64,000 nt of DNA from Geminocystis sp. M7585_C2015_104. GTDB taxonomy: Bacteria > Cyanobacteriota > Cyanobacteriia > Cyanobacteriales > Cyanobacteriaceae. How positions within the stretch are numbered: the stretch's first letter is position 1; every line of letters begins with the position of its first letter. The notes below the pieces were generated by a model. It did no database searches and was not told where the DNA came from. It was given only the letters and a program-made list of their open reading frames with translations. Below, one piece after another: positions 1-64,000 of the stretch. The stretch is taken from NCBI GenBank assembly GCA_015295805.1, contig DVEF01000079.1:1-64000 (forward strand), in the 5' to 3' direction. A program made the position numbers and the translations under genes.

Positions 1-910
1 AGGCTGCCAGGCGGGCTTCCTTACCCAGTCCCCGCAGCGACACCCCCGCCTCTTTAAATAGACAAGCACGCAGAACCCCATCCGCAGAGAGTCGCCATCG
101 GGAACAGTGACCACAAAAAGGTTGCGACTCCGAGGCAATAAATCCAATCTTGGCACCACAGGGGGTGACAAAATTGAACGAAGTTGAATCTTGAGGACGA
201 GAAACAGGATGTAGCTCATAGTGCTGACGTAGGCGGGTTATCATGGCGGCGGCGCTTACAAATAGCTCCTGGGGTAGATTACAAGCATAGCCGACCCGCA
301 TCAGCTCCAAAAAGCGTACCTCAATTCCTAATTCCTTGGAATACTCCACCATAGGCACCAGTTCGTGGTCGTTGATGCCCTTCATCACCACCATGTTCAA
401 CTTGACGTGAAAGCCCTGAGCCACCGCCGTGGCAATGGCGGTCTTAACTTGCTCTAGGTGGCCACCATGGGTGAGGGTGGCAAAGGTTTGAGGGTTGAGA
501 CTATCTAGGCTAATGTTGAGCCGCGACACCCCATAGCGCGCCAGTAAGGGCAAAAAAGGAATCAGGCGAATCCCATTAGTGGTCAGGCCCAGTTCTGGGA
601 CACCCACTGCTGCTATGGCTGCCACAATTTCGGGGAACTCCGGTCGTAATAATGGCTCTCCCCCTGTTAAGCGCACCGACTCAATACCCAGTTCCACCAG
701 TTCCCCTACAATAGTTGCGTACTCTGCCGGTGTCAGGTACTCCTTGGGGGACATAAATGAGGCATCCACGGGCATACAGTAGGTGCAGCGCAAATTACAG
801 CGATCCGTCACCGAAAGGCGAAGCTTACGAATCCTACGCTGCTGGGCATCCACAAGAGGTCGCACCGGTGGGGCAATAGTGGCAGGCAAGACCATTTTTT
901 CTAGCTCCAT
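1..910 (-). CDS. moaA: GTP 3',8-cyclase MoaA (C-terminus cut by window edge)
   Basis: Radical SAM enzyme of the first step of molybdenum cofactor synthesis, converting GTP to 3',8-cyclo-GTP. The reverse strand reads MELEKMVLPATIAPP, then the radical-SAM cluster motif CNLRCTYC near residue 38 and the SAM-binding region LTGGEPLLRPE. Near the window edge CGHCSRWRLSADG supplies the second Fe-S cluster cysteines. About 303 codons are present against a usual length near 325, so only about 25 residues are missing beyond position 1. The start at 910 overlaps the 3' end of moeA by 10 bases; a second in-frame ATG lies at 895. The overlap implies co-transcription with moeA. Both genes make the cofactor that the nearby nitrate reductase NarB needs. 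Confidence 0.93.
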   Translation of the reverse strand, partial: MELEKMVLPATIAPPVRPLVDAQQRRIRKLRLSVTDRCNLRCTYCMPVDASFMSPKEYLTPAEYATIVGELVELGIESVRLTGGEPLLRPEFPEIVAAIAAVGVPELGLTTNGIRLIPFLPLLARYGVSRLNISLDSLNPQTFATLTHGGHLEQVKTAIATAVAQGFHVKLNMVVMKGINDHELVPMVEYSKELGIEVRFLELMRVGYACNLPQELFVSAAAMITRLRQHYELHPVSRPQDSTSFNFVTPCGAKIGFIASESQPFCGHCSRWRLSADGVLRACLFKEAGVSLRGLGKEARLAA

Positions 911-2082
911 GGAAAATAGCGGTAACACTCTCCTGCTTCAAAGTTATCTCGCTCCGCAGGAAGTTCAAGGAAGCCGTCACTGTCGGCCAAAGCCAAGAAG
1001 TCACCCGAATTTTGTGTGGGACGAGGGTGGGCAATCAATTCAGCCGAAGTTGTCGCCTCTAGTTTGACGGGCAAAAAGTAGGTTAACGGCTTGTCAAAGT
1101 GAAAAGGAGTAGCCAGGCGAGCATAAAGCGGCGGCATCTCCAGCAGATAGCGGTGCAGGCACACTAGACTAGAAACGGGATTTCCCGGCAAGCCGAAAAT
1201 AGCCGTTTTGTGCTGGTAGTCCACTCCAAACCAAAGGGGCTTTCCCGGTCGCTGCGCCACCCCATGGACCAACTGCTGCACCCCCTGCCGCCTCCAAATC
1301 TGGGGCAGATAGTCAAATTTGCCCTTTGAAACTCCCCCGCAGTAAATCAACAAATCATAGTTTCGGGTGGCTTGCTGGTAATGGGTAGTAAAGGCGTGGG
1401 GGTCGTCTGGCAGGTGGATAATGCTTAGCTGGGTGTACCCCTGACGTTGTAAGGCCGCGGCGAGGGCATAGGCATTAGAAAGTCGCAATTGGTAAGGCTT
1501 GGGTCTTTGCTCGGGACAGACCAGTTCATTGCCCGTAGCGATAATTTGGGTGCGCGGACGACGCTTGACTGACACTTGGGTTTTCCCCACAGAGGCCAAA
1601 ATACCCCAAGCCGGACTGTGGAGGATGATTCCTGGGGACAGAATTGTCTTGCCCGCCGGGGCGTCACTGCCGCAACGGTGGATGAACTGATGGGGCAGCC
1701 ATTGTTGGGAGTCAACAATGTGGGCAATGCCGTCCTTAAGCTCCAGGGCTTCGTAGGGAATGACCATGTCACAGCCATGGGGCAAAGCTGCGCCCGTCAT
1801 CACTTCAAAACAGCCTCGGGGGTCTGTTAAGGAGGGCGGGGGGTCTCCTGCGGCCACTACTCCCAGAATCGGAAATGCCCGCTGCCCCGACTGGTAGGTC
1901 CCCCAAGAAAGGGCAATACCGTCCATCATAATTCGGTCCATTGGCGGATACGGGCGATCGCTTTCTATGGACTCCGCTAGGAGCCCCACCCGCGACTCCC
2001 CCAGGGAAATTTTTTCAGTCCCCCAATCAGGCAAATGCTTGGCAATTAGTTCGGCTGCAGTTTCGACGCTAATCATCCCCAT
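901..2082 (-). CDS. moeA: Molybdopterin molybdenumtransferase MoeA
   Basis: Inserts molybdate into adenylylated molybdopterin in the last step of Moco synthesis. The 393-residue length is normal for MoeA. Visible family signatures are PPMDRIMMDGIA near residue 46 (usual form PxxDNSAMDGYA), ATGNELV in the central MoCF-binding domain, YCGGVSKGKFD, and FGLPGNPVSSLVCL near residue 295. The start is the ATG at 2082. The gene reads away from nirA across a 981-base spacer and its end overlaps the start of moaA. Its position beside narB suggests dedicated Moco supply for nitrate reduction. The only GCGATCGC (HIP1) octamer I noticed in the window lies inside it, around 1955. Confidence 0.95.
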   Translation of the reverse strand: MGMISVETAAELIAKHLPDWGTEKISLGESRVGLLAESIESDRPYPPMDRIMMDGIALSWGTYQSGQRAFPILGVVAAGDPPPSLTDPRGCFEVMTGAALPHGCDMVIPYEALELKDGIAHIVDSQQWLPHQFIHRCGSDAPAGKTILSPGIILHSPAWGILASVGKTQVSVKRRPRTQIIATGNELVCPEQRPKPYQLRLSNAYALAAALQRQGYTQLSIIHLPDDPHAFTTHYQQATRNYDLLIYCGGVSKGKFDYLPQIWRRQGVQQLVHGVAQRPGKPLWFGVDYQHKTAIFGLPGNPVSSLVCLHRYLLEMPPLYARLATPFHFDKPLTYFLPVKLEATTSAELIAHPRPTQNSGDFLALADSDGFLELPAERDNFEAGECYRYFPWS

Positions 2083-2946
2083 TGTTTGTTTGTACTTCCC
2101 TCCCCTTGGAGTTTATGTGTAACAGCAACACTTACCAAAATGATAAAGCAGAGCCTTCACTGCTGGCCCTCGTCCTTCAGGGAATATGATGGATTTGCCC
2201 CGCACAATTAAGCACAGTTAAAAAAACTAGTTGGTTTTGCCCCCGCCTCATTACATTTAAATCTGGCAGGCAAAGAAAATGGGGCTAAAGTTTCTTATCC
2301 CATCCATGGGAGAACACCCACCCCCCATGTCCACCCCGCCTCTGGTTTAGCTCCACTGAAAGGGGGTACCATCAACCGCTCTGCACTACAAAGGATGTCC
2401 CCTTTGGCTCTTTTCCCGTCTGCTTTGCCAGTAACTGTGCGCCAGTGTAACATAAAAATGAGTTCCTGTCAAGTATAATACTATTGTATTCTTTTTAGAA
2501 TGCCCATAACTTTCCTTCCTCCCAAATAATTCAAAAGACACTGGGCTGTGAGCACCAATTTTCGGGCAGTAATTGATAGAGGTGCCTAAATTTAGTGGCT
2601 GGGGAAGTGAAGTGACAGGGAGCTGAAATAATAGAAAATTTTTTGCCCTTGTCCACTAAAAGGTTGTGCTTTATTTCATCTAGGAAGAACCTCTTCCTGG
2701 GAACAAGCCCTTCCAGCACGAAAAAACAAGCTGATATCAAAAAAAATCAGCTCCAATTCTGGCAGACATCACCCACTGCCGGGGGTGGTTGCCGCTCGTT
2801 GCAATAATTGCGGATGTGAATGACATGAACAGAACCCATCAACCCTATTATTCCAAATCAGTTCAAAGCAGCGCGGCCCATTATGACTGACAGGGGGCGT
2901 TGACAGTATTCCTATTTGCCCGGAAACCTTACAATACGTTTTCTGC

Positions 2947-2957
2947 ATACTGAGTAT
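2947..2957. promoter_or_regulatory. ATAC-N3-GTAT palindrome, possible LysR-type site
   Basis: ATACTGAGTAT is a perfect inverted repeat with an odd centre. It sits 28 bases upstream of the NtcA site of nirA. LysR-type activators bind short dyads of this kind, and the cyanobacterial nirA operon is known to be co-activated by the LysR-family regulator NtcB upstream of NtcA. Assignment to NtcB is inference from position only. Confidence 0.3.
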
Positions 2958-2985
2958 ACATTAGCCGCATTTAAAAAAGGAAAAT

Positions 2986-3027
2986 GTAGTCTAATTTACA
3001 AAAGTTTACAATTTAGCTGCCTAAACT
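2986..3027 (+). promoter_or_regulatory. NtcA-activated promoter of the nirA operon
   Basis: GTAGTCTAATTTAC at 2986-2999 is an exact GTA-N8-TAC NtcA box. Exactly 22 bases later, TAAACT at 3022-3027 matches the TAN3T -10 element. This is the canonical class II NtcA architecture, with the activator box replacing a -35 element. Transcription should start near 3034, about 30 bases before nirA. NtcA senses 2-oxoglutarate, so the operon should be on under nitrogen limitation and off with ammonium. Confidence 0.9.
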
Positions 3028-3063
3028 GGGATTTAAAATCAACTAGATGCAAAAGCAAGAACC

Positions 3064-4623
3064 GTGAGCAATAAAATTGAGGCCATCAAACGTGAAAAAG
3101 ATGGCTTAGCGGTAAAAGAAGAGTTAGAGCATTTTGCCGCCGTTGGTTGGGAGAACATACCTGAAGCGGATCGCGATGTTCGTCTTAAGTGGTTAGGGAT
3201 TTTCTTTCGTCCCGTCACTCCGGGCAGGTTCATGATGCGGTTAAGAGTGCCCAACGGCATTCTAACCAGTGAGCAGTTGCAGACTCTTGGAGAAATTGTC
3301 GCTCGCTACGGTGAGGATGGCAATGGCGATATTACCACCCGCCAAAACATTCAAATACGCGGTATCCCCATTGCCGACATCCCGGAAGTGCTGCGGCGAC
3401 TGGAGGCTTGTGGCCTTACCTCTGTGCAGTCAGGGATGGACAATGTGCGCAACCTCACCGGGTCCCCGGTAGCTGGAATTGACCCGGATGAACTAATTGA
3501 CACTCGCCCCCTGCTCATGAAGTTGCAGGCGATGATCACCAACAATGGTAAGGGCAATCCCGAATTTAGCAACCTGCCCCGTAAGTTTAACATTGCCATT
3601 GAAGGGGGGCGTGATAACTCTGTCCATGCTGAAATCAACGATCTCGCTTTTGTTCCGGCCTACCGTGAGGGGCAGCTGGGGTTTAACGTCCTAGTAGGAG
3701 GGTTTTTCTCGGCGCGGCGCTGTGCTGCTGCCATCCCCCTCGATGCTTGGGTTCCCCCCGACGATGCTGTCATTCAGCTCTCGCGGGCTGTTTTGGAAGT
3801 ATTCCGCGATCACGGGCTGCGGGGCAACCGCCAGAAGGCTCGCTTGATGTGGTTGATTGATGAGTGGGGCATCGAAAAATTCCGGGCCGCAGTTGCCGCC
3901 AAACTGCCCTTTGAATTGCTCACGGCGGCCCCTAAAGACGAAATTGACTGGGAAAAACGGGATCATCTAGGGGTGCACCGGCAAAAACAGCAGGGGCTAA
4001 ACTACGTGGGATTACATGTGCCCGTCGGACGACTCTACGCCCCGGATTTTTACGAGCTAGCACGCCTTGCTGAGGTTTATGGCAAGGGAGAAGTGCGGCT
4101 GACGGTGGAGCAAAACATAATTATACCCCATATTCCCGATGCAGTTCTGCCAAGTTTTTTGCAAGAACCCCTTTTGCAAAAGTTTCGCCCCTCTCCGCCC
4201 CCTTTGGAACGCCACCTTGTCTCCTGCACCGGCTCCCAGTTCTGTGGCTTTGCCCTCATTGAAACCAAAAATCGTGCCCTTGCCCTCGCCCGTTGGCTGG
4301 ATCAACAACTGGTTCTACCGCGTCCTGTACGAATTCATTGGACAGGGTGTCCCAACTCCTGTGGGCAGCCGCAGGTGGCTGACATTGGTCTGATGGGCAC
4401 CAAAACCCGGCGAAATGGCGAAACCGTTGACGCCGTGGATTTGTACATGGGTGGCAAGGTGGGCAAGGATGCTAAGCTGGGAACTTGTGTCAAAAAAGGG
4501 ATTCCCTGTGACGAACTGCCGGAAGTTTTGCGCCAACTCCTGATTGAGCATTTTGGTGCACGGCCAGTCAACGCTGAAAACCCACCTGCCCCCACAGCCA
4601 AAGTAACCATGACAGTTAACTAG
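3064..4623 (+). CDS. nirA: Ferredoxin-nitrite reductase NirA
   Basis: Reduces nitrite to ammonium with six electrons from ferredoxin. The 519-residue protein has the two nitrite/sulfite reductase half-domains (EVRLTVEQN-type segment near residue 340) and the siroheme-[4Fe-4S] ligands Cys388 and Cys394 (CTGSQFC) plus Cys429 and Cys433 (GCPNSCG). The start is a GTG at 3064; no in-frame ATG upstream gives a better N-terminus. First gene of the nirA-nrtABCD-narB-narM operon behind the NtcA promoter. A six-codon ATG frame at 3047-3067 overlaps the GTG start. Confidence 0.97.
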   Translation: MSNKIEAIKREKDGLAVKEELEHFAAVGWENIPEADRDVRLKWLGIFFRPVTPGRFMMRLRVPNGILTSEQLQTLGEIVARYGEDGNGDITTRQNIQIRGIPIADIPEVLRRLEACGLTSVQSGMDNVRNLTGSPVAGIDPDELIDTRPLLMKLQAMITNNGKGNPEFSNLPRKFNIAIEGGRDNSVHAEINDLAFVPAYREGQLGFNVLVGGFFSARRCAAAIPLDAWVPPDDAVIQLSRAVLEVFRDHGLRGNRQKARLMWLIDEWGIEKFRAAVAAKLPFELLTAAPKDEIDWEKRDHLGVHRQKQQGLNYVGLHVPVGRLYAPDFYELARLAEVYGKGEVRLTVEQNIIIPHIPDAVLPSFLQEPLLQKFRPSPPPLERHLVSCTGSQFCGFALIETKNRALALARWLDQQLVLPRPVRIHWTGCPNSCGQPQVADIGLMGTKTRRNGETVDAVDLYMGGKVGKDAKLGTCVKKGIPCDELPEVLRQLLIEHFGARPVNAENPPAPTAKVTMTVN

Positions 4624-4694
4624 CTTAAACTCCTCTAAATCTATCATTCTTAATCCATCAACCGATCGCACTTCAGGATAAAGGACTAAAAACT

Positions 4695-6002
4695 ATGGCT
4701 CATTTTTCTCGTCGTCGTTTTTTAATGACTGCGGCCGCTACAACCGCGACAACGTTTCTCTTCCATGGCTGCACCAACACCAACCAGCAGCAAGCCTCCC
4801 AGACGGCCCAACCGACCACTATGGCAGAAACCCCAGAAACCACCACTGCCAAATTGGGGTTTATTGCCCTCACCGATGCCGCACCTCTAATCATTGCTAA
4901 GGAAAAAGGGCTGTTTGCCAAGTATGGGATGCCGGATGTGGAAGTGGTGAAGCAGGCATCCTGGGGGGTGACCCGCGATAACCTAGTCCTAGGTTCAGAG
5001 GGAGGTGGCATTGATGGGGCTCACATTCTCACCCCCATGCCCTACCTTATGACCACCGGCACCATCACCAGTGGCAAAAAAGTGCCTATGTACATCCTGG
5101 CAAGGCTGAACACTAATGGTCAGGGAATTGTCCTTGCCAATGCCTATAAGGAGCTAAAGGTCAGCACCGATAGTAGCCCCCTGAAAAAGGCCTTCGCAAA
5201 AGCCAGGGCAGCGGGCAAGGAAGTCAAGGTAGCTGTGACTTTTCCGGGGGGTACACACGACCTATGGATGCGTTACTGGCTGGCTGCGGGGGGCATTAAC
5301 CCAGAAAAGGATGTTTCACTGATTGTCGTGCCGCCACCCCAGATGGTGGCTAACATGAAAACCGGCACTATGGAGGCCTTTTGCGTTGGCGAGCCGTGGC
5401 CTCTCCAGGCCGTGAATCAAAAGGTGGGAGTTGGCGCAATCACCACGGGGGAGTTTTGGAAGGATCACCCTGAAAAATCCCTCGCCTTACGGGCAGATTG
5501 GGTTGACAAGCATCCAAAAGCGGCCAAGGCCATTTTGATGGCAGTGATGGAGGCCCAGCAGTGGTGCGATAAAGATGCCAACAAGCCGGAAATGGCCAAA
5601 ATCCTCTCGAAGCGCGAGTGGCTCAAGGCGCCCGTGGAGGACATCCTAGATCGCTCTCTGGGCAAGTTTGACTTTGGCAACGGCCGCACTATCGAAAAAC
5701 CTGAAGTAGCAATGAAATATTGGCGCGATACAGCTTCCTATCCTTACCAAAGCCATGAACTCTGGTTCTTAATAGAAGAAATTCGCTGGGGGTATTTGCC
5801 CGCTGATACGGACACTAAAGCATTGATCAAGCAGGTTAATCGCGAGGACTTGTGGCGGGAGGCGGCCAAAACCCTGGGCGTGCCTGCGGCGGAAATCCCC
5901 ACCAGCACATCGCGGGGGGTAGAGAAGTTTTTCGATGGTGTGGCCTTTGATCCGCAAAATCCGCAGGCCTATTTAAGTAGTTTGGATTTGAAGAAGGTAT
6001 AG
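4695..6002 (+). CDS. nrtA: Nitrate/nitrite ABC transporter substrate-binding lipoprotein NrtA
   Basis: Captures nitrate and nitrite outside the cytoplasmic membrane. The N-terminus has a twin-arginine-like stretch SRRRFLM followed by a hydrophobic segment and a lipobox FLFHGC, predicting acylation of Cys26. A low-complexity linker rich in T, Q and A (residues 27-50) leads into the NrtA/CmpA fold, with TFPGGTHDLWMRYWL near residue 180 and FCVGEPW near residue 230. Length 435 fits the family, where NrtA is about 440 residues. It follows nirA by 71 bases and is related to the C-terminal half of NrtC downstream. CmpA (bicarbonate) is the close alternative, but the nirA-narB operon decides for nitrate. 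Confidence 0.95.
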   Translation: MAHFSRRRFLMTAAATTATTFLFHGCTNTNQQQASQTAQPTTMAETPETTTAKLGFIALTDAAPLIIAKEKGLFAKYGMPDVEVVKQASWGVTRDNLVLGSEGGGIDGAHILTPMPYLMTTGTITSGKKVPMYILARLNTNGQGIVLANAYKELKVSTDSSPLKKAFAKARAAGKEVKVAVTFPGGTHDLWMRYWLAAGGINPEKDVSLIVVPPPQMVANMKTGTMEAFCVGEPWPLQAVNQKVGVGAITTGEFWKDHPEKSLALRADWVDKHPKAAKAILMAVMEAQQWCDKDANKPEMAKILSKREWLKAPVEDILDRSLGKFDFGNGRTIEKPEVAMKYWRDTASYPYQSHELWFLIEEIRWGYLPADTDTKALIKQVNREDLWREAAKTLGVPAAEIPTSTSRGVEKFFDGVAFDPQNPQAYLSSLDLKKV

Positions 6003-6057
6003 GTTGACCATCAGTTTAAGACCCACTTTATCAAAGTGGCAAAGGAGGAAAAGAAAT

Positions 6058-6903
6058 ATGGTAAGTTACTCAAGAGAATTTATCGGGGTGCGGCGGCAAC
6101 GCTGGCTAAAACTACTTAAGGCATTGCCCGTCTTCCGGAAAGTGACTATGGGCTGCCTTGGGGTGCTGTGCTTTTTGACGATTTGGCAGTTCTTATGTAT
6201 AGTGGGGCTACTGAAGTTGCCGACACCGCTAAGGGTTATTGCCGACACCTGGGATTTGATTGTTAATCCTTTTTACCGGGGCAGCGGCAATGATGTAGGC
6301 CTGGGTTGGCAAATTCTCTCGAGTTTACGGCGAGTGGCGATAGGTTTCTCTCTGGCGGCGGTGGTGGGCGTGAGTATAGGAATGCTAATTGGCTCCAGTC
6401 GCCTCCTCTACGACGCAGTAGACCCGATTTTGCAGGTGCTGCGTCCTGTTCCCCCCCTGGCTTGGTTGCCGATTTCTCTGGCGGCCATGCGGGACAATGA
6501 GCCGGCGGCAATCTTTGTGATTTTTATCACCGCCGTTTGGCCTATTATCATAAACACCACTGTGGGGGTACAGCAAATACCTAGAGATTACAAAAACGTT
6601 GCAAGCATGTTGCGGCTGTCGCGGAGGGACTACTTTTTAAACATCCTTGTGCCCGCAACCCTGCCCTATGTATTCACGGGGCTGCGGATTGGCATTGGCC
6701 TATCGTGGTTGGCCATTGTGGCGGCAGAAATGCTCATAGGAGGTGTTGGCATTGGCTTTTTTATCTGGGACGCCTGGAACAGTTCTTTGATTAGTGAAAT
6801 TATTGTTGCCGTGGTCTATGTGGGCATTATTGGTCTGGTGCTAGATCGCTCTGTGGCCTTTTTGGGACGACTGCTCAGCCACGGTGAAGAAGTGCATTCT
6901 TAA
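6058..6903 (+). CDS. nrtB: Nitrate ABC transporter permease NrtB
   Basis: Inner-membrane permease of the nitrate/nitrite ABC transporter, binding-protein-dependent (BPD_transp_1) family. I chose the ATG at 6058 because an excellent ribosome binding site, AAAGGAGG at 6041-6048, precedes it; the frame also opens at a TTG at 6004 without such a site. The result is 281 residues, close to known NrtB (about 280). Several hydrophobic helices are visible, for example around residues 30-50 and 95-120. The EAA-like loop reads DYKNVASMLRLSRRDYF near residue 180. Its stop overlaps the nrtC start by one base (TAATG), implying translational coupling. Confidence 0.95.
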   Translation: MVSYSREFIGVRRQRWLKLLKALPVFRKVTMGCLGVLCFLTIWQFLCIVGLLKLPTPLRVIADTWDLIVNPFYRGSGNDVGLGWQILSSLRRVAIGFSLAAVVGVSIGMLIGSSRLLYDAVDPILQVLRPVPPLAWLPISLAAMRDNEPAAIFVIFITAVWPIIINTTVGVQQIPRDYKNVASMLRLSRRDYFLNILVPATLPYVFTGLRIGIGLSWLAIVAAEMLIGGVGIGFFIWDAWNSSLISEIIVAVVYVGIIGLVLDRSVAFLGRLLSHGEEVHS

Positions 6904-8933
6904 TGTTTTTCCCCGATGGAATTGATGTAACTACTATGGCGAAGTCCCTACCCTTGATTGAAGTTGACCACGTAGACCAGGTTTTTGAGCTACCTGGAGG
7001 CGAGCGATACATTGCTCTCAAGAATATTCACCTGGAGGTCCAAAAGGGGGAGTTTATTTCCCTCGTCGGTCATTCCGGCTGTGGCAAGTCCACCCTCCTG
7101 AACATCATTGCCGGTTTTCAGCAGCCAACCAGGGGTGGAGTGGTGATGGCGGGCCGCCAAGTTACAAAACCGGGGCCGGAGCGCATGGTGGTGTTCCAAA
7201 ACTACTCCCTACTACCCTGGAAAACTGTTTATCAAAATGTAGCCTTGGCAGTGGAAGCGGCACTGCCCCGTCTAAGTAAATCAGAACGGCGGCAACGGGT
7301 AGAAACTGCCTTGGAGCAGGTACACCTGAGTGCCGCGCGGGACAAGTACCCCAGCCAACTTTCGGGGGGGATGAAGCAGCGAGTAGCCATCGCCCGGGCT
7401 TTGGCAATTCAACCCCAAGTACTGCTTTTGGACGAACCCTTTGGCGCCCTGGATGCTTTGACGCGTGGGTTGCTACAAGACGAACTGATGCAAGTCTGCC
7501 AGGCGACAGAAACCACATGCATTATGGTCACCCACGATGTGGATGAGGCTCTACTGCTGTCGGATAGGGTAGTGTTGCTCACTAACGGTCCTGAAGCTCA
7601 AATTGGCCAGATTCTTAAGATTCCCTTTGCTCGTCCCCGCAATCGCCATGATGTCCTCAACCATCCTAGCTATTATGAGCTGCGCAACGAAATGATTTCT
7701 TTTTTGAATCAGCAAAGGCTTCGTCGCAAGAGCCACTACCCACTCCCGACAACGACTACCCCCTGCAAGGTGAGTCTAACCCTTGGCTTTATGCCCACCA
7801 TCGACTGTGCCCCTCTGGTGGTGGCTAAGGAGTTGGGGTTCTTTGCTAAGCACGGCCTTGAGGAGGTTAGCCTGCATCGCGGGGAAAGCTGGCAGGAGCT
7901 GGTGAGGGGTGTGCTCAGCGGTAACCTCGACGGGGCACAGATGCCAGCGCCTATGCCATTGGCAATGACGTTGGGACTGGAGGGACAACCAGCCCAACCA
8001 CTGATGGGCTCACTAGTCCTAAGCCGCAATGGCAGTGCCATAACCTTAAGTAGACGGCTTTGGCGGCAGGGCGTAAAAACCGCAGCTGACCTGCGGGCGT
8101 ACATCGAGTCCACTGGCCAGCGTCTCCGCTTTGGCATTGTTCACCCGGCCTCGATGCAGAATCTCTTGCTACGTTACTGGCTAGCTGCGGCGGGCATTGA
8201 TCCCGACCAGGACCTGGAACTACTGGTCATTCCAGCAGCACAGATGGCGCATCACCTAGAGGCGGGTTATATCAGCGGCTTTTGTGTGGAGCAACCCTGG
8301 AACTCTCAAGCAGTGCGTCTAGGGGAAGGGGTGATAGTGGCCACTGATCTGGAGATTTGGCCCGGGCGTCCTGAAAAAGTATTGGGGGTGCGTCCCGAAT
8401 GGGTACAGGCACGACCCCAACAGCATCTGGCGCTAGTCAAGGCACTAATTGAGGCCTGTGAATACTGTGACACCATTAAAAACCGCGCCGAAATTGCTCA
8501 ACTGCTCTGTCGGCCAGAATATGTGGGGGGTTCACCCGAAGAGGCGTACGCCGGTTTTGTGCACCCCTTAAACCGGGGAGATGACAGTGCCCCCGCTTTT
8601 CAACCTCGCTTTCACCAATTTTACGTGCACCGTTCCCTCTGTCCCCGGCAACCGGAGGGGCTTTGGATGATGACTCAGTTGGCACGCTGGCAACTCACTC
8701 CTTTCCCCAAGAACTGGCTAGAGATTGTCCAGCGGGTGCAGCGGGTAGAGCTGTTTAGCGCGGCTGCCCGGGAGCTACAGCTCCTCGAAAACGAGCCCGA
8801 GCGGCAGGCTTTTGCCCTATTTGACGGGGTTCCCTTTGAGCCCGACAATCCCCTTGCCTACCTTGAAGCGACGCCAATTCGCCGAGCTTTTGACATTCAG
8901 ACCATCCCTTTTCTGGAAATGGTTTCTGTCTAA
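6903..8933 (+). CDS. nrtC: Nitrate ABC transporter ATPase with NrtA-like regulatory domain NrtC
   Basis: Two-part protein. Residues about 20-265 are an ABC ATPase with Walker [10 protein letters not shown], signature LSGGMKQR and Walker [13 protein letters not shown]. Residues about 290-676 resemble the binding protein NrtA (LGFMPTIDCAPLVVAKELG, RYWLAAAGIDPDQD, FCVEQPW). In known cyanobacteria this C-terminal domain mediates ammonium inhibition of transport and is not needed for catalysis. The ATG at 6903 overlaps the nrtB stop; an in-frame ATG at 6936 (MAKSLPLIEV) resembles other family N-termini and could be the true start. Length 676 compares with about 660 for known NrtC. Confidence 0.96.
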   Translation: MFFPDGIDVTTMAKSLPLIEVDHVDQVFELPGGERYIALKNIHLEVQKGEFISLVGHSGCGKSTLLNIIAGFQQPTRGGVVMAGRQVTKPGPERMVVFQNYSLLPWKTVYQNVALAVEAALPRLSKSERRQRVETALEQVHLSAARDKYPSQLSGGMKQRVAIARALAIQPQVLLLDEPFGALDALTRGLLQDELMQVCQATETTCIMVTHDVDEALLLSDRVVLLTNGPEAQIGQILKIPFARPRNRHDVLNHPSYYELRNEMISFLNQQRLRRKSHYPLPTTTTPCKVSLTLGFMPTIDCAPLVVAKELGFFAKHGLEEVSLHRGESWQELVRGVLSGNLDGAQMPAPMPLAMTLGLEGQPAQPLMGSLVLSRNGSAITLSRRLWRQGVKTAADLRAYIESTGQRLRFGIVHPASMQNLLLRYWLAAAGIDPDQDLELLVIPAAQMAHHLEAGYISGFCVEQPWNSQAVRLGEGVIVATDLEIWPGRPEKVLGVRPEWVQARPQQHLALVKALIEACEYCDTIKNRAEIAQLLCRPEYVGGSPEEAYAGFVHPLNRGDDSAPAFQPRFHQFYVHRSLCPRQPEGLWMMTQLARWQLTPFPKNWLEIVQRVQRVELFSAAARELQLLENEPERQAFALFDGVPFEPDNPLAYLEATPIRRAFDIQTIPFLEMVSV

Positions 8934-8966
8934 GTTTTTTCTCTGATTAAACTACGGTTGATTCCT

Positions 8967-9782
8967 ATGAAAACCCTCTATCGCATTGAACCCCCTATTA
9001 CCGCCACCAGTCATCTGCTCATTGATGGGGTGAGCAAAGTTTACCCCACCGTCAATGGCCCCCATGTAGTCCTAGATGACATTCACCTCTCAGTAGAAAG
9101 TGGTGAATTTGTCTGCATCATTGGCCATTCTGGTTGTGGCAAAAGTACCCTTCTGAACATGGTGGCGGGCTTCACCAGCCCGACTTACGGAGAAATTCGT
9201 CTCAATGGGGCACCGGTAATTCGTCCCGGCCCAGAACGTATGATGGTGTTTCAAAACTATGCGCTACTGCCTTGGTTGACGGCGTACCAAAACATAGAGT
9301 TGGCAGTCAAGTCCGTCTGCCCCCACCTAACACGCCAACAACGAAGGAAAATAGTAGAAGAACATCTGGAAATAGTGGGACTGACCGCCGCCGCCCACAA
9401 GCGTCCGGCGCAACTGTCGGGTGGCATGAAACAGAGAGTAGCCATTGCCCGTGCCCTGGCGATTCGTCCTGAGGTTCTGTTGTTGGACGAGCCCTTTGGC
9501 GCCCTAGATGCCATCACCAAAGAAGAGCTGCAAGATGAGTTGCTGGAAATTTGGCACAGCCACAAACTGACGGTATTGATGATCACTCATGACATTGACG
9601 AGGCTCTTTATTTAGCGGATCGGGTGGTGATGATGACCAACGGGCCAGCTGCCCGCATCGGTGAGATTCTGGAAATTCCCTTTCCTAGACCAAGGCTACG
9701 GTCTCAACTTTTTGAAGACCCACAGTATTGCCATTTGCGCAACCGCATCGTGGATTTCTTGTACACGCGGTTTGGGCATTAG
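8967..9782 (+). CDS. nrtD: Nitrate ABC transporter ATPase NrtD
   Basis: Second ATPase of the NrtABCD transporter, without the extra domain of NrtC. It has Walker [10 protein letters not shown] near residue 55, the signature LSGGMKQR, Walker [14 protein letters not shown] and the H-loop ITHDIDEA. The ATG at 8967 gives 271 residues; the frame also allows a TTG at 8958, which I reject for lack of a better site. Its ATPase half is a close paralogue of NrtC (shared FQNYxLLPW and RPGPERM segments), so the two probably form a heterodimer. It ends 13 bases before narB. Confidence 0.95.
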
Positions 9783-9795
9783 GGGAGGTGGGGTT

Positions 9796-12069
9796 ATGAG
9801 TAAGTCCAGGGATTGGCTACAGACTGGCTCACCGGCAGTCCGAGCCGATGCCTCTCCGTTGGTACAACAAGTGGCAACCAACCCCCATTTTATTTCTACT
9901 AGTCCTGTCTCCTCCTTGTGTCCCTATTGTGGGGTTGGCTGCGGCCTCGAAGTTGTAACCCAAGGACAGGGGAACTACAAGGTTAGGGGAGATCGCCGAC
10001 ATCCCTCGTCCCAAGGCATGGTTTGCGTAAAGGGTGCGACAATACTAGAGGCCATGGACCGGGATCGTCTTGCCTATCCTCTATGGCGGGAAAATATGGA
10101 TGAGCCCTTTACGGTAATTTCCTGGGATGAGGCCCTCTCCCGCCTGGTGCAGAGGCTTCAAGAAGTACGGCAGAGTCAGGGAACCGATGCTATTTGCATG
10201 TACGCCTCGGGTCAATTGCAAACGGAAGACTATTACGTAGCGCAAAAACTTATCAAGGGCTGTTTGGGCACCAACAACTTTGACACCAACTCGCGGCTTT
10301 GTATGTCCTCTGCCGTGTCAGCCTACATGGCCAGCTTTGGCTCCGATGGTCCTCCATGCTGCTATGATGATTTGGAAGCCACCGACTGTGCCTTTCTCAT
10401 TGGCACGAACACCGCCGAATGCCATCCCATCGTCTTCAATCGACTGCGCAATCACCATAAACGAAATCCCAATGTTAAGCTGATCGTTGTGGACCCGCGT
10501 CGCACCCCCACAGCTGAAGTGGCCGACCTTCACTTGGATATACGCCCTGGCACTGACATTGATTTGCTCCACGGTATTGGCCATTTGCTCTTGCGGTGGG
10601 GATATGTCTGTAAGGAATTTGTTGATAATCACACTCGTGGCTTTGACGACTATGTAAGACTTTTGGCAGCCTACCCGCCGGAGAAGGTGGCTGAACGTTG
10701 CGGCATTAGGCAAGAGGACCTGGAACGGGCGGCGCGCTACTGGGGAAACGCCCAGGCCGTGTTGTCCCTGTGGTCCATGGGCATTAACCAGTCGGCAGAG
10801 GGCACTGCTAAAGCGCGTTGTCTGATTAACCTACACCTGCTCACCGGGCAAATAGGTCGTCCCGGCAGTGGCCCTTTTTCCCTAACAGGACAACCCAACG
10901 CCATGGGAGGACGGGAGGCCGGGGGGCTAGCACACTTATTGCCGGGTTATCGCCAAGTTACGAATCCCCGGCATCGGCAGGAGGTGGAGGATTTTTGGGG
11001 CCTGTTACGGGGACAGATCAGCCCTCGCCCCGGACGTACGGCCTGGCAGCTAATAGAGGCTCTGGAAAGAGGCGAAATAGGCTTTCTTTGGATCGTAGCG
11101 ACCAACCCCGTGGTGAGTATGCCCCACCTGGAGCGGGTCAAAAGGGCTCTACGTCAATCCCCCTTTACGGTTTATCAGGATGCCTACTTCCCCACCGAGA
11201 CGGCGGCCTATGCTCATCTCCTTTTGCCTGCTGCCCAATGGGGGGAAAAAACAGGGGTGATGACCAACTCTGAACGCCGAGTTACTCTAGCGCCGGCCTT
11301 TCGCTCGCCACCGGGGGAGGCCCGCCCCGACTGGGAAATCTTTGCAGAGGTGGGGCGACGATTGGGCTATGCAAGACAGTTTGATTTTCCCGACGCCGCT
11401 GCCGTCTATGCCGAGTTTGTCCAACTTACCGCGGGCCGCCCCTGTGACCAGTCGGGGCTAAGTCATGAACGTCTGGCACGCCTGGGAGCAGTGCAATGGC
11501 CCTGTCCCGCGGGCTGTAGCGATGAAGAAGCCCTAGCCCCTAAGCGCCTTTACACCGACTGGCGTTTCCATACACCCGATGGGAAAGCTCGTTTTTGTAT
11601 TACCCACAGCAAGGGAGTTGCCGAACCCACTGATGCCGTGTACCCCTTCCTCCTGACCACGGGTCGCCTTTATGGCCACTGGCACACCCAAACCCGCACC
11701 GGCCGCATTCCTAAAATTCAGAAAATGCATCCTAGTCCTTTTGTGGAAATGCACCCAAGTGATGCGGCAAATCTGAATCTCAAAGACGGCGACTGGGTGG
11801 AGGTGCGTTCGCGCCGGGGAATGGTCTGCCTGCCGGTGACGGTAACTGAGGCTATTCGGCCGGGGACTCTTTTTGTCCCTATGCATTGGGGGTTTCTATT
11901 TGCTGAAAATGCCGAGGCTAACCAACTGACCCACCCCACAGCCTGCCCCGTATCCCAGCAGCCTGAACTCAAGGCCTGTGCCGTCCAGGTACTTCCTCTC
12001 AAGGGAAAGCCAAAGCCTTTTTCCACTAGGCCTTTTTTGGGGGTGAAAAATGGAATCCAAAAAGGGTGA
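9796..12069 (+). CDS. narB: Ferredoxin-nitrate reductase NarB
   Basis: Molybdenum bis-MGD enzyme reducing nitrate to nitrite with ferredoxin in the cytoplasm. The ATG at 9796 has a strong ribosome binding site (AGGGGAGG, 9781-9788), giving 757 residues; the upstream open frame overlaps nrtD and is not used. The N-terminal [4Fe-4S] ligands are Cys42, Cys45, Cys49 (CPYCGVGC) and Cys77. Further family segments are [23 protein letters not shown] and a C-terminal molybdopterin dinucleotide domain with [17 protein letters not shown]. It is slightly longer than the about 730 residues of known NarB, mainly at the N-terminus. Its Moco would come from moaA/moeA across the spacer and its maturation needs narM downstream. 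Confidence 0.96.
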
Positions 12070-12091
12070 TGAGACAAAAGAGAACCGAATC

Positions 12092-12547
12092 ATGTCTCAC
12101 TTTTTTGGTTTTGAGGCTGATTTCGCCGCCACACTGCGCTGCATTCCAATGATTGTGCGCTATAAGCTGGATTTATGTGGTGTGAAGCTGAAGCTGTCAC
12201 ACTGGCATCAGTTGACACAAAATCAGCGGCAATGGCTTGTAACTGCTCCCTGCGATAGCCCAGAAACAAGGGACAACTATCGTCAACAACTACGGGATTG
12301 GGTAACCCAAAACCATGGGGCCCCTCCCAGCGATTTGGAAATGCCCCAGCCATTTCCCTGGGACATCATAACCGAAATACCGGAAACTGTGCAACAACAA
12401 CTGACCAAAGTTCCCCACCACACCCTAACCGTGGAAAAGTGGGCGGCCTTGACACCATTGCAACGCTTTGCCCTCGTCAAACTCAGTCAACCAGGCCACG
12501 AAAATCGTAACTTCTGGCCGGCTTTGCAGGAATTTGGCCTGGCTTAG
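12092..12547 (+). CDS. narM: Nitrate reductase-associated protein NarM
   Basis: Small protein (151 residues from the ATG at 12092) matching the cyanobacterial nitrate reductase-associated family. The typical opening MSHFFGFEADFAATLRCIPM and the LDLCGVKLKL segment near residue 30 are visible. In Synechococcus elongatus narM is required for nitrate reductase activity without being a subunit, so a role in NarB maturation is expected. The frame can start earlier at 12050, overlapping narB by 20 bases, but MSHFFGFEA is the conserved N-terminus. Last gene of the operon; no clear terminator follows. Confidence 0.88.
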   Translation: MSHFFGFEADFAATLRCIPMIVRYKLDLCGVKLKLSHWHQLTQNQRQWLVTAPCDSPETRDNYRQQLRDWVTQNHGAPPSDLEMPQPFPWDIITEIPETVQQQLTKVPHHTLTVEKWAALTPLQRFALVKLSQPGHENRNFWPALQEFGLA

Positions 12548-12603
12548 GCGGCACTTCACCTCTTATTTGCTGTTTATCATTCACTTTGATAGGCTAACAC
12601 TGG

Positions 12604-13113
12604 CTATGGATTCAATTCATCAATCAACCCCCTGCCATGAGCCCTAAGAGAACATCCGTAGTCATGGAGAGCTACACCTGTTATACGGCTTATTAACCAA
12701 TTAGCGACTTTAGAGGGGACTACTCTAGTAATGGTATCATCCCGACGGTGTCTACGCCAACCGCTCACCAAGTCGTAGCCCTCTTGTAGTTTAGCTAACA
12801 ACAAGGGAATGTCAGCCGGGTCATTTTGCAAATCCCCATCCAGGGTGACAATAAATTGACCACGGGAATTTTCAAAGCCAGCCGCCATAGCAGCCGTTTG
12901 GCCATAATTACGTCTTAACGCCACAACCCTAAGACGGGGATTGACCATGGCCAGATTTTTCAGTATTTTTAAAGAGCAATCCTGAGAGCCATCGTCTACA
13001 CAGACAATTTCATACTCATAACCGGTGTCCTTCAGACTCTCTTCAATAGACTGGATGAGGATAGGAATATTATCCTCCTCATTGTATATGGGGACAACTA
13101 TGGACAAGTCCAT
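12604..13113 (-). pseudogene. Truncated family 2 glycosyltransferase (DPM1/GtrB-like)
   Basis: The 169-codon frame is a good N-terminal GT-A domain: MDLSIVVPIYNEEDN, VDDGSQDCS, RRNYGQTAAMAAGF, LDGDLQNDP (DxD-type metal site) and the late motif DYGCSLRA. Known members continue past this with a conserved LYGEMHRF segment and two C-terminal membrane helices, about 310-330 residues in all. Here the reading ends at GLIDELNP-stop around 12607, just where LYGEMHRF should begin. The break is about 60 bases from the end of narM. The missing half is nowhere nearby, so I call it a truncated gene; whether the stump is expressed is unknown. Confidence 0.85.
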
Positions 13114-13490
13114 TGCTTAACGCCACCAGAGTTGGTGATTATAGTGTAAAACAATACCTCATGGAGAAAGATAGTAGACGGAGGCACATAAACCCCTCTA
13201 CAAAAGCTAAGACTTAGAGCCACCTCATCGTAAACATCTCTAAACACATCCCTATCCACTTCTTGGGGTAAGGACTTTTTGGTGGTATTCCCCACCGGCC
13301 TAATACCAATTTCCTCAGCCCTCTTTTTAACCTTCTGACGGCCCTGAGCTCTGAAATTAGCAAGTATAACCCCTATAGCCCTCTTATTCTCATTGGCTCG
13401 CCTGATATCTTCCAAGGCCCTGCTATAGCCATACCTTTGATTGGAAGCCCCTTTCTGAGAACCTGTCCCATCAAGAAAGCTTATAGCCAT
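13098..13490 (-). pseudogene. Probable IS630-type transposase remnant
   Basis: From the ATG at 13490 the frame reads MAISFLDGTGSQKG, then ALEDIRRANENKRAIGVILANFR, a lysine-rich KVKKRAEEIGIRPV and later VFRDVYDEVALSLSFCRG. The order and spacing resemble the IS630 DDE domain, where VVLDNFRxH leads to a helix ending xLGI and a C-terminal xVxLSLSFxRGW. The catalytic Asp of DNF is Ala here (VILANFR) and the usual LPPYSPDLNPIE segment is absent, so it would be inactive and internally deleted. Its 3' end overlaps the start of the truncated glycosyltransferase. The family call is from my reading of motifs only. Confidence 0.45.
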
Positions 13491-13517
13491 TTTATCCTCC
13501 TCATAACAGATGCACAA

Positions 13518-13827
13518 GCTGAACGCACTGTTTCTGATATCCTTGAAAAAACCTCATGGGCCTCTTGTAGTCTCCTGCAGTCAGGTCACCCTTATTTTCC
13601 CAGTGAGGCCTTCTCACATAGGTCAAAGGATATTCTACTTGATACTGTCCTGTTATAGAACTCCTGAAAATGTAGAAGTGAAAGCACATGAGTCTGGGGG
13701 CAGAAGTAGAACTGTTGAGCCAACTGCTGAAAACTGTTAATATAATAAAAAAAATCAATCCCTATCCCCTAACCCCTACATGCTACCCCCTTTCTACCAA
13801 TGGGGCCCGCGGGATATTGTTACAAAT
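13518..13827. other. Spacer with no gene; C-rich short repeat
   Basis: Both strands are open for 70-85 codons in places, but none of these frames has a recognisable motif or start site. The right part contains a C-rich degenerate tandem repeat around 13765-13800 (units like CCCTATC and CCCCTAA), similar to repeats at 42215-42268 and 60181-60240. Confidence 0.5.
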
Positions 13828-15126
13828 CTAACAGTCCAGGATTATCTGTTCAATGACACTTTCTCTTAGATCCTTTCCTAGTATTTTTGAGAGCTTGTTG
13901 TAAATAGATTCTTTATACTTCTTAATTATACTTCTGTGCTCCCGGAATTCTTCTTTCAGCCTAAAAAATCTTTGGTTATTTTCCTTTTCCTGGTAGGAGA
14001 TAACTTCTATATTTACCAGGGAATTCAGGCAATCAATTAGGGTTTTGCCGTTTATTTCGGGGTATTTTTGGTTTATTTTCTCTTGAATGGTGTTTAGAGT
14101 ATATTCTTCTGATAAAAGGGTGATGGCTGCGGTGATTTTCAAAAAATCTTCGGAATCAATCACTATAATTCGCGGTTTTTGAGTTTCAAGAATATCTCTA
14201 TAGTTTTCCGGGGAGTGGACAAAATTATCATCTAGGGGGGGCAGGGGTATAAAGGCTTCAATGGTGGCATCACGAAAGGCTATCTTTGCCTGGCATTTTT
14301 CACCTATCAGTATTTGTAAATCAGTGTCACGACAGATGTACTGTAGAAATTTTACAAATTTAGGAAAACCGACTTTCGATGGGTGAAAATCTTTTATTCC
14401 ATATTTGAAAGCTTCTCTGACTACCGACACGTAAATACCGGAGCTAGATAACAGTTTTGCCGCCTCTTTGTCTTCAGCAAACCACTGCAATATTTTGAGA
14501 GAGTGTTGGATAATTTCCTCTCTATTATCGGATGAAATTCTCTCCAGAGATTTTGACATTCTTAGGATTAGGGGATGGGTAATTTGTGTCTTTTCCGATT
14601 CTTTTTTGTCCTCTTCAGGGGTTCTGTTCTCACTATTGTTTTCTTTATCTGGCTCTTCTATGGTTATAAATTGGTCACAAATGGACTCGAATACCTGATT
14701 GGTAGAATACTTATAACCACAGCCAATAACGTATTTTCCATACTCATGTAGTTTTCTGGCTACAGCGGAGAATCCTCCATCGCCGGAGACAATTACAAAA
14801 ACATCAATATTCTTTCTAACATAGGCCAAATCGATGGCATCTACTGCTAGTTGTATGTCGGCCGCATTTTTCTTTTGATAGTAGGAAAAACCAAAGATCT
14901 GCACTGGCTCAATTCCCAGTTCGTTTATCTCTTTCTTCATGAAGGAAAGACGATAATCACTCCAATTTGCATAGGCTTTTTGGACCAGCACCCTTTCTAC
15001 TTGCGGAAGGCTTATTATCTCCTGAAATATGCTTTTTAGTGATATTTTACTAATATATTTTTGCTCCAGACTGTAGCCCTTTAACAGATTTTCTACATCG
15101 TAAAATATAGCAGTATTGCCGTTCAT
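13828..15126 (-). CDS. NYN (LabA/PIN-like) domain protein with C-terminal LOTUS/OST-HTH domain
   Basis: The N-terminal 160 residues are a NYN domain of the PIN-like RNase superfamily, with acidic residues at FYDVEN (Asp9), NAADIQLAVDAIDLAY and VSGDGGFSAVARKL. A charged linker (about 165-200, ending in EEDKKES) follows. Residues about 205-275 (SSGIYVSVVREAFKYGIKDFHPSKVGF) fit the OST-HTH/LOTUS fold, an RNA-binding domain often paired with NYN in bacteria. The remaining 150 residues are charged and unassigned. A metal-dependent RNase or RNA-processing role is inferred from the family. It stands alone between a decayed region and a small open frame. Confidence 0.85.
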   Translation of the reverse strand: MNGNTAIFYDVENLLKGYSLEQKYISKISLKSIFQEIISLPQVERVLVQKAYANWSDYRLSFMKKEINELGIEPVQIFGFSYYQKKNAADIQLAVDAIDLAYVRKNIDVFVIVSGDGGFSAVARKLHEYGKYVIGCGYKYSTNQVFESICDQFITIEEPDKENNSENRTPEEDKKESEKTQITHPLILRMSKSLERISSDNREEIIQHSLKILQWFAEDKEAAKLLSSSGIYVSVVREAFKYGIKDFHPSKVGFPKFVKFLQYICRDTDLQILIGEKCQAKIAFRDATIEAFIPLPPLDDNFVHSPENYRDILETQKPRIIVIDSEDFLKITAAITLLSEEYTLNTIQEKINQKYPEINGKTLIDCLNSLVNIEVISYQEKENNQRFFRLKEEFREHRSIIKKYKESIYNKLSKILGKDLRESVIEQIILDC

Positions 15127-15428
15127 GCAAAACTTTGAACGAGGTTTTTTATCGGTATTACACTAACCAACCCTCCCCTATCTTAGCAGAGAAGTATAAC
15201 AAACTCCAAGGGGCCGCTCTTGGTATAAAATTCACCGGCGTCAAGGGGGATTGACCATTGAGTTTTGGGGGAGCAACCGGAGAAAATAGGGAGATAAAGG
15301 GAATAAAATATTGAAGAGGGGAAACAATGACTAAATGGGTTACGATAGCATCCTAGTGGAATTAAAGCTGGAGCCTATTAGGGCCGATAGCTTGTTTTTT
15401 CTAAAGCTATTACATAAAAATTAATATT
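15127..15428. other. Spacer upstream of the NYN gene
   Basis: A/T-rich 302-base spacer holding the promoter region of the leftward NYN gene and the upstream region of a possible 50-codon gene to the right. I see no RNA gene, strong hairpin or additional open frame. Confidence 0.5.
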
Positions 15429-15581
15429 ATGGAAATATTAGACTACTGGATAAAACTGGTAGGGCAAATACGGGAAAAGACTAACTCCCTCCTAGCATAT
15501 GTTGAAAACCATACAGAAAAATTCCAACTGGTGGTAAAAGGTTTATTGCCAAGCCGGGGAAAGTCAAAATTCTCATCCTAA
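15429..15581 (+). CDS. Possible small protein of 50 residues
   Basis: An ATG at 15429 opens a frame reading MEILDYWIKLVGQIREKTN and ending GKSKFSS. The composition is that of a soluble amphipathic helical protein with a basic tail, with no family I recognise. It overlaps the 3' end of the convergent alpha/beta hydrolase by four bases. No clear ribosome binding site precedes it, so coding status is uncertain. Confidence 0.3.
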   Translation: MEILDYWIKLVGQIREKTNSLLAYVENHTEKFQLVVKGLLPSRGKSKFSS

Positions 15582-16474
15582 TCCCTGAGAAACTCCAAAA
15601 TGTGATTTGACACGGTGTCTGGTTTTTCCAGATGAGGCACATGCCCACATTCCTCAATCCAAATTAACTTGCTGTGGGGGAGTAGCTGCTGAAAACGAGT
15701 GGCTGGGTTTGTGCCCAGGATTTTGTCTTGTCTGCCCCACAGTATTAAAGTAGAACATAGTATTTTACCAAGTTGTGCACTGAAATCCCCATAACCTCCG
15801 CTTCTGGTAAAGGAAATTAATGCCTGACTCCAGTTGTCACACAGGGTATGTAGGGAAGCACAACACCTGGCATCCTCGTTGGCAAGACTGGGATTGTAGT
15901 AGGCTTTCTCGCTAATTTTTTGTCTTACTAAAGAGTTGCGCAAAAACTCAGTAGCCAGATAACCAAAGGGGAGGAAAGTGGCAATTCGACTAACCAGTGG
16001 CGGTTTTGTCAAGCCTACACTGTCGATAAGAATGAGTTTTTCTACTATGTGGGGATGGCTAAGACAAAAGTCAATGGCGGTGGCGCCTCCCATAGATGCC
16101 CCTATTAACACCATTGGTTGTTTAATGACTTCTGCCCAAAAATGATACACATGTGCTTTAATGGTAGCGGGGGAGTAATTCAAGTTTGGCAGTCTTTGGG
16201 TAAAACCGAAACCCAGCAAGTCCAATGCCCACACCTGACAGTGGTTGCTCAATTTGGGTATTAAACGTCGGAATTCTAATAGGGAACTGTCAAAGCCGTG
16301 TAATAATAACAGGGGCCTATTCCTTTTTGTCTTTCCCTGATGGATGTAACTGGTGACAATGGGACTTTGGCAAATACTTGTTTTTAGGGGGATGAATCGA
16401 ATTTGGTTGAATGTCTCACGGGATGTGCTTTCTTGCAACTGCTTTGCTCTTTGCTGAATTTGGGGTGACAACAT
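15578..16474 (-). CDS. Alpha/beta hydrolase
   Basis: 298-residue single-domain alpha/beta hydrolase. The oxyanion segment LLLHGFDSSLLEFRRL lies near residue 55. The nucleophile elbow GASMGG is near residue 124, the acid is in WGRQDK near residue 245 and the catalytic histidine in ECGHVPHLEKP near residue 276. The triad is complete, so it should be active as an esterase, lipase or related enzyme; the substrate cannot be read from sequence. It lies 62 bases downstream of the hybrid kinase on the same strand. A second hydrolase of this superfamily is at 43552-44469. Confidence 0.9.
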   Translation of the reverse strand: MLSPQIQQRAKQLQESTSRETFNQIRFIPLKTSICQSPIVTSYIHQGKTKRNRPLLLLHGFDSSLLEFRRLIPKLSNHCQVWALDLLGFGFTQRLPNLNYSPATIKAHVYHFWAEVIKQPMVLIGASMGGATAIDFCLSHPHIVEKLILIDSVGLTKPPLVSRIATFLPFGYLATEFLRNSLVRQKISEKAYYNPSLANEDARCCASLHTLCDNWSQALISFTRSGGYGDFSAQLGKILCSTLILWGRQDKILGTNPATRFQQLLPHSKLIWIEECGHVPHLEKPDTVSNHILEFLRD

Positions 16475-16536
16475 GCCCTAACTTGCCTTTTTTAATCAAA
16501 TAATACTGACTTATTGTCTCCTGTTCCGGGACTAGT

Positions 16537-19374
16537 TTATTCTATTAGCAATTCGGGAAACTCATTTAGGGTTTCGTCTAGGGATTCTAAGTCTAGGTTT
16601 TCAATATCCTTCTTTATTTTTTCGACGTATTTTAACAATGTTTCCTCATGATACCTGATGGCTTCCTCCCTTAGGGCTTCCGCGAATTTCTTTATCTTGG
16701 ATATAATTTTTGTCTCTTTAATTTCCAGCCACTGTTTTTTGTATACATCTCCCATCTTTTGCTTCAGTTCAACACTGGATAGGGCTTTCCCTGAGTTTAA
16801 GTCTATGGTTTTGTTGCTGGTTTCTTTTGCTTTCTTCTCATTAGAAAGTACTTTTTGAACCAATTCTTTTAAGTCCTCTTTTTTTAGGGGTTTCAATAAC
16901 AAGCCTTGGAGCCCCTCCCACTGTTTTACTTGTTCGTATTTTTCAGGAGATGTGATGACGATAAGGGGTATATTTTTTGTGTCCTCATGGTTTCTAAGGG
17001 TTTTCACAAGTGCTTCTTCTGGTGAATTATTAATCCCCAATAGGAGCATTTCTGGGTTATATTTTCTTGTTAAGTTGATGGCTTCTTCCCCGGATTCGGC
17101 GTAAATTACATGACGGTTATTGCCTTGAAAATACTCTCTGATTGTCGCCAAATCTGACTCAGTTTCGTTTACCACTAGTACACATGGTGTGAAGATTTGT
17201 GGGTCAAAGTTGTGTTTTTCTAGGGAAAAAATAGGGGTCACATTCGGGAAGCATACTGTAAATTTACTCCCCACGCCCACCCGGCTTTCTACATGAATAT
17301 GTCCCCGGAGGAGAGACACTAGTTTCTTGGTAATAGTCAAACCCAAACCAATTCCTTCATACTGGCGAACAGTTTGTTCATCTTCCTGGGTAAATGCCTC
17401 AAAAATTCGCTCCAATTGATCTTTTTTAATGCCAATGCCAGTGTCTTCTACAATTATCCTAAATCCACAACAGTTGGGCTTGTTATTACTATCAATCCCT
17501 TGGGCAAACACTTTTACATATCCCCGGTGGGTGAACTTGATAGCATTTCCAATTAGATTGAATAGTATTTGCCTTAATCTTATTTCGTCAAACAGGATAT
17601 TGTCTGGGCAATTTTCGCCCACTATCAGCTGAAAATCTAGGTTTTTTTCTTTGGCTTTGAAGGAAAAAACTCCCATGACATCTCTTAACAGTAGTCTTAA
17701 CTGCATTGGATTGTGGTTGACGGGCATTTTCCCCGCTTCAATTTTCGACAAATCCAGGATATCATTAATCAGGGATAAAAGGTTGTTTCCACTGCTTATA
17801 ATAGCTTCAAGATAGTCTTTTCCCTTTTCGTCAGCAATTATGTCTCGAAGCAACTCGGCGAAACCGAGGATTGTATTCAGGGGAGTGCGAATTTCATGAC
17901 TGATATTAGCTATGAATTCGCCTTTGGCTTTGCAGGCTATTTCTGCTTTTTCTTTTGCTTGTTTTAACTCTTCGGATTGTTTCTTAATTTCCTCGAACAA
18001 ATTAGCCTGTTCGATGGCAACACCCAGCTGAACTGCTATTTGTTTTAGTATGTTAACATGACGAGGTTGCCAATGGTAGGGATGACGATAATAACAGGCC
18101 AATAATCCCCATAGTTTATTGCCGCAAAAAATTGGGATTGTACATAGGGATTTTATGTTGTACTCTCGGTATTTTTGACGGTGACAAGGGGATAATTCAC
18201 ACTCATCTAAGTTATCAACAGTGAGAATATCGCCGTGACGGTATCTCCCTCCCTTTAGAGATTGTAGGTAGGAATCATCCCAAACTCCATTGTGGTGATG
18301 GAGGAGGGAGACGGAATCGCGACGACGATTTTCTGCCACAAAACTTCCCCCCCAATCCTCCCGAAATTTGTATACTGCCACTTGATCACAACCTAGTAGA
18401 TTCCTCACCTCGGCGGTAGTGGTATCGCAGATGGATTGAAAGTCTACTGTTTCCCTCATTTTTTGCATTATGGAGTTAACTGTCTTTTGGAGGAGGGCAT
18501 TTTCTCTTAAGGCGATTTCTCTTTGTTTTTCCACCGTCACATCAATCACAATTCCATTCCAAATTAGACTGCCTCCTGAGATTTTCTGTGGGGAGGAGTG
18601 GATGCGTATATATTTGGTTTTACCACTGGGGGTGAGGATTTGACAGTCAAAACTAAGGGGGCTACAATATTGTTTTGATAACTGGATAGCTCGCTCTAGT
18701 TGTTGTTTTTCTTCTTGGTTGATACAGGAGAGTATTCTATTTATGTCCTGAATAGCCTCTTCGGGAGTGCACTCAAAAATGTCCTCTACTGCCCTACTGA
18801 CGAAGGTGAAAAAACACTCATGGGGTGGGTCATATTTTAGTTGAAACACCATTCCCGGGATAAAACTGGCAATTTGTTTGATTTGAATATTGCTTCCCCA
18901 TACATTTACGTCTTCCCACCTTCCGGCCTCCAGACAGATGTACTGTTCATAATAGACTTTTAATGCACTAATTACCTTTTGTTCTAGAATATCAAACTGC
19001 AGATTGTGAGTTTCTAAGTAGTCCAACACCTCCTCGTTTTTTAGGAGTGAGCTTCTTGTTTCCCTGTCTATTTTGTCAGTGGAAATTACCAGAATCTTAG
19101 GGAGGAAGTTATTGATTTTTGCCCTTATTGTTCTAAAAAAATAATCGGATATGTTTGTGGAATTAGATATGATGACAAACAGGAGGGACAGATTCAACTC
19201 TTCGGGGGAAATATTCTGTAAGTTGTCCAAAAGACGGCAGGGTTTATTAAGGAAATAGATGTTGTCACAATATTGTTTTAACTGGCGGAAAAGTTGTGCT
19301 CCCCCCCCGACACATAGAATATCCCAGTGGCTTTTACGGGCAATTGTTTCCTGGGTCAGGTTGACGGCTACCAT
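16537..19374 (-). CDS. Hybrid sensor histidine kinase with PAS, bilin-type GAF and degenerate receiver domains
   Basis: 945 residues. Residues 15-140 look like a receiver fold without the acidic pocket. A PAS domain covers about 170-285 and a phytochrome/cyanobacteriochrome-type GAF about 300-460. The latter has WGGSFVAE and, at 397-398, a Cys-His pair (SPCHRQ) at the position where bilin-binding GAFs carry their chromophore cysteine. The kinase core follows: His493 in [10 protein letters not shown]-box [15 protein letters not shown] and GIGLGLTI. Residues 730-845 resemble a receiver but read LVVNETES and MLLLGINN, so the acidic pair and phosphoacceptor Asp are lost. A coiled tail ends the protein. 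It is probably a light or redox sensor; bilin binding is inference. Confidence 0.9.
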
Positions 19375-19486
19375 TGGTGGTGGGCTGATATGATTTTTTT
19401 AGGACGGTTAAAGGGGGAAAAACCCCGGATGGTTGTTGGTTTATACTTGGCCTACACTGGCAATTATAATTGCAAAACCGGAGCTA

Positions 19487-19831
19487 TTATGATTTTAGTT
19501 TAAAAGGTTTTTCCTGCCACTGGATGTGCCATTGTTTGTCATGGAGATATTGGATGAGGACAGTGGCAGTTTTGAGATTACGACAAAACCAATATTGTGT
19601 TTCTTTACCCTCAGCGGCAAAGGTGACTTGATACTGATAGGCATGTGCTAGAGTACGCAATAACCCCGGGTATTTTCTTAATTCCCTTTGGATTTCGGTG
19701 TGGGAATAGGTGACTAGGGGATGTTTTTGAAAGTGGGGGGGTATTTTTATTTTCCGACGTCGGCCAACGTCGGCAGGGGGGGATGGAGTGGTAGTGCGTT
19801 TTGGGGATTTGCGGGGAAAGAGGGGCCACAT
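19487..19831 (-). CDS. Hypothetical protein, 114 residues
   Basis: I do not recognise the family. The N-terminal 30 residues are basic and proline-rich (MWPLFPRKSPKRTT); the rest (HTEIQRELRKYPGLLRTLAH, then YQYQVTFAAEGKETQYWFCR) looks like a small alpha-beta fold. It lies 63 bases downstream of the IscA/SufA-type gene on the same strand, so the two may share a transcript. Confidence 0.6.
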   Translation of the reverse strand: MWPLFPRKSPKRTTTPSPPADVGRRRKIKIPPHFQKHPLVTYSHTEIQRELRKYPGLLRTLAHAYQYQVTFAAEGKETQYWFCRNLKTATVLIQYLHDKQWHIQWQEKPFKLKS

Positions 19832-19894
19832 GGACTCTTGGGAGTGTTATCGTCATTCATATGAGAGTTAATATCTAATACCCACCACCAGAGA

Positions 19895-20251
19895 CTAGGC
19901 GGCAAAAGATTTGCCACAACCACAGGTTTGGGTGGCATTGGGGTTAGTGAATTGGAAGCCTCCGCCTATGAGGGCGTCGCTATAGTCCAGTTGTAGCCCG
20001 TACAAATACAAAAGGCTCTTGCGATCACAAACTATTTTAAACCCATCATAGTCGAAGACTTCATCGTGTTCAGTGATGTTGTTGGGGGATTCAAAGTCCA
20101 TCATGTAGGACATACCCGAACATCCCCCTTGTCTTACACCTACTCTCAGACATAGTTCACTGTTTCCTTGTTTTTCTCTCAATGTTAAGAGATGTTTAAG
20201 AGCCCTTTCAGTAATGATAATGCCTCTTTTTGGTGTTACTGTTTCTGTCAT
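19895..20251 (-). CDS. Iron-sulfur cluster assembly A-type protein (IscA/SufA/HesB family)
   Basis: A-type carrier or scaffold for Fe-S clusters. From the ATG at 20251 it is 118 residues. The three conserved cysteines are visible in GGCSGMSY near residue 48 and in the C-terminal [17 protein letters not shown] and [20 protein letters not shown] are family segments. The frame could begin six codons earlier, but MTETVTPK fits relatives better. Whether it is IscA or SufA cannot be decided from this locus, because no other isc or suf gene is near. Confidence 0.92.
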
Positions 20252-20269
20252 CTTTGTTCCTAATTCCAA

Positions 20270-20577
20270 GTGAGGTTATTTCTATTTTAGATTACTCCCC
20301 CCCTTCAGGTCACTTATTTTTCCTATCACAAGTTCCCTATTTTTACTTCAGTGTTATTACTTACTACCCTCTAAAAAGCGCATCCGGGAAAACTACGTGT
20401 CTTTTTTGAATTTTTATTAAAGATAATGTTAAATATGGGCTATTAAAAAATATTTCAATGAAGATAGTATAAAGGAAAAATCGGAGTCTAAAAAGGGGAA
20501 AGAGATTGATCTTTTGGACTATTTGCCCTATAATCAAAAAGTAGGTTACAGGAAAAATTTTAAAGGGAAAAAGGAAA
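20270..20577. other. Spacer between IscA/SufA-type gene and PEP-CTERM gene
   Basis: A/T-rich 308-base divergent spacer. A -10-like TAGTATAAAG lies around 20467, about 110 bases before the PEP-CTERM gene, and AAGGGAAAAAGGAAA immediately before its ATG can serve as ribosome binding site. I see nothing else in it. Confidence 0.5.
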
Positions 20578-21285
20578 ATGAAAAGCGTAAAATTGTCTCT
20601 CTGTCTACTACCAGTGACGGCTCTCGTGGCGGCGGCAGGCGTAAGTGTTAATGCGGAGGCGGCTCAAGCAGTCAGTGTAACGGGAGGTCGTCCTAGTAGC
20701 AGTATTACCATCAATGGACTAAGCAGTCTCTCCTTTCAGGGGAGTGGGGGCTTGGGCAGAGCCAATGTGTTTCTGAATTTCCGGACAATAGATGGTATAA
20801 GTGCCACGGGGATGTTTACAAGTCTGTCACCCAGTTTAAGCAACCTGATAGGCACAAATGATAGTAGTGCGGGGTTTGCCATACGCGATCTAACCTTTAC
20901 TGCACCGGGGGTAGGCGGCAGTCCCTTTTATACCAATTCTGGTATGACTTCCTTTATAAACTTCGGCACCAGGACATGGAGAGGTTTTACTGGCAACCTT
21001 AGTTTTGACTTATCGCCGGCAACTTATACTGTTTTGGCTTCAAGGGGAAGACCTAGTGTGGTATCTTCCAACCCTGAGTTTACAGGCATTTTGAAATTTG
21101 GTAGCAGGAGCCTTCCCGCCACAGGCACTCTAACTTCCAGTCGTTCCGGGGACACTTCCAGTTATACTCTCACTCTGGAGGTGGAAGTGCCTGAGCCCGT
21201 TACAATTCTGGGTACCGGTTTAGCCCTGGGTTTAGGGGTGTTGTTCAAGCATCAACAGTCAAAAAAACAATTAGTCAGAGGCTAG
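20578..21285 (+). CDS. PEP-CTERM sorting-domain protein
   Basis: Secreted protein of 235 residues. A signal peptide (MKSVKLSLCLLPVTALVAA, cleavage probably after NAEAAQA) is followed by a Ser/Gly/Thr-rich beta-type body. The C-terminal sorting signal has VPEPVTILG, the hydrophobic stretch LALGLGVLF and a basic tail KHQQSKKQ. Such proteins are processed by exosortase and go to the cell surface or exopolysaccharide. The body has no domain I recognise. A decayed copy of its 3' end lies 700 bases downstream. Confidence 0.9.
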   Translation: MKSVKLSLCLLPVTALVAAAGVSVNAEAAQAVSVTGGRPSSSITINGLSSLSFQGSGGLGRANVFLNFRTIDGISATGMFTSLSPSLSNLIGTNDSSAGFAIRDLTFTAPGVGGSPFYTNSGMTSFINFGTRTWRGFTGNLSFDLSPATYTVLASRGRPSVVSSNPEFTGILKFGSRSLPATGTLTSSRSGDTSSYTLTLEVEVPEPVTILGTGLALGLGVLFKHQQSKKQLVRG

Positions 21286-21924
21286 GTTAGGATTCCTGAT
21301 TCTGACAGTTGTACCTTCTGCTATGGGGGGTTTAACCCGGTGGATTTTTGTTCTTTTTTTATTTTTTTTTTTAAACTAAATATTTACCGGTGAGAAAAGA
21401 GGATTCCTGGAGATTTCAAGGGGGGATATTGTCTCGCCCATTAGAAACAATCGCATTTTCGGCAGGATCCTGATTATAGTTGTTGTAACTGTTGGGGAGG
21501 ATTATAGAACTGTAAGATTGGAAGGGGAGGGACAAGAAAATGGTAAACATGGGCTGCCAGAAATTGCTACCCTTAGCGGAGGCAGTGGTGATGGGCACTG
21601 TTGGTTTTGTGGTAGCCCTGTAACCGTGGATGTTGCCTAGGCGGTTCCCATAAAAAGCCACAGGAGAGGACTTTTCCTTCTACTGGCTTGGTGGTAAAGG
21701 CGAAAAAGAGGGGGACAAAACAAGCTCCACCACAGAATTTGGCTCTCTTAGGGGTGGCAGGGGGGATTATGATTTTCTCCCCGATTTGGCCTTGGAGGAA
21801 GTATTTTGTAATATTTTTGTAGTAAAAATCCAAGAGGAGATGTTGTGGCTGAGACTCCTACATGCGGAGGGCTGGGAGAAACAGGAAGGGGGAATGTGCT
21901 GAAATCTCAAACAATTCTGGATAG
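21286..21924. other. Spacer, probably a decayed gene
   Basis: No intact gene. Two stretches around 21550-21640 and 21735-21790 appear to be imperfect copies of one another on the plus strand (shared words TTAGCGGAGGCAG and TTAGGGGTGGCAG). Minus-strand frames of 80 codons cross them without a recognisable motif. With the PEP-CTERM tail remnant that follows, this is most simply the ruin of a second PEP-CTERM gene. Confidence 0.4.
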
Positions 21925-22062
21925 CACCACTTGGAATGGGGGCGCGCTAGCACCCACAGTGTGGTGCCTGTGGTAGGGGAAACACGCGAACCTGTTACAA
22001 TGGCGGGTAAGGGTTTAGCCCTGGGTTTGGGGGTGTTGTTTAAACAACGGCAGTCCGGGTAG
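21925..22062 (+). pseudogene. Remnant of a PEP-CTERM gene 3' end
   Basis: The frame ends REPVTMAGKG, LALGLGVLF, KQRQSG, stop. This is nearly the same as the tail of the intact gene at 20578-21285 (EPVTILGTG, LALGLGVLF, KHQQS), with matching nucleotides over about 65 bases. Upstream the frame is closed by a stop at 21922, and no signal peptide or body is attached. It is therefore a fossil of a duplicated PEP-CTERM gene. Confidence 0.75.
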
Positions 22063-22069
22063 GGGGCTG

Positions 22070-23044
22070 TTAGAGGAGGGCAATGTGAACTAGGGCATCT
22101 CCCTGGTTTACAAGGGGGTTTTGCACATGTCCTATGATTATCCCCCTCACAGTGGACTTTACAGCCACAGTCCTATTGCCAAAAGCGTCGGTGATGGTGC
22201 CGATGACTTGTTTTTTCTCCACCACTGCCCCCAAATGGCTTCTAAACTGGAACATACCACTATGGGGTGCCCTTAACCATTTGGACTGTTGGATGCGGAT
22301 GGGGGGGGGTAATTCCTCGTAACAGCAGGGATGTTCATACATGCCGAGAACCCCCATTACTCGGAAGATTCCCCTTATGCCCACGTCAATGGCATAGTCG
22401 TCAAAACGGAGTGCTTCTCCGCCTTCGTAGAGGAGAATGGGAATACCCCGACTACTGGCTGCCTGTCGCAGGGAACCGTCTCTGGTATTGGCATGAATCA
22501 TTACGGGACAGTTGAAGGCCTCGGCTATTTTTAGTGTTTCGGGATCGTCCAGATTTGCCCTTATCTGGGGTAGGTTAATACGATGTATTGCCGCCGTATG
22601 TATATCGATACCGTGAGTACACTTGTAAACAATCTCCCGCATGAAGAGATGGGCTAGACGGGAGGCAAGGGAACCATTTTCAGACCCGGGAAAGCAACGG
22701 TTTAAGTCTCGTCTGTCGGGCAGGTAGCGGGACTGTTCAATAAAGCCGAAGACATTGACTATGGGCACAGCAATAAGGGTACCCTTTAGATAACGGGGAT
22801 TTACTTGGTTTACCACCTGTCGGATGATTTCTACGCCGTTGATTTCATCTCCGTGGATGGCGGCACTTATCCACAGCCTAGCACCACTTTCCAAACCGTT
22901 TATTACTGTCACTGGTAGACAAATTAGTGTTTGGGTTGGCAATCTTGCCACTGGTATTTCTAGTTGTTTTACTACTCCCGGTGGGATGATTTCTCCTGCA
23001 ATTTTTATCTGGTGTTCTTTGGTTTTTTCCTCAGTTTTGTCCAT
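22070..23044 (-). CDS. Succinylglutamate desuccinylase/aspartoacylase family protein
   Basis: Zinc-dependent deacylase of the M14-like AstE/AspA family, 324 residues. The zinc ligands are visible as HGDE (His and Glu, near residue 64) and DIHT (second His near residue 148). RDLNRCFPG near residue 118 provides the substrate arginine region, and YEGGEALRF near residue 205 carries the expected catalytic Glu. The C-terminal third is the beta-rich domain typical of these enzymes. The substrate is not determined; in many bacteria such proteins sit beside ATP-grasp ligases, but none is here. The stop lies only 8 bases from the PEP-CTERM remnant. Confidence 0.9.
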   Translation of the reverse strand: MDKTEEKTKEHQIKIAGEIIPPGVVKQLEIPVARLPTQTLICLPVTVINGLESGARLWISAAIHGDEINGVEIIRQVVNQVNPRYLKGTLIAVPIVNVFGFIEQSRYLPDRRDLNRCFPGSENGSLASRLAHLFMREIVYKCTHGIDIHTAAIHRINLPQIRANLDDPETLKIAEAFNCPVMIHANTRDGSLRQAASSRGIPILLYEGGEALRFDDYAIDVGIRGIFRVMGVLGMYEHPCCYEELPPPIRIQQSKWLRAPHSGMFQFRSHLGAVVEKKQVIGTITDAFGNRTVAVKSTVRGIIIGHVQNPLVNQGDALVHIALL

Positions 23045-23529
23045 TTTTTTGCTTCTATTAACCCCGGTGGGGCTGAAAACTTGCCCGAGAAGCTGATTTG
23101 TTATATCTATTCATGTAAATGATAATACTCAATACTACCATTTTGTGGCCAGGATTATTACTCACTGTTGGTGGTGTAATTTTTCTTTCTGGGATTAACA
23201 TGAAGGGGGGATTTTGAGGCTGTATTGGGGAGTGGGTAGGCATGACAATTTCTCTGGACAAAACCGGCTTAGCCAGTTTAACCAAGTAACCAGTTTAACC
23301 AAATAGTCCTATGGGCCTTCCAAGCCTGTAAGGGCGACTAATATTAGGGTACGGGTATAGCATTTTACTCTTAAAACCAACCAACTAACTTAAAACCGAC
23401 CAATAATGCCATTTTCCGTTATCCCTCTGTCTAACACAGACGTGGGGGATTTCGACTGCCTTTTTTCCACTTCCTTTGACAATCCTTTTTTCTTCCCCTG
23501 CTGACTGCACCCCTCTATAAGGAATGCCT
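23045..23529. other. Spacer with a short direct repeat
   Basis: No gene seen. CAGTTTAACCAA occurs twice in close succession around 23274-23302, separated by five bases. A third related stretch (AAAACCAACCAACTAAC) lies near 23376. These may be decayed repeats; no product is suggested. Confidence 0.4.
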
Positions 23530-23548
23530 GGTAATGAGAATCATTATA
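23530..23548 (+). promoter_or_regulatory. Fur-box-like operator
   Basis: GGTAATGAGAATCATTATA matches the 19-base Fur consensus GATAATGATAATCATTATC at 16 positions and keeps the inverted symmetry. A TATATT about three bases downstream could be a -10 element, so a bound repressor would block it. The transcript would lead into the micro-ORF at 23604. A weaker relative of this site is at 63176. Confidence 0.6.
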
Positions 23549-23603
23549 ACTATATTCAATAAGCTATTGAGATACAGTAGCAATAGAAGCGATTGAGCCG
23601 GAG

Positions 23604-23678
23604 ATGTATGACAAGACTATGAGAAAAAATCTCAACAGACTGGCAGACTATTGCAAAGGTAAGAATTTTGTTCGTTAA
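23604..23678 (+). CDS. Possible 24-residue peptide downstream of the Fur-like box
   Basis: An ATG with GGAG six bases ahead opens MYDKTMRKNLNRLADYCKGK and stops at 23676-23678. It is basic and helical with one cysteine and matches no family I know. It may be the surviving 5' end of an iron-regulated gene whose remainder was replaced by the rpaB fragment that begins at the same point on the other strand. Coding status is uncertain. Confidence 0.25.
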   Translation: MYDKTMRKNLNRLADYCKGKNFVR

Positions 23679-23929
23679 TTTGTTCTTCGCAAAACCGAAT
23701 GAATCCAGGCACGGGAAAAAGGTTTAACCACATAGTCATCAGCACCCGGTAAAAATTATATATTACGACCAGCTACATAACCCGGAGCAGTCAGCATGAT
23801 TATGGAAATATAACACTTCTTCCGCAACCCCCGAAACAACCCATAACTAGTCATGGGAAGACGGGTTTCTAGAATCCGACGTATGCTAGCCTCGTTTTCT
23901 ACTACTAGGATTTTCTCCTTGCGGTTTTC
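23675..23929 (-). pseudogene. Decayed fragment of rpaB (OmpR-family response regulator receiver)
   Basis: One reverse-strand frame reads KEKILVVENEASIRRILETR, then SYGLFRGLRKK and IIMLTAPGYVAG, a stop, then PGADDYVVKPFS and HSVLRRT. These are RpaB receiver segments in order (known form: KILVVDDEASIRRILETRL, YGVCQELRKE, IIMLTALGD, GADDYVVKPFSPKE, IRSVLRR). About 40 residues, including the phosphoacceptor Asp region, are deleted. The Asp pair is mutated to Glu-Asn, one stop is internal, and the DNA-binding domain is absent. It is a dead copy. The functional gene, essential in studied cyanobacteria, must be elsewhere. Confidence 0.85.
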
Positions 23930-23957
23930 CAACTTTCTCCCCCTCTTAGGGGGTTAC

Positions 23958-23983
23958 AAAAAAAGCCTCCCACTGGGGGAGAC
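23958..23983 (-). terminator. Intrinsic terminator of fusA
   Basis: On the minus strand, downstream of the fusA stop, GTCTCCCCCAGTGGGAGGC forms a stem (CTCCC with GGGAG) followed by seven T residues. It lies 28 bases after the stop codon and fits Rho-independent termination. Confidence 0.75.
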
Positions 23984-24010
23984 AAACAGAAAAGGGGGTG
24001 TTTTATTATT

Positions 24011-26104
24011 CTACTTAGCGAGGGCTAGTTCTCTTTCTTTGGCCTCCCGGATGACCTCTTCGGCTACATTTTTAGGACAGGGGGCATAATGGGAAAATTC
24101 CATAGAAAATTGTCCTCTGCCGGAAGTCATGGTGCGCAAGTCGCCGATGTAGCCAAACATCTCACTGAGGGGCGCTTCGGCTTTGATTCTCACGCCAGTG
24201 GGGGTGGACATTTGGGATTTGATCATGCCGCGACGACGGTTCAAGTCACCAATGACGTCTCCCACATGGGCTTCTGGGGTGAAGACGTCTACTTTCATAA
24301 TTGGTTCTAATAGTTGGGGTGCGGCTTTGGGGATGGATTGACGATAGGCGGCACGGGCGGCAATTTCATAGGCGATGGAACTGGAGTCCACAGGGTGATA
24401 GGCGCCGTCAGTGAGGATTACTTTGAAGTCCACACAGGGGTAGCCCGCCAATACACCCCTCTCTTTACTAGCCTCAAACCCCTTTTGTACTGCGGGCCAG
24501 AACTCCCTAGGTATGTTGCCACCTGTAACACGAGACTCGAACTGGAATCCGGACCCCGGCTCGCCTGGTTCTATGATATAGTCAATGCGGGCAAATTGTC
24601 CAGCCCCTCCGGTTTGTTTTTTGTGGGTGTAGCTGTCTTGTACTGCTCTAGTAATGGTCTCCCTGTAGGCTACTTGGGGTTTGCCCACCTCTACCTCTAC
24701 ACCATAGGTGCGTTTGAGGATGTCTACTTTGATTTCTAGGTGTAATTCGCCCATGCCTTTAATGATGGTCTCACCGCTTTCCTGGTCAGTTTCTACCCGG
24801 AAGGAGGGATCTTCTTGTACCATTCTGGTGAGGGCGGCGATCATCTTTTCGTTGGCGCCTTTTTGTTTGGGTTTGATAGCCACGGAAATAACTGGATCGG
24901 GGAATACCATGGGTTCGAGGGTGGCTGGGGATTCTGGGTCACAGAGGGTGTGGCCGGTTTGGACGTTTTTCAGACCTACCAGGGCTACTATATCCCCTGC
25001 CTGGGCTGATTCTATCTCCTGACGCTCATTGGCATGCATTTCCACAATCCGGCCAATGCGTTCAGTCTTGCCAGTAGCAGTGTTAAGGACGGTCATGCCT
25101 TTTTCGATGCGGCCGGAGTAAATCCGTATAAAGGTGAGGGCTCCATACCGGTCATCCATAACCTTGAAGGCCAAGGCTCTCAACGGCAGGTTGGGATCAA
25201 CTATGGCATAGTCTCCCGTTTCATGACCCTCCAAATCGATTATGGGTTGTGGTTTTACCTCATTGGGTGCGGGAAGATAGTCCACCACCCCGTCTAACAC
25301 CAACTGCACCCCTTTGTTTTTGAAAGAGGAGCCACAGAAGGTGGGGAAGAAGGACATGTTAATAGTGCCCTTGCGGATGCATTTTTTCAGTTCCTCTACG
25401 GTGGGTTCCTCCCCTTCTAGGTATTTTTCCAGAATCTCGTCGTCCTGTTCTACCGCAGTTTCTATCAAACGCTCCCGATATTCCTCCACCTGGTCCTTCA
25501 TATAGTCGGGCACCTCTTCGATGCGGTAGTTCATGGGATCGCCAGAATCGTCCCAAATCCAAGCCTTCCGGGTTAACAGTTCTACTACCCCCTTGAAGTC
25601 ATTTTCCACCCCGATGGGCAGCACCATTACCAGGGGTTTAGCCCCCAATATTTCCTCGATTTGCTTTACCACCCGGAAGAAGTCTGCCCCCGTTCTATCT
25701 AGTTTATTTACATATATAATACGAGCAACCCTGGAATCGTTGGCATAGCGCCAGTTGGTTTCCGACTGAGGTTCAACTCCCCCTGAGCCACAGAAAACGC
25801 CAATGCCTCCGTCCAGGACTTTGAGGGAGCGATACACTTCAATGGTAAAATCCACGTGTCCAGGGGTGTCGATGATATTCAGTTGATGCCCCTTCCAGTA
25901 ACAGGTGGTAGCAGCCGACTGAATGGTGATGCCCCTTTCCCTTTCCTGTTCCATGAAGTCGGTGGTAGCCGCCCCTTCGTGGACCTCTCCCATTTTGTGG
26001 ATTTTCCCTGTTAATTTCAGGATTCTTTCGGTAGTGGTGGTTTTTCCTGCATCTACGTGGGCAAATATGCCTATGTTCCTATACTTGCTTAGATCTTTGA
26101 CCAT
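24011..26104 (-). CDS. fusA: Elongation factor G (paralogue outside the str operon)
   Basis: Translational GTPase for ribosome translocation, full length at 697 residues. G1 is [10 protein letters not shown]3 DTPGHVD and G4 NKLD. Domain IV reads [12 protein letters not shown] and the C-terminus [20 protein letters not shown]. No rpsL, rpsG or tufA flanks it, unlike the str-operon fusA. The segment [36 protein letters not shown] departs from the usual GGVQPQSETVWRQADRYxVPRIAFVNKMDRTGANFF. Several cyanobacteria carry two or three EF-G genes, and this looks like one of the divergent ones. A hairpin terminator follows it. Confidence 0.93.
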
Positions 26105-26384
26105 GATAGTGTTTCTTTAGATTACAAAAAAAAAACAAGATCTACCTGTTCTATTCCGAGCATGCCTGGAGGGGCGGTTGTTTTTCTCCCCACAGGAGAG
26201 TCTTTGCCAACACTAAAATTCTGATTTCCCCTCTTGTGCCTTGTACGGATTATACGTCATCTTAACAAATTGTAAAAGTCCTTTACCTTAACTTTCCCTC
26301 TAAAATGAAATTGACAACCTGTAAAACTTAGTGGTATGAAAATATGGGAAGAATAATACGGGAGGGGTTCAACCCCGGAAGGGG

Positions 26385-28564
26385 ATGGTCTGTGCTTCTT
26401 GTGGGGAGATCCTTTCGAGGGCAATAAGTAGGCTGAGGGGGGTAAAGGAGTGCGTGGTGAATTGTGCGTGGGAGATGGCCCTTGTTACCTATGACGCCTC
26501 GGTGACGGATTTTAATGCTATTCAGCGGGTGGTAAAAGGGTGGTGGCGGAGGGAGAAACGGGAGTGGATGAGGAGACGATGGGCAAACTAATCGTGGGTG
26601 GGGCAATTAGTGTTATTTTGCTTGTTACCTCCCTGCCCATGATGACTGGAATGGGACATGCTTCTGCGGGGTTACGCTGGCTGCAACTGGTTTTGACCAC
26701 CCCGGTAATGTTTTGGTGTGGCCATTCGTTTTTTGTGGGGGCAATTTCTGGACTTAAACACAGGAGTTTAAACATGAATACCCTCATTGCCCTGGGGACA
26801 TCTGCAGCCTATCTGTATTCTATGATTGTTACAATAAATCCCCAGTGGTTTGAAAAAGGGGGAGAGGTGTATTACGAGGCGGCGGCCGTGATTATTACCT
26901 TTGTACTGTTGGGGAAGTTTCTGGAGGCAAGGGCTAAACAACAAACCGCCTCGGCCATTGAGAAGTTAATGCAGTTGTTGCCGCAAAGGGCCACAGTGAT
27001 AAGGGGTGGTGAAGAGATAGAAATTCCTGTTGAGCCTTCTCCAGGTGGATGATGTAATTATAGTCCGGCCAGGGGAGAGGATACCCGTAGACGGGGAAAT
27101 TGTCATGGGATATTCCACCATTGATGAAAGCATGTGGTAGCTGGTGAATCTTTTCCTGTCAAAAAGGGGGTTGGGGATGAGGTAATTGGCGGCACCATCA
27201 ATCAAACGGGCAGTTTCCGTAGGCGGTTGTACCAGAATAGGGAAGGATACCGTTTTGGCCCAAATCATAGAGTTAGTGAGACTAGCCACGGTTAGTAAAG
27301 CTCTTCAGGTGAGAAATTTGCCGATAGGGTTACTGGTTATGAAAGTGCCTGTGGTAATTGCCATTTCCCTCTTCAGCTTTCTGGGATGGTGGCTGTGGGG
27401 AGGAGATTTCAATATGGCTTTGATTACCTCCATCAATGTTTTAGTCATCTCCTGTCCTTGTGCCTTGGGATTGGCTACACCCACTTCCATCATGGTGGCT
27501 ACGGGATTGGCTGCCCAACATGGCATTTTATTCAAGTCTGCCGAGAGTCTAGAGACTGCCAGGATGGTGAAAACTGTCGTCTTTGACAAAACGGGCACTC
27601 AGGTGTGGGCAAGCCGGTGTGTACTAATTTTATCACCCTCAGGGGAACAGAAACAGAAAGGCAAATCTTGGAAGTGGCGGCTGCGGTGGAGTCTTTTTCT
27701 GAACATCCTCTTGCCAAGGCTATTAGAGAATATGCCCAACAACAAGGGGTAGACATTAACTCCCAAAATGAGCACGTTTCCCAGATTCAGGTTACCCCCG
27801 GTGGTGGCATTCAGGCGGTGGTAGGGGGAAAACTGGTACAGCTAGGAAATAAACAGTGGTTGCAAAGTTTGGGAGTTGACACCACGCAGGTGGAAAATAT
27901 ATGTGCCTCCCTGGACAAAACCACTGTCTGGATTGCTGTAGATGAACAAATACAAGCAGTAATGGCCTTTGCCGACGCCCTGAAACCCTCTACCTTTTTG
28001 GCAGTTGACCAGTTGCGACAAATGGGACTAGATTTAGTTATACTCTCAGGGGATAACGAGAAAACCACTGCTAGGATTGCCCAATCCCTAGGGATTAGAA
28101 GGTATTTTGCCTCCCTGTCGCCCCAGAGGAAAATGGCCAAACTACGGGAAATCCGGCAAAGTCAACCGAGAGGGGGGAAGGTGGCCATGGTGGGGGATGG
28201 GATTAACGATGCCCCCTCCCTGGCCCTAGCAGATGTAGGCATAGCCCTAGCCACCGGCACAGAAGTAGCAATGGCCGCCAGCGACATCACCCTTACCCGG
28301 GGTGACCTAACTGGCGTGGTATTTGCCATCAAACTGAGTCAGGCCACCATGGAGAATGTCCGTCAAAACCCCTTCTTCGCCTATGCTTACAACCTGATTG
28401 CTATTCCCGTGGCTGCCGGTGTCTTCTACCCCTCTTGGGGTATTCTGTTAAACCCAATGATTGCCGGCGCGGCTATGACACTATCTTCCATCTCGGTGGT
28501 GACTAATGCCCTGCGTCTACGCCGGGTGGCAGCGGACATATTCTGTTGCCCAAATGCCTACTGA
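26385..28564 (+). pseudogene. Copper-type P1B ATPase (CopA/PacS-like), inactivated by multiple frameshifts
   Basis: All landmarks of a copper-transporting P-type ATPase are present in order but in different frames: the N-terminal metal-binding motif VCASC (26388), membrane segments with HRSLNMNTLIALGTSAAYLYS, VDDVIIVRPGERIPVDGEIV (about 27040-27105), the translocation motif CPC within ISCPCALGLATPTS, the phosphorylation motif DKTGT (27583-27597) and GDGINDAPS (about 28195). The reading frame changes near 26535, 27025, 27130, 27215 and 27600, with a local double shift near 27310-27350. No in-frame start codon with the first residues of the metal-binding domain exists. The last 319 codons are intact. 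Neighbouring genes read cleanly, so sequencing error is unlikely. Confidence 0.88.
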
Positions 28565-29817
28565 GAAACCTGGGTGGCAGATACTGCCTGATTTTTGGGC
28601 AATAGGAAACGCCACATGTCTGGCTCAAAGGGTTCCCCCTTTAGCATCCTGTTCCAGTACAACCAGGGTAGGACATATTTTTTCACCAGCCACATGCTAT
28701 ATCTTTCCTTGGTAGGATCGAGGGGGAAACTGGGTAGGGGTTGCTTGTTATAGTCGAACTCTGCAAGGATAACCCTGCCATAGCCGGTAATCAGTGGGCA
28801 ACAGGCATAGCCATTGTATGTTTCTGTGGGGGCTTTCTTTTCCATGAGGGCTAATATATTGGCCACCACCACGGGTGCTTCTTTGCGGATGGCGGCTGCT
28901 GTTTTCGAGGTGGGTAGGGAGGAGGAGTCTCCCAGACTAAACACGTTCTTATATTTCTTGTGCTGACAAGTGTATTGATCCACATCCACCCATCCCTGTT
29001 CATTGGCCAGAGGACTTTGTTTGATGAAATCGTAGGTAGTCATAGGGGGGGCGACGTGAATCATGTCATAGTTGAGGGTAACAGTTTGCCCGTCAGTAGT
29101 GGCGAAAACCGCTTCTTTCTTGTCGCCTCGGATTTCTATCAGGTTGTAGCCGTATCTGACCTCGATTTGTTTACGTTCTACTACTCTTTCTAGGGGGGCA
29201 TTGTAGGCAGGAACCCCAAACATTTTCCCCATGGCGTTGGCGTAGATGATGTGGGTTTTCTCTCTGACGCCATTTTTCCGGAAGATGTCGTCTGCCATGT
29301 ACATGATTTTTTGGGGAGCCCCCGGGCATTTGATGGCACCCGCTGGGAAGGTGAAGATAGCTGTACCCCCCTTAAAATTATTAATCAGCTCCCAGGTATA
29401 AGGGGCTGTATCCTTGGTATAATTGGTGGTGACCCCGTTTTTGCCTAAACACTCTTTTAACCCCTTGATTTTGTCCCAATCTATGGTGATCCCGGGGCAT
29501 ACTACCAGATAGTCGTAGGTGAACACGTCTCCTTTTTGTACAGTCACCTGATTGTTGTCCGGGTCAATTTTCACGGCGTAGTCCTTTATCCAAGTCACCC
29601 CCTTGGGGAGCACACTGGCTTCTGGCCTGGCAGTTTTTTCCACCCTATATTGTCCCCCCCCTACTAAGGTCCATGCCGGCTGATAGTAGTGTGTTTCTGA
29701 AGGCTCTATGATGGCTAGTTCCACAGAGGGTTTTTTCTTTTTCATTTGGGCGGCCACGGTAATTCCAGCGGCGCCTCCCCCAATTATTAATATCTGATAG
29801 TGATTTTTTTCGCTCAT
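28558..29817 (-). CDS. sqr: Sulfide:quinone oxidoreductase, type II-like
   Basis: FAD enzyme oxidising sulfide and passing electrons to the quinone pool at the membrane. The 419-residue protein begins with the dinucleotide-binding motif ILIIGGGAAGITVAAQ. It contains VCPGITIDWDKIKGL, FPAGAIKCPGAPQKIMYMADD (conserved cysteine of the redox centre), FSLGDSSSLPTSKTAAAIRK and GYACCPLITGYGRVILAEFDY with further cysteines. This pattern fits the type II (eukaryote/Synechocystis-like) group more than the type I enzymes of anoxygenic cyanobacteria. It may serve detoxification rather than photosynthesis. Its 3' end overlaps the last codons of the P-ATPase pseudogene on the opposite strand by 7 bases. Confidence 0.92.
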   Translation of the reverse strand: MSEKNHYQILIIGGGAAGITVAAQMKKKKPSVELAIIEPSETHYYQPAWTLVGGGQYRVEKTARPEASVLPKGVTWIKDYAVKIDPDNNQVTVQKGDVFTYDYLVVCPGITIDWDKIKGLKECLGKNGVTTNYTKDTAPYTWELINNFKGGTAIFTFPAGAIKCPGAPQKIMYMADDIFRKNGVREKTHIIYANAMGKMFGVPAYNAPLERVVERKQIEVRYGYNLIEIRGDKKEAVFATTDGQTVTLNYDMIHVAPPMTTYDFIKQSPLANEQGWVDVDQYTCQHKKYKNVFSLGDSSSLPTSKTAAAIRKEAPVVVANILALMEKKAPTETYNGYACCPLITGYGRVILAEFDYNKQPLPSFPLDPTKERYSMWLVKKYVLPWLYWNRMLKGEPFEPDMWRFLLPKNQAVSATQVSQ

Positions 29818-30053
29818 CTTTTCCCCTGTTTTTTTTCTATACTTTTATGTTTCTTTGTTCCGTCGTCTATTGCTGAAAAATTTCCCTCTTTTTTGTCCTT
29901 ATTTTAGCCCATTTCAGCTCTCCTTCCCGTATTTTCTTAATATTTATTTAATAATAAATTTTTAACCAATTAGCAATATAACGATTTAAAGAAGAAAGGA
30001 AAATGTAAGAAAAACGGAGAGGGGAGGTTGATGAGAGGTCCATTGATTGTAGA

Positions 30054-30680
30054 ATGGAGACAATGGGAGGTATTGTATATTTCCCCTCCATGGGTAACAG
30101 TAGTAGGCCAACCTTGCAATCCCACAACTTTCCGGTGTCTAATCCTTCTCTAGCCCGTACTGTTTGCCGTAGGGCGGTTTTGGGGGATATAAATGATATA
30201 GCAGAAGTGTTGACTCTTTGTTTTAATCAGTTTAATAAATTCACCTTTTGGATATACCCCTTGGTGAAAATGGCAGTAGCCCAGGATTTGCGCCAACGTC
30301 TACAACAGGAGGATGCGGATTATTTTTGTCTGGTTGCCGTCTATAAACAGAGGGAATCTGAGGAGATAGTGGGCACTGTAGAATTATCATTTCGTAGGGG
30401 TTTTCCCTGGCTAAAGCCCAATCGTTATGCCTATGTGGCTAACTTGGCAGTAAAAGAAAAATACCGTCGTCGGGGAATTGCCACCTGTCTATTGTTAAAA
30501 TGTGAGGAAATCGCCAAGGCAAACAACTACGGCTGTATTTACCTTCATGTTTTAGCCAGCAATCAAGGGGCGCAGAAACTGTATCTGGGCAACGGCTATA
30601 CTATTCATCGAGTGGAAACAGATTTATTGAGCTTATTTGTTCCCGGTAAAAGACGTCTACTATTGATGAAAACCCTATGA
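30054..30680 (+). CDS. GNAT family N-acetyltransferase
   Basis: Acetyl-CoA-dependent transferase fold. The core is clear: YVANLAVKEKYRRRGIATCLL near residue 125 (motif A, R/Q-x-x-G-x-G/A), then AKANNYGCIYLHVLASNQGAQKLYLGNGY (motif B). The first 30 residues are low in information. ATGs at 30054, 30063 and 30090 are all possible; I give the earliest. Its substrate is unknown. The stop overlaps the next gene start by four bases, so the two are co-translated. Confidence 0.87.
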   Translation: METMGGIVYFPSMGNSSRPTLQSHNFPVSNPSLARTVCRRAVLGDINDIAEVLTLCFNQFNKFTFWIYPLVKMAVAQDLRQRLQQEDADYFCLVAVYKQRESEEIVGTVELSFRRGFPWLKPNRYAYVANLAVKEKYRRRGIATCLLLKCEEIAKANNYGCIYLHVLASNQGAQKLYLGNGYTIHRVETDLLSLFVPGKRRLLLMKTL

Positions 30681-31135
30681 ATCTTGAGGCCCAGGATTCC
30701 ATTTCTGAGGAGTATGCTTTGGAGCAATTTTTGCGAGAAAAGAGTCTGTTGGTAGTTAATCCAAAAAGGAAAAATGGGATCATTTTAATAAAAAAATACT
30801 ATGCCGAATTTGCCGGGCCAGGGGCCGTCATTGGGGGGTGTTTTGACCAAGACGTGTGTGATGCTATTGCCTTGGGGAAATTGTCGTTACTAAAACCAAA
30901 AAACTATGAGGAAAGACGTCGTGCCTATTTGTTAAGAAGACAATGGGTAAGGTTAATGAAACAAATCACCGACAATCCCATCCCTCGGCAAAGGGCACAA
31001 ATTATCCTAAATCAGTTTGAGCATTGGTTTGACAGGGAAACAGCCGCCAAAATTCCCGATGAGGTGTTTGCGTTGATGGTGGGTGTCTTTCCGGAAACCA
31101 TTGCTGGCGCCAGGGATATAGTAAATCGTTTTTGA
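30677..31135 (+). CDS. Hypothetical protein, 152 residues, coupled to the GNAT gene
   Basis: I do not recognise the family. It is mostly helical and basic (YEERRRAYLLRRQWVRLMKQ near residue 77), ends in FPETIAGARDIVNRF and has no membrane segment. The ATG lies within the stop of the acetyltransferase (ATGA), which suggests a shared function, perhaps as partner or substrate, but nothing in the sequence proves it. Confidence 0.72.
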   Translation: MNLEAQDSISEEYALEQFLREKSLLVVNPKRKNGIILIKKYYAEFAGPGAVIGGCFDQDVCDAIALGKLSLLKPKNYEERRRAYLLRRQWVRLMKQITDNPIPRQRAQIILNQFEHWFDRETAAKIPDEVFALMVGVFPETIAGARDIVNRF

Positions 31136-31162
31136 TGCTATTCCACGCCCATATACTCCGGT

Positions 31163-32395
31163 TTAACTGTTTTCATCAGTGGAGATGGGGGAGTTTTGTT
31201 TCTTTCTTTCCATCTCTTTCTCTTTCTCCTTCTGACGGTATTCTTTTAACAAGTCTGGTATGCCTGCACACCCCCCTGGTATAGTAGAGCGAGTGTATTC
31301 ACCCCCCCAGCAACAACAATAGTAACGGTTTTCTTCACTCAAGTTTTTAACACCAGTAAAATTGGCCCTTTCTACCACTGCACCAGTATATTCCCCCGTC
31401 TTATAGTTAGGTTTTTCTGTGCGACTGCGGGGAGTGGCGGTGCGCACATCACCATAGAATAGTCTTACCCCCTTCAAGTTAGCCTCCGTCAGATTTGCCT
31501 CGTAGAGGATAGTGCGGGAAAGATTGCTTTTTGCCAAATCGCACTTACTTAAGTCCGCCCTAACCATATTAGCATCACTCAGATCTATCCAACGCAAATC
31601 TTGCCCCTTCAAATTACAACCTGCCAGTGACACCCCCAAATTGATTACTCGCATACCGTTTTCCCTGTCTTCCTCATAGCCTCCCTTACCGTCTAGGATG
31701 GGCCTCCCTAGGTGACTGTCTCGTTTTAAGGGGGTGATAAGACGGGAACGAGAGAGAAACCGTAGTATTTTAGCTTTCCCCGATGCGTCAACACTACTGA
31801 GAATGGCAGCAGTACGACCTTCTGCAATAGCCCTTTCCTGCGGCCAATCTTCTAGCAACCCATCCGGTCCCAGTACTAAGTCTGAAATTCCTTGGAAGTA
31901 CGCATCAATGGTTTGTTGCTGGGTTATGCGATTTTGTTGTATAGTTAAATCCCTAGATATTACATACTGTTGCCATGCTACATAGACAGCTAAAATGGCG
32001 ATCATAATTTGTCCTAGGGCCCCCACCCATTCCGCCCAGGAGCCAAATTCGTCATACTTGAATTGGGTCAACCAGCGGTTTATTTGCTCGTATACCCCTA
32101 TATACTTAAAAATCACAAGAATGGCTATCAGTAAGCCGATGAAACCGATAAGGGTTTGTCTCTCTTGGGGGGTGAGGAAAGTCCTAATCCATTCCGTTAC
32201 TGGGGGGATGACTTGAATCAGGGAGAAGCAAAGGGTTAAGACTGCACCAGTAAATCCCAACCAGTGTACATTAGAGAAAACACCAAACAGTGCTGCCGCC
32301 AGAGAGATGAAAATCAGGCTGGAGTAGGATTTTTTCTCCCTCTTTATGTAGGTTAATTGTTTTGGCGGGATTTTTATATCCTGCAATTCTTCCAT
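31163..32395 (-). CDS. Membrane-anchored pentapeptide-repeat protein
   Basis: From the ATG at 32395 it has 410 residues. Four hydrophobic segments occupy the N-terminal 150 residues (for example SLIFISLAAALFGVFSNV and LIGFIGLLIAILVIF). A helical segment follows, then pentapeptide repeats around 255-310 (CNLKGQDLRWIDLSDANMVR, ADLSKCDLAKSNLSRT, ANLTEANLKG). A cysteine cluster YYCCCWGG and a charged KEKEKEMERKK tail end the protein. The repeats form a right-handed beta-helix, so this is likely a membrane scaffold; function is unknown. It runs toward the GNAT pair. Confidence 0.85.
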   Translation of the reverse strand: MEELQDIKIPPKQLTYIKREKKSYSSLIFISLAAALFGVFSNVHWLGFTGAVLTLCFSLIQVIPPVTEWIRTFLTPQERQTLIGFIGLLIAILVIFKYIGVYEQINRWLTQFKYDEFGSWAEWVGALGQIMIAILAVYVAWQQYVISRDLTIQQNRITQQQTIDAYFQGISDLVLGPDGLLEDWPQERAIAEGRTAAILSSVDASGKAKILRFLSRSRLITPLKRDSHLGRPILDGKGGYEEDRENGMRVINLGVSLAGCNLKGQDLRWIDLSDANMVRADLSKCDLAKSNLSRTILYEANLTEANLKGVRLFYGDVRTATPRSRTEKPNYKTGEYTGAVVERANFTGVKNLSEENRYYCCCWGGEYTRSTIPGGCAGIPDLLKEYRQKEKEKEMERKKQNSPISTDENS

Positions 32396-32503
32396 GCTTC
32401 TCACTGTCTGAGTGTTTGTACTTAATCCATTTTATCTCTTTTTCCCCATGTTCCTCATCCCCGCCATTTCCCAAAAATCATAGTGACTGTTGTTTTTATT
32501 ATC

Positions 32504-34162
32504 CTATTTTTTTCTAATATCCGGCCAAATTTCCGGAAAAGTGTCTGCCAAATATTCTGCCTTTTCTTTGAGTTCCTCCTCCCGCCACTCTGTCAGTCCC
32601 TTCAGACTTTTATTCAACTCCAAATCCTCCCCACTTGTTATATTATCCCTACTCTTGCAAAACGGGCTGATTCCTCGATGTTGTTTTTGTTGTTTACTTC
32701 CCTTTTTCTTGTTGCTAATTACTAGGGTTAAATTGGCCAAGCAATCTACCCATCTTTCATGGAATATGTTCCAATTACCTCCCAAATGTTCTTTCCACCA
32801 CTTGTCTAATTTCTCCGGCATTATATGTTCAACTTCTAGGCTATTGAAATTGAGTTCTTTGCCGACGTTGTGTTCTTCTATGGACCCCAATATTAATCTA
32901 ACTGCCTTCCTTTTGTTGCTGGAGTATACTGGCTTGGCGATTATACTTTCTCTAAACATTGTCCTTGGGATATCTCCCTTTTTCTATTACTAATCCCCTT
33001 ATGAGTTCCCTTGCCCTATCCTACACAGATTTTCCTTCTACTTTCTCTTTTATTTCGCTGCATAATGAGGCGAAAACTCTGGCAAATCTCTGGTGTCTAA
33101 CCTACATACAAAACGTCTTACCAAGAAATTTTCAACGGTTTTAAGGAGCTTAACAAAATCCTCCTCACTAATCATCTTCGGTTCGGAATGCCAATAATCA
33201 TAACATTTCAGTAGAAGCACATAAACGCTGTTGATGCCCGGTCTTTTTATTCTTTCCATACACCTAGATATTTTCTTGTTTTTCTCTTTCTACGGGAGGA
33301 AAGTGTGATAGTATTCTGAATACTTAGACAAGGATTCTATGTATTCCACCACGCCCATTTTTGCCTTCTCCTTTGTCTTGATATAGAGCTCATTTTCCCC
33401 GATGGGATCTCCTTCTTTCATCAGATAAAAGCGTAAAAACTACCCCAATTTTTCTCCTTTTCCCTCCATGTCAAGCTAGTGTTTTTTGTAGATTTCATCC
33501 GCCTCCCTCTCATTCTTTATCCCAACAAACAGTTACGAATGAGATCGGCTTTGCCCAGATGTAGTCCCTTCAAGTATAGAACAGGGGTTGTCCTTTTCTC
33601 CTATCTGAATAGAAACAATTTTAAACCGGTGTAGGAGAGTCTTCTTTATTTGTTCCAGTTTAGTTTTATCATGTTCTTTTGTCCTTTGCTTGTAGAAGTT
33701 GTAGCACTTTGATATTTTCTCATTCTCCCCTGTTTCTCTACCAACTCCTACATCTATAATCGTCTCAAAGTATTCTTTATCCCTCTTAGATGGTTTTATT
33801 TTGTAGTATGATTCTCCGCCTTATTCCCCATGACGATTAACCAGGTAATCCCCTTTAATTCCCCCAGCCAATTTACTGCCCGAATCCAACTGTTTTGCCC
33901 TTTTGGCAATGGCAGCCAGGAAAATAGAAACAGTCATCAGCCTTTGTTGTCCGTAAACTATGTGATATTGAGCCATTTATTTCGAATGACTATTGTTATC
34001 TTCTTCAACAACTATTGTCCCGAAAAAATGTTTGTATTCTTCGTCTTTTTGTTACAATAAATACTCAACATCTTCCCAGCTACAATGACGTTGGTACCTT
34101 GGGACAATATACTGTTTTTTCCCCTCTATGAATTTTACTAGTGTATAGTCCACTGCCTGCAT
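32504..34162 (-). pseudogene. Decayed copy of a GmrSD-like restriction gene (DUF262/DUF1524)
   Basis: Reverse-strand pieces follow the neighbouring intact gene from end to end. The start reads MQAVDYTLVKFIEGKKQYIV (34162); GQQRL lies around 33930-33945; a middle segment NSVYVLLLKCYDYWHSEP, then ENFLVRRFVCRLDTRDL lies at 33060-33250; the HNH part EVEHIMPEKLDKWW, CLANLTLV and the end EEELKEKAEYLADTFPEIWP lie at 32504-32959. Many frameshifts and stops separate them. The length, about 1.66 kb against 1.71 kb, shows a full tandem duplicate that then decayed. Confidence 0.88.
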
Positions 34163-34260
34163 TCTTTCTTCCCACTCCACCACTCCGCTAGTGCCATTGT
34201 AGCATCAATCTTCTTCTCCGTAAACCCGTTATAATACAGTTCCTAGGTACCTCCTTTGTC

Positions 34261-35970
34261 TCAATCGTTGTTATTTTTCCTTCTGAAATCTGGCCAAATT
34301 TCCAGACAAATATCTGCCAAATATTCCGCCCTTTCTTTGAGCTCCTTATCCCCCCACTCTGTTATATTTTTGAAGTAGCGATTTAACTGCAATTTGCTTT
34401 CAGTGATGCATTTTTTTCTGTCTGCGAAGGGGCTAAGTTTTAGTCCTATGTTATCCTCTAATATAGTCAGATTTCCTAGGGAATTAATCCAAACCCTAAC
34501 CCTATCCAGCTCATTTTGTCCTAAATAATCTCGCCACCAGTCATCTGGTTTTTCCGGGACTATATGTTCTACTCTTAGGTTATCAAATTTGATTGTTATT
34601 TCGGGGTTGATATACTCTTCTATGGATGCCAGTATTAGCATAACTGTATCTTTCTTATTGTGTTTATATATCCCCCTCCCATACAAACTTTCTCTGAAGG
34701 AAGCATCAGTGGGGTATTTCCTTTCACTAAATTTGTCTATCAACAGTTTCAACAACACCCCTCCGCCTAGCTGATTCTCCTCTACCATTGTGTTAATTTG
34801 TTTACATGTTGAGGGAAACAAATCTGACAATTCCCTTGTATCGATTTGGCATACAAAGCGTCTAATGAGGAAGTTTTCTAGAAGCTGGCAAACTTTAACA
34901 AATTCTTCTTTGCCTATTAATCCCTTCTGCCTATAATCATAACAGTTTAACAGGAGAGAGTAAACACTACTGATCCTCAACTTTCCTATTCTTTCTAGGC
35001 AGCGGGAAATCTCTTTATCATCCTCTTCGTTTGGAGTTATAAATTTTCTATAATATTCGGCAAATCTATAAATTTCTTCTATGTATAACCTAACCCCCTC
35101 TTCTTGACATTTTCTCTTGTGTACCTGGGATTTTACTTGAAAGTAGAATTCGTTTCTTTTTGTCTGTAGTCCCTGTTTTGTGAGGAATAGACGAAGAAAA
35201 TCTGTAAGTTCATCCCTGATTTCGTACTCTATTTTACTCCAATATTTGTCATAGACTATTTCTGCTTCCTCCTCTGGTATTTCCATCAATAAATAGTTGC
35301 GGATCAAATCAGCTTGACTTAGGGGTTGCCCCTTGGCATTTAGACTTTCAAATATAAGATACGGATTATCTTGAGCTCCCAGGGATATACTGATAATTTT
35401 AAAGTTAACCAGTAGGGTACTTGTCAATTCTTTTAGCTCCTCTTCCGTCAGGCAATGTTCTCCTATTTTTGCCCTAAAAAAGTGATAGGCTTTGTATATA
35501 TGAGAGTATTTTTTGAATTTTTTGATTCCTCCAACTACAGTATAGAAACAGCTACGGTCCACCCTAGAAGGTCTTATTTTATAATAGTCATCGCTGCGGT
35601 TAGCCTCATGACGATTGATAAGGTATTCCTCATGGATTTCTTGAGCCAATCCACTATCGCGTTTCAACTCCCTTGCCCTATCCCTAATGGCAGATAGGAG
35701 AATTTGAACAGTAATTAGTCTCTGTTGTCCATCTATTAGAATAAATTTACTTAGCCTATTATTGGCTTCTTGCTGATTTTTCTGCGCTGCGGTAACAATA
35801 GATCCAAAAAAATGAGGGTATTTCCCTTCACTCAGGTAGCATTCGAAAACATCATCCCATAGTTGTTGCCACTGTTTTTTTTCCCAACTATATGGCCGCT
35901 GGAAAACCGGCACAATATACTGTTTTTTCCCCTCGATAAATCCTCTTATTTTCTCCTCGCAAGCCTGCAT
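34261..35970 (-). CDS. GmrSD-like type IV restriction/DUF262-DUF1524 protein
   Basis: Predicted anti-phage nuclease in a single 569-residue chain. The N-terminal DUF262 (ParB-like) domain has VPVFQRPYSWEKKQWQQLWD near residue 18 and the nucleotide-site motif LIDGQQRLITVQILLSA near residue 77. The C-terminal DUF1524 HNH domain has RVEHIVPEKPDDWW near residue 480 and LGNLTILEDNIGLKLSPF. The GmrSD family cleaves modified phage DNA; which modification is targeted here is unknown. The decayed twin follows directly downstream, with the remains of the same start and end motifs, so this locus arose by tandem duplication. Confidence 0.88.
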   Translation of the reverse strand: MQACEEKIRGFIEGKKQYIVPVFQRPYSWEKKQWQQLWDDVFECYLSEGKYPHFFGSIVTAAQKNQQEANNRLSKFILIDGQQRLITVQILLSAIRDRARELKRDSGLAQEIHEEYLINRHEANRSDDYYKIRPSRVDRSCFYTVVGGIKKFKKYSHIYKAYHFFRAKIGEHCLTEEELKELTSTLLVNFKIISISLGAQDNPYLIFESLNAKGQPLSQADLIRNYLLMEIPEEEAEIVYDKYWSKIEYEIRDELTDFLRLFLTKQGLQTKRNEFYFQVKSQVHKRKCQEEGVRLYIEEIYRFAEYYRKFITPNEEDDKEISRCLERIGKLRISSVYSLLLNCYDYRQKGLIGKEEFVKVCQLLENFLIRRFVCQIDTRELSDLFPSTCKQINTMVEENQLGGGVLLKLLIDKFSERKYPTDASFRESLYGRGIYKHNKKDTVMLILASIEEYINPEITIKFDNLRVEHIVPEKPDDWWRDYLGQNELDRVRVWINSLGNLTILEDNIGLKLSPFADRKKCITESKLQLNRYFKNITEWGDKELKERAEYLADICLEIWPDFRRKNNND

Positions 35971-36067
35971 TTTCTTCTCAAGAAGTATTGGCTCGTAAAA
36001 ATTATATCACCGTCTTGTGGTAATAGAGATGATCAGGTAAATAATGCAACTGAATACAACCGTAAAA

Positions 36068-37204
36068 ATGAAGGTAATAGGATTAATGAGTGGCACTTCC
36101 GTAGATGGCATTGATGCGGCATTGGTGGATATAGAAGGAGAGGGTTTGGAGATACAAGTGAAGTTATTAGCAGGACAAACCTTCCCCTATAAGACATCTG
36201 TGAGAGAAGAGATTTTAGCAGTGTGTGGGGGTAAGCGTCTATCCGTAGAGGAGTTGGCCCGCTTGGATTATACCATAGCTGAGGAATTTGCCAGGGCCGC
36301 CCTCAATATAATTCCAGTTAACACAAAGGTAGACCTGATAGGCTCCCATGGACAAACAGTATACCACCAACCACCCAAGAGAAATCAATTGGGGTATAGT
36401 TTACAGTTGGGGAGGGGAGATGTGATTGCCCGTTTGACAGGTATAGACACGGTGAGCAATTTCAGGGTAGCAGACATAGCTCAGGGAGGACAAGGGGCCC
36501 CTTTAGTGGCTAAGATAGATGTTTGTTTTTATCGTCACCCTCACCGTCATCGTTGTCTGCAAAATATCGGTGGTATTGGCAATGTTACCTATCTCCCTCC
36601 CACTAGCCTTTTCCATTGGCAAGAAAAAATCCTTGGTTTTGATACTGGCCCTGGAAATGTTTTAATAGACCTAGCGGTACAACAGCTGACTAATAATCAA
36701 CTTCATTTTGACTTAAACGGGGAATGGAGTCGTCAAGGAAAGCCTTGTGAGGCTTTGGTCAAAAAGTGGCTAAAACAGGAATTTTTCCGCCGAAAACCGC
36801 CAAAATCTACTGGTAGAGAACTTTTTGGGTTGGAATACCTACGTCAGTGTCGTCTGGATGCCGACAAGTATAATCTTTCCCCTGCTGACTTCCTGGCTAC
36901 CCTAACGGAATTGACTGCCGCCTCTATTGCCGAAAGTTATCGTCGTTTTTTGCCCTCTCTACCCCAGGATGTCATTCTAGCCGGTGGTGGTGCCCGAAAT
37001 CTGTATTTGCGAGAAAGACTACAATATCATCTCCCCCAGTGTCGTTTGCTGACAAGTGATGATTTTGGCATTAACAGTGAATTTAAGGAAGCCATTGCCT
37101 TTGCCATCCTTGCCTATTGGCATCTTCAGAATTATCCTGGCAATTTGCCTCAGGTTACTGGCGCCAAGAGGGAAGTAGTACTGGGACAACTATATCGAAA
37201 TTAA
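36068..37204 (+). CDS. anmK: Anhydro-N-acetylmuramic acid kinase AnmK
   Basis: Phosphorylates and hydrolyses anhydro-MurNAc during peptidoglycan recycling. The opening MKVIGLMSGTSVDGIDAALV contains the ASKHA-fold ATP-binding motif. SHGQTVYHQPP, NIGGIGNVTYLPP, GFDTGPGNVLID and the C-terminal AGGGARNLYLRERL are further family signatures. I start at the ATG at 36068, the usual family N-terminus; an earlier ATG at 36044 has a weak AGGT upstream and would add eight residues. The 378-residue length is normal. Confidence 0.94.
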   Translation: MKVIGLMSGTSVDGIDAALVDIEGEGLEIQVKLLAGQTFPYKTSVREEILAVCGGKRLSVEELARLDYTIAEEFARAALNIIPVNTKVDLIGSHGQTVYHQPPKRNQLGYSLQLGRGDVIARLTGIDTVSNFRVADIAQGGQGAPLVAKIDVCFYRHPHRHRCLQNIGGIGNVTYLPPTSLFHWQEKILGFDTGPGNVLIDLAVQQLTNNQLHFDLNGEWSRQGKPCEALVKKWLKQEFFRRKPPKSTGRELFGLEYLRQCRLDADKYNLSPADFLATLTELTAASIAESYRRFLPSLPQDVILAGGGARNLYLRERLQYHLPQCRLLTSDDFGINSEFKEAIAFAILAYWHLQNYPGNLPQVTGAKREVVLGQLYRN

Positions 37205-37344
37205 ATGAAAACTGGCTTAATTTTGGGTATAAAACGGAAATTGTTAAAAAATGTGGCTAAATATTAATAATTCTAAAGAAAGGTATTTTGGCCGAAAAAA
37301 AGATGTTAATTTGAAATGTAACTGATATAGCAAACAAGGGAAAT

Positions 37345-37512
37345 ATGTATAGGGAAAAAGACTTAGTCAGTGCAGCATTGACAGCGGCTATCGGTGCAGG
37401 TATTGTGACTTCCTATGCCGTGGGCCAGGGTCAAAATCCACTAGTCGCCCTTGCAATTACCATCTTTTCCGCCCTTCTGGCCGTTATCATCTACCAAGCT
37501 GACCTTATTTGA
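37345..37512 (+). CDS. Small two-helix membrane protein, 55 residues
   Basis: An ATG preceded by AAGGGAAAT opens MYREKDLVSAALTAAIGAGI and continues with a Gly/Gln turn (GQGQNP) to a second hydrophobic segment LVALAITIFSALLAVIIYQA. Two helices of membrane length with a charged N-terminus and normal codon use make it credible as a gene. It sits alone between anmK and psbO. I do not recognise the family. Confidence 0.6.
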   Translation: MYREKDLVSAALTAAIGAGIVTSYAVGQGQNPLVALAITIFSALLAVIIYQADLI

Positions 37513-37748
37513 GGCTACTGGCAAATTGTAACAGATTATTAATTAGTGCAAAGAAAAATAAAGAGAATAGGGGCATGGGGCGGGGGTTGAAAAATAGAGT
37601 TTGGGGGGAGGGGAAAAAATGGTATAGAAGTACTCCTGATTTGATAAAGTAGATCACGATAAATGGAAACCGACTAACTAATAACAGGGGAGAGAATATT
37701 AACCCTTTTGAAAAAGTTTAAAGAAAATTGAAAAAGAGAGGTTAATTT

Positions 37749-38579
37749 ATGAGAGTACGTGGCCTTTTAGTGGCTTTTCTTATCTTCTGCCTGGGGTTTT
37801 TAAATGCCTGTAGCGAAAAGGCAGTACAGGCAAAGGACCCTCGTCAACTCACCTATGATGAAATTCTGGGCACGGGATTAGCCAACAAGTGTCCGGAAAT
37901 ATCAGAGTACACACGGGGGAGTATACCGATTTCGCCAGACAAGCCGCTGCAGGTAGTAGACATGTGTTTGGAACCTCAGGAGTTTTTTGTCAAGGAGGAG
38001 GGCACCAAGAGACAAGAGGGAGAATTTGTCAAGGGCAAACTGCTAACTAGACAGACTACCAGTTTAACGGAAATGCGGGGCACCCTGACATTGGATGAGA
38101 ATGGAGTATTAACCCTCACAGAGGAAGACGGGATTGACTTCCAACTGGTGACTGTACAACTGCCGGGTGGCGAACAGGTGCCCTTTATGTTTACCATTAA
38201 GAAACTGGTGGCCCAGAGTGAACCAGGCTTCACGGCAGTCAACACCTCCGCCGACTTCACTGGCAAATTCAAGGTGCCCCCCTACCGTGGCGCCTCCTTC
38301 TTAGATCCCCGTGCCCGTGGCCTCAGTAGCGGTTATGATAGTGCTGTGGGCTTACCCGCCGCCGCCGATAAGGAAGAGTACATGCGTGGCAACATCAAAC
38401 TAGCTGAGGTAAGAGAAGGACAGATTTCCCTCAAAATCACCAAGGTGGATGGGGAAACAGGGGAAATCGGCGGTGTGTTTGAAAGTGAACAGCCTTCCTC
38501 CACAGACCTAGGTGCGGAGGAACCAAAGGATGTTAAAATTCGTGGTGTCTTCTATGCCCGTTTAGAACCTCAAGTTTAA
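37749..38579 (+). CDS. psbO: Photosystem II manganese-stabilising protein PsbO
   Basis: Extrinsic 33-kDa protein on the lumenal side of photosystem II that stabilises the Mn4Ca cluster. The 276-residue precursor has a signal sequence MRVRGLLVAFLIFCLGFLNA, with LNAC resembling a lipobox as in other cyanobacterial PsbO. TYDEILGTGLANKCPE and VDMCLEPQEFFVKEE provide the conserved disulfide cysteines. The beta-barrel segments (KGKLLTRQTTSLTEMRGTL, TADFTGKF-type, PYRGASFLDPRARG) follow. It has its own spacer of 236 bases upstream, with AAAGAGAGG near the ATG as ribosome binding site. Confidence 0.97.
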   Translation: MRVRGLLVAFLIFCLGFLNACSEKAVQAKDPRQLTYDEILGTGLANKCPEISEYTRGSIPISPDKPLQVVDMCLEPQEFFVKEEGTKRQEGEFVKGKLLTRQTTSLTEMRGTLTLDENGVLTLTEEDGIDFQLVTVQLPGGEQVPFMFTIKKLVAQSEPGFTAVNTSADFTGKFKVPPYRGASFLDPRARGLSSGYDSAVGLPAAADKEEYMRGNIKLAEVREGQISLKITKVDGETGEIGGVFESEQPSSTDLGAEEPKDVKIRGVFYARLEPQV

Positions 38580-38687
38580 CCAGCTTGACCTTTAGGGAGG
38601 GGGATTTTTTCCTAGTCCTCCTCTTACTTGTCGGCAATGGTGTTAGAATTGAGGATTTAGCAGTAGCTCAACGGAAATACTAGACAA

Positions 38688-39596
38688 ATGTCTTTACTGG
38701 ACTGGTTTGACAACTTACGTAGGTCGAAACCGAGAATAAATCCCCCCCCCAGAGAGATTGCCGACGGTTTATGGACTAAGTGTCCAGAATGTGGTGCCCT
38801 CTCCTACACCAAGGATTTAAAGGCCAATTGTATGGTGTGTTTGGAATGTGGCCACCATCTGTTAGTGCCTAGTGAAGAAAGAATTGCCCAACTGATAGAT
38901 GCAAAGACATGGAAGCCTTTAAATGAGCACATTCTGCCCACTGATCCCCTTAAATTTTATGATCGCAAGAGCTACGCTGAAAGACTAAAAGAATCACAGG
39001 CGAAAACCTCCCTCACAGACGCGGTACAAACCGGTGTGGGCTTGATAGACGGATTGCCCGTAGCCCTAGGGGTGATGGATTTCCGTTTTATGGGAGGCAG
39101 TATGGGCTCAGTGGTAGGGGAGAAACTCACCCGTTTGATTGAATATGCTACTGCCAATAGTCTCCCTCTGGTGATTGTCTGTGCCTCTGGTGGGGCCAGG
39201 ATGCAAGAGGGTATGCTCAGTTTGATGCAAATGGCTAAGATTTCTGGCGCGCTACAAAGACACCACGAAAATAATCTCCTATATATATCGGTATTAACTC
39301 ATCCTACAACTGGGGGAGTGACAGCAAGTTTTGCCATGCTGGGAGACTTGATTCTGGCAGAACCCAGGGCAACTATAGGTTTTGCAGGCAGAAGGGTTAT
39401 TGAACAGACTTTGAGAGAAAAATTGCCAGAAGGTTTTCAGACTTCCGAGTATCTTTTAAAACACGGGTTTATAGATGCTATTGTACCCCGGCCCCAGTTA
39501 AAGAAAACCCTGGCTCAGCTAATCAGCTTACATCAGCCATTTTATCCCATTGGCAACCACAACCATCACCGGCCTTCACAGCCTCAACCCTGTTAG
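38688..39596 (+). CDS. accD: Acetyl-CoA carboxylase carboxyltransferase subunit beta AccD
   Basis: Beta half of the carboxyltransferase making malonyl-CoA for fatty acids. The N-terminal zinc finger is visible (LWTKCPECG, then [10 protein letters not shown], residues about 30-58). The crotonase-type core has [40 protein letters not shown] and [16 protein letters not shown] (oxyanion glycine pairs), then [11 protein letters not shown]. Length 302 is typical. The alpha subunit is not in the window, as usual for cyanobacteria. Confidence 0.96.
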
Positions 39597-39687
39597 TCGG
39601 GGGGTGTTGCCCAGAAGAATTAATGTTTGTCCTAGGCGAAAATTTGAGTTAATCTAGTGGTGCAGTATTAGGCACATCCTATACCCT

Positions 39688-40434
39688 ATGGACAAAACCA
39701 CTCCTATCCCCCCACAAACCTCTACCACTGCCATCTCTGACATAGAGGAATTGACTATTACTCTTGCCATCAGAAACTTTAATCCCACCCTTCTTAGTTA
39801 TGAATTACTTACCATGAGTGGCATTGTCCCCACCACCTGGGAATTGGCAAATCAGCCTGTTGTCAACCCCAGGATTTCCCAAGTTAGTTTCAAGAATGGC
39901 GTTAATATTGTCGCTCAGGGTAATACTATCAGTTTTCTTGAAGCGGTGGCCAATAAACCACTAGGTCAGCTACAATTTGCCCAGGTGGCTCTACAATACA
40001 TAGACAAGATGTCAAATGCCGAATATCAGGCAATTAGTTTTACCCCCCGATTGGTTATTCCCCTCTCTGCCGTTGATGAGGATGCCGGTAAGGACTTTAT
40101 CAATCAGACTTTCCTCAATACCGGCCCCTGGCAACACTTCGGTCATACCACCCCTCAAACCGCCCTCAGTCTCTTCTACGAGTTGGACAACTGCCGTTTC
40201 TCCCTCAACATCAACCCTGCCCGTCTCCAACAACCTGATAATTCTTTTGTTTCTGCCGTTTTATTTGTTGGTAGCTTCAATTATCCTCTCCCTTCCAACA
40301 CTTCTGACATCCTCTCTCAATTGAGACTCTGTGTCAACTCCTGGCCCCAAGACTTACACACTTTCCATGACTTCGTCTATCAAAAGATTCTCCAACGAGC
40401 CATCCCCCCTCGGGAAACTTTATTTAACTTATAA
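39688..40434 (+). CDS. Hypothetical protein, 248 residues
   Basis: Begins MDKTTPIPPQTSTTAISDIE and shows alternating beta-type segments (VSFKNGVNIVAQGNTISF, LGQLQFAQVALQYIDKM) without signal peptide or membrane segment. I do not recognise a named family, though the style and place after accD suggest a conserved cyanobacterial protein. Codon use and length make it a credible gene. Confidence 0.75.
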   Translation: MDKTTPIPPQTSTTAISDIEELTITLAIRNFNPTLLSYELLTMSGIVPTTWELANQPVVNPRISQVSFKNGVNIVAQGNTISFLEAVANKPLGQLQFAQVALQYIDKMSNAEYQAISFTPRLVIPLSAVDEDAGKDFINQTFLNTGPWQHFGHTTPQTALSLFYELDNCRFSLNINPARLQQPDNSFVSAVLFVGSFNYPLPSNTSDILSQLRLCVNSWPQDLHTFHDFVYQKILQRAIPPRETLFNL

Positions 40435-40701
40435 TACCCCCTCTCACGGCTCACCAGTTGACAATTTTTATTGTTAAAATTTGGCGCGGCCCCGGGTCCA
40501 TCCTCCCCCCCCCGCCTCCCCTTTGTCAAGGGAGTCAGGGAAAAATTGGAAGGTGAAAACTGGAGAAGAAAAAGAGACGGAAATCAGTAAGTTTATAGTT
40601 CGGTTATAACACTCCACAACGGAGTAGAAAAAGTTAGGATGGATGTGGTATATAGAGTAGGGCCGTGATCTTGGAAGGTAAAAAAAGATGGGAGACTGGG
40701 G

Positions 40702-42180
40702 ATGAGAGTGGAATACTGTCGGACTACCAGTTTAATGGATTTAATAAACGAACAGGAGTGGGAGGACTTACAATATAGCGATATGGATGACAGTGAGGCC
40801 GACTCTAAGGCTCAAGAAAGCTCCATCCAAGTGTACCATGAGTGGAATGGGGCAGTCGCCTCCTTGGAAAGGCTTTTATTGCTGACAATAGGTAAAAAGA
40901 ATACTTCCTTTAATCCTGAAAAAAATGGCTTTATTATATCCTCTCCCACCCCCGTCATAAACAATTGGCAGCTTATCCCCCATCTACATACTGTGGTTTT
41001 ATCTCCAAAGCATACGGTGGCAATCCCCCTACTCCCCAGTGGCAAACCACAAGTAACTGATTATTTTGCCTTTTCCTCCTCCTTCGCTAATATTACAATA
41101 CCAGAGGGGTATTTTTTACAGGAGCAGTTTTGTCTGGTTTTTACTGACTCTTTTTCCCTGTTTTTGATTAAGGGAATTAGACATAATAAAAAGCCGGCTT
41201 TCTTTTTCTCCTTCAACCCCGAAATAATTCACAAGGTGTGGGGTTATTTGAGAAGGCAGTTAATGGAAGTTATATCAGAATCGGATAGGGAAGGTTTAGA
41301 AAGAATAAGTCGGCAGCTTAAAATCGTGGTGCCGGAATATATAATAGTGGAAAAGTTTAGTAGAGGGTTTGTAGAAAGTTTGAAGAGGCAAAGATTAGAA
41401 AACCCAAAGGAACCCGAGAAGATAAAAAAAGACAAGATAAACAGAAGTAGTATATCGTTGAAAAAAACCCCAATCCCCCCATACCCAGAATTGGAGTTGC
41501 TACAGGCGTTGACCCACGAAATAAGGACGCCTTTGACGACTATAAAAACCTTGGCGAGATTACTAGGAAAAAAGGCTAAAAAAGAACCAGAATTGCTAAA
41601 ATACATAGAAAAAATAGAACAGGAGTGCACCGAACAAATAAACCGCATGGAGTTGATATTTAAGGCGGTGGAGTTAGAGTCGCAAAATAAAAAAGAAACA
41701 CTCAGACTAATACCAACATCGTTGGAGACAATATTAAATCAAACTGTTCCCTATTGGCAAAGACAGGCAGAAAGAAGAAATATTGTACTAGAGGTGTTTA
41801 TCCCACAAAAACTGCCCCAGATTATAAGTGAGCCGGCTATACTAAGTCAAGTACTAAATGGCTTGATGGAAAAATTTATCCGCGGCTTGCCAAGTGGCTG
41901 TCGTTTTAAAATGTTGGTATTGCCTGCGGGAAATCAATTGAAACTAAAATTTTCCTCAGAAGTGGGATGGATTGGCGGCGAAGGCAAGTCTTTGGGAAGA
42001 CTATTATTCTTCCAGCCGGAAACCGGTAGTCTTTCTCTTAGTGATGATGTCACCAAAAATATCTTCCAAGCCTTGGGAGGCAAGTTGACTATCAAACAAA
42101 AACCAAACGGGGGGGAAATAGTGACTATCTTCCTCCCCCTGGGAAGTCATACTGGCTACCCTTATTGTAGTTCCATTTGA
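40702..42180 (+). CDS. Histidine kinase-like protein with degenerate ATPase domain
   Basis: 492 residues. The N-terminal 190 residues are a soluble sensor region without recognised family. A basic linker follows, then the dimerisation domain with the H-box LTHEIRTPLTTIKTLARLL (phosphoacceptor His272). The HATPase-like region ends KPNGGEIVTIFLPLG, but the N-box is GLMEKFIR instead of NLxxNAxK, and I see no DxGxG motif. ATP binding is therefore doubtful; it could be a phosphatase, a scaffold, or work with a partner. No response regulator is adjacent. Confidence 0.82.
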   Translation: MRVEYCRTTSLMDLINEQEWEDLQYSDMDDSEADSKAQESSIQVYHEWNGAVASLERLLLLTIGKKNTSFNPEKNGFIISSPTPVINNWQLIPHLHTVVLSPKHTVAIPLLPSGKPQVTDYFAFSSSFANITIPEGYFLQEQFCLVFTDSFSLFLIKGIRHNKKPAFFFSFNPEIIHKVWGYLRRQLMEVISESDREGLERISRQLKIVVPEYIIVEKFSRGFVESLKRQRLENPKEPEKIKKDKINRSSISLKKTPIPPYPELELLQALTHEIRTPLTTIKTLARLLGKKAKKEPELLKYIEKIEQECTEQINRMELIFKAVELESQNKKETLRLIPTSLETILNQTVPYWQRQAERRNIVLEVFIPQKLPQIISEPAILSQVLNGLMEKFIRGLPSGCRFKMLVLPAGNQLKLKFSSEVGWIGGEGKSLGRLLFFQPETGSLSLSDDVTKNIFQALGGKLTIKQKPNGGEIVTIFLPLGSHTGYPYCSSI

Positions 42181-42214
42181 ATTCAAACACCCTAGATGGT
42201 ATGCTAAATCCTAC

Positions 42215-42268
42215 CCCTTTCCCTGTTTCTTTCTAAATCCTATCCTCTATCCCCTACCCCCTAAATCA
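42215..42268. repeat. C-rich short tandem repeat
   Basis: Degenerate units such as CCTATCC, TCTATCC and CCTACCC run up to the next gene. Similar stretches occur near 13765-13800 and, on the other strand, near 60181-60240. They resemble the short tandem repetitive sequences common between cyanobacterial genes. Confidence 0.5.
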
Positions 42269-42280
42269 TTATTGGCTTCT

Positions 42281-43505
42281 ATGACTATTTCCCTGTGTGT
42301 GATTGTGAAAAACGAGGAGGAAAATCTGCCTTGTTTAGAATCTGTTTCCTCCCTCGTCACGGAAATGGTAGTAGTAGATACAGGATCCCATGATAAGACA
42401 AAAGATATTGCCAGGAAATGGGGAGCAAAGGTGTATGATTATCAATGGCAGGATGATTTTTCCAAGGCACGCAATTTTGCTTTACAATTCGTAACAGGAG
42501 ACTGGGTATTAGTACTAGATGGGGATGAAAAGTTGAATGAGAAGGTAATCCCCCTTTTGAAAAAATTGACAGGGGAGAAAGACAATTTAGTGATAAATCT
42601 TATCCGCGAAGAGATTGGTAGTAATTCCCCTCCTTATTCTTTGGTGTCTCGTCTGTTTCGTCGTCACCCCCAAATTTACTTCTCTCGCCCCTATCATGCT
42701 TTAATAGACGATTCAGTAATTGCCTTGCTGGAAAGAGAAAATCACTGGCGGATAGTGGATTTAACGGAGGAAGTAGCAATTTATCACTATGGTTACCAAC
42801 CCATTGTGTAGTCTCGCCAGAGACTATCACCTTGCGGCGAAAAATAAAACGGAGAAAGCCAGAAAGGCAATGGAAAAATATCTTGCAAATCACCCCTATG
42901 ATGCCTATGCCTGTAGTAAACTGGGGGGATTATACTTGTCTTTGGGAGAGGTGAAAAAAGGGATAAAGTTGTTAAAGACTGGTTTGAAACACAATTCTTC
43001 TGCTACCCCTGATGTTTTATACGAGTTGCATTATCATCTCGGCAATGCCATGGTAGAAGAAAAGCAGTTTACCCTCGCCGAAAAATACTATCAAAAGGCA
43101 ATACAAATCCCTATAGCTGAAATATTAAAACTGGGGGCATACTTAAACTATGGCAGTTTGTGTCATCAACGCCGACAGTATCAGCGGGCAATAGAGTTTT
43201 ATAATGCCTGCATTAGGATTGCCCCTAATCATGCCCTAGCTTATTACAATCTAGGTTTAACTTACAAGGCAATGGGAAATATTCCTCTTGCCATCGAAAG
43301 CTACCGCCAGGCAATTCGGCTAAATCCCAATTGTCCTTGGGCATATCAAAACCTAGCGGTGTTATTATTCAAGCAGGGATACATAGAAGAAAGTGCCTCT
43401 TTGTTTAAAACTGCCTATCATTTACACCAAAAGGAAAATCCCTCTCTAGCAGAAAACCTTAAAGAGGAATTGAAGTCGATAGGCATTCCACTGGAAGAAG
43501 CCTAG
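42281..43505 (+). pseudogene. Family 2 glycosyltransferase-TPR gene split by a frameshift
   Basis: The first frame (42281-42811, 176 codons) is a GT2 domain: MTISLCVIVKNEEENLPCLE, VDTGSHDKTKDIA, VLDGDEKLN, ending IYHYGYQPIV-stop. The second frame (42789-43505) takes up at SLARDYHLAAKNKTEKARKA and continues with at least four TPR units (for example AIEFYNACIRIAPNHALAYY, AIESYRQAIRLNPNCPWAYQ). In relatives the HYGY segment leads straight into the TPR part in one protein, so one frameshift around 42800-42815 splits the gene. Both parts are otherwise intact. Recoding, two separate proteins or a sequencing error cannot be excluded. Confidence 0.78.
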
Positions 43506-43551
43506 ACTGAAGCCAAAACTTGAGAGTGTTTCACTACTGAGTTTTAGACAG

Positions 43552-44469
43552 ATGCGACTAAGGGTAGAGTCGGAGAGTGAAAAAAGGTTTGGCTATCAGA
43601 GGGATTGGCGGTGGCATGGTTGGCGTATCCACTACACTTTTTACCCCCCATTACAAGCCAATAACCCCTTTGTTTCCCCACCCATTCTTCTGTTACACGG
43701 TTTTGGGGTATCCCTTAGACATTGGCGTCACAACATCCCTATTCTCCGACAAAGACATTTTGTTTATGCTTTAGACTTACTCGGTTTCGGCGCCTCTGAG
43801 AAGACTTATACCGAATATGGTATACCCCTTTGGTCAAGACTAGTTTTTGATTTTTGGCAAGAATTCATTTCCCAACCCTGTATTCTTATTGGTAATTCCC
43901 TAGGCTCATTGATAGCCTTAAACACTACTGCCTCCTACCCCGACACTGCCAAAGGGTTAGTAATGCTTAGTCTTCCCGATTTGAGGGGAAAAAGAGATGA
44001 CAACAACCCCATTCTAACTCCATTATTACACAAAATAGAGGAGTTGTTCACTTTCCCCCTATTAATTCGTCTAATCTTCCAGATAGCAAAACAAAAAACA
44101 GTAATCAGTAATGGTCTGAAAATTGCCTACGTCAATCAAAACAATTTGGATGAAGAATTAATTGAAATTGTCACCAAACCCACCGAGGATGTTGGGGCAG
44201 CAAGGGCTCTAATAGCTATGACTAAATCCATTAATAAATTCCCTGTTTCTGTCAGGCAACTTTTGGAGTCTATTAACATCCCCATTCTACTGTTGTGGGG
44301 TAAAGGGGACAAACTTATTCCGCCAACAAAAGCGTCACATCTAGCAGCCATTAATACCAATATAGAATTACACCTATTAGACAAAATCGGGCATTGTATT
44401 CATGATGAAAACCCAGATTTGTTTCATAAAATTCTTTTCTCCTGGTTGAAGAGGAATAATCTCACATAA
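43552..44469 (+). CDS. Alpha/beta hydrolase
   Basis: 305-residue single-domain hydrolase. It has LLLHGFGVSLRHWRHNI near residue 48, DLLGFGASEK, the nucleophile elbow GNSLGS near residue 122, LLWGKGDKLIPP (acid) near residue 248 and IGHCIHDENP (His) near residue 276. The triad is complete. The form of the first motif and the DLLGFGxS segment are shared with plant and cyanobacterial chlorophyll- or pheophytin-related hydrolases, but the substrate cannot be assigned. It starts 46 bases after the glycosyltransferase-TPR locus. Confidence 0.9.
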   Translation: MRLRVESESEKRFGYQRDWRWHGWRIHYTFYPPLQANNPFVSPPILLLHGFGVSLRHWRHNIPILRQRHFVYALDLLGFGASEKTYTEYGIPLWSRLVFDFWQEFISQPCILIGNSLGSLIALNTTASYPDTAKGLVMLSLPDLRGKRDDNNPILTPLLHKIEELFTFPLLIRLIFQIAKQKTVISNGLKIAYVNQNNLDEELIEIVTKPTEDVGAARALIAMTKSINKFPVSVRQLLESINIPILLLWGKGDKLIPPTKASHLAAINTNIELHLLDKIGHCIHDENPDLFHKILFSWLKRNNLT

Positions 44470-44646
44470 AATGGAACTCGGAAATAGCAGCTTATAATTA
44501 TGAGCCCATAATTAGGGCGTAGGGAATGGGATTTAGGAAATCTAAAATAAACAGTGGAGTTGCAGGGGCTGTGGCTCATAAGAGACCATAAGAGATTATA
44601 AGCCTGTAGTTATAGTTTTCTATTGGGCTGTCTAGTATAATTATTA

Positions 44647-45459
44647 GTGTCAATTGTTGGAAGAAAACTGACGGACTCGGTTTTTATGAGGTGGGGCGGG
44701 TTATTGCCATGGGTGGTTTTATTGGTTACGGGGATTAGTATTTTCCAGTCCCAACAACAATACGCCGCCAAACACCTGGAAAATTCTCGTGGGAATGTAG
44801 ATTACTTTCTAGAAGAAAAGAAAATAAAAATGGCACTTTTGTTGCGGAAAAAAATGCCAACTTTTGGTTATAACAACATTTTGGCAGACTGGTACTATCT
44901 GCGGTTTATACAGTATTTTGGAGACAGCCCAGCGCGAGAAAAGACTGGTTATTCAGCCGTGGCGGATTACTTTGAGTTAATCAGTGATTATGATCCCCGT
45001 TTTGTTGATGCATATTTGATACTTTCCACGGCAAATTCTATATATGCTGGACAGGCACCAGCCACGGTAAAATTCCTGAACAAGGTTTTGGCAAATATTT
45101 CTCCAGAAATATCTCCCTATGCCCCCTATCTTTGGATTTACAAGGGAGTAGATGAAATGTTGTTTTTGGGGGATATAAAAGCAGCAAAACACTCCTATGA
45201 GATGGCGGCAAAGTGGGCATTGGCAAGGGGAGATGAGGTAGGAAAAGAAATTGCCAAAAGAAGTCTAGAAACAGCAGCATTTTTGGGCAAAAATCCGGAT
45301 AGTAGGAAGGCAAGAGCAGGGGCTTGGTATACAATTTTCAAGAATGTTTTTGACGAGGAAACAAAGGAAAAAGCACGCCTAGAAGTAGAAAAAGTGGGGG
45401 GAAAAATTGTAGTCCTCCCGGATGGCAGCACACAGCTTCAATTGCCGGAAGAAGACTAA
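44647..45459 (+). CDS. Hypothetical membrane-anchored TPR-like protein
   Basis: 270 residues from a GTG start. One hydrophobic helix (LLPWVVLLVTGISIFQ) near residue 20 anchors it, followed by helical repeats of TPR style (DWYYLRFIQYFGD, YDPRFVDAYLILSTANSIYA, AKHSYEMAAKWALARGDEVG). It ends in an acidic tail. The family is unknown to me. The GTG has no strong ribosome binding site; the next in-frame ATG (MRWGGLLPW) at codon 14 is a possible start. Confidence 0.75.
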   Translation: MSIVGRKLTDSVFMRWGGLLPWVVLLVTGISIFQSQQQYAAKHLENSRGNVDYFLEEKKIKMALLLRKKMPTFGYNNILADWYYLRFIQYFGDSPAREKTGYSAVADYFELISDYDPRFVDAYLILSTANSIYAGQAPATVKFLNKVLANISPEISPYAPYLWIYKGVDEMLFLGDIKAAKHSYEMAAKWALARGDEVGKEIAKRSLETAAFLGKNPDSRKARAGAWYTIFKNVFDEETKEKARLEVEKVGGKIVVLPDGSTQLQLPEED

Positions 45460-45489
45460 AAAAGAGGACCAAAGACAAGATACTTGCTT

Positions 45490-47067
45490 TTATAGACTAC
45501 TAACCTCCTCTAGACGTTTGAAAACAAAATTTTTGTCCAAGTAGGAGAATAAATATCCTGCCTTTGGGCCTCTATCCTTACCCAAGAAAGCATAATAAAC
45601 TGCGGGAAAAGCAACATTAGGACTAATTCCCATCTGTTTTGTCACCGTAAATAGGGCAGTTTGTAATTCCTCTCCCTCCCATTTTTCGACGGTTTCCAAA
45701 TATTCCCTCAGACGACGTAAATACTGTTTTTGTTCGTCGGTAAGCATAGACACCTTTGAGGGGATTTCCTCAAAGTAAATCACCAGTTTTTCCTCCTCAT
45801 CGGCATAGGATTCTAACCACTTTTTAGCTACAGTAATTCGCTCATTTATCTTCTGCCAGTCGTATTCAGTTAAAGGCCTATCACAGCGTTTTTCTATTTC
45901 GGACTTCAAGTCCAAATGGGGTATTTGTAGAAGGGAAATGATAGTACTAAGTTCAAAGGTATAGTAAGGTTTGATTTCATCTTGCAGCTGGGAATAGTAA
46001 AGAGGCAAAAGTGTGGGAGGCAATTCAGATGTTTCCGCCCCAGCCAACAATTCTGCATACTCATTCAGGAGAGTGTCATAGTCTCTAAAAAGACGGGTAA
46101 TAGTCTCATAATTAGGGGCAAAATTAATAACAGTTTTTGGCTGTGTTCTTAGCATCAAAAAGCGCAAAATTTCTGGGGGCAAAAGTTCAGCCATTTCCCT
46201 GGCACTAGAGCCTATTCCCTTGGAAGAACTCATTTTAGTGCCATTAACTAAAACGAACTCGTAAGGGGAATGGAAGGGCGGTTTTTTCCTGAGGATTTTG
46301 CGGCAAAGGGCATTAGCAACATCCCGTGAGCCCCCTTTTTGGGAATGGTCTTTCCCAGAAAGCTCAATAGTAACCCCCAACAAGTCCCACTTGGCTACCC
46401 ATTCCACCTTCCAAGGGAGTTTCCCATTGCCGTCGAAGGGAGAAATCCATCCCTGATAGCCACACCCCCTCACCCAATCCGTGGCATCCTCCCTACAGGT
46501 GTAAAAAACCTTTTCTCCATTATACTCGCTTACATAAGTAGTAGCAATTTTCCCACAATTTTCACATATCACCTGAAAAGGATACCAGTCATCGGGGCGT
46601 TGGGCATTACTAACTTCTTTATAAATATCTCTTACTACTGCAGCGTTACGGAGAAATAAATCGATGTAGTAGTTTAGCTTTCCACTGCGGTACAAGTCCC
46701 TCAGGTAATAGATTTCAGCTTTAACCCCCAGGTAGTCAAACACTTGCAGAAACTCCCCCATATAGTATTTGGCATAATCTGGGGCCACTGTAGGGTCAGG
46801 GGATGGGACATTACAGAGGGGAAAACCCAGATAAGGGGAGAATTTTTCCGCGTCTAGGTAACGGGGTATACTGTCAAAGGCGTCGTAGTCATCCACACCG
46901 TAGGTAAAACGCGCCGGTTTGCCCTGTCTTTTCAAAGCCCTATAGATAACATCATGAATTATAACACCCCTTAGGGAGCCCACATGTACTCTGCCAGAAG
47001 GAGTTTTCGAGTCGTTTACCAATTCCGGCTGTTGTGAGCTTGCCGCTATCTTATCCGCCCAAAACAT
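45490..47067 (-). CDS. lysK: Class I lysyl-tRNA synthetase LysK
   Basis: Charges tRNA-Lys. The 525-residue protein is a class I (Rossmann) synthetase, not the class II LysS: the HIGH-type motif is TPSGRVHVGSLRG near residue 22 and the KMSKS-type loop is GTKMSSSKG near residue 280. ICENCGKIATTY and a later cysteine pair form a zinc-binding insertion typical of LysK. The C-terminal anticodon-binding domain is helical. Class I LysRS is usual in archaea, spirochaetes and some alphaproteobacteria; the cyanobacteria I know use class II. Codon use resembles the neighbours. Whether a class II gene also exists cannot be seen here. Confidence 0.93.
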   Translation of the reverse strand: MFWADKIAASSQQPELVNDSKTPSGRVHVGSLRGVIIHDVIYRALKRQGKPARFTYGVDDYDAFDSIPRYLDAEKFSPYLGFPLCNVPSPDPTVAPDYAKYYMGEFLQVFDYLGVKAEIYYLRDLYRSGKLNYYIDLFLRNAAVVRDIYKEVSNAQRPDDWYPFQVICENCGKIATTYVSEYNGEKVFYTCREDATDWVRGCGYQGWISPFDGNGKLPWKVEWVAKWDLLGVTIELSGKDHSQKGGSRDVANALCRKILRKKPPFHSPYEFVLVNGTKMSSSKGIGSSAREMAELLPPEILRFLMLRTQPKTVINFAPNYETITRLFRDYDTLLNEYAELLAGAETSELPPTLLPLYYSQLQDEIKPYYTFELSTIISLLQIPHLDLKSEIEKRCDRPLTEYDWQKINERITVAKKWLESYADEEEKLVIYFEEIPSKVSMLTDEQKQYLRRLREYLETVEKWEGEELQTALFTVTKQMGISPNVAFPAVYYAFLGKDRGPKAGYLFSYLDKNFVFKRLEEVSSL

Positions 47068-47247
47068 ATTCTAGTTCAAAAAATTCCACTGCAGGGTAAC
47101 TATTATATCTTATCCCCTCTTTCCCCCTCGCCCCCCTAATCCTCACCTAGTTGACAAAAAAATGGCCGAGCCCCTTGTCAAAAGGGGTAATTTTGTAGGA
47201 TAATAGTAGACTGTCCAGAAAAGCTAGAGGGAGAAGACTGGCTAGAG

Positions 47248-47442
47248 ATGGCAAGCAAAAAAGGTGCCAGGATAATCATCACCTTGGAATGTACGGAGTG
47301 TCGCACCAACCCCAATAAACGCTCTAATGGGGTGTCTCGTTATACTACCACGAAGAATAGAAGAAACACCCCCAACAGACTAGAGTTGAGGAAGTATTGT
47401 CCCTATTGTAACAAACACACTATTCACAAGGAAATCAAGTAG
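47248..47442 (+). CDS. rpmG: 50S ribosomal protein L33
   Basis: 64-residue bL33. It retains the two zinc-binding cysteine pairs, CTEC near residue 15 and CPYC near residue 51, so it is the zinc (C+) form. [21 protein letters not shown] sequence confirms the family. rpsR follows after 36 bases, a gene order common in cyanobacteria. Upstream, CCCCTTGTCAAAAGGGG can form a small hairpin and TAGGAT/GATAAT near 47196-47204 may be the -10 element. Confidence 0.95.
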
Positions 47443-47478
47443 TAAAAGGAAGTTTTTGTAGTTTGTAGAGGAAGGATT

Positions 47479-47697
47479 ATGGCCTATTTTCGCAAGAAAA
47501 CATCTCCCATCCCCCGCAACCAAAAAATCGACTATAAAGATGTAGAACTGTTGCGTAAGTTTATCACGGAAAGGGGCAAGATTCTGCCAAGGAGAATAAC
47601 AGGATTAACAGCCCGTCAACAGAGGGATTTGACAGACGCGGTGAAAAGAGCTAGAATTCTGGCCCTGTTGCCCTTCTTGAATTTAGAAGGCTCCTAG
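47479..47697 (+). CDS. rpsR: 30S ribosomal protein S18
   Basis: 72-residue bS18. Family segments are [20 protein letters not shown] and [15 protein letters not shown], then [13 protein letters not shown]. It is co-directional with rpmG, 36 bases apart. A pair of mutually exclusive hairpins follows the stop codon. Confidence 0.95.
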
Positions 47698-47704
47698 TAT
47701 ATCC

Positions 47705-47750
47705 CCCGTCAGCCACGATTCGACTCTTTTTTCTCCATGACGGGTGGCTG
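47705..47750. promoter_or_regulatory. Mutually exclusive stem-loops downstream of rpsR
   Basis: CCCGTCA (47705-47711) can pair with TGACGGG (47738-47744). CAGCCAC (47710-47716) can pair with GTGGCTG (47744-47750). The pairs overlap in sequence, so only one stem can form at a time. A T6 run lies in the shared loop. It may be an end-of-operon structure or an RNA switch; no ligand is suggested. Confidence 0.45.
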
Positions 47751-47795
47751 ATATTCATCTAAATGTGCTATTATCATGTAATGATGGCTTGTTAT

Positions 47796-47868
47796 GGGTA
47801 CGTAGCTCAGAGGATAGAGCGCCAGATTCCGGTTCTGGTGGTCGGGGGTTCAAGTCCCTCCGTACTCG
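47796..47868 (+). tRNA. tRNA-Arg (anticodon CCG)
   Basis: 73-nucleotide cloverleaf. The acceptor GGGTACG pairs with CGTACTC (one G-T). The anticodon stem CCAGA/TCTGG encloses the loop TTCCGGT, giving anticodon CCG for codon CGG. The T arm has GGTTCAAGTCC. The 3' CCA is not encoded. Confidence 0.95.
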
Positions 47869-48226
47869 TGGCCCTTTCGTCTTAATCTCGACACCGTTAG
47901 GGGTAGACTTCTGACCCGATTTTGGCCCACGGTGCCACCAATAGCACAACTTATAAGGACTTGTCAGGATAACTCCCCGTCTGTTTGTTACAGTTTTTTA
48001 AAAAACCCTGACATGAGACACCAATTTTGTCAGGGGGGACTTAAATTAGGAAAAACAAAAATTCGGACGATTTTAGAAGCTACTTCAGGATATCTAAGTA
48101 GTAACCTCCGAAAACCCCTCTCTATCATCCTGTTACTCATACTCACTCTCCATTTTAACAACATAAACACCCCCAACCACTTCCCACTAGCCCTATATCC
48201 ACCAAAATACCTATCCTTTATCCCCT
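47869..48226. other. Spacer after tRNA-Arg
   Basis: No gene supported. It holds the hairpin terminator at 47998-48036 and C-rich sequence with CCTATCC-like units around 48190-48240. The plus-strand frame of 133 codons crossing it is low-complexity and lacks a ribosome binding site. Confidence 0.5.
47998..48036 (-). terminator. Rho-independent terminator-like hairpin
   Basis: CCCTGACA (48029-48036 on the minus strand) and TGTCAGGG (48006-48013) form an eight-pair stem followed on the minus strand by six T residues. It would end leftward transcripts coming from the transposase remnant region, or act as a barrier before the tRNA. Confidence 0.65.
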
Positions 48227-48511
48227 CTACCCTATACCACGTCCTGTCAAAGCTAATCCCATCATCTTTATCAACTCATCTATATCTTTGTTCACTATCT
48301 TGTTTATGCTTATTGAACCCTTTATCTCTCTAAGATTATACTCTAACCTCATCCTCTTTTTGTAAATCTCTATGGCCCGTTCCACATTCTCCATGTTAGC
48401 AAATAAAAACATATGGTCTGAAAATTTCCTATCCCAAAAACCTACTGTACTACCTTTAACTATTCTTTTATAATAAACACTTCTAAACACCACTTTTTGA
48501 CCTGTACCCAC
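48227..48511 (-). pseudogene. Transposase remnant (IS4-like C-terminal part)
   Basis: A 94-codon frame reads FANMENVERAIEIYKKRMRL, EYNLREIKG and NKDIDELIKMMGLAL. This resembles the C-terminal part of IS4-group transposases, where LxxVExAIEIYKKRWxIE leads to a FRDxK motif and a long final helix. The DDE core upstream is missing and frames are broken beyond 48511. I see no terminal inverted repeats. The family assignment is approximate. Confidence 0.5.
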
Positions 48512-49632
48512 TGATGAATCTATCCTATTGTTTTATTCTCTTGGAGATAGTCAAATGACTTAAGAAAACTGGACTTTTTATCCATCACCAACCCTCTATT
48601 CCTCATAGGGTGTTTCATTTTTTCCTCGAGAGGATATATAAAAGGCAAAGGACAAGAAAAAGTCAAGCATTAAAATTCGTTTATTTCACCATCAGACAGC
48701 TTACCAACATAATCTGTTTTTTTTTTTTTGGAGAAAGGTGTTTCAATTTCAATGGTTTAAGCTACAATGGATTCAGCATCTTCTTTTAACAGGTTTACAA
48801 GCATACCCCCCTGATTGTATTTTGGGTGGCATTATTTGTGTGAATTTATAGGCGGCTTCGTAGGATAAGTCTTTGATATATAATGCTGTGTCAGAAATTG
48901 GGGATTTAGCAGAAAGTATAGCAGCAGTTGCTTTTGAAGTTTTTTTAAAAGCTGATGCTCAAAGTTAGAAATAAGGGGTAGATTTTTATGTGAGCATCTT
49001 TCTCAACTCCTAAATTTTAATTTATCTTGTCCCAACTCAGGGAGACAGTGGTAAACAGGAAAAGTAGAAGACTGACTGCCAGCTGATATTATTCACCAAC
49101 CCTTAGCCGCCTATGGTAAAACTCTGTTAGTCTGTCTGCTAGCAGCAATCCCCCCTGTCAGCAGGTTGTCAGTTAGTTGGGAGAGTAATTAGTCTTTTTT
49201 TTTTCACGCCGATTGCAACCACCCCTCTGTTGTCAGGAATTTTGGGGGATGCCGGGGGGTGAATAAATTTATACCCCTATACCAGTGATTTATACTGCCA
49301 TTGGCAAGAGGAGTAACCAGTGGGGATAAGACTATCATCCTCTCTTTTCAGAAATTATCCACCTACCAGCAGAGGGGGGAAGGGAGAAGGGAAGTAAGTG
49401 GCATAAGAGGGATAATACTAGAATTGGTTGCAATAAGCTTTTGAAGATATAAACGATATATTAGGGTTTTAGAGTATAAAAGGTGATAAATAATAGCAAT
49501 AATACTGGGATTAATTGCAAGCAAGGGGAAGAATAAATGAAAGAGAAATGTGGAAAATCATGACAAAGGGAAAAATAGTGCAAAGGGTGTAGGAATACCC
49601 TATGATAGGGAATGCGGTAGGAAAGGGAAAGT
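48512..49632. other. Long spacer with coding debris
   Basis: No intact gene in 1.1 kb. A T14 run lies near 48720. From 48730 the plus strand reads FQFQWFKLQWIQHLLLTGLQ, then a frame change, then SEIGDLAESIAAVAFEVFLK ending at 48969, which looks like debris of one small protein gene. Around 49440-49520 the sequence is very A/T-rich and may hold the promoter of the lysozyme-like gene. No RNA gene was recognised. Confidence 0.45.
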
Positions 49633-50343
49633 ATGATAAATTACAAGAAAACACAAACCTTTTATGGTAGGGTGGGGGAGTGGTTAAAAATAATAATGAT
49701 GGTGATTGTTATCATGGGGGTGGGAAGAGTAATCCTGAGAGAGGGAAGAATAAACTGGAAAGGTGCGGGGAAATATTTGCTCAATAGTCTTTATGGTAGC
49801 CCACCACTGGTGATGGAGGGAGGGGATCCCTATGTAAGGGCATTAATGCGTACAATTAGTTTTAGTGAGTCCAATTATCCCAATCCCTATCATGTGATTT
49901 ACGGGGGAAGGTATGTGAAAGACTTGAGTCGTCACCCCAACCTCTGTGTAGAGATAGAAAGTGGTCCGAATAGAGGCAAGTGTACTACAGCTTCTGGGCG
50001 CTATCAGTTTTTAAACACCACCTGGCAGGAAAAGGCTGCTAAGTATCATCCCCACCCCTCCAAATTCCTCTTCTGGAAGGAATATAGTTTTGAGCCGGAA
50101 TATCAGGACTTAGTATTGTACAATTGGTTGACTGACAAGACAGCTTGGGGAGAAGACATACCCCAGTTGTTACGGGAAGGGGAAATAGATAGGGTTTTGA
50201 AAATTCTATCCCCTATCTGGACGAGTCTGGGATATGGCATTGAAGACAACAGTATGACTAAATATCTTCCCCAGGTTTATCAACGTTTTCTCCGGGAAGA
50301 GTTAATCAGGCAAGAGAAGTCTTCCTATCGACAGAGGACCTGA
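49633..50343 (+). CDS. Membrane-anchored lysozyme-like glycoside hydrolase (GH104/GH24 type)
   Basis: 236 residues. An N-terminal helix (LKIIMMVIVIMGVGRVIL, residues 19-36) anchors or exports it. The enzyme domain then reads RALMRTISFSESNYPNPYHV (catalytic Glu in FSESN), VIYGGRYVKDLSRHP, then SGPNRGKCTTASGRYQFLNT, and TSLGYGIEDN near the end. This is the pattern of phage lambda R-like lytic enzymes found in many bacteria as cell-wall hydrolases. It is flanked upstream by transposase debris, so a phage or mobile origin is possible but not shown. Confidence 0.87.
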   Translation: MINYKKTQTFYGRVGEWLKIIMMVIVIMGVGRVILREGRINWKGAGKYLLNSLYGSPPLVMEGGDPYVRALMRTISFSESNYPNPYHVIYGGRYVKDLSRHPNLCVEIESGPNRGKCTTASGRYQFLNTTWQEKAAKYHPHPSKFLFWKEYSFEPEYQDLVLYNWLTDKTAWGEDIPQLLREGEIDRVLKILSPIWTSLGYGIEDNSMTKYLPQVYQRFLREELIRQEKSSYRQRT

Positions 50344-50421
50344 ATCCGCAGTCAGGTATACTGGAAGCTGAGGCGTTATATTCTCCAATTGGGTATCTGA
50401 ATCGACAACGGTTGAAACACC

Positions 50422-51855
50422 ATGGATGACTGGGAAGCTACCATAGACAGTTTAAACAGGTGGCAGGCGGAAATCAACTATCAGAAGGCACAGGAGTCGT
50501 TAAGGCATGTATTATTGAATCTGGACCTAAAAGAGGAGGAAAAAAGGGGATTAGAGGCGGAAATAGAACGTCTACAACGTATTTTACAGAAATTAGAGGA
50601 CTCAGTGGTCCAAATTGCCGCCTTTGGTATGGTAGGCAAGGGGAAGTCCAGTGTTTTAAACGCCCTCATCGGCGAAGAAGTTTTCGCTACCGGACCACTA
50701 CATGGCGTAACTCGAAACATTGAACAGACTAACTGGCGGTTGACAACAGAAACTCTTGGGAAAGGCAGCTTAGACATCCAACGACTGGTTAAGGAAACAA
50801 AAGACGTACAAATCCAGTTAATTGACACCCCCGGTATAGATGAAATAGATGGGGAAGCCAGGGAGAAGTTGGCAAAGGAAATAGCCTCTCAGGTGGACTT
50901 GATTCTCTTTGTCATAGCGGGAGACATAACAAGAGTAGAATACCAAGCCTTGTGTCAATTGCGGGAAGTAGGCAAGCCTATAATTCTAGTATTCAACAAA
51001 ATCGACCAATACCCCCAAGCAGATCGCCAGGAGATTTATGAGACAATTAGAGATGTGAGGGTAAAGCAATTGTTATCCCCAGAAGAGATAGTAATGGTGG
51101 CGGCTTCTCCCCTTGTAACCACGGCAGTTAAAGACGCCACAGGGAAAATTCGTATTGTCAAAAAGAGGGGAAAACCACAAATTGAGCCTTTAAGACAAAA
51201 AATCCTGGAGATATTATACAAGGAGGGGAAATCCCTGGTGGCCTTAAATGCTATGCTGTCAGTGGGGGAAATCAATCAAAAACTGGCACAACAAAAGTTA
51301 CTGTGTAGGGAGAAAATCGCCGAGAGAATAATTCAAAAAACCGCCCTCACCAAAGCCACCGCCATCGCCCTCAATCCGGTAACCGCCATCGACTTGTTTA
51401 CCGGTGCCATCATCGACGTGGCCATGATTCTCAATCTTTCCCAATTGTACCACATCCCCATGACTAAAGAGGGAGCGATCCAACTACTTCAAAAAATAGC
51501 ATTTAGTCTCGGTGGTATTAGCATCAGTGATATACTAATAACACTGGGACTAAGTTCCCTCAAAGGTATTCTAGGATTAACTAGCCCCCTCTCTGGCGGT
51601 TTATCCTTGTTGCCTTATACTTCAGTTGCCATTACACAAGGGGCAGTAGCCGGCGTGTCTACCTATACCATCGGCCAGATTACAAAAGTATACCTAGCCA
51701 AGGGGGCATCCTGGGGGGAGGATGGGCCCCTAGCCGTGGTGGAAAATATCCTTAATTCCTTGGATGAGACTTCCATTCTTCATCGTCTCAAGGGGGAATT
51801 AAAGGCAAAACTCAAAAGAAGAATTCTCAAAGAGCACCATCAGGCTATAATTTAA
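50422..51855 (+). CDS. Membrane-associated GTPase (Era/dynamin-like) with hydrophobic C-terminal region
   Basis: 477 residues. A helical coil lies at residues 10-60. The G domain has the P-loop GMVGKGKSSVLNALIG near residue 73, switch-region VTRNIEQT, DTPGIDEIDG near residue 134 and NKID near residue 192. Residues about 290-450 are hydrophobic, DUF697-like (LTKATAIALNPVTAIDLFTG, TQGAVAGVSTYTIGQITKVY). Proteins of this type bind membranes and occur widely in cyanobacteria; function is unknown. A related C-terminal region lies in the cut gene at 63673-64000. Confidence 0.88.
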   Translation: MDDWEATIDSLNRWQAEINYQKAQESLRHVLLNLDLKEEEKRGLEAEIERLQRILQKLEDSVVQIAAFGMVGKGKSSVLNALIGEEVFATGPLHGVTRNIEQTNWRLTTETLGKGSLDIQRLVKETKDVQIQLIDTPGIDEIDGEAREKLAKEIASQVDLILFVIAGDITRVEYQALCQLREVGKPIILVFNKIDQYPQADRQEIYETIRDVRVKQLLSPEEIVMVAASPLVTTAVKDATGKIRIVKKRGKPQIEPLRQKILEILYKEGKSLVALNAMLSVGEINQKLAQQKLLCREKIAERIIQKTALTKATAIALNPVTAIDLFTGAIIDVAMILNLSQLYHIPMTKEGAIQLLQKIAFSLGGISISDILITLGLSSLKGILGLTSPLSGGLSLLPYTSVAITQGAVAGVSTYTIGQITKVYLAKGASWGEDGPLAVVENILNSLDETSILHRLKGELKAKLKRRILKEHHQAII

Positions 51856-52250
51856 GCATCCGGGGTCCAACCGTCTGGATGGTGGGCTGCAGAGTCTGGA
51901 AAACGAACAATATCATCATCCCCCAGGTACTCCCCATTTTGAATTTCAATCATCACTAGGGGTATTACACCCGGATTTTCCACCCTATGACGGGTATTCA
52001 TGGGCACATAGGTTGACTGTCTGGGTAGCAAAAGTTGTTCTTTCCCGTCACAAATTACTTTTGCAGTGCCAGATAGTACTACCCAATGTTCACTGCGGTG
52101 GTAGTGGAGTTGGGTGCTTATGTGGTGTTTGGGTTTGATTACAATTTTGTTTATACGGTAACTGGGGCCCTCTTCTAGGAGGGTAACGGTACCCCATGGC
52201 GGGTGGCGCACAACCGTGTTAGAATCAGCAGTGGGGAGGTTGTTGTCCAT
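51852..52250 (-). CDS. Cupin protein, mannose-6-phosphate isomerase type II-like
   Basis: 132-residue single cupin. The metal-site motif is visible in STQLHYHRSEHWVVLSGTAK, with the usual GxxxxLPRQSTYVPMNTRHRVENPG following. This matches the C-terminal isomerase domain of bifunctional mannose-1-phosphate guanylyltransferases, here as a free-standing protein. Activity may be isomerase or sugar-nucleotide related. Its 3' end overlaps the GTPase gene end by four bases (convergent). Confidence 0.88.
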   Translation of the reverse strand: MDNNLPTADSNTVVRHPPWGTVTLLEEGPSYRINKIVIKPKHHISTQLHYHRSEHWVVLSGTAKVICDGKEQLLLPRQSTYVPMNTRHRVENPGVIPLVMIEIQNGEYLGDDDIVRFPDSAAHHPDGWTPDA

Positions 52251-52310
52251 GAATTTGCACTGAGACTATTGACACTGGGACTACTACTAGCTATTCCTCC
52301 TCGATTATAA

Positions 52311-52721
52311 CTATTCTTGAGCCTGAGGAGGGGTCTTTTTTGCCCTGTAAACATAAAAATTGTTTAAAATTCCCACCGTTTCAAAACTGTACAGATACAG
52401 ATCAGTTCGATATATACTCAACAGGAGATAGTTGTCTCTTTTAGTGTTGGTGGCAATTATTGCGGGGATAGCCTCCTTTCTGCCAGCCTCCAGTAAGACA
52501 TTACATAGCTGACTTTTTACTAACTCCTCCAGACTTTTAGAGGTGGGAATACATACATTCTCCTTAGCATAGCGTACCAAAGCCTCTGTGCCATATTTCT
52601 GATACTTTCCCATTCCAGGATTGGTGGCCACCAGTATCCCCCCCGCTGCCAGCAGGAATAAAATGAATGAACAGGAGAGACAAGAGGAGGATTTTTTCTG
52701 CTCTAACAGTAAAGGCTCCAT
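52311..52721 (-). CDS. DUF4359-type membrane-anchored protein
   Basis: 136 residues: one N-terminal helix (CLSCSFILFLLAAGGILVA), then NPGMGKYQKYGTEALVRYAK, two cysteines (ENVCIP and SQLCNVL), and TKRDNYLLLSIYRTDLYLYS. The pattern fits DUF4359, small cyanobacterial proteins of unknown role. The N-terminal codons come close to the tRNA-His promoter on the other strand. Confidence 0.72.
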   Translation of the reverse strand: MEPLLLEQKKSSSCLSCSFILFLLAAGGILVATNPGMGKYQKYGTEALVRYAKENVCIPTSKSLEELVKSQLCNVLLEAGRKEAIPAIIATNTKRDNYLLLSIYRTDLYLYSFETVGILNNFYVYRAKKTPPQAQE

Positions 52722-52783
52722 ACAGAGATTTTAACAGTTCCTGGACTTTTTGTCTAAAACTTGCTATAATAATGATAGTGCTT

Positions 52784-52857
52784 GGCGAGCGTAGCCAAGC
52801 GGTTAAGGCAGTGGATTGTGGTTCCACCATTCGTGGGTTCGAATCCCATCGCTCGCC
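52784..52857 (+). tRNA. tRNA-His (anticodon GTG)
   Basis: 74 nucleotides including the extra G-1 that marks tRNA-His, paired with C73. The acceptor GCGAGCG pairs with CGCTCGC. The anticodon stem GTGGA/TCCAC encloses TTGTGGT, anticodon GTG. The T arm has GGGTTCGAATCCC. TATAAT at 52765-52770 fits its -10 element. Confidence 0.96.
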
Positions 52858-52865
52858 CTTTGAAC

Positions 52866-53111
52866 AACCCCCGAAACACAAGGGGTTTGGGAGATAAGCC
52901 GGACAGACTGAGATAGGGGTTTCTCCAATGTTTCTAATTGCTATCCTGGGTGTGACACGGGGGGTGTTCTTTTTAAAGGAGAAGGAACAACTCCATACGG
53001 GGATTATAGCATTTTCTACACCTTACTGAAAGGGCCATCTGTCAGCTGTCTTCAGTCTAACACATGGGGGGTTGTCTTTAGATAAACCCACAAAACATCA
53101 GGGGTTTATAA
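52866..53111. repeat. Two related hairpins flanking a spacer
   Basis: AACCCCCGAAACACAAGGGGTT just after tRNA-His (about 52866-52887) and TAAACCC-N13-GGGTTTA (about 53083-53110) near the nblA end are similar in stem and loop words (CGAAACACAAGGGG against CAAAACATCAGGGG). They may be terminators of the tRNA and of nblA, or two copies of a small repeat. No strong T tail follows either. Confidence 0.4.
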
Positions 53112-53137
53112 ACCAGGGTGGGGAAAAATCACAGGAA

Positions 53138-53323
53138 TCAGCTCTCTTCCAAACCCCATTTATGTTTTAATATGTCCTTGTAGAGATTCTCCCTTATAAG
53201 CATTTCCGCATATAGTCTAACCAAAAAATCCTGAGCCTGTTCCCTTGTCATTTTTGCCACCTGCATTTGGAAGTTGCGAAGACTTAATTGTTGTTCTAAT
53301 GATAACCCCTCAAAATTATACAT
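53138..53323 (-). CDS. nblA: Phycobilisome degradation protein NblA
   Basis: 61-residue adaptor that directs phycobiliproteins to Clp protease under nutrient stress. The sequence is typical throughout: GLSLEQQLSLRNFQMQVAKM, TREQAQDFLVRLYAEMLIRE, NLYKDILKHKWGLE. A strong ribosome binding site (AGGAGG, 11 bases before the ATG) is present. A consensus NtcA box lies 82 bases upstream. The single copy seen here stands between tRNA-His and bioY. Confidence 0.95.
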   Translation of the reverse strand: MYNFEGLSLEQQLSLRNFQMQVAKMTREQAQDFLVRLYAEMLIRENLYKDILKHKWGLEES

Positions 53324-53404
53324 GTTCTTTCTAGCCTCCTAATATGAATAACCCCTGCCTAATAGTTAACACAGAGAGAAGTGAAAAACTGCTCATCACG
53401 AACA

Positions 53405-53418
53405 GTAAGTAGAAATAC
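53405..53418 (-). promoter_or_regulatory. Consensus NtcA box upstream of nblA
   Basis: GTAAGTAGAAATAC is an exact GTA-N8-TAC palindrome 82 bases before the nblA start and 97 before bioY. No TAN3T element stands 22-23 bases away on either side, so the canonical class II layout is not complete. A six-base consensus occurs about once in 4 kb by chance. Regulation of nblA by nitrogen status is known in cyanobacteria, which raises the likelihood. Confidence 0.5.
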
Positions 53419-53514
53419 TCAGAGAAAGGTAGTAGGAGAGAGTTTGGTTTTTGGCAAGGATAAACGTAAAATTAAGCTGTATTGTGAAGTATGGGGATAA
53501 AGTAAACTAACTCT

Positions 53515-54123
53515 GTGAGGAAACAGAATAGAGGCGAGGGAATATCCGCCATCAACAAGTTTTTTTGGGCATTAATCGGTTTAATGTTAACTGTTGTTGG
53601 CACCTTTGTGGAGGTATTTGTGGTGTTGCCTGAGGGGGGGAATATGAAAGTGGCCTCTTTGGGAATTACCTATCAGCTGGCGGGAGTGTTTTTTACGGGA
53701 ATGTTGGCTGGGAAAAATGCAGCTGCCGCGGCTCAAATCGCCTATGTTATCATGGGACTGTTTAAACTGCCCATTTTTTTCCTTGGAGGCAGTTTCGACT
53801 ATCTTCAATACCCCAGTTTTGGCTATATCCTCGGTTTTATTCCTGGCGCCTGGTTGTGTGGTTTCCTTGCCATACCTGGTAAACGCCGTTTAGAATTATT
53901 TGCCCTGAGTGCTTTTTGTGGTCTACTGGTAGTGCACGCCTGTGGCATTCTCTACCTTGTAGGTTACACCTGTGTTACCCCCCTGTTGGGAAACCAGTTG
54001 AGTGATAGTTACCTTTGGGATGCCATCCGTTTGTATACTATCACCCCTTTTGCTTCCCAACTAGCCTTAATTTGTGCCGTCTCTTTGGTTGCGTTTGTGA
54101 TTCGTCTAATTTTATTATATTGA
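53515..54123 (+). CDS. bioY: Biotin transporter S component BioY
   Basis: Membrane-embedded substrate-binding unit for biotin uptake (ECF type, or functioning alone). The 202-residue frame from a GTG has six hydrophobic segments, with the family segments LGITYQLAGVFFTGMLAGKN, FLGGSFDYLQYPSFGYILGF and CGLLVVHACGILYLVG. The ribosome binding site is weak, so the exact start is less certain than the gene. No EcfA or EcfT gene is in the window. A small hydrophobic frame follows after four bases. Confidence 0.9.
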   Translation: MRKQNRGEGISAINKFFWALIGLMLTVVGTFVEVFVVLPEGGNMKVASLGITYQLAGVFFTGMLAGKNAAAAAQIAYVIMGLFKLPIFFLGGSFDYLQYPSFGYILGFIPGAWLCGFLAIPGKRRLELFALSAFCGLLVVHACGILYLVGYTCVTPLLGNQLSDSYLWDAIRLYTITPFASQLALICAVSLVAFVIRLILLY

Positions 54124-54127
54124 GCCT

Positions 54128-54295
54128 ATGAGTTTACTGGTTTTTTGTCTTATAATCTTTTTGACTACCAATTTCTTTTGTTGGCTGATTATCTCTGTTG
54201 TCCACCCCCTTTTTATCTCAATTTTTAGCTGCCTGCTTTGGTTTGGTTTTTTGCTTATTTTAGGTCTCCTGGCTTGGTGTTTTAATGAGAGTTGA
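54128..54295 (+). CDS. Possible 55-residue membrane protein after bioY
   Basis: An ATG four bases after the bioY stop opens MSLLVFCLIIFLTTNFFCWL and continues hydrophobic to LLWFGFLLILGLLAWCFNES. Two membrane-length helices and close spacing support translation with bioY, but its extreme hydrophobicity and lack of a known family leave doubt. Confidence 0.45.
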   Translation: MSLLVFCLIIFLTTNFFCWLIISVVHPLFISIFSCLLWFGFLLILGLLAWCFNES

Positions 54296-54322
54296 GGGGG
54301 GAAAGACTGCAAAACCACCCAC

Positions 54323-55285
54323 TCACTCTGAGGAGGAATAGGCAGACAATGGCTCTTTAATCCAGCGAATATAAAGATGCCTGAAGGTGGATTTTATCAC
54401 CCTGGGCAGGCCAAAGTCAATGGGCATTAAAGCATCAGGGAGACGCCAGTCGGATACCCTCAAATCCTCTGGTTTTAAAAGGGGGAATTCTATGTCTTGT
54501 ATGTCACTACACAATCCCAATCTCTTCTGGGCCACCAGAGTAGGCACCATCCTCCAGTCTACACCTATTATATCGGCCATTGCCCAGTCCAGAGCAAAGA
54601 CGTCGGCGGAAGCACCCAAAATTCCTAACTGTCTCGGCTCGCCATTGCTAGGACCGTTGCCCTCATGGGCCATAATAGCATCTATTATGGTCAGATCAGG
54701 ATTGATAGTCCTGGCTGTTTCTACTAGCATTTCTGCGAAACCCTGAGAGTCTTTACCTGCCTCCATGTGCCACCATGCCTTCATTTTACCCGGCACACAC
54801 CCAAAGAGGTTTTTTACTCCCATTGTCATGGTTAGCTGACTATGGGATTTGAGTTTAGGAAGGTTTATGACTACATCCGCTTCCATTGCCTCTTTGGAGA
54901 GTCTGAGATGGGGGAATTTTTCACTTCCCGTGCTATATCTGTCACCTCTAAACTCTACAATGGGGATATTCAATTCTCTGCATAAAGGCAGATAACCATT
55001 TGCTTTGGCTACTCCTTTTGCACTACCAAAAGCCGGGCTATCCCCCAAGAAGGGTTTACCTCCCGCTTCCTGTACCATCTTTGCCACACAGTACACTATT
55101 TCTTTCCTGGTGATACACTCCTTAGTGGGGCGAGAGGCTGTTAAAAGATTTGGCTTGAGTAAGACTCTGTCTCCTGGTTTGACGAAGGCGGCAATGCCTC
55201 CCAAAGGCTTCAGGAGGCTTTCTAGACTGTCTCTCAACTGGTCTATTTGATACGAATTGGCCCTAATCAGTGCTACTTTTGCCAT
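54323..55285 (-). CDS. DUF362 domain protein
   Basis: 320 residues. Family segments are VALIRANSYQIDQLRDSLES, FVKPGDRVLLKPNLLTASRP, VINLPKLKSHSQLTMTMGVK (the HSxxxxTMGVKN signature near residue 147), FGCVPGKMKAWWH, and TIIDAIMAHEGNGPSNGEPR (near residue 200). No C-terminal 4Fe-4S ferredoxin domain, present in many DUF362 proteins, is attached. The role is unknown; a redox or iron-sulfur function is a family-level guess. It lies just downstream of the cytochrome b-type gene on the same strand. Confidence 0.88.
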   Translation of the reverse strand: MAKVALIRANSYQIDQLRDSLESLLKPLGGIAAFVKPGDRVLLKPNLLTASRPTKECITRKEIVYCVAKMVQEAGGKPFLGDSPAFGSAKGVAKANGYLPLCRELNIPIVEFRGDRYSTGSEKFPHLRLSKEAMEADVVINLPKLKSHSQLTMTMGVKNLFGCVPGKMKAWWHMEAGKDSQGFAEMLVETARTINPDLTIIDAIMAHEGNGPSNGEPRQLGILGASADVFALDWAMADIIGVDWRMVPTLVAQKRLGLCSDIQDIEFPLLKPEDLRVSDWRLPDALMPIDFGLPRVIKSTFRHLYIRWIKEPLSAYSSSE

Positions 55286-55345
55286 TGTTTGCCTTGTCTT
55301 TTGTGAGGGCTACTCTTTTATATTATGCTATCCTTAATGTTTGTG

Positions 55346-56059
55346 TTAGATACTTTTGAGGATGGAGATAACCCAGGCCATTACTATTGCCAGGAGGATA
55401 GCCAATTCAACTTTTTTAGAAAATGCCGGAATCCTGTTCCACTCTCGTTGTATAATCTGACGATAGTTCCTGATGAAGTTTTGTATTTTCCCTGGCCAAT
55501 GTTGGGGACTATCCTTATCGATATATCCCCATTTTAACATTGACATTATTAGCTCTTTCCCTCCTATTTGGCTTATTGTTAATAAGTGTAAACTGATAGT
55601 TAAAATGAGCAACACTAGGGATATAAGATGCAAAAAGTAGGCAAAATGATTTAATTCTCCTCTCGGCAACCAAGTTTCGTCCATCATTTTACCTGTAAAG
55701 GTGGCAAAGGTAAGGGCGAGGATGTTAAGGGTATTGACGAGACGATGGATACTATATTTGCCGATAGGGGTGTGGCTCAATTTAATTTTAGCGAGGGTAT
55801 CCTTTTGGATAAGTTTGGCGTTGCCCCGGTGGAAGCAATAAATGACAAAAAAAGGTAGGATTAGTATTGTAAATAGGCCGAAAGTGCCATGAATACCCTC
55901 AATTTCACGCCAGGGTGGCAGCAGGGGTATCTTTAGAATTCTGGCGTCATAGGTGTTGTATGTCCAGATAGCCGTGAGAATGGCAAGGATTACGAATAGT
56001 GCCAACAGGTTATGGAGGATTCTAAAGAGTAATTTTTGGTAGGGGAAAGTGGTATTCAT
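55346..56059 (-). CDS. Cytochrome b561-like membrane protein
   Basis: 237 residues with four or five membrane helices and histidines placed for heme b binding: His16 in FRILHNLLAL, His57 in EGIHGTFGL, and others in YFLHLISLVLL and ISLHLLTI. HTPIGKYSIHRLVNTLNILA lies in a loop between helices. It resembles the cytochrome b/b561 family of membrane electron carriers; partner and direction of electron flow are unknown. It is nine bases downstream of the ABC-2-type permease gene, so both are likely in one operon. Confidence 0.78.
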   Translation of the reverse strand: MNTTFPYQKLLFRILHNLLALFVILAILTAIWTYNTYDARILKIPLLPPWREIEGIHGTFGLFTILILPFFVIYCFHRGNAKLIQKDTLAKIKLSHTPIGKYSIHRLVNTLNILALTFATFTGKMMDETWLPRGELNHFAYFLHLISLVLLILTISLHLLTISQIGGKELIMSMLKWGYIDKDSPQHWPGKIQNFIRNYRQIIQREWNRIPAFSKKVELAILLAIVMAWVISILKSI

Positions 56060-56068
56060 AGAGGGATT

Positions 56069-57742
56069 CTAGGTAGATTCCAACAAAGCTTTGGTTTCGG
56101 AGACACCGGCTTGTTGTAATACCCGTTTTAGTTGATAGTTTAAGCCGATGACAAGGAGAATTTGTGTGAGGATGCCGCCAAGGATGCCACTGAGTGGTAG
56201 CTGATTGATGACTAGGGGGGAGAAGGGGGAAAACAACCAGACAAAGGCAACAGATGTGGGGTGGGGGGAGATTGTCATGGCTATTTGTGGAGAGAAAACA
56301 AGACTGGTTAGTAAGGCAATGGCAATGAGATTCCTTTTTCTGGTTTTTAGCATCAATATCAGCTGATAGATGGTGGCATAGGTTAGGATAACTAGGATTA
56401 TGGATAAAAAGCCGAGGAAGACTAATAGTGGCGGGTATTTACTGTATAGCCAGAAGGATGGGAGTGAGTATAGAAAGATAATAACACTATTGAGAGCAAT
56501 ACAGAGGACGGCTGGACTTTTTTCCCCCAGTATCAAATCGAAAAGGAGAATGGAAACTCCGTTTAGACCATGGTGTGGGTTTTCATGACGGAAACGACTC
56601 CAGTCTAAGAGAATTTGTCTTTGAGGGGTTGATGCCAGGGTGATAATAAGGAGATAGAGGAAATTGAAACTCAGAAAAACAGTTAATGCCTCCACCTCCT
56701 GGAAGACGTCGAAAGACTTTTGTTGTAGGGTAAAACCAAGATTGAAGAAGGCAAAACAAGCAGACATCAAGTAACTATCCCCCTTAGAAAGAATCACATC
56801 CTGGGGATTATGGAAACTACGTTCAATAGCCTGCCATACCCAGAAACTCCATACGGCATAGTGGAGTAGAATAAAGATAAAACCAAAAAGACTCTGGTGC
56901 CAAAGAGAGGTGCCATAGAATTGTAGTTGTCGGAGACTGTCTAGGGAAAGATAGCCTACAGTGTCAGGGTTAAGAAAGGTGGCATTGACAAGGTAGGGGA
57001 GAAACAACAGGGGAGAGAATAACAGCAACCAGTCAAGGGAGTTGCCAGTAAAGCCACTGGCATTCATGATAGCCAGTGTGGTGATAAAGAGAAAAAGGAG
57101 AGTAAACAGACTTATCACCCATGTTTGAAAGTTTCCCAGGTTTCTAGTGGCTAATACCCACAAGACAGCCGCCGAGTATAAGAAGAAGCAACCAGCAGCC
57201 AGGACAATATAAAAAGCTATAATCAGATGTGGGGGAATGCCTGCCTTTATGCCTGCCAATAGGTGTAGGGGCATGGCCAACAGGGTGAATATGTATACTA
57301 GAATTGGCACGCCCAGAATTTTACCCGAGATGATGGTGAAAGCCGATTGGGGTGAAAGACGAAGGAGATGAAGAGTTTGACGGCGGTTTTCCCTCTCCAT
57401 GTCGTTGGCTAGCAGATATACACCCGCCACCGGGAGAATAAAAACAATAATAACACTGAGGGTGGTGAACAAGTCTAGCCACCACAATTCTTTGATGATT
57501 TGAATGTTGCCCAGCAAGTCCGATGTGCAGGGGGAGCCACTGGTACAATAGCGACTATAATGGTACCCGTGGTGTTTCTCATTGTGGGGCAGAAGATTGA
57601 CGAAGCAGAGGTATAATAGGTATTGTCCTATTAGAGAAGCCAGGGATGTTATTAGAAGGGATTTGGGTTTAACCCTGGACTTTAATTCCCTGAATAACTG
57701 GGGGTTGAAGTCGCCGGCGAGGCTTATTACAGAGAAAAGCAT
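56069..57742 (-). CDS. ABC-2-type membrane protein (permease-like)
   Basis: 557 residues with about twelve hydrophobic segments. The early part, FNPQLFRELKSRVKPKSLLI, then VFILPVAGVYLLANDMERENRRQTLHLLRLSPQS, matches ABC-2 permeases, in which a helix pair leads to the ExxRxTxExLxxSP segment. No ATPase is encoded next to it, so it must use a partner elsewhere or have another role. A cysteine/histidine-rich loop (EKHHGYHYSRYCTSGSPCTS) lies outside the first helix pair. It is co-directional with the cytochrome b-type gene and DUF362. Confidence 0.75.
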   Translation of the reverse strand: MLFSVISLAGDFNPQLFRELKSRVKPKSLLITSLASLIGQYLLYLCFVNLLPHNEKHHGYHYSRYCTSGSPCTSDLLGNIQIIKELWWLDLFTTLSVIIVFILPVAGVYLLANDMERENRRQTLHLLRLSPQSAFTIISGKILGVPILVYIFTLLAMPLHLLAGIKAGIPPHLIIAFYIVLAAGCFFLYSAAVLWVLATRNLGNFQTWVISLFTLLFLFITTLAIMNASGFTGNSLDWLLLFSPLLFLPYLVNATFLNPDTVGYLSLDSLRQLQFYGTSLWHQSLFGFIFILLHYAVWSFWVWQAIERSFHNPQDVILSKGDSYLMSACFAFFNLGFTLQQKSFDVFQEVEALTVFLSFNFLYLLIITLASTPQRQILLDWSRFRHENPHHGLNGVSILLFDLILGEKSPAVLCIALNSVIIFLYSLPSFWLYSKYPPLLVFLGFLSIILVILTYATIYQLILMLKTRKRNLIAIALLTSLVFSPQIAMTISPHPTSVAFVWLFSPFSPLVINQLPLSGILGGILTQILLVIGLNYQLKRVLQQAGVSETKALLEST

Positions 57743-57812
57743 ACAGTTTTGGGGTCATAGTAACTGGACTTATAGAAATGATAACGTAACTAATAAGCCA
57801 TAAGTTCCAGTC

Positions 57813-58190
57813 CTATTTTCCTTCCAGAATTGCCGCGATGGTGTTTCCCAGGCTTATGGGATTAAATGGTTTGGCAATTATGCCTTTGGCGCCTGTCTTT
57901 TGCCACTCGAATTCCAGACTCGACCTTGCAGTTAAAAAAATTACAGGCGTTTCTACAATCAGGGATAATTCCCTCAGTTTTTGTAGGAATTCCTCCCCGG
58001 TGTATTCTGGCATAAGATAGTCTAAAAGGATTACATCCACCCGTTGGTTGACGAGGATGTCCACTGCTTGTTGCCAGGTGTTAGCGACGACGACATTCCA
58101 TTTCTTGGTGGTTTCCAGGGATAATTTAATCAGCCTAGTAATTTCTACCTGATCGTCTATTACCAAGACTTTAAGAGTCTTCTCACCCAT
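57813..58190 (-). CDS. Single-domain response regulator
   Basis: 125-residue receiver without output domain. The acidic pocket IDDQ, phosphoacceptor Asp in VILLDYLMPEYTG, conserved Thr in FLTARS and Lys in IAKPFNP are all present, so it can be phosphorylated. It lies 71 bases downstream of the five-domain regulator on the same strand, and the two probably belong to one phosphorelay. Confidence 0.92.
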   Translation of the reverse strand: MGEKTLKVLVIDDQVEITRLIKLSLETTKKWNVVVANTWQQAVDILVNQRVDVILLDYLMPEYTGEEFLQKLRELSLIVETPVIFLTARSSLEFEWQKTGAKGIIAKPFNPISLGNTIAAILEGK

Positions 58191-58261
58191 AGAGGGATTG
58201 GGGATGTGGTGTCAGCGGCATTATAGCATAGAGCTTTTCTAGAAACAAATACTGTTGAAAA

Positions 58262-60124
58262 TCACGACAGGTGTCGCAATTGGGCAACTATTCGGGGGTA
58301 TAATTCCACATCCATTTTGGATTTGCTGATGAAGTCGTCGCCGCCTGCTTTTATCAGTTGACTGACGAGGCTAGGGGTAAGATTGCCGGTGAGGAAAATG
58401 AAGGGGATTCTACTTAGCATAGGGTCTTTCTTTACTATTCTACAGATGTCCAACCCACTCAACTTGGGCATTTGCACATCCACAATCATTAAATCTGGTT
58501 TTATTTTCCTAATCTTGTCTAAAAACCCCTCACTATCTACCATGGCATCCACTTCCAGGGGTAAACCGCTAGTTTTAAGTTTGTAACTTAAGACATCAAC
58601 AAAACGTTTGTCGTCGTCTATAAGCAATATTTTGTGTTTCTTCTCTACCGCTTTGTTTTTTTCCAGACAGTTTTCCACCTGTTGCCATAGAGTGGGGATA
58701 GGGTTTTCCTTGCTGAGGAAGGCAGATATGGGGTAGGCTGAACAATAGAGACGATTTTCTATACTATCATCCTGGGTATAGACGACAACAGGGGTGGTGT
58801 TTTGTTTCCTTGCCAGGGTGGAAAGAATAGAGTCGTTTATTGCCTTGACATCCCCTTCAACCTTTTGCCAAAAGGTTTCTAGAATTACCACATGAAAGTT
58901 TTCACGAGTTACGTAGTCGATGGCGGTTTCAGGCGTATGGGCGAAGCGGAAATTGACATTGGGGTCTTCTACGAATAGGATGAGTTGATTAGCGATTTTT
59001 TGGTTTTCGTCGACAACCAGAATTTCGTAGGTTTGTGGCTTGGATGTAGGGGATGGGGATTGAGGGAAAGAGGTGATGGTTGTTTCAGCAGTTATATCTT
59101 GAGTGGGGAAGAGGGTAGCTTGCAGTTGGGTAAGAAGCTGGAGAATTTGACGGCTAGCCTGTGGGGTTATAGTTTCCTGGTTTGCTTTAAGGATATTCTC
59201 AATCTGTCGACAAATCTCACTAGCTTCAGTAAAACCAAGACTCCCCAGAAAGCCGACTAGGTTGTGGGTAATCCTGATGGCTTCTTGATGGGAAAGATGG
59301 GGATGTTTGCCTTGGATGTAGAGGGAAAGAGTTTGACAGTCTTGGATGACATCTTGTTGGTGTTGTAACCACAACTGTTGGATTGCCAAACCTAGTTTTT
59401 GTTGGGAGTTATCATTGGTGTTGTTATCTTGTTTTTCTTCTGGGGGAGAAGGTTTAAGACGATAGCCTACGCCATATACTGTTTGGATAAAATCCCTATC
59501 CAACCCCGCCTGTTGTAATTTTTTCCGTAGGGACTTAATATGGGATCTGAGGGTAGTGGCAGTGGGGGTGGCGTCTATTTCCCAGAGTTCGTTTATTATT
59601 TTATCTTGTTCTAGTATTTGTCGGGGGTGTTCCAGGAACAACTTCAAAATATGATATTCTGTGCGGGTTAAAGTCAACTCCTCCTCCCCAAATTTTACTG
59701 TCCTGGTGGCCGGGTCCAATTTCAGTTTTCCATATGTTAAAATCTCACCCTGGGGCTTACTTTTTTTATTCCTCCTAACCAACGCTTTTACCCTTAAAAT
59801 TAACTCTTGAAAGTCGAAAGGCTTGAGTAGATAATCATCTGCGCCAGCTTCAAATGCCTTTATTTTATCTTTTTTGTTGTTTAAGGCGGTAATTAGCAAA
59901 ATGCCCACTTCTATTTCATTCCTCCTCAACTCTCTACAGACATCGATGCCATTTTTTTCTGGCAACAAGACATCCAGAATGACAACATCATAATCCTTTT
60001 TTTTTACCGTATCCAAAACACTCCCCCCTTCTTCCAACACATCAACTACTTCCGCCTCCGGGAGTAAACAGTCTCTTATTATTTTGCTTAAACGGATATC
60101 ATCTTCCACCAGTAATATCCTCAT
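58262..60124 (-). CDS. Multi-domain response regulator REC-wHTH-HPt-REC-REC
   Basis: 620 residues. REC1 (1-118) has phosphoacceptor Asp51. An OmpR/PhoB winged helix (about 128-225) ends VYGVGYRL. An HPt domain (about 245-340) has His287 in RITHNLVGFLGSLGF. REC2 (about 365-485) has Glu416 in place of Asp and is probably fixed in one state. REC3 (about 497-620) has Asp549 in IVDVQMPKLSG and Lys in FISKSK. Phosphate could thus pass within one protein. Its likely partners are the single-domain regulator downstream and an unlinked kinase. Start at the ATG at 60124. Confidence 0.93.
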   Translation of the reverse strand: MRILLVEDDIRLSKIIRDCLLPEAEVVDVLEEGGSVLDTVKKKDYDVVILDVLLPEKNGIDVCRELRRNEIEVGILLITALNNKKDKIKAFEAGADDYLLKPFDFQELILRVKALVRRNKKSKPQGEILTYGKLKLDPATRTVKFGEEELTLTRTEYHILKLFLEHPRQILEQDKIINELWEIDATPTATTLRSHIKSLRKKLQQAGLDRDFIQTVYGVGYRLKPSPPEEKQDNNTNDNSQQKLGLAIQQLWLQHQQDVIQDCQTLSLYIQGKHPHLSHQEAIRITHNLVGFLGSLGFTEASEICRQIENILKANQETITPQASRQILQLLTQLQATLFPTQDITAETTITSFPQSPSPTSKPQTYEILVVDENQKIANQLILFVEDPNVNFRFAHTPETAIDYVTRENFHVVILETFWQKVEGDVKAINDSILSTLARKQNTTPVVVYTQDDSIENRLYCSAYPISAFLSKENPIPTLWQQVENCLEKNKAVEKKHKILLIDDDKRFVDVLSYKLKTSGLPLEVDAMVDSEGFLDKIRKIKPDLMIVDVQMPKLSGLDICRIVKKDPMLSRIPFIFLTGNLTPSLVSQLIKAGGDDFISKSKMDVELYPRIVAQLRHLS

Positions 60125-60180
60125 GAAACACTACCACTCCCCCTTTCTTTTTAGTTCAACCTTATGTTTTCATTGTAACA

Positions 60181-60240
60181 AGGGGACGAGGGATAGGATA
60201 AAGAGATAGGGGATGGTATTTAGGGGATAGGGGATAAGTG
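60181..60240. repeat. G-rich short tandem repeat
   Basis: Degenerate units such as GGGATAG, GGGGATA and AGGGATA occur in a row. On the opposite strand they match the C-rich repeats near 13765-13800 and 42215-42268. Confidence 0.55.
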
Positions 60241-60251
60241 GTAGACACTTG

Positions 60252-61187
60252 TTAGGCATAGGCATACACCAGGAGACGGTTGTGGCAGCATTCAGACTCC
60301 AGGGGGTTGTAAATGACATCTTCAAAGTTATTAATAACATGAGAACAAAGTTTAAAATAGTTTTTAACCCACATCCTATACCATTGGATTTGAAAGTCAT
60401 CTAGATATTGGTTTTTATTCCCATTCACGGCTATATTGCCTTTCTCGTCAATAGTAAATTGCTTACACCAATTGACATCTGGTTGGCTAGCCTTCCAGTA
60501 TTTGGCAACCAATCCCATCCCCAGATAACGTTGACTATGTTTGCTGATGTGGTTAAGGATGTCAAGCAAGTCTGCCAGGGTAATGTCATTGCGTTGGAGG
60601 AATACCATTTTCCTCTGCTGGGGGTCAAAATTTTGGGGGAAAAGGGTTTTACTATTATACTGGGCATTATAGAAACATGCCATCTCGAATTCAGTAGCCA
60701 CTAGACTAGCATCACAGAGATTGGCTTCTGCCAGGTTAGCATCAGTCAGATTGGCGCCGGTGAGGAAAGCTTGTTGGAAGATTGCGTGTTTCAGGTTAGC
60801 TCCTTTCAGATTAGCATTATTTAGGGCAGCCTGGGTGAAGTCAGCATGGCTGAGATAGGCCTTTTCCAGGTTAGCGGAATTTAAATGGCAGTTTTGGAAT
60901 TTGGCATTTCTTGCGTGGATGCCTGCCAGGTTAGCCTTGTTTAATTGGCTATAACTCAAATCGGCATTGTCTAGGATGGCATTGGTTAAATCAGCCCCTT
61001 TTAGGTTAGCACATTTAAGATTGCAACCAGTCAAATCCGCCCCACTGAGATTGGCATTTTCCAAGTCGGCAAAGGTTAAGTCACTATTTCTTAGACAGGC
61101 ATTGGCCAGGTTGATGCCTTTCAAGTCTGCCTTAACCAGATTTTGATTTTGTAGCTGTTTATGGGGTTTGAAGAGGATTTTTTCCAT
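60252..61187 (-). CDS. Pentapeptide-repeat protein
   Basis: 311 residues. From residue 17 to about 170 runs a long array of A(D/N)LxX pentapeptides (for example ADLENANLSGADLTGCNLK, ANLKGADLTNAILDNADLSY), forming a right-handed quadrilateral beta-helix of about eight coils. The C-terminal 130 residues are a separate alpha-helical region (NDITLADLLDILNHISKHSQ) without known family. No membrane segment or signal peptide. Function is unknown; the class is very abundant in cyanobacteria. Confidence 0.92.
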   Translation of the reverse strand: MEKILFKPHKQLQNQNLVKADLKGINLANACLRNSDLTFADLENANLSGADLTGCNLKCANLKGADLTNAILDNADLSYSQLNKANLAGIHARNAKFQNCHLNSANLEKAYLSHADFTQAALNNANLKGANLKHAIFQQAFLTGANLTDANLAEANLCDASLVATEFEMACFYNAQYNSKTLFPQNFDPQQRKMVFLQRNDITLADLLDILNHISKHSQRYLGMGLVAKYWKASQPDVNWCKQFTIDEKGNIAVNGNKNQYLDDFQIQWYRMWVKNYFKLCSHVINNFEDVIYNPLESECCHNRLLVYAYA

Positions 61188-61505
61188 GACTTTTACCTCC
61201 CTTTTGTTTGTTTCCTGAATACAAAGCTAAAGGGCAATTGTGGAGAAATTGTGGAGATTTCTTTTCCATGAACTGTAGTTCACGAAACTTCATTTTAGTT
61301 AAAATTACGGGGGAACTTTTGTATGCTAGGCTACCAATACTTGGTCACCCTTTTCACACACTATACTCAAAAGGAGTGGGTAAAGAAATTAAAAACTTCT
61401 AATGGAAAGAGTAAGTAATTTTTCTCAGTCAAAACTAGGAGAGAGGGGTAGGGTTTTCCCTATAATAGGAAGGGGGTTAACCGGCAATGTTTAGAAGGTG
61501 AAACT
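61188..61505. other. Spacer with an operator-like palindrome
   Basis: Divergent 318-base spacer between the pentapeptide gene and the CAP-domain gene. Apart from the palindrome at 61269 and a direct repeat TTGTGGAGA near 61238, I see no gene. A 64-codon plus frame (61208-61402) has no support. Confidence 0.5.
61269..61282. promoter_or_regulatory. GAAC-N4-GTTC palindrome, possible LexA-like operator
   Basis: TGAACTGTAGTTCA is a perfect seven-by-seven inverted repeat in a divergent spacer. GAAC-N4-GTTC is the core of the Gram-positive LexA box, and cyanobacterial LexA boxes are related. Which gene it would control, and whether LexA binds, is not known. Confidence 0.3.
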
Positions 61506-62003
61506 ATGGAAAAAGTGTGGAGGAAAACCGGTTTAGCCGTAGGTTTAGTGGGTTTAGGAGTTTCTTTCTTGACGGCTGGGGGGGTAACTGTAGCGCAAAA
61601 AACAAACAATTGGGGGGAGATTGTCGCTTTGGAAAATGAAGTTTATTTTCGGGTAAATCAGTATCGTCAATCACAGAATTTGCCCCCTCTAAAAAGAGAT
61701 AGACGTATAGATGTGGCTGCAAGACAACACAGTGAAAATATGGCCAATAAAATAGTTAGTTTCAGCCATGATGGGTTTGAACAAAGAGTACATAGTACAA
61801 GGATAAAATATCGCAGGGCAGCGGAGAATATAGCTTACAATTGGAACGTGCCTTCCCCGGCTACTGAAGCGGTAATGGGGTGGATCAATAGTCCATCTCA
61901 TCATAGGAATATGACGGGAAATTTTAACCTAACGGGGGTCGGTGTTGCCAAAAATGCCAGGGGAGAGTACTATTTTACCCAGATATTCATTTTGACAAGA
62001 TAA
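61506..62003 (+). CDS. Secreted CAP/SCP-domain protein
   Basis: 165 residues. Signal peptide MEKVWRKTGLAVGLVGLGVS, cleaved probably after VTVA. The CAP domain follows: ALENEVYFRVNQYRQSQNLP, ARQHSENMANKI (conserved His), AENIAYN, VMGWINSPSHHRNMTG and FNLTGVGVAKN with YYFTQIFI at the end. Four family motifs are all present at standard spacing. Function of bacterial CAP proteins is mostly unknown; an extracytoplasmic binding role is likely. The ribosome binding site is AAGGTG before the ATG. Confidence 0.93.
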   Translation: MEKVWRKTGLAVGLVGLGVSFLTAGGVTVAQKTNNWGEIVALENEVYFRVNQYRQSQNLPPLKRDRRIDVAARQHSENMANKIVSFSHDGFEQRVHSTRIKYRRAAENIAYNWNVPSPATEAVMGWINSPSHHRNMTGNFNLTGVGVAKNARGEYYFTQIFILTR

Positions 62004-62051
62004 GCCGCCCACCACCAAAAAACAACCAAACAACAGTCAACAGTAGTAGTG

Positions 62052-62741
62052 TTAGTCTGTTAATCCCTCTTTCAAGGCAAAACGCACTAATTCTGTACGA
62101 CTGGTAGTACCGGTCTTACTGAATAGACGACTAACATATTTTTCCACATTGCGGACACTGGTGTTAAGGGCTTTGGCTATTTCTTTATTCATCATTCCTT
62201 TAGCCACCAAGTCTAAAACACTCTTCTCTCTTGGTGTCAACTCTATTTTCACTTCTGATTCCCTCTTGGGGAGGTTAGTTGTTAATTTCTCTTTGATGTC
62301 CTTAACATCTCTTAACAATTCCTCTATTTGAAGACTACTCCCCTGGGAGGCTTCCAAATCCCGCTTCTTAGCCAACAGATTAGCCACAATAGCCTCTAAC
62401 TCCTCTGGATCAAAGGGTTTAGGCAAATAGGCGTCACATCCTGCCATATACCCTTCAATCCTATCACTAGTCATGCCCTTGGCTGTGAGAAACACCACAG
62501 GGAGGTGACGGTAGCGACTGTCACTGCGTAACTGTGTGAGAAATTGGAGGCCATTAACCCCCGGCATCATTATATCAGAAATAATCAAATCGGGGGTGTT
62601 CTGTTTAATTTTTTCCCATGCCTCTTCTGCATTGCTAGCCACATCCACCTCCCAATTGTCATGGCAACCAAGATAGGCTTGTACAGATTCTCTAATCCCT
62701 GGATCATCATCCACCAGTAAAATTTTTTCCACATCAGTCAT
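62052..62741 (-). CDS. NarL-type response regulator Rre1/Ycf29-like
   Basis: 229 residues from the ATG at 62741; seven extra codons are possible upstream. The receiver has the acidic pocket VDDDPGIRESVQAYL, Asp in LIISDIMMPGVNG, Thr in VVFLTAKG and Lys in LPKPFDPEEL. The LuxR-type domain has LTPREKSVLDLVAKGMMNKE and NTSVRNVEKYVSRLFSKTGT. The combination matches cyanobacterial Rre1 (Slr1783, Ycf29), which with Hik34/Hik2-type kinases controls heat, salt and other stress genes. Assignment to Rre1 is by remembered sequence pattern. Confidence 0.88.
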   Translation of the reverse strand: MTDVEKILLVDDDPGIRESVQAYLGCHDNWEVDVASNAEEAWEKIKQNTPDLIISDIMMPGVNGLQFLTQLRSDSRYRHLPVVFLTAKGMTSDRIEGYMAGCDAYLPKPFDPEELEAIVANLLAKKRDLEASQGSSLQIEELLRDVKDIKEKLTTNLPKRESEVKIELTPREKSVLDLVAKGMMNKEIAKALNTSVRNVEKYVSRLFSKTGTTSRTELVRFALKEGLTD

Positions 62742-62934
62742 GGTATCTTTTTCAGACAACATTTTTTTCAGACAACGGAGACTCCCATCCAGACTCCTAT
62801 TTTACTACACCCTGGCCGGGCTAGTATTAATTCCCTGGATTAGAGGTAAAAAAAACAGTCTCCAGAGGTTGGGGTAAGTTTACCTAAAACCGGCTGATGC
62901 TAGTCTTAATATTTTTCAGAACTTATCATTATTA

Positions 62935-63129
62935 TCAGTCAAATTTTGCTTCAATTCCACTGAATTTTCCGGGGCAAAAAGGTGCGTTATTCGAATAGCA
63001 TTGTAGAGGCATTCTTCCAACTACCCGGTTTAAAGGCAAATAGACTTCGGGTTGAGGAGAATTAACAGTATTTGCCACTTCCTCATTTACCACCTCTTCA
63101 GAGGGAAAAAACATAACAATTACTAACAC
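62935..63129 (-). CDS. Doubtful 64-codon frame
   Basis: Reads MLVIVMFFPSEEVVNEEVAN and later VVGRMPLQCYSNNAPFCPGK. It has two cysteines and no family I know. It lies downstream, on the minus strand, of the Fur-like motif at 63176, with no good ribosome binding site. It may be a small iron-regulated protein or chance. Confidence 0.2.
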   Translation of the reverse strand: MLVIVMFFPSEEVVNEEVANTVNSPQPEVYLPLNRVVGRMPLQCYSNNAPFCPGKFSGIEAKFD

Positions 63130-63175
63130 TTAAAAGCCTGCTGGGCCTGTAAGGCATAAGGGTATTGTGGAATGG

Positions 63176-63194
63176 TTGTATGAGAATCATTTTA
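63176..63194. promoter_or_regulatory. Second Fur-box-like motif (weaker)
   Basis: The core ATGAGAATCATT equals that of the site at 23530, but only about 12 of 19 positions match the Fur consensus. It lies between a minus frame (62935-63129) and a plus micro-ORF (63274-63369), either of which might be controlled. Confidence 0.35.
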
Positions 63195-63273
63195 ATAACA
63201 AGTCAGGGGGGTTGCTATAGTTTATGTTAAATAATTTTCCCTTCTGGATACCTGCGGCGTATTTAGATTAATA

Positions 63274-63369
63274 ATGGCTGGAAATCTTGCTTTGCCAGAT
63301 TTTGCTGAAGCGGGGATGAGTGTCTACTGCCCATTAGATCTACCAGCCTTTCAGTGTCGTTTTTTGTGA
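63274..63369 (+). CDS. Possible 31-residue peptide
   Basis: Reads MAGNLALPDFAEAGMSVYCP and ends FQCRFL. It lies 80 bases after the Fur-like motif, with TATAGT near 63216 as a possible -10. No ribosome binding site or known family; recorded because an equally placed micro-ORF follows the stronger Fur-like box at 23530. Confidence 0.2.
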   Translation: MAGNLALPDFAEAGMSVYCPLDLPAFQCRFL

Positions 63370-63672
63370 CTGTATATTGAGTTGTTTAGCTCTAAACACA
63401 ACAATAAACAACTATATTCATAGTTTTTGTTTATATAATTATACTCGTATTAATTTTATCCCCCGTAAGTTACCAACTTATGTTTAACTTTTATATTCCT
63501 CTGCCTGGCAAACATTTCCGGCTTCACCTCAAATTGGCTGTAAATTTAATATCAATCATCCCATCCGTCAATAGAATTTGAAAGGAAAGATTTTGAGAAA
63601 AAGAGGGTACTATAAGCCTTTATGTAGTCCGGCTTTTAGGTTTCTCCTCAGAAGAGCATAGATAGCAAGTGT

Positions 63673-64000
63673 TTAATTTTGTAGGAGAAAGGAGGTTTTA
63701 TGAACAAACCGGCTGAGGAAGTCCTGATTTTTTAGACTGGCAAAAACTTCCTGCATTTTTTCCTGAATTTTTTGAAGATTAAACTCCTGGGAGTTGGTTT
63801 CAGAATTGTTTTGATAGTATTCCACTATAGTCAAACCACAAACACGGGTGAGATAGGCTGCACTCACGCCCTGAATTATTCCTGTGGCAACAAGAGTTGC
63901 GATATTAGTTTTTAGGATGTGAGTGATTAACTGACTGGAGAATTCGACTATGCCCAGTTTCAACATCAAATCTACCACCCTGACAGCAATTTGTCTAGCC
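63673..64000 (-). CDS. DUF697-like membrane GTPase-associated protein (N-terminus beyond the window)
   Basis: The frame is open to the window edge, beginning ARQIAVRVVDLMLKLGIVEF, then NIATLVATGIIQGVSAAYLT and RVCGLTIVEYYQ. It ends in a charged helical tail. These hydrophobic segments match the C-terminal DUF697-type domain of cyanobacterial membrane GTPases, and the same type of region closes the GTPase at 50422-51855. The G domain, if any, lies to the right of 64000. Confidence 0.75.
   Translation of the reverse strand, partial: ARQIAVRVVDLMLKLGIVEFSSQLITHILKTNIATLVATGIIQGVSAAYLTRVCGLTIVEYYQNNSETNSQEFNLQKIQEKMQEVFASLKNQDFLSRFVHKTSFLLQN

Follow-up and report, generated by a model that had tools for sequence, protein, structure and literature searches.

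Class I lysyl-tRNA synthetase very probably stands in for class II LysS in a Geminocystis cyanobacterium, and Microcystis shows stages of such a replacement

Sequence profiles, with matches far beyond chance, confirmed that an intact class I lysyl-tRNA synthetase (LysRS), LysK, is encoded at 45490-47067 of the window, by which we mean the whole 64,000-nucleotide stretch of DNA analyzed here (contig DVEF01000079.1 of Geminocystis sp. M7585_C2015_104). This gene is very probably the housekeeping LysRS of this cyanobacterium, a class I enzyme standing in for class II LysS. That a structurally unrelated enzyme has taken the place of an essential one is a conclusion usually drawn from deep trees; in the present case, a single genus, Microcystis, shows the site of gain, a two-enzyme stage, the clean loss of the old gene and an unchanged tRNA. 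The features of the window gene are as follows.

45490..47067, reverse strand: lysK, class I lysyl-tRNA synthetase, 525 amino acids (open reading frame, TIGR00467, PF01921 and PF19269, similarity to 1irx)
46975..46986, reverse strand: HVGS motif (class I HIGH signature), residues 28-31, present in 45/45 LysKs
46462..46566, reverse strand: cysteine cluster C168, C171, C191, C202 (alignment A1; pattern in 43/45 LysKs)
46216..46236, reverse strand: KMSSSKG motif (class I KMSKS signature), residues 278-284, present in 45/45 LysKs
45504..45840, reverse strand: C-terminal anticodon-binding domain PF19269, residues 410-521 (37.6 bits vs cut-off 23.6)

The lysK reading frame starts with ATG, has no internal stops and spans exactly 45490-47067. 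Its product matched NCBIfam TIGR00467 with 341.7 bits (cut-off 147.55) over model positions 1-512 of 515 and the Pfam class I (K) family PF01921 with 288.4 bits, and was similar to the class I LysRS of Pyrococcus (1irx; E 2.6e-66). HVGS, KMSSSKG and the cysteines, which a first-pass annotation of this DNA had taken as marks of LysK, were all in place, and the profiles agreed. Both motifs occurred in every one of the 45 cyanobacterial LysKs collected. The four cysteines were invariant across the 15 LysKs of alignment A1, and a stricter text pattern was matched by all but two of the 45 (the exceptions were G051 and G135); the cluster is probably a metal-binding insertion.

By profile, LysK of the window belongs to the archaeal-type model; NF001968, another LysK model for the same enzyme class, gave it only 125.3 bits, well under the cut-off of 648. 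Archaeal-type LysRS1 (Pyrococcus horikoshii 1irx, TIGR00467) is alike in full-length profile, in the HIGH and KMSKS motifs and as the best fold match. The predicted structure had a pLDDT of 70.6 overall and a pTM of 0.54, with C-terminal helices of good confidence and a poorly modelled catalytic core, and it is with this weak core that 1irx was its best match in PDB (E 3.4e-25, TM 0.63). The window protein differs from 1irx in being only 28% identical in the fold alignment and in the greater length of its cysteine-bearing segment between C191 and C202, and all of its best relatives are cyanobacterial. Tail to tail with lysK, at 44647-45459 on the forward strand, lies a gene for a 270-amino-acid protein, which had no match in Pfam and is 86% identical in the nearest relative.

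The genome from which the window comes (2.82 Mb in 108 contigs, 96.9% complete) has exactly one LysK by TIGR00467. A search of the genome for class II lysS had been proposed in the first-pass annotation; our profile search of the contigs found no class II LysRS above the cut-off of the LysS model, and the proteins touched by this model were AspRS (859 bits) and AsnRS (700 bits). The broader Pfam model gave one partial match, on contig C88 (28.4 bits, barely above the cut-off of 27). With its 108 contigs and this completeness, the genome alone leaves room for a missed lysS. In the window's family, the six other LysK genomes, some of them assembled in 1-10 contigs, are likewise devoid of lysS.

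The first-pass annotation had offered two interpretations of LysK, replacement by transfer or a second enzyme used under special conditions. The identification as LysK held up, as did replacement by transfer as an event in the window's class, whereas the second enzyme was not borne out. Such an enzyme has a precedent in Bacillus cereus, in which LysK is a second, stationary-phase LysRS under T box control, an acquired class I enzyme in a two-enzyme state like that of one Microcystis genome, G386. B. cereus keeps LysS (PMC2916919), whereas the window genome has none, and an Rfam scan of the window revealed two tRNAs and no other RNA element. Since the window genome lacks a class II LysRS and its class IIb matches are AspRS and AsnRS, LysK is not a second enzyme there; the same absence was seen in the other 44 LysK genomes of our sample. 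Thus, even with one Microcystis genome carrying both enzymes, it is very improbable that LysK serves special conditions while a class II enzyme does the housekeeping. Still more remote is the idea that contamination or a chimeric assembly put an archaeal gene into a cyanobacterial contig. The assembly is indeed in 108 contigs and the nearest relative is a metagenome bin; however, this relative has a LysK that is 93% identical together with five conserved neighbours, genomes of the same family in 1-10 contigs (G187, G119, G056, G109 and G145) have LysK, and the LysK-bearing relatives are cyanobacteria. We rejected this explanation because of the conserved neighbours and the presence of LysK in well-assembled relatives. 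The preferred reading, that lysK is the housekeeping gene, implies that LysK of the window would lysylate the ordinary cyanobacterial tRNA-Lys(UUU).

To place the gene within the phylum, we used 386 genomes drawn evenly from it. LysK was called when the TIGR00467 cut-off was passed (45/386; 167 matched at E<=0.001, and the others among the matches listed were partial and below cut-off), and LysS was called at E<=1e-100 (339/386, 337 of which pass the curated cut-off). Thus, 45 genomes had LysK, 339 had LysS, none had both and two had neither. The two genomes with neither enzyme at the thresholds used are G038 and G053. All 45 LysK genomes fall within the window's class, where 141 of the 186 genomes have LysS, and the earlier statement that cyanobacteria use class II LysS is therefore true of most of them. 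LysK was found in nine families (f1, f2, f4, f5, f6, f15, f20, f22 and f28), three of which (f5, f6 and f22) mix LysK and LysS genomes, and in all seven genomes sampled from the window's family. When named genomes were scanned, 226 relatives were found, the best 80 of which all carry cyanobacterial titles; among the matches listed were Microcystis, Dolichospermum, Anabaena, Aphanizomenon, Richelia, Pseudanabaena, Laspinema, Roseofilum, Geminocystis and Myxacorys. Thus, lysK is ordinary in a large minority of cyanobacteria, and ordinary within the window's family too. The first-pass annotation had held that a LysK both common and vertically inherited in cyanobacteria would speak against its interpretation; LysK is common (45/186), and the LysKs of the window's family (7/7) are a single clade, but the distribution over the class is patchy. 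In genus g74 (family f22), G289 (Myxacorys almedinensis) and G185 differ in LysRS class, as Microcystis strains do.

The open-access literature, a scope that leaves most subscription journals outside, yielded no description of class I LysRS in cyanobacteria. The presence of LysK alone is no discovery, and database annotation will carry these genes. The open-access literature likewise yielded no description of a replacement series within Microcystis. Events of this kind are known; the present case is resolved unusually well, with charging activity predicted.

We analyzed 12 Microcystis genomes, seven of which are also in the sample of 386. Eight had only LysS, three had only LysK and one had both (LysK in 4, LysS in 9). 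The two-enzyme genome, G386, is a single contig of 5,842,795 bases, the size of M. aeruginosa NIES-843, and both its lysK and its lysS pass the cut-offs. The LysK-only genomes are G235 (M. viridis FACHB-1342), G237 (M. novacekii Mn_MB_F) and G357 (M. aeruginosa Ma_MB_S). In G386, a 32-base direct repeat occurs on both sides of a segment made up of lysK and the 149 bases before its start codon, and the stop codon of lysK overlaps into the second repeat copy. The same insertion with both repeat copies was found in G357, whereas in three of the eight LysS-only genomes, those that were compared (G312, G253 and G097), the site is empty and has one repeat copy. The repeats at 8268-8299 and 10055-10086 of locus L352 (G386) surround a 1,755-base lysK insert, and the same arrangement is seen at L353 (G357); a 32-base duplication around one single gene is of unusual length. 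In G235, the site used in G386 is empty and lysK is about 1 kb off, beyond a methyltransferase-like gene (named by eye); in G237, lysK is on the same far side as in G235, with one repeat copy and further inserted DNA. Because this location differs from that in G386 and G357, lysK either moved or was inserted twice. Just upstream of lysK in M. viridis (L079, 4394-4832) there is a segment of which Microcystis genomes contain many partial copies; it is perhaps a mobile repeat that helped lysK to move.

The old gene was present at its locus in G386, G312, G095 and G253. In G235 and G237, a segment of about 2.0 kb that comprises the whole of lysS is missing, which leaves the flanks 157 and 30 bases apart, respectively; lysS has been cleanly deleted in these two LysK-only genomes. 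In G357, lysS is absent, and its locus is rearranged, since the two flanks sit on different contigs. Thus, strains of the bloom-former Microcystis show an old enzyme being replaced by a new one in steps.

The LysK phylogeny proposed in the first-pass annotation resolved the LysKs of the window's family as one clade (support 100/99) and joined three Microcystis LysKs with that of the distant Myxacorys almedinensis (100/100). In a joint alignment, Microcystis and Myxacorys were 90.6-91.4% identical in LysK and 82.7-83.2% in RpoB (92.9 and 84.8 in a local alignment of one of the pairs), which puts these three pairs 5.7-5.8 sd above the line relating LysK to RpoB identity. Placing Microcystis with the window's family in the LysK tree was rejected (p-AU 2e-6), whereas in the RpoB tree Microcystis is near this family (fork of 18 rows, 96/91). 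Microcystis LysS groups with the LysS of its own family (quick tree, 30 LysS rows, SH-aLRT 87). By identities and trees, Microcystis and the distant Myxacorys are shown to be linked by horizontal transfer of lysK. Replacement by transfer, one of the two interpretations mentioned above, does then occur in the window's class, and the Microcystis evidence for it consists of the identity excess, the clade and the sites.

The identity comparison covered the 390 genome pairs in which the RpoB proteins are less than 92% identical. Besides the three Microcystis-Myxacorys pairs, the top pair was only 1.8 sd above the line; the lowest shown pairs all include G135 and reach down to 8.9 points (about 2.7 sd) under it. 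Recent transfer is therefore seen only for Microcystis and Myxacorys, all other pairs being no more than 1.8 sd above the line, and the scatter as a whole would be compatible with an old history of spread and loss no less than with transfer. As judged from its single clade, LysK in the window's family is an old, family-wide state. The RpoB tree was built with 30 LysK genomes out of 45 and with 30 selected from the 339 that have LysS (59 rows, as G131 had no RpoB match); it requires no fewer than nine changes from one class to the other, and the distribution of the two classes is patchy. In the LysK tree, family f4 does not hold together, and uniting it was not rejected (p-AU 0.18).

It is possible, although we regard it as somewhat doubtful, that an early ancestor of the class had both lysK and lysS and that differential loss followed, in which case the window's family needed no transfer. 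This alternative concerns history and not function, and it would take the Microcystis transfer as an extra event. It agrees with the comparison just described, in which no further pair exceeded 1.8 sd outside Microcystis-Myxacorys, and with the insignificant splitting of f4. It is opposed by the RpoB tree, with its minimum of nine changes, and by the zero of 386 evenly sampled genomes with both genes, a result that makes the two-enzyme state look short-lived; in addition, the sole two-gene genome, G386, has a recently inserted lysK. An order in which LysS preceded LysK appears good for Microcystis, and for the window's family it is the distribution alone that would speak for it. We found no donor of LysK outside cyanobacteria, the best 80 of the 226 relatives being cyanobacterial. 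An attempt to root the LysK tree with the LysKs of an Enterococcus gilvus plasmid, Nonomuraea and Pyrococcus (1irx) was abandoned, these outgroups being too divergent; Nonomuraea LysK fell inside cyanobacteria on a branch of length 10. Gene order says little on the descent of lysK: among 85 other LysK loci compared, only that of the nearest relative (L068) shares five window neighbours, L085 gave a single 38% hydrolase match to them, and the Geminocystis loci L069 and L070 (5 kb flanks) kept none. Five further loci of the family were compared with 1.5 kb flanks only.

We read 46 tRNA-Lys(UUU) genes, from 26 LysK genomes (45 searched) and 20 LysS genomes (60 searched). These were picked from strict-pattern matches resembling tRNA-Lys, of which G282 (a LysK genome) gave no clear one; eight ARAGORN strings had an extra T at each end, which was read as outside the tRNA. 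All 46 genes have G1-C72, G2-C71, G3-C70 and A73, and one identical sequence is common to three LysK and four LysS Microcystis. The G2-U71 pair, which Borrelia LysRS1 cannot do without and which acts as an antideterminant towards the E. coli LysRS (PMC9976931, section 47), was absent from all 46 genes (26/26 LysK, 20/20 LysS). Since LysK genomes have G2-C71, cyanobacterial LysK must work without G2-U71 and cannot depend on the pair that the Borrelia enzyme needs. This would lower the likelihood that the tRNA is recognized as in Borrelia, not that the enzyme is LysK. Thus, a check of tRNA-Lys identity elements, also proposed in the first-pass annotation, revealed no change between LysK and LysS genomes. 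A tRNA change as the reason for the swap is unsupported, these positions of tRNA-Lys being the same in both.

Several bacterial groups have been described in which class I LysRS has replaced class II, and such replacement runs through a stage with both enzymes (PMC1475646, in which the LysRS2 tree included nine cyanobacteria). The LysRS1 of Borrelia and Treponema is alike in being a class I enzyme in a bacterium that has lost, or is losing, class II, according to the same paper. We tentatively propose, with slightly less than even confidence, that the two classes are exchangeable in cyanobacteria: a single-gene lysK with its own upstream DNA would move between distant lineages and function immediately with the tRNA-Lys as it is, after which lysS would be deleted. 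The steps of a replacement are visible in Microcystis: lysK and about 150 bases of upstream DNA, near those of a distant cyanobacterium, inserted into the chromosome, as the filled and empty sites and the transfer signal show; a two-enzyme stage is seen in G386, with both genes intact; and in G235 and G237 lysS has been deleted, so that its neighbours abut. LysK would charge tRNA-Lys on arrival, so that lysS could go, and the tRNA need not change because both enzymes would use the same tRNA-Lys, the genes of which are identical.

The best candidate for a selective reason may be a balance that either class can win. According to Shaul 2006 (PMC1475646), LysRS1 is less sensitive to lysine analogues, and turnover by LysRS2 is more than 15 times faster than by LysRS1. 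The open-access literature yielded nothing further of use on lysine analogues in relation to class I LysRS. If the proposal is true, each stage is present in Microcystis today, so that the cause could be tested in close relatives, the candidates being, for example, exposure to lysine analogues in blooms as opposed to the greater speed of the class II enzyme, or phages with a LysRS of their own. Why and how the LysRS classes replace each other would then be open to experiment in culturable strains.

Among mobile elements, 25 pattern matches for LysK in IMG/VR included none that was confirmed, and in a phage collection the sole match was Halogranum tailed virus 1 (two records, 24.6% identity), a haloarchaeal virus with a gene annotated as class I LysRS (KC292026.1, 93967-94737). 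In a plasmid collection, six distant LysK records (24.9-26.6% identity) were detected. None of the three collections yielded a carrier. On a 919-kb plasmid of Enterococcus gilvus, a gene annotated as lysS (L148, 1501-3069) matches class I LysK and adjoins queG; its product is 26% identical to LysK of the window. The annotation of the Microcystis jumbo phage PhiMa05 includes a class II LysRS (PMC8093824), and phage infection may bear on which LysRS suits the host best.
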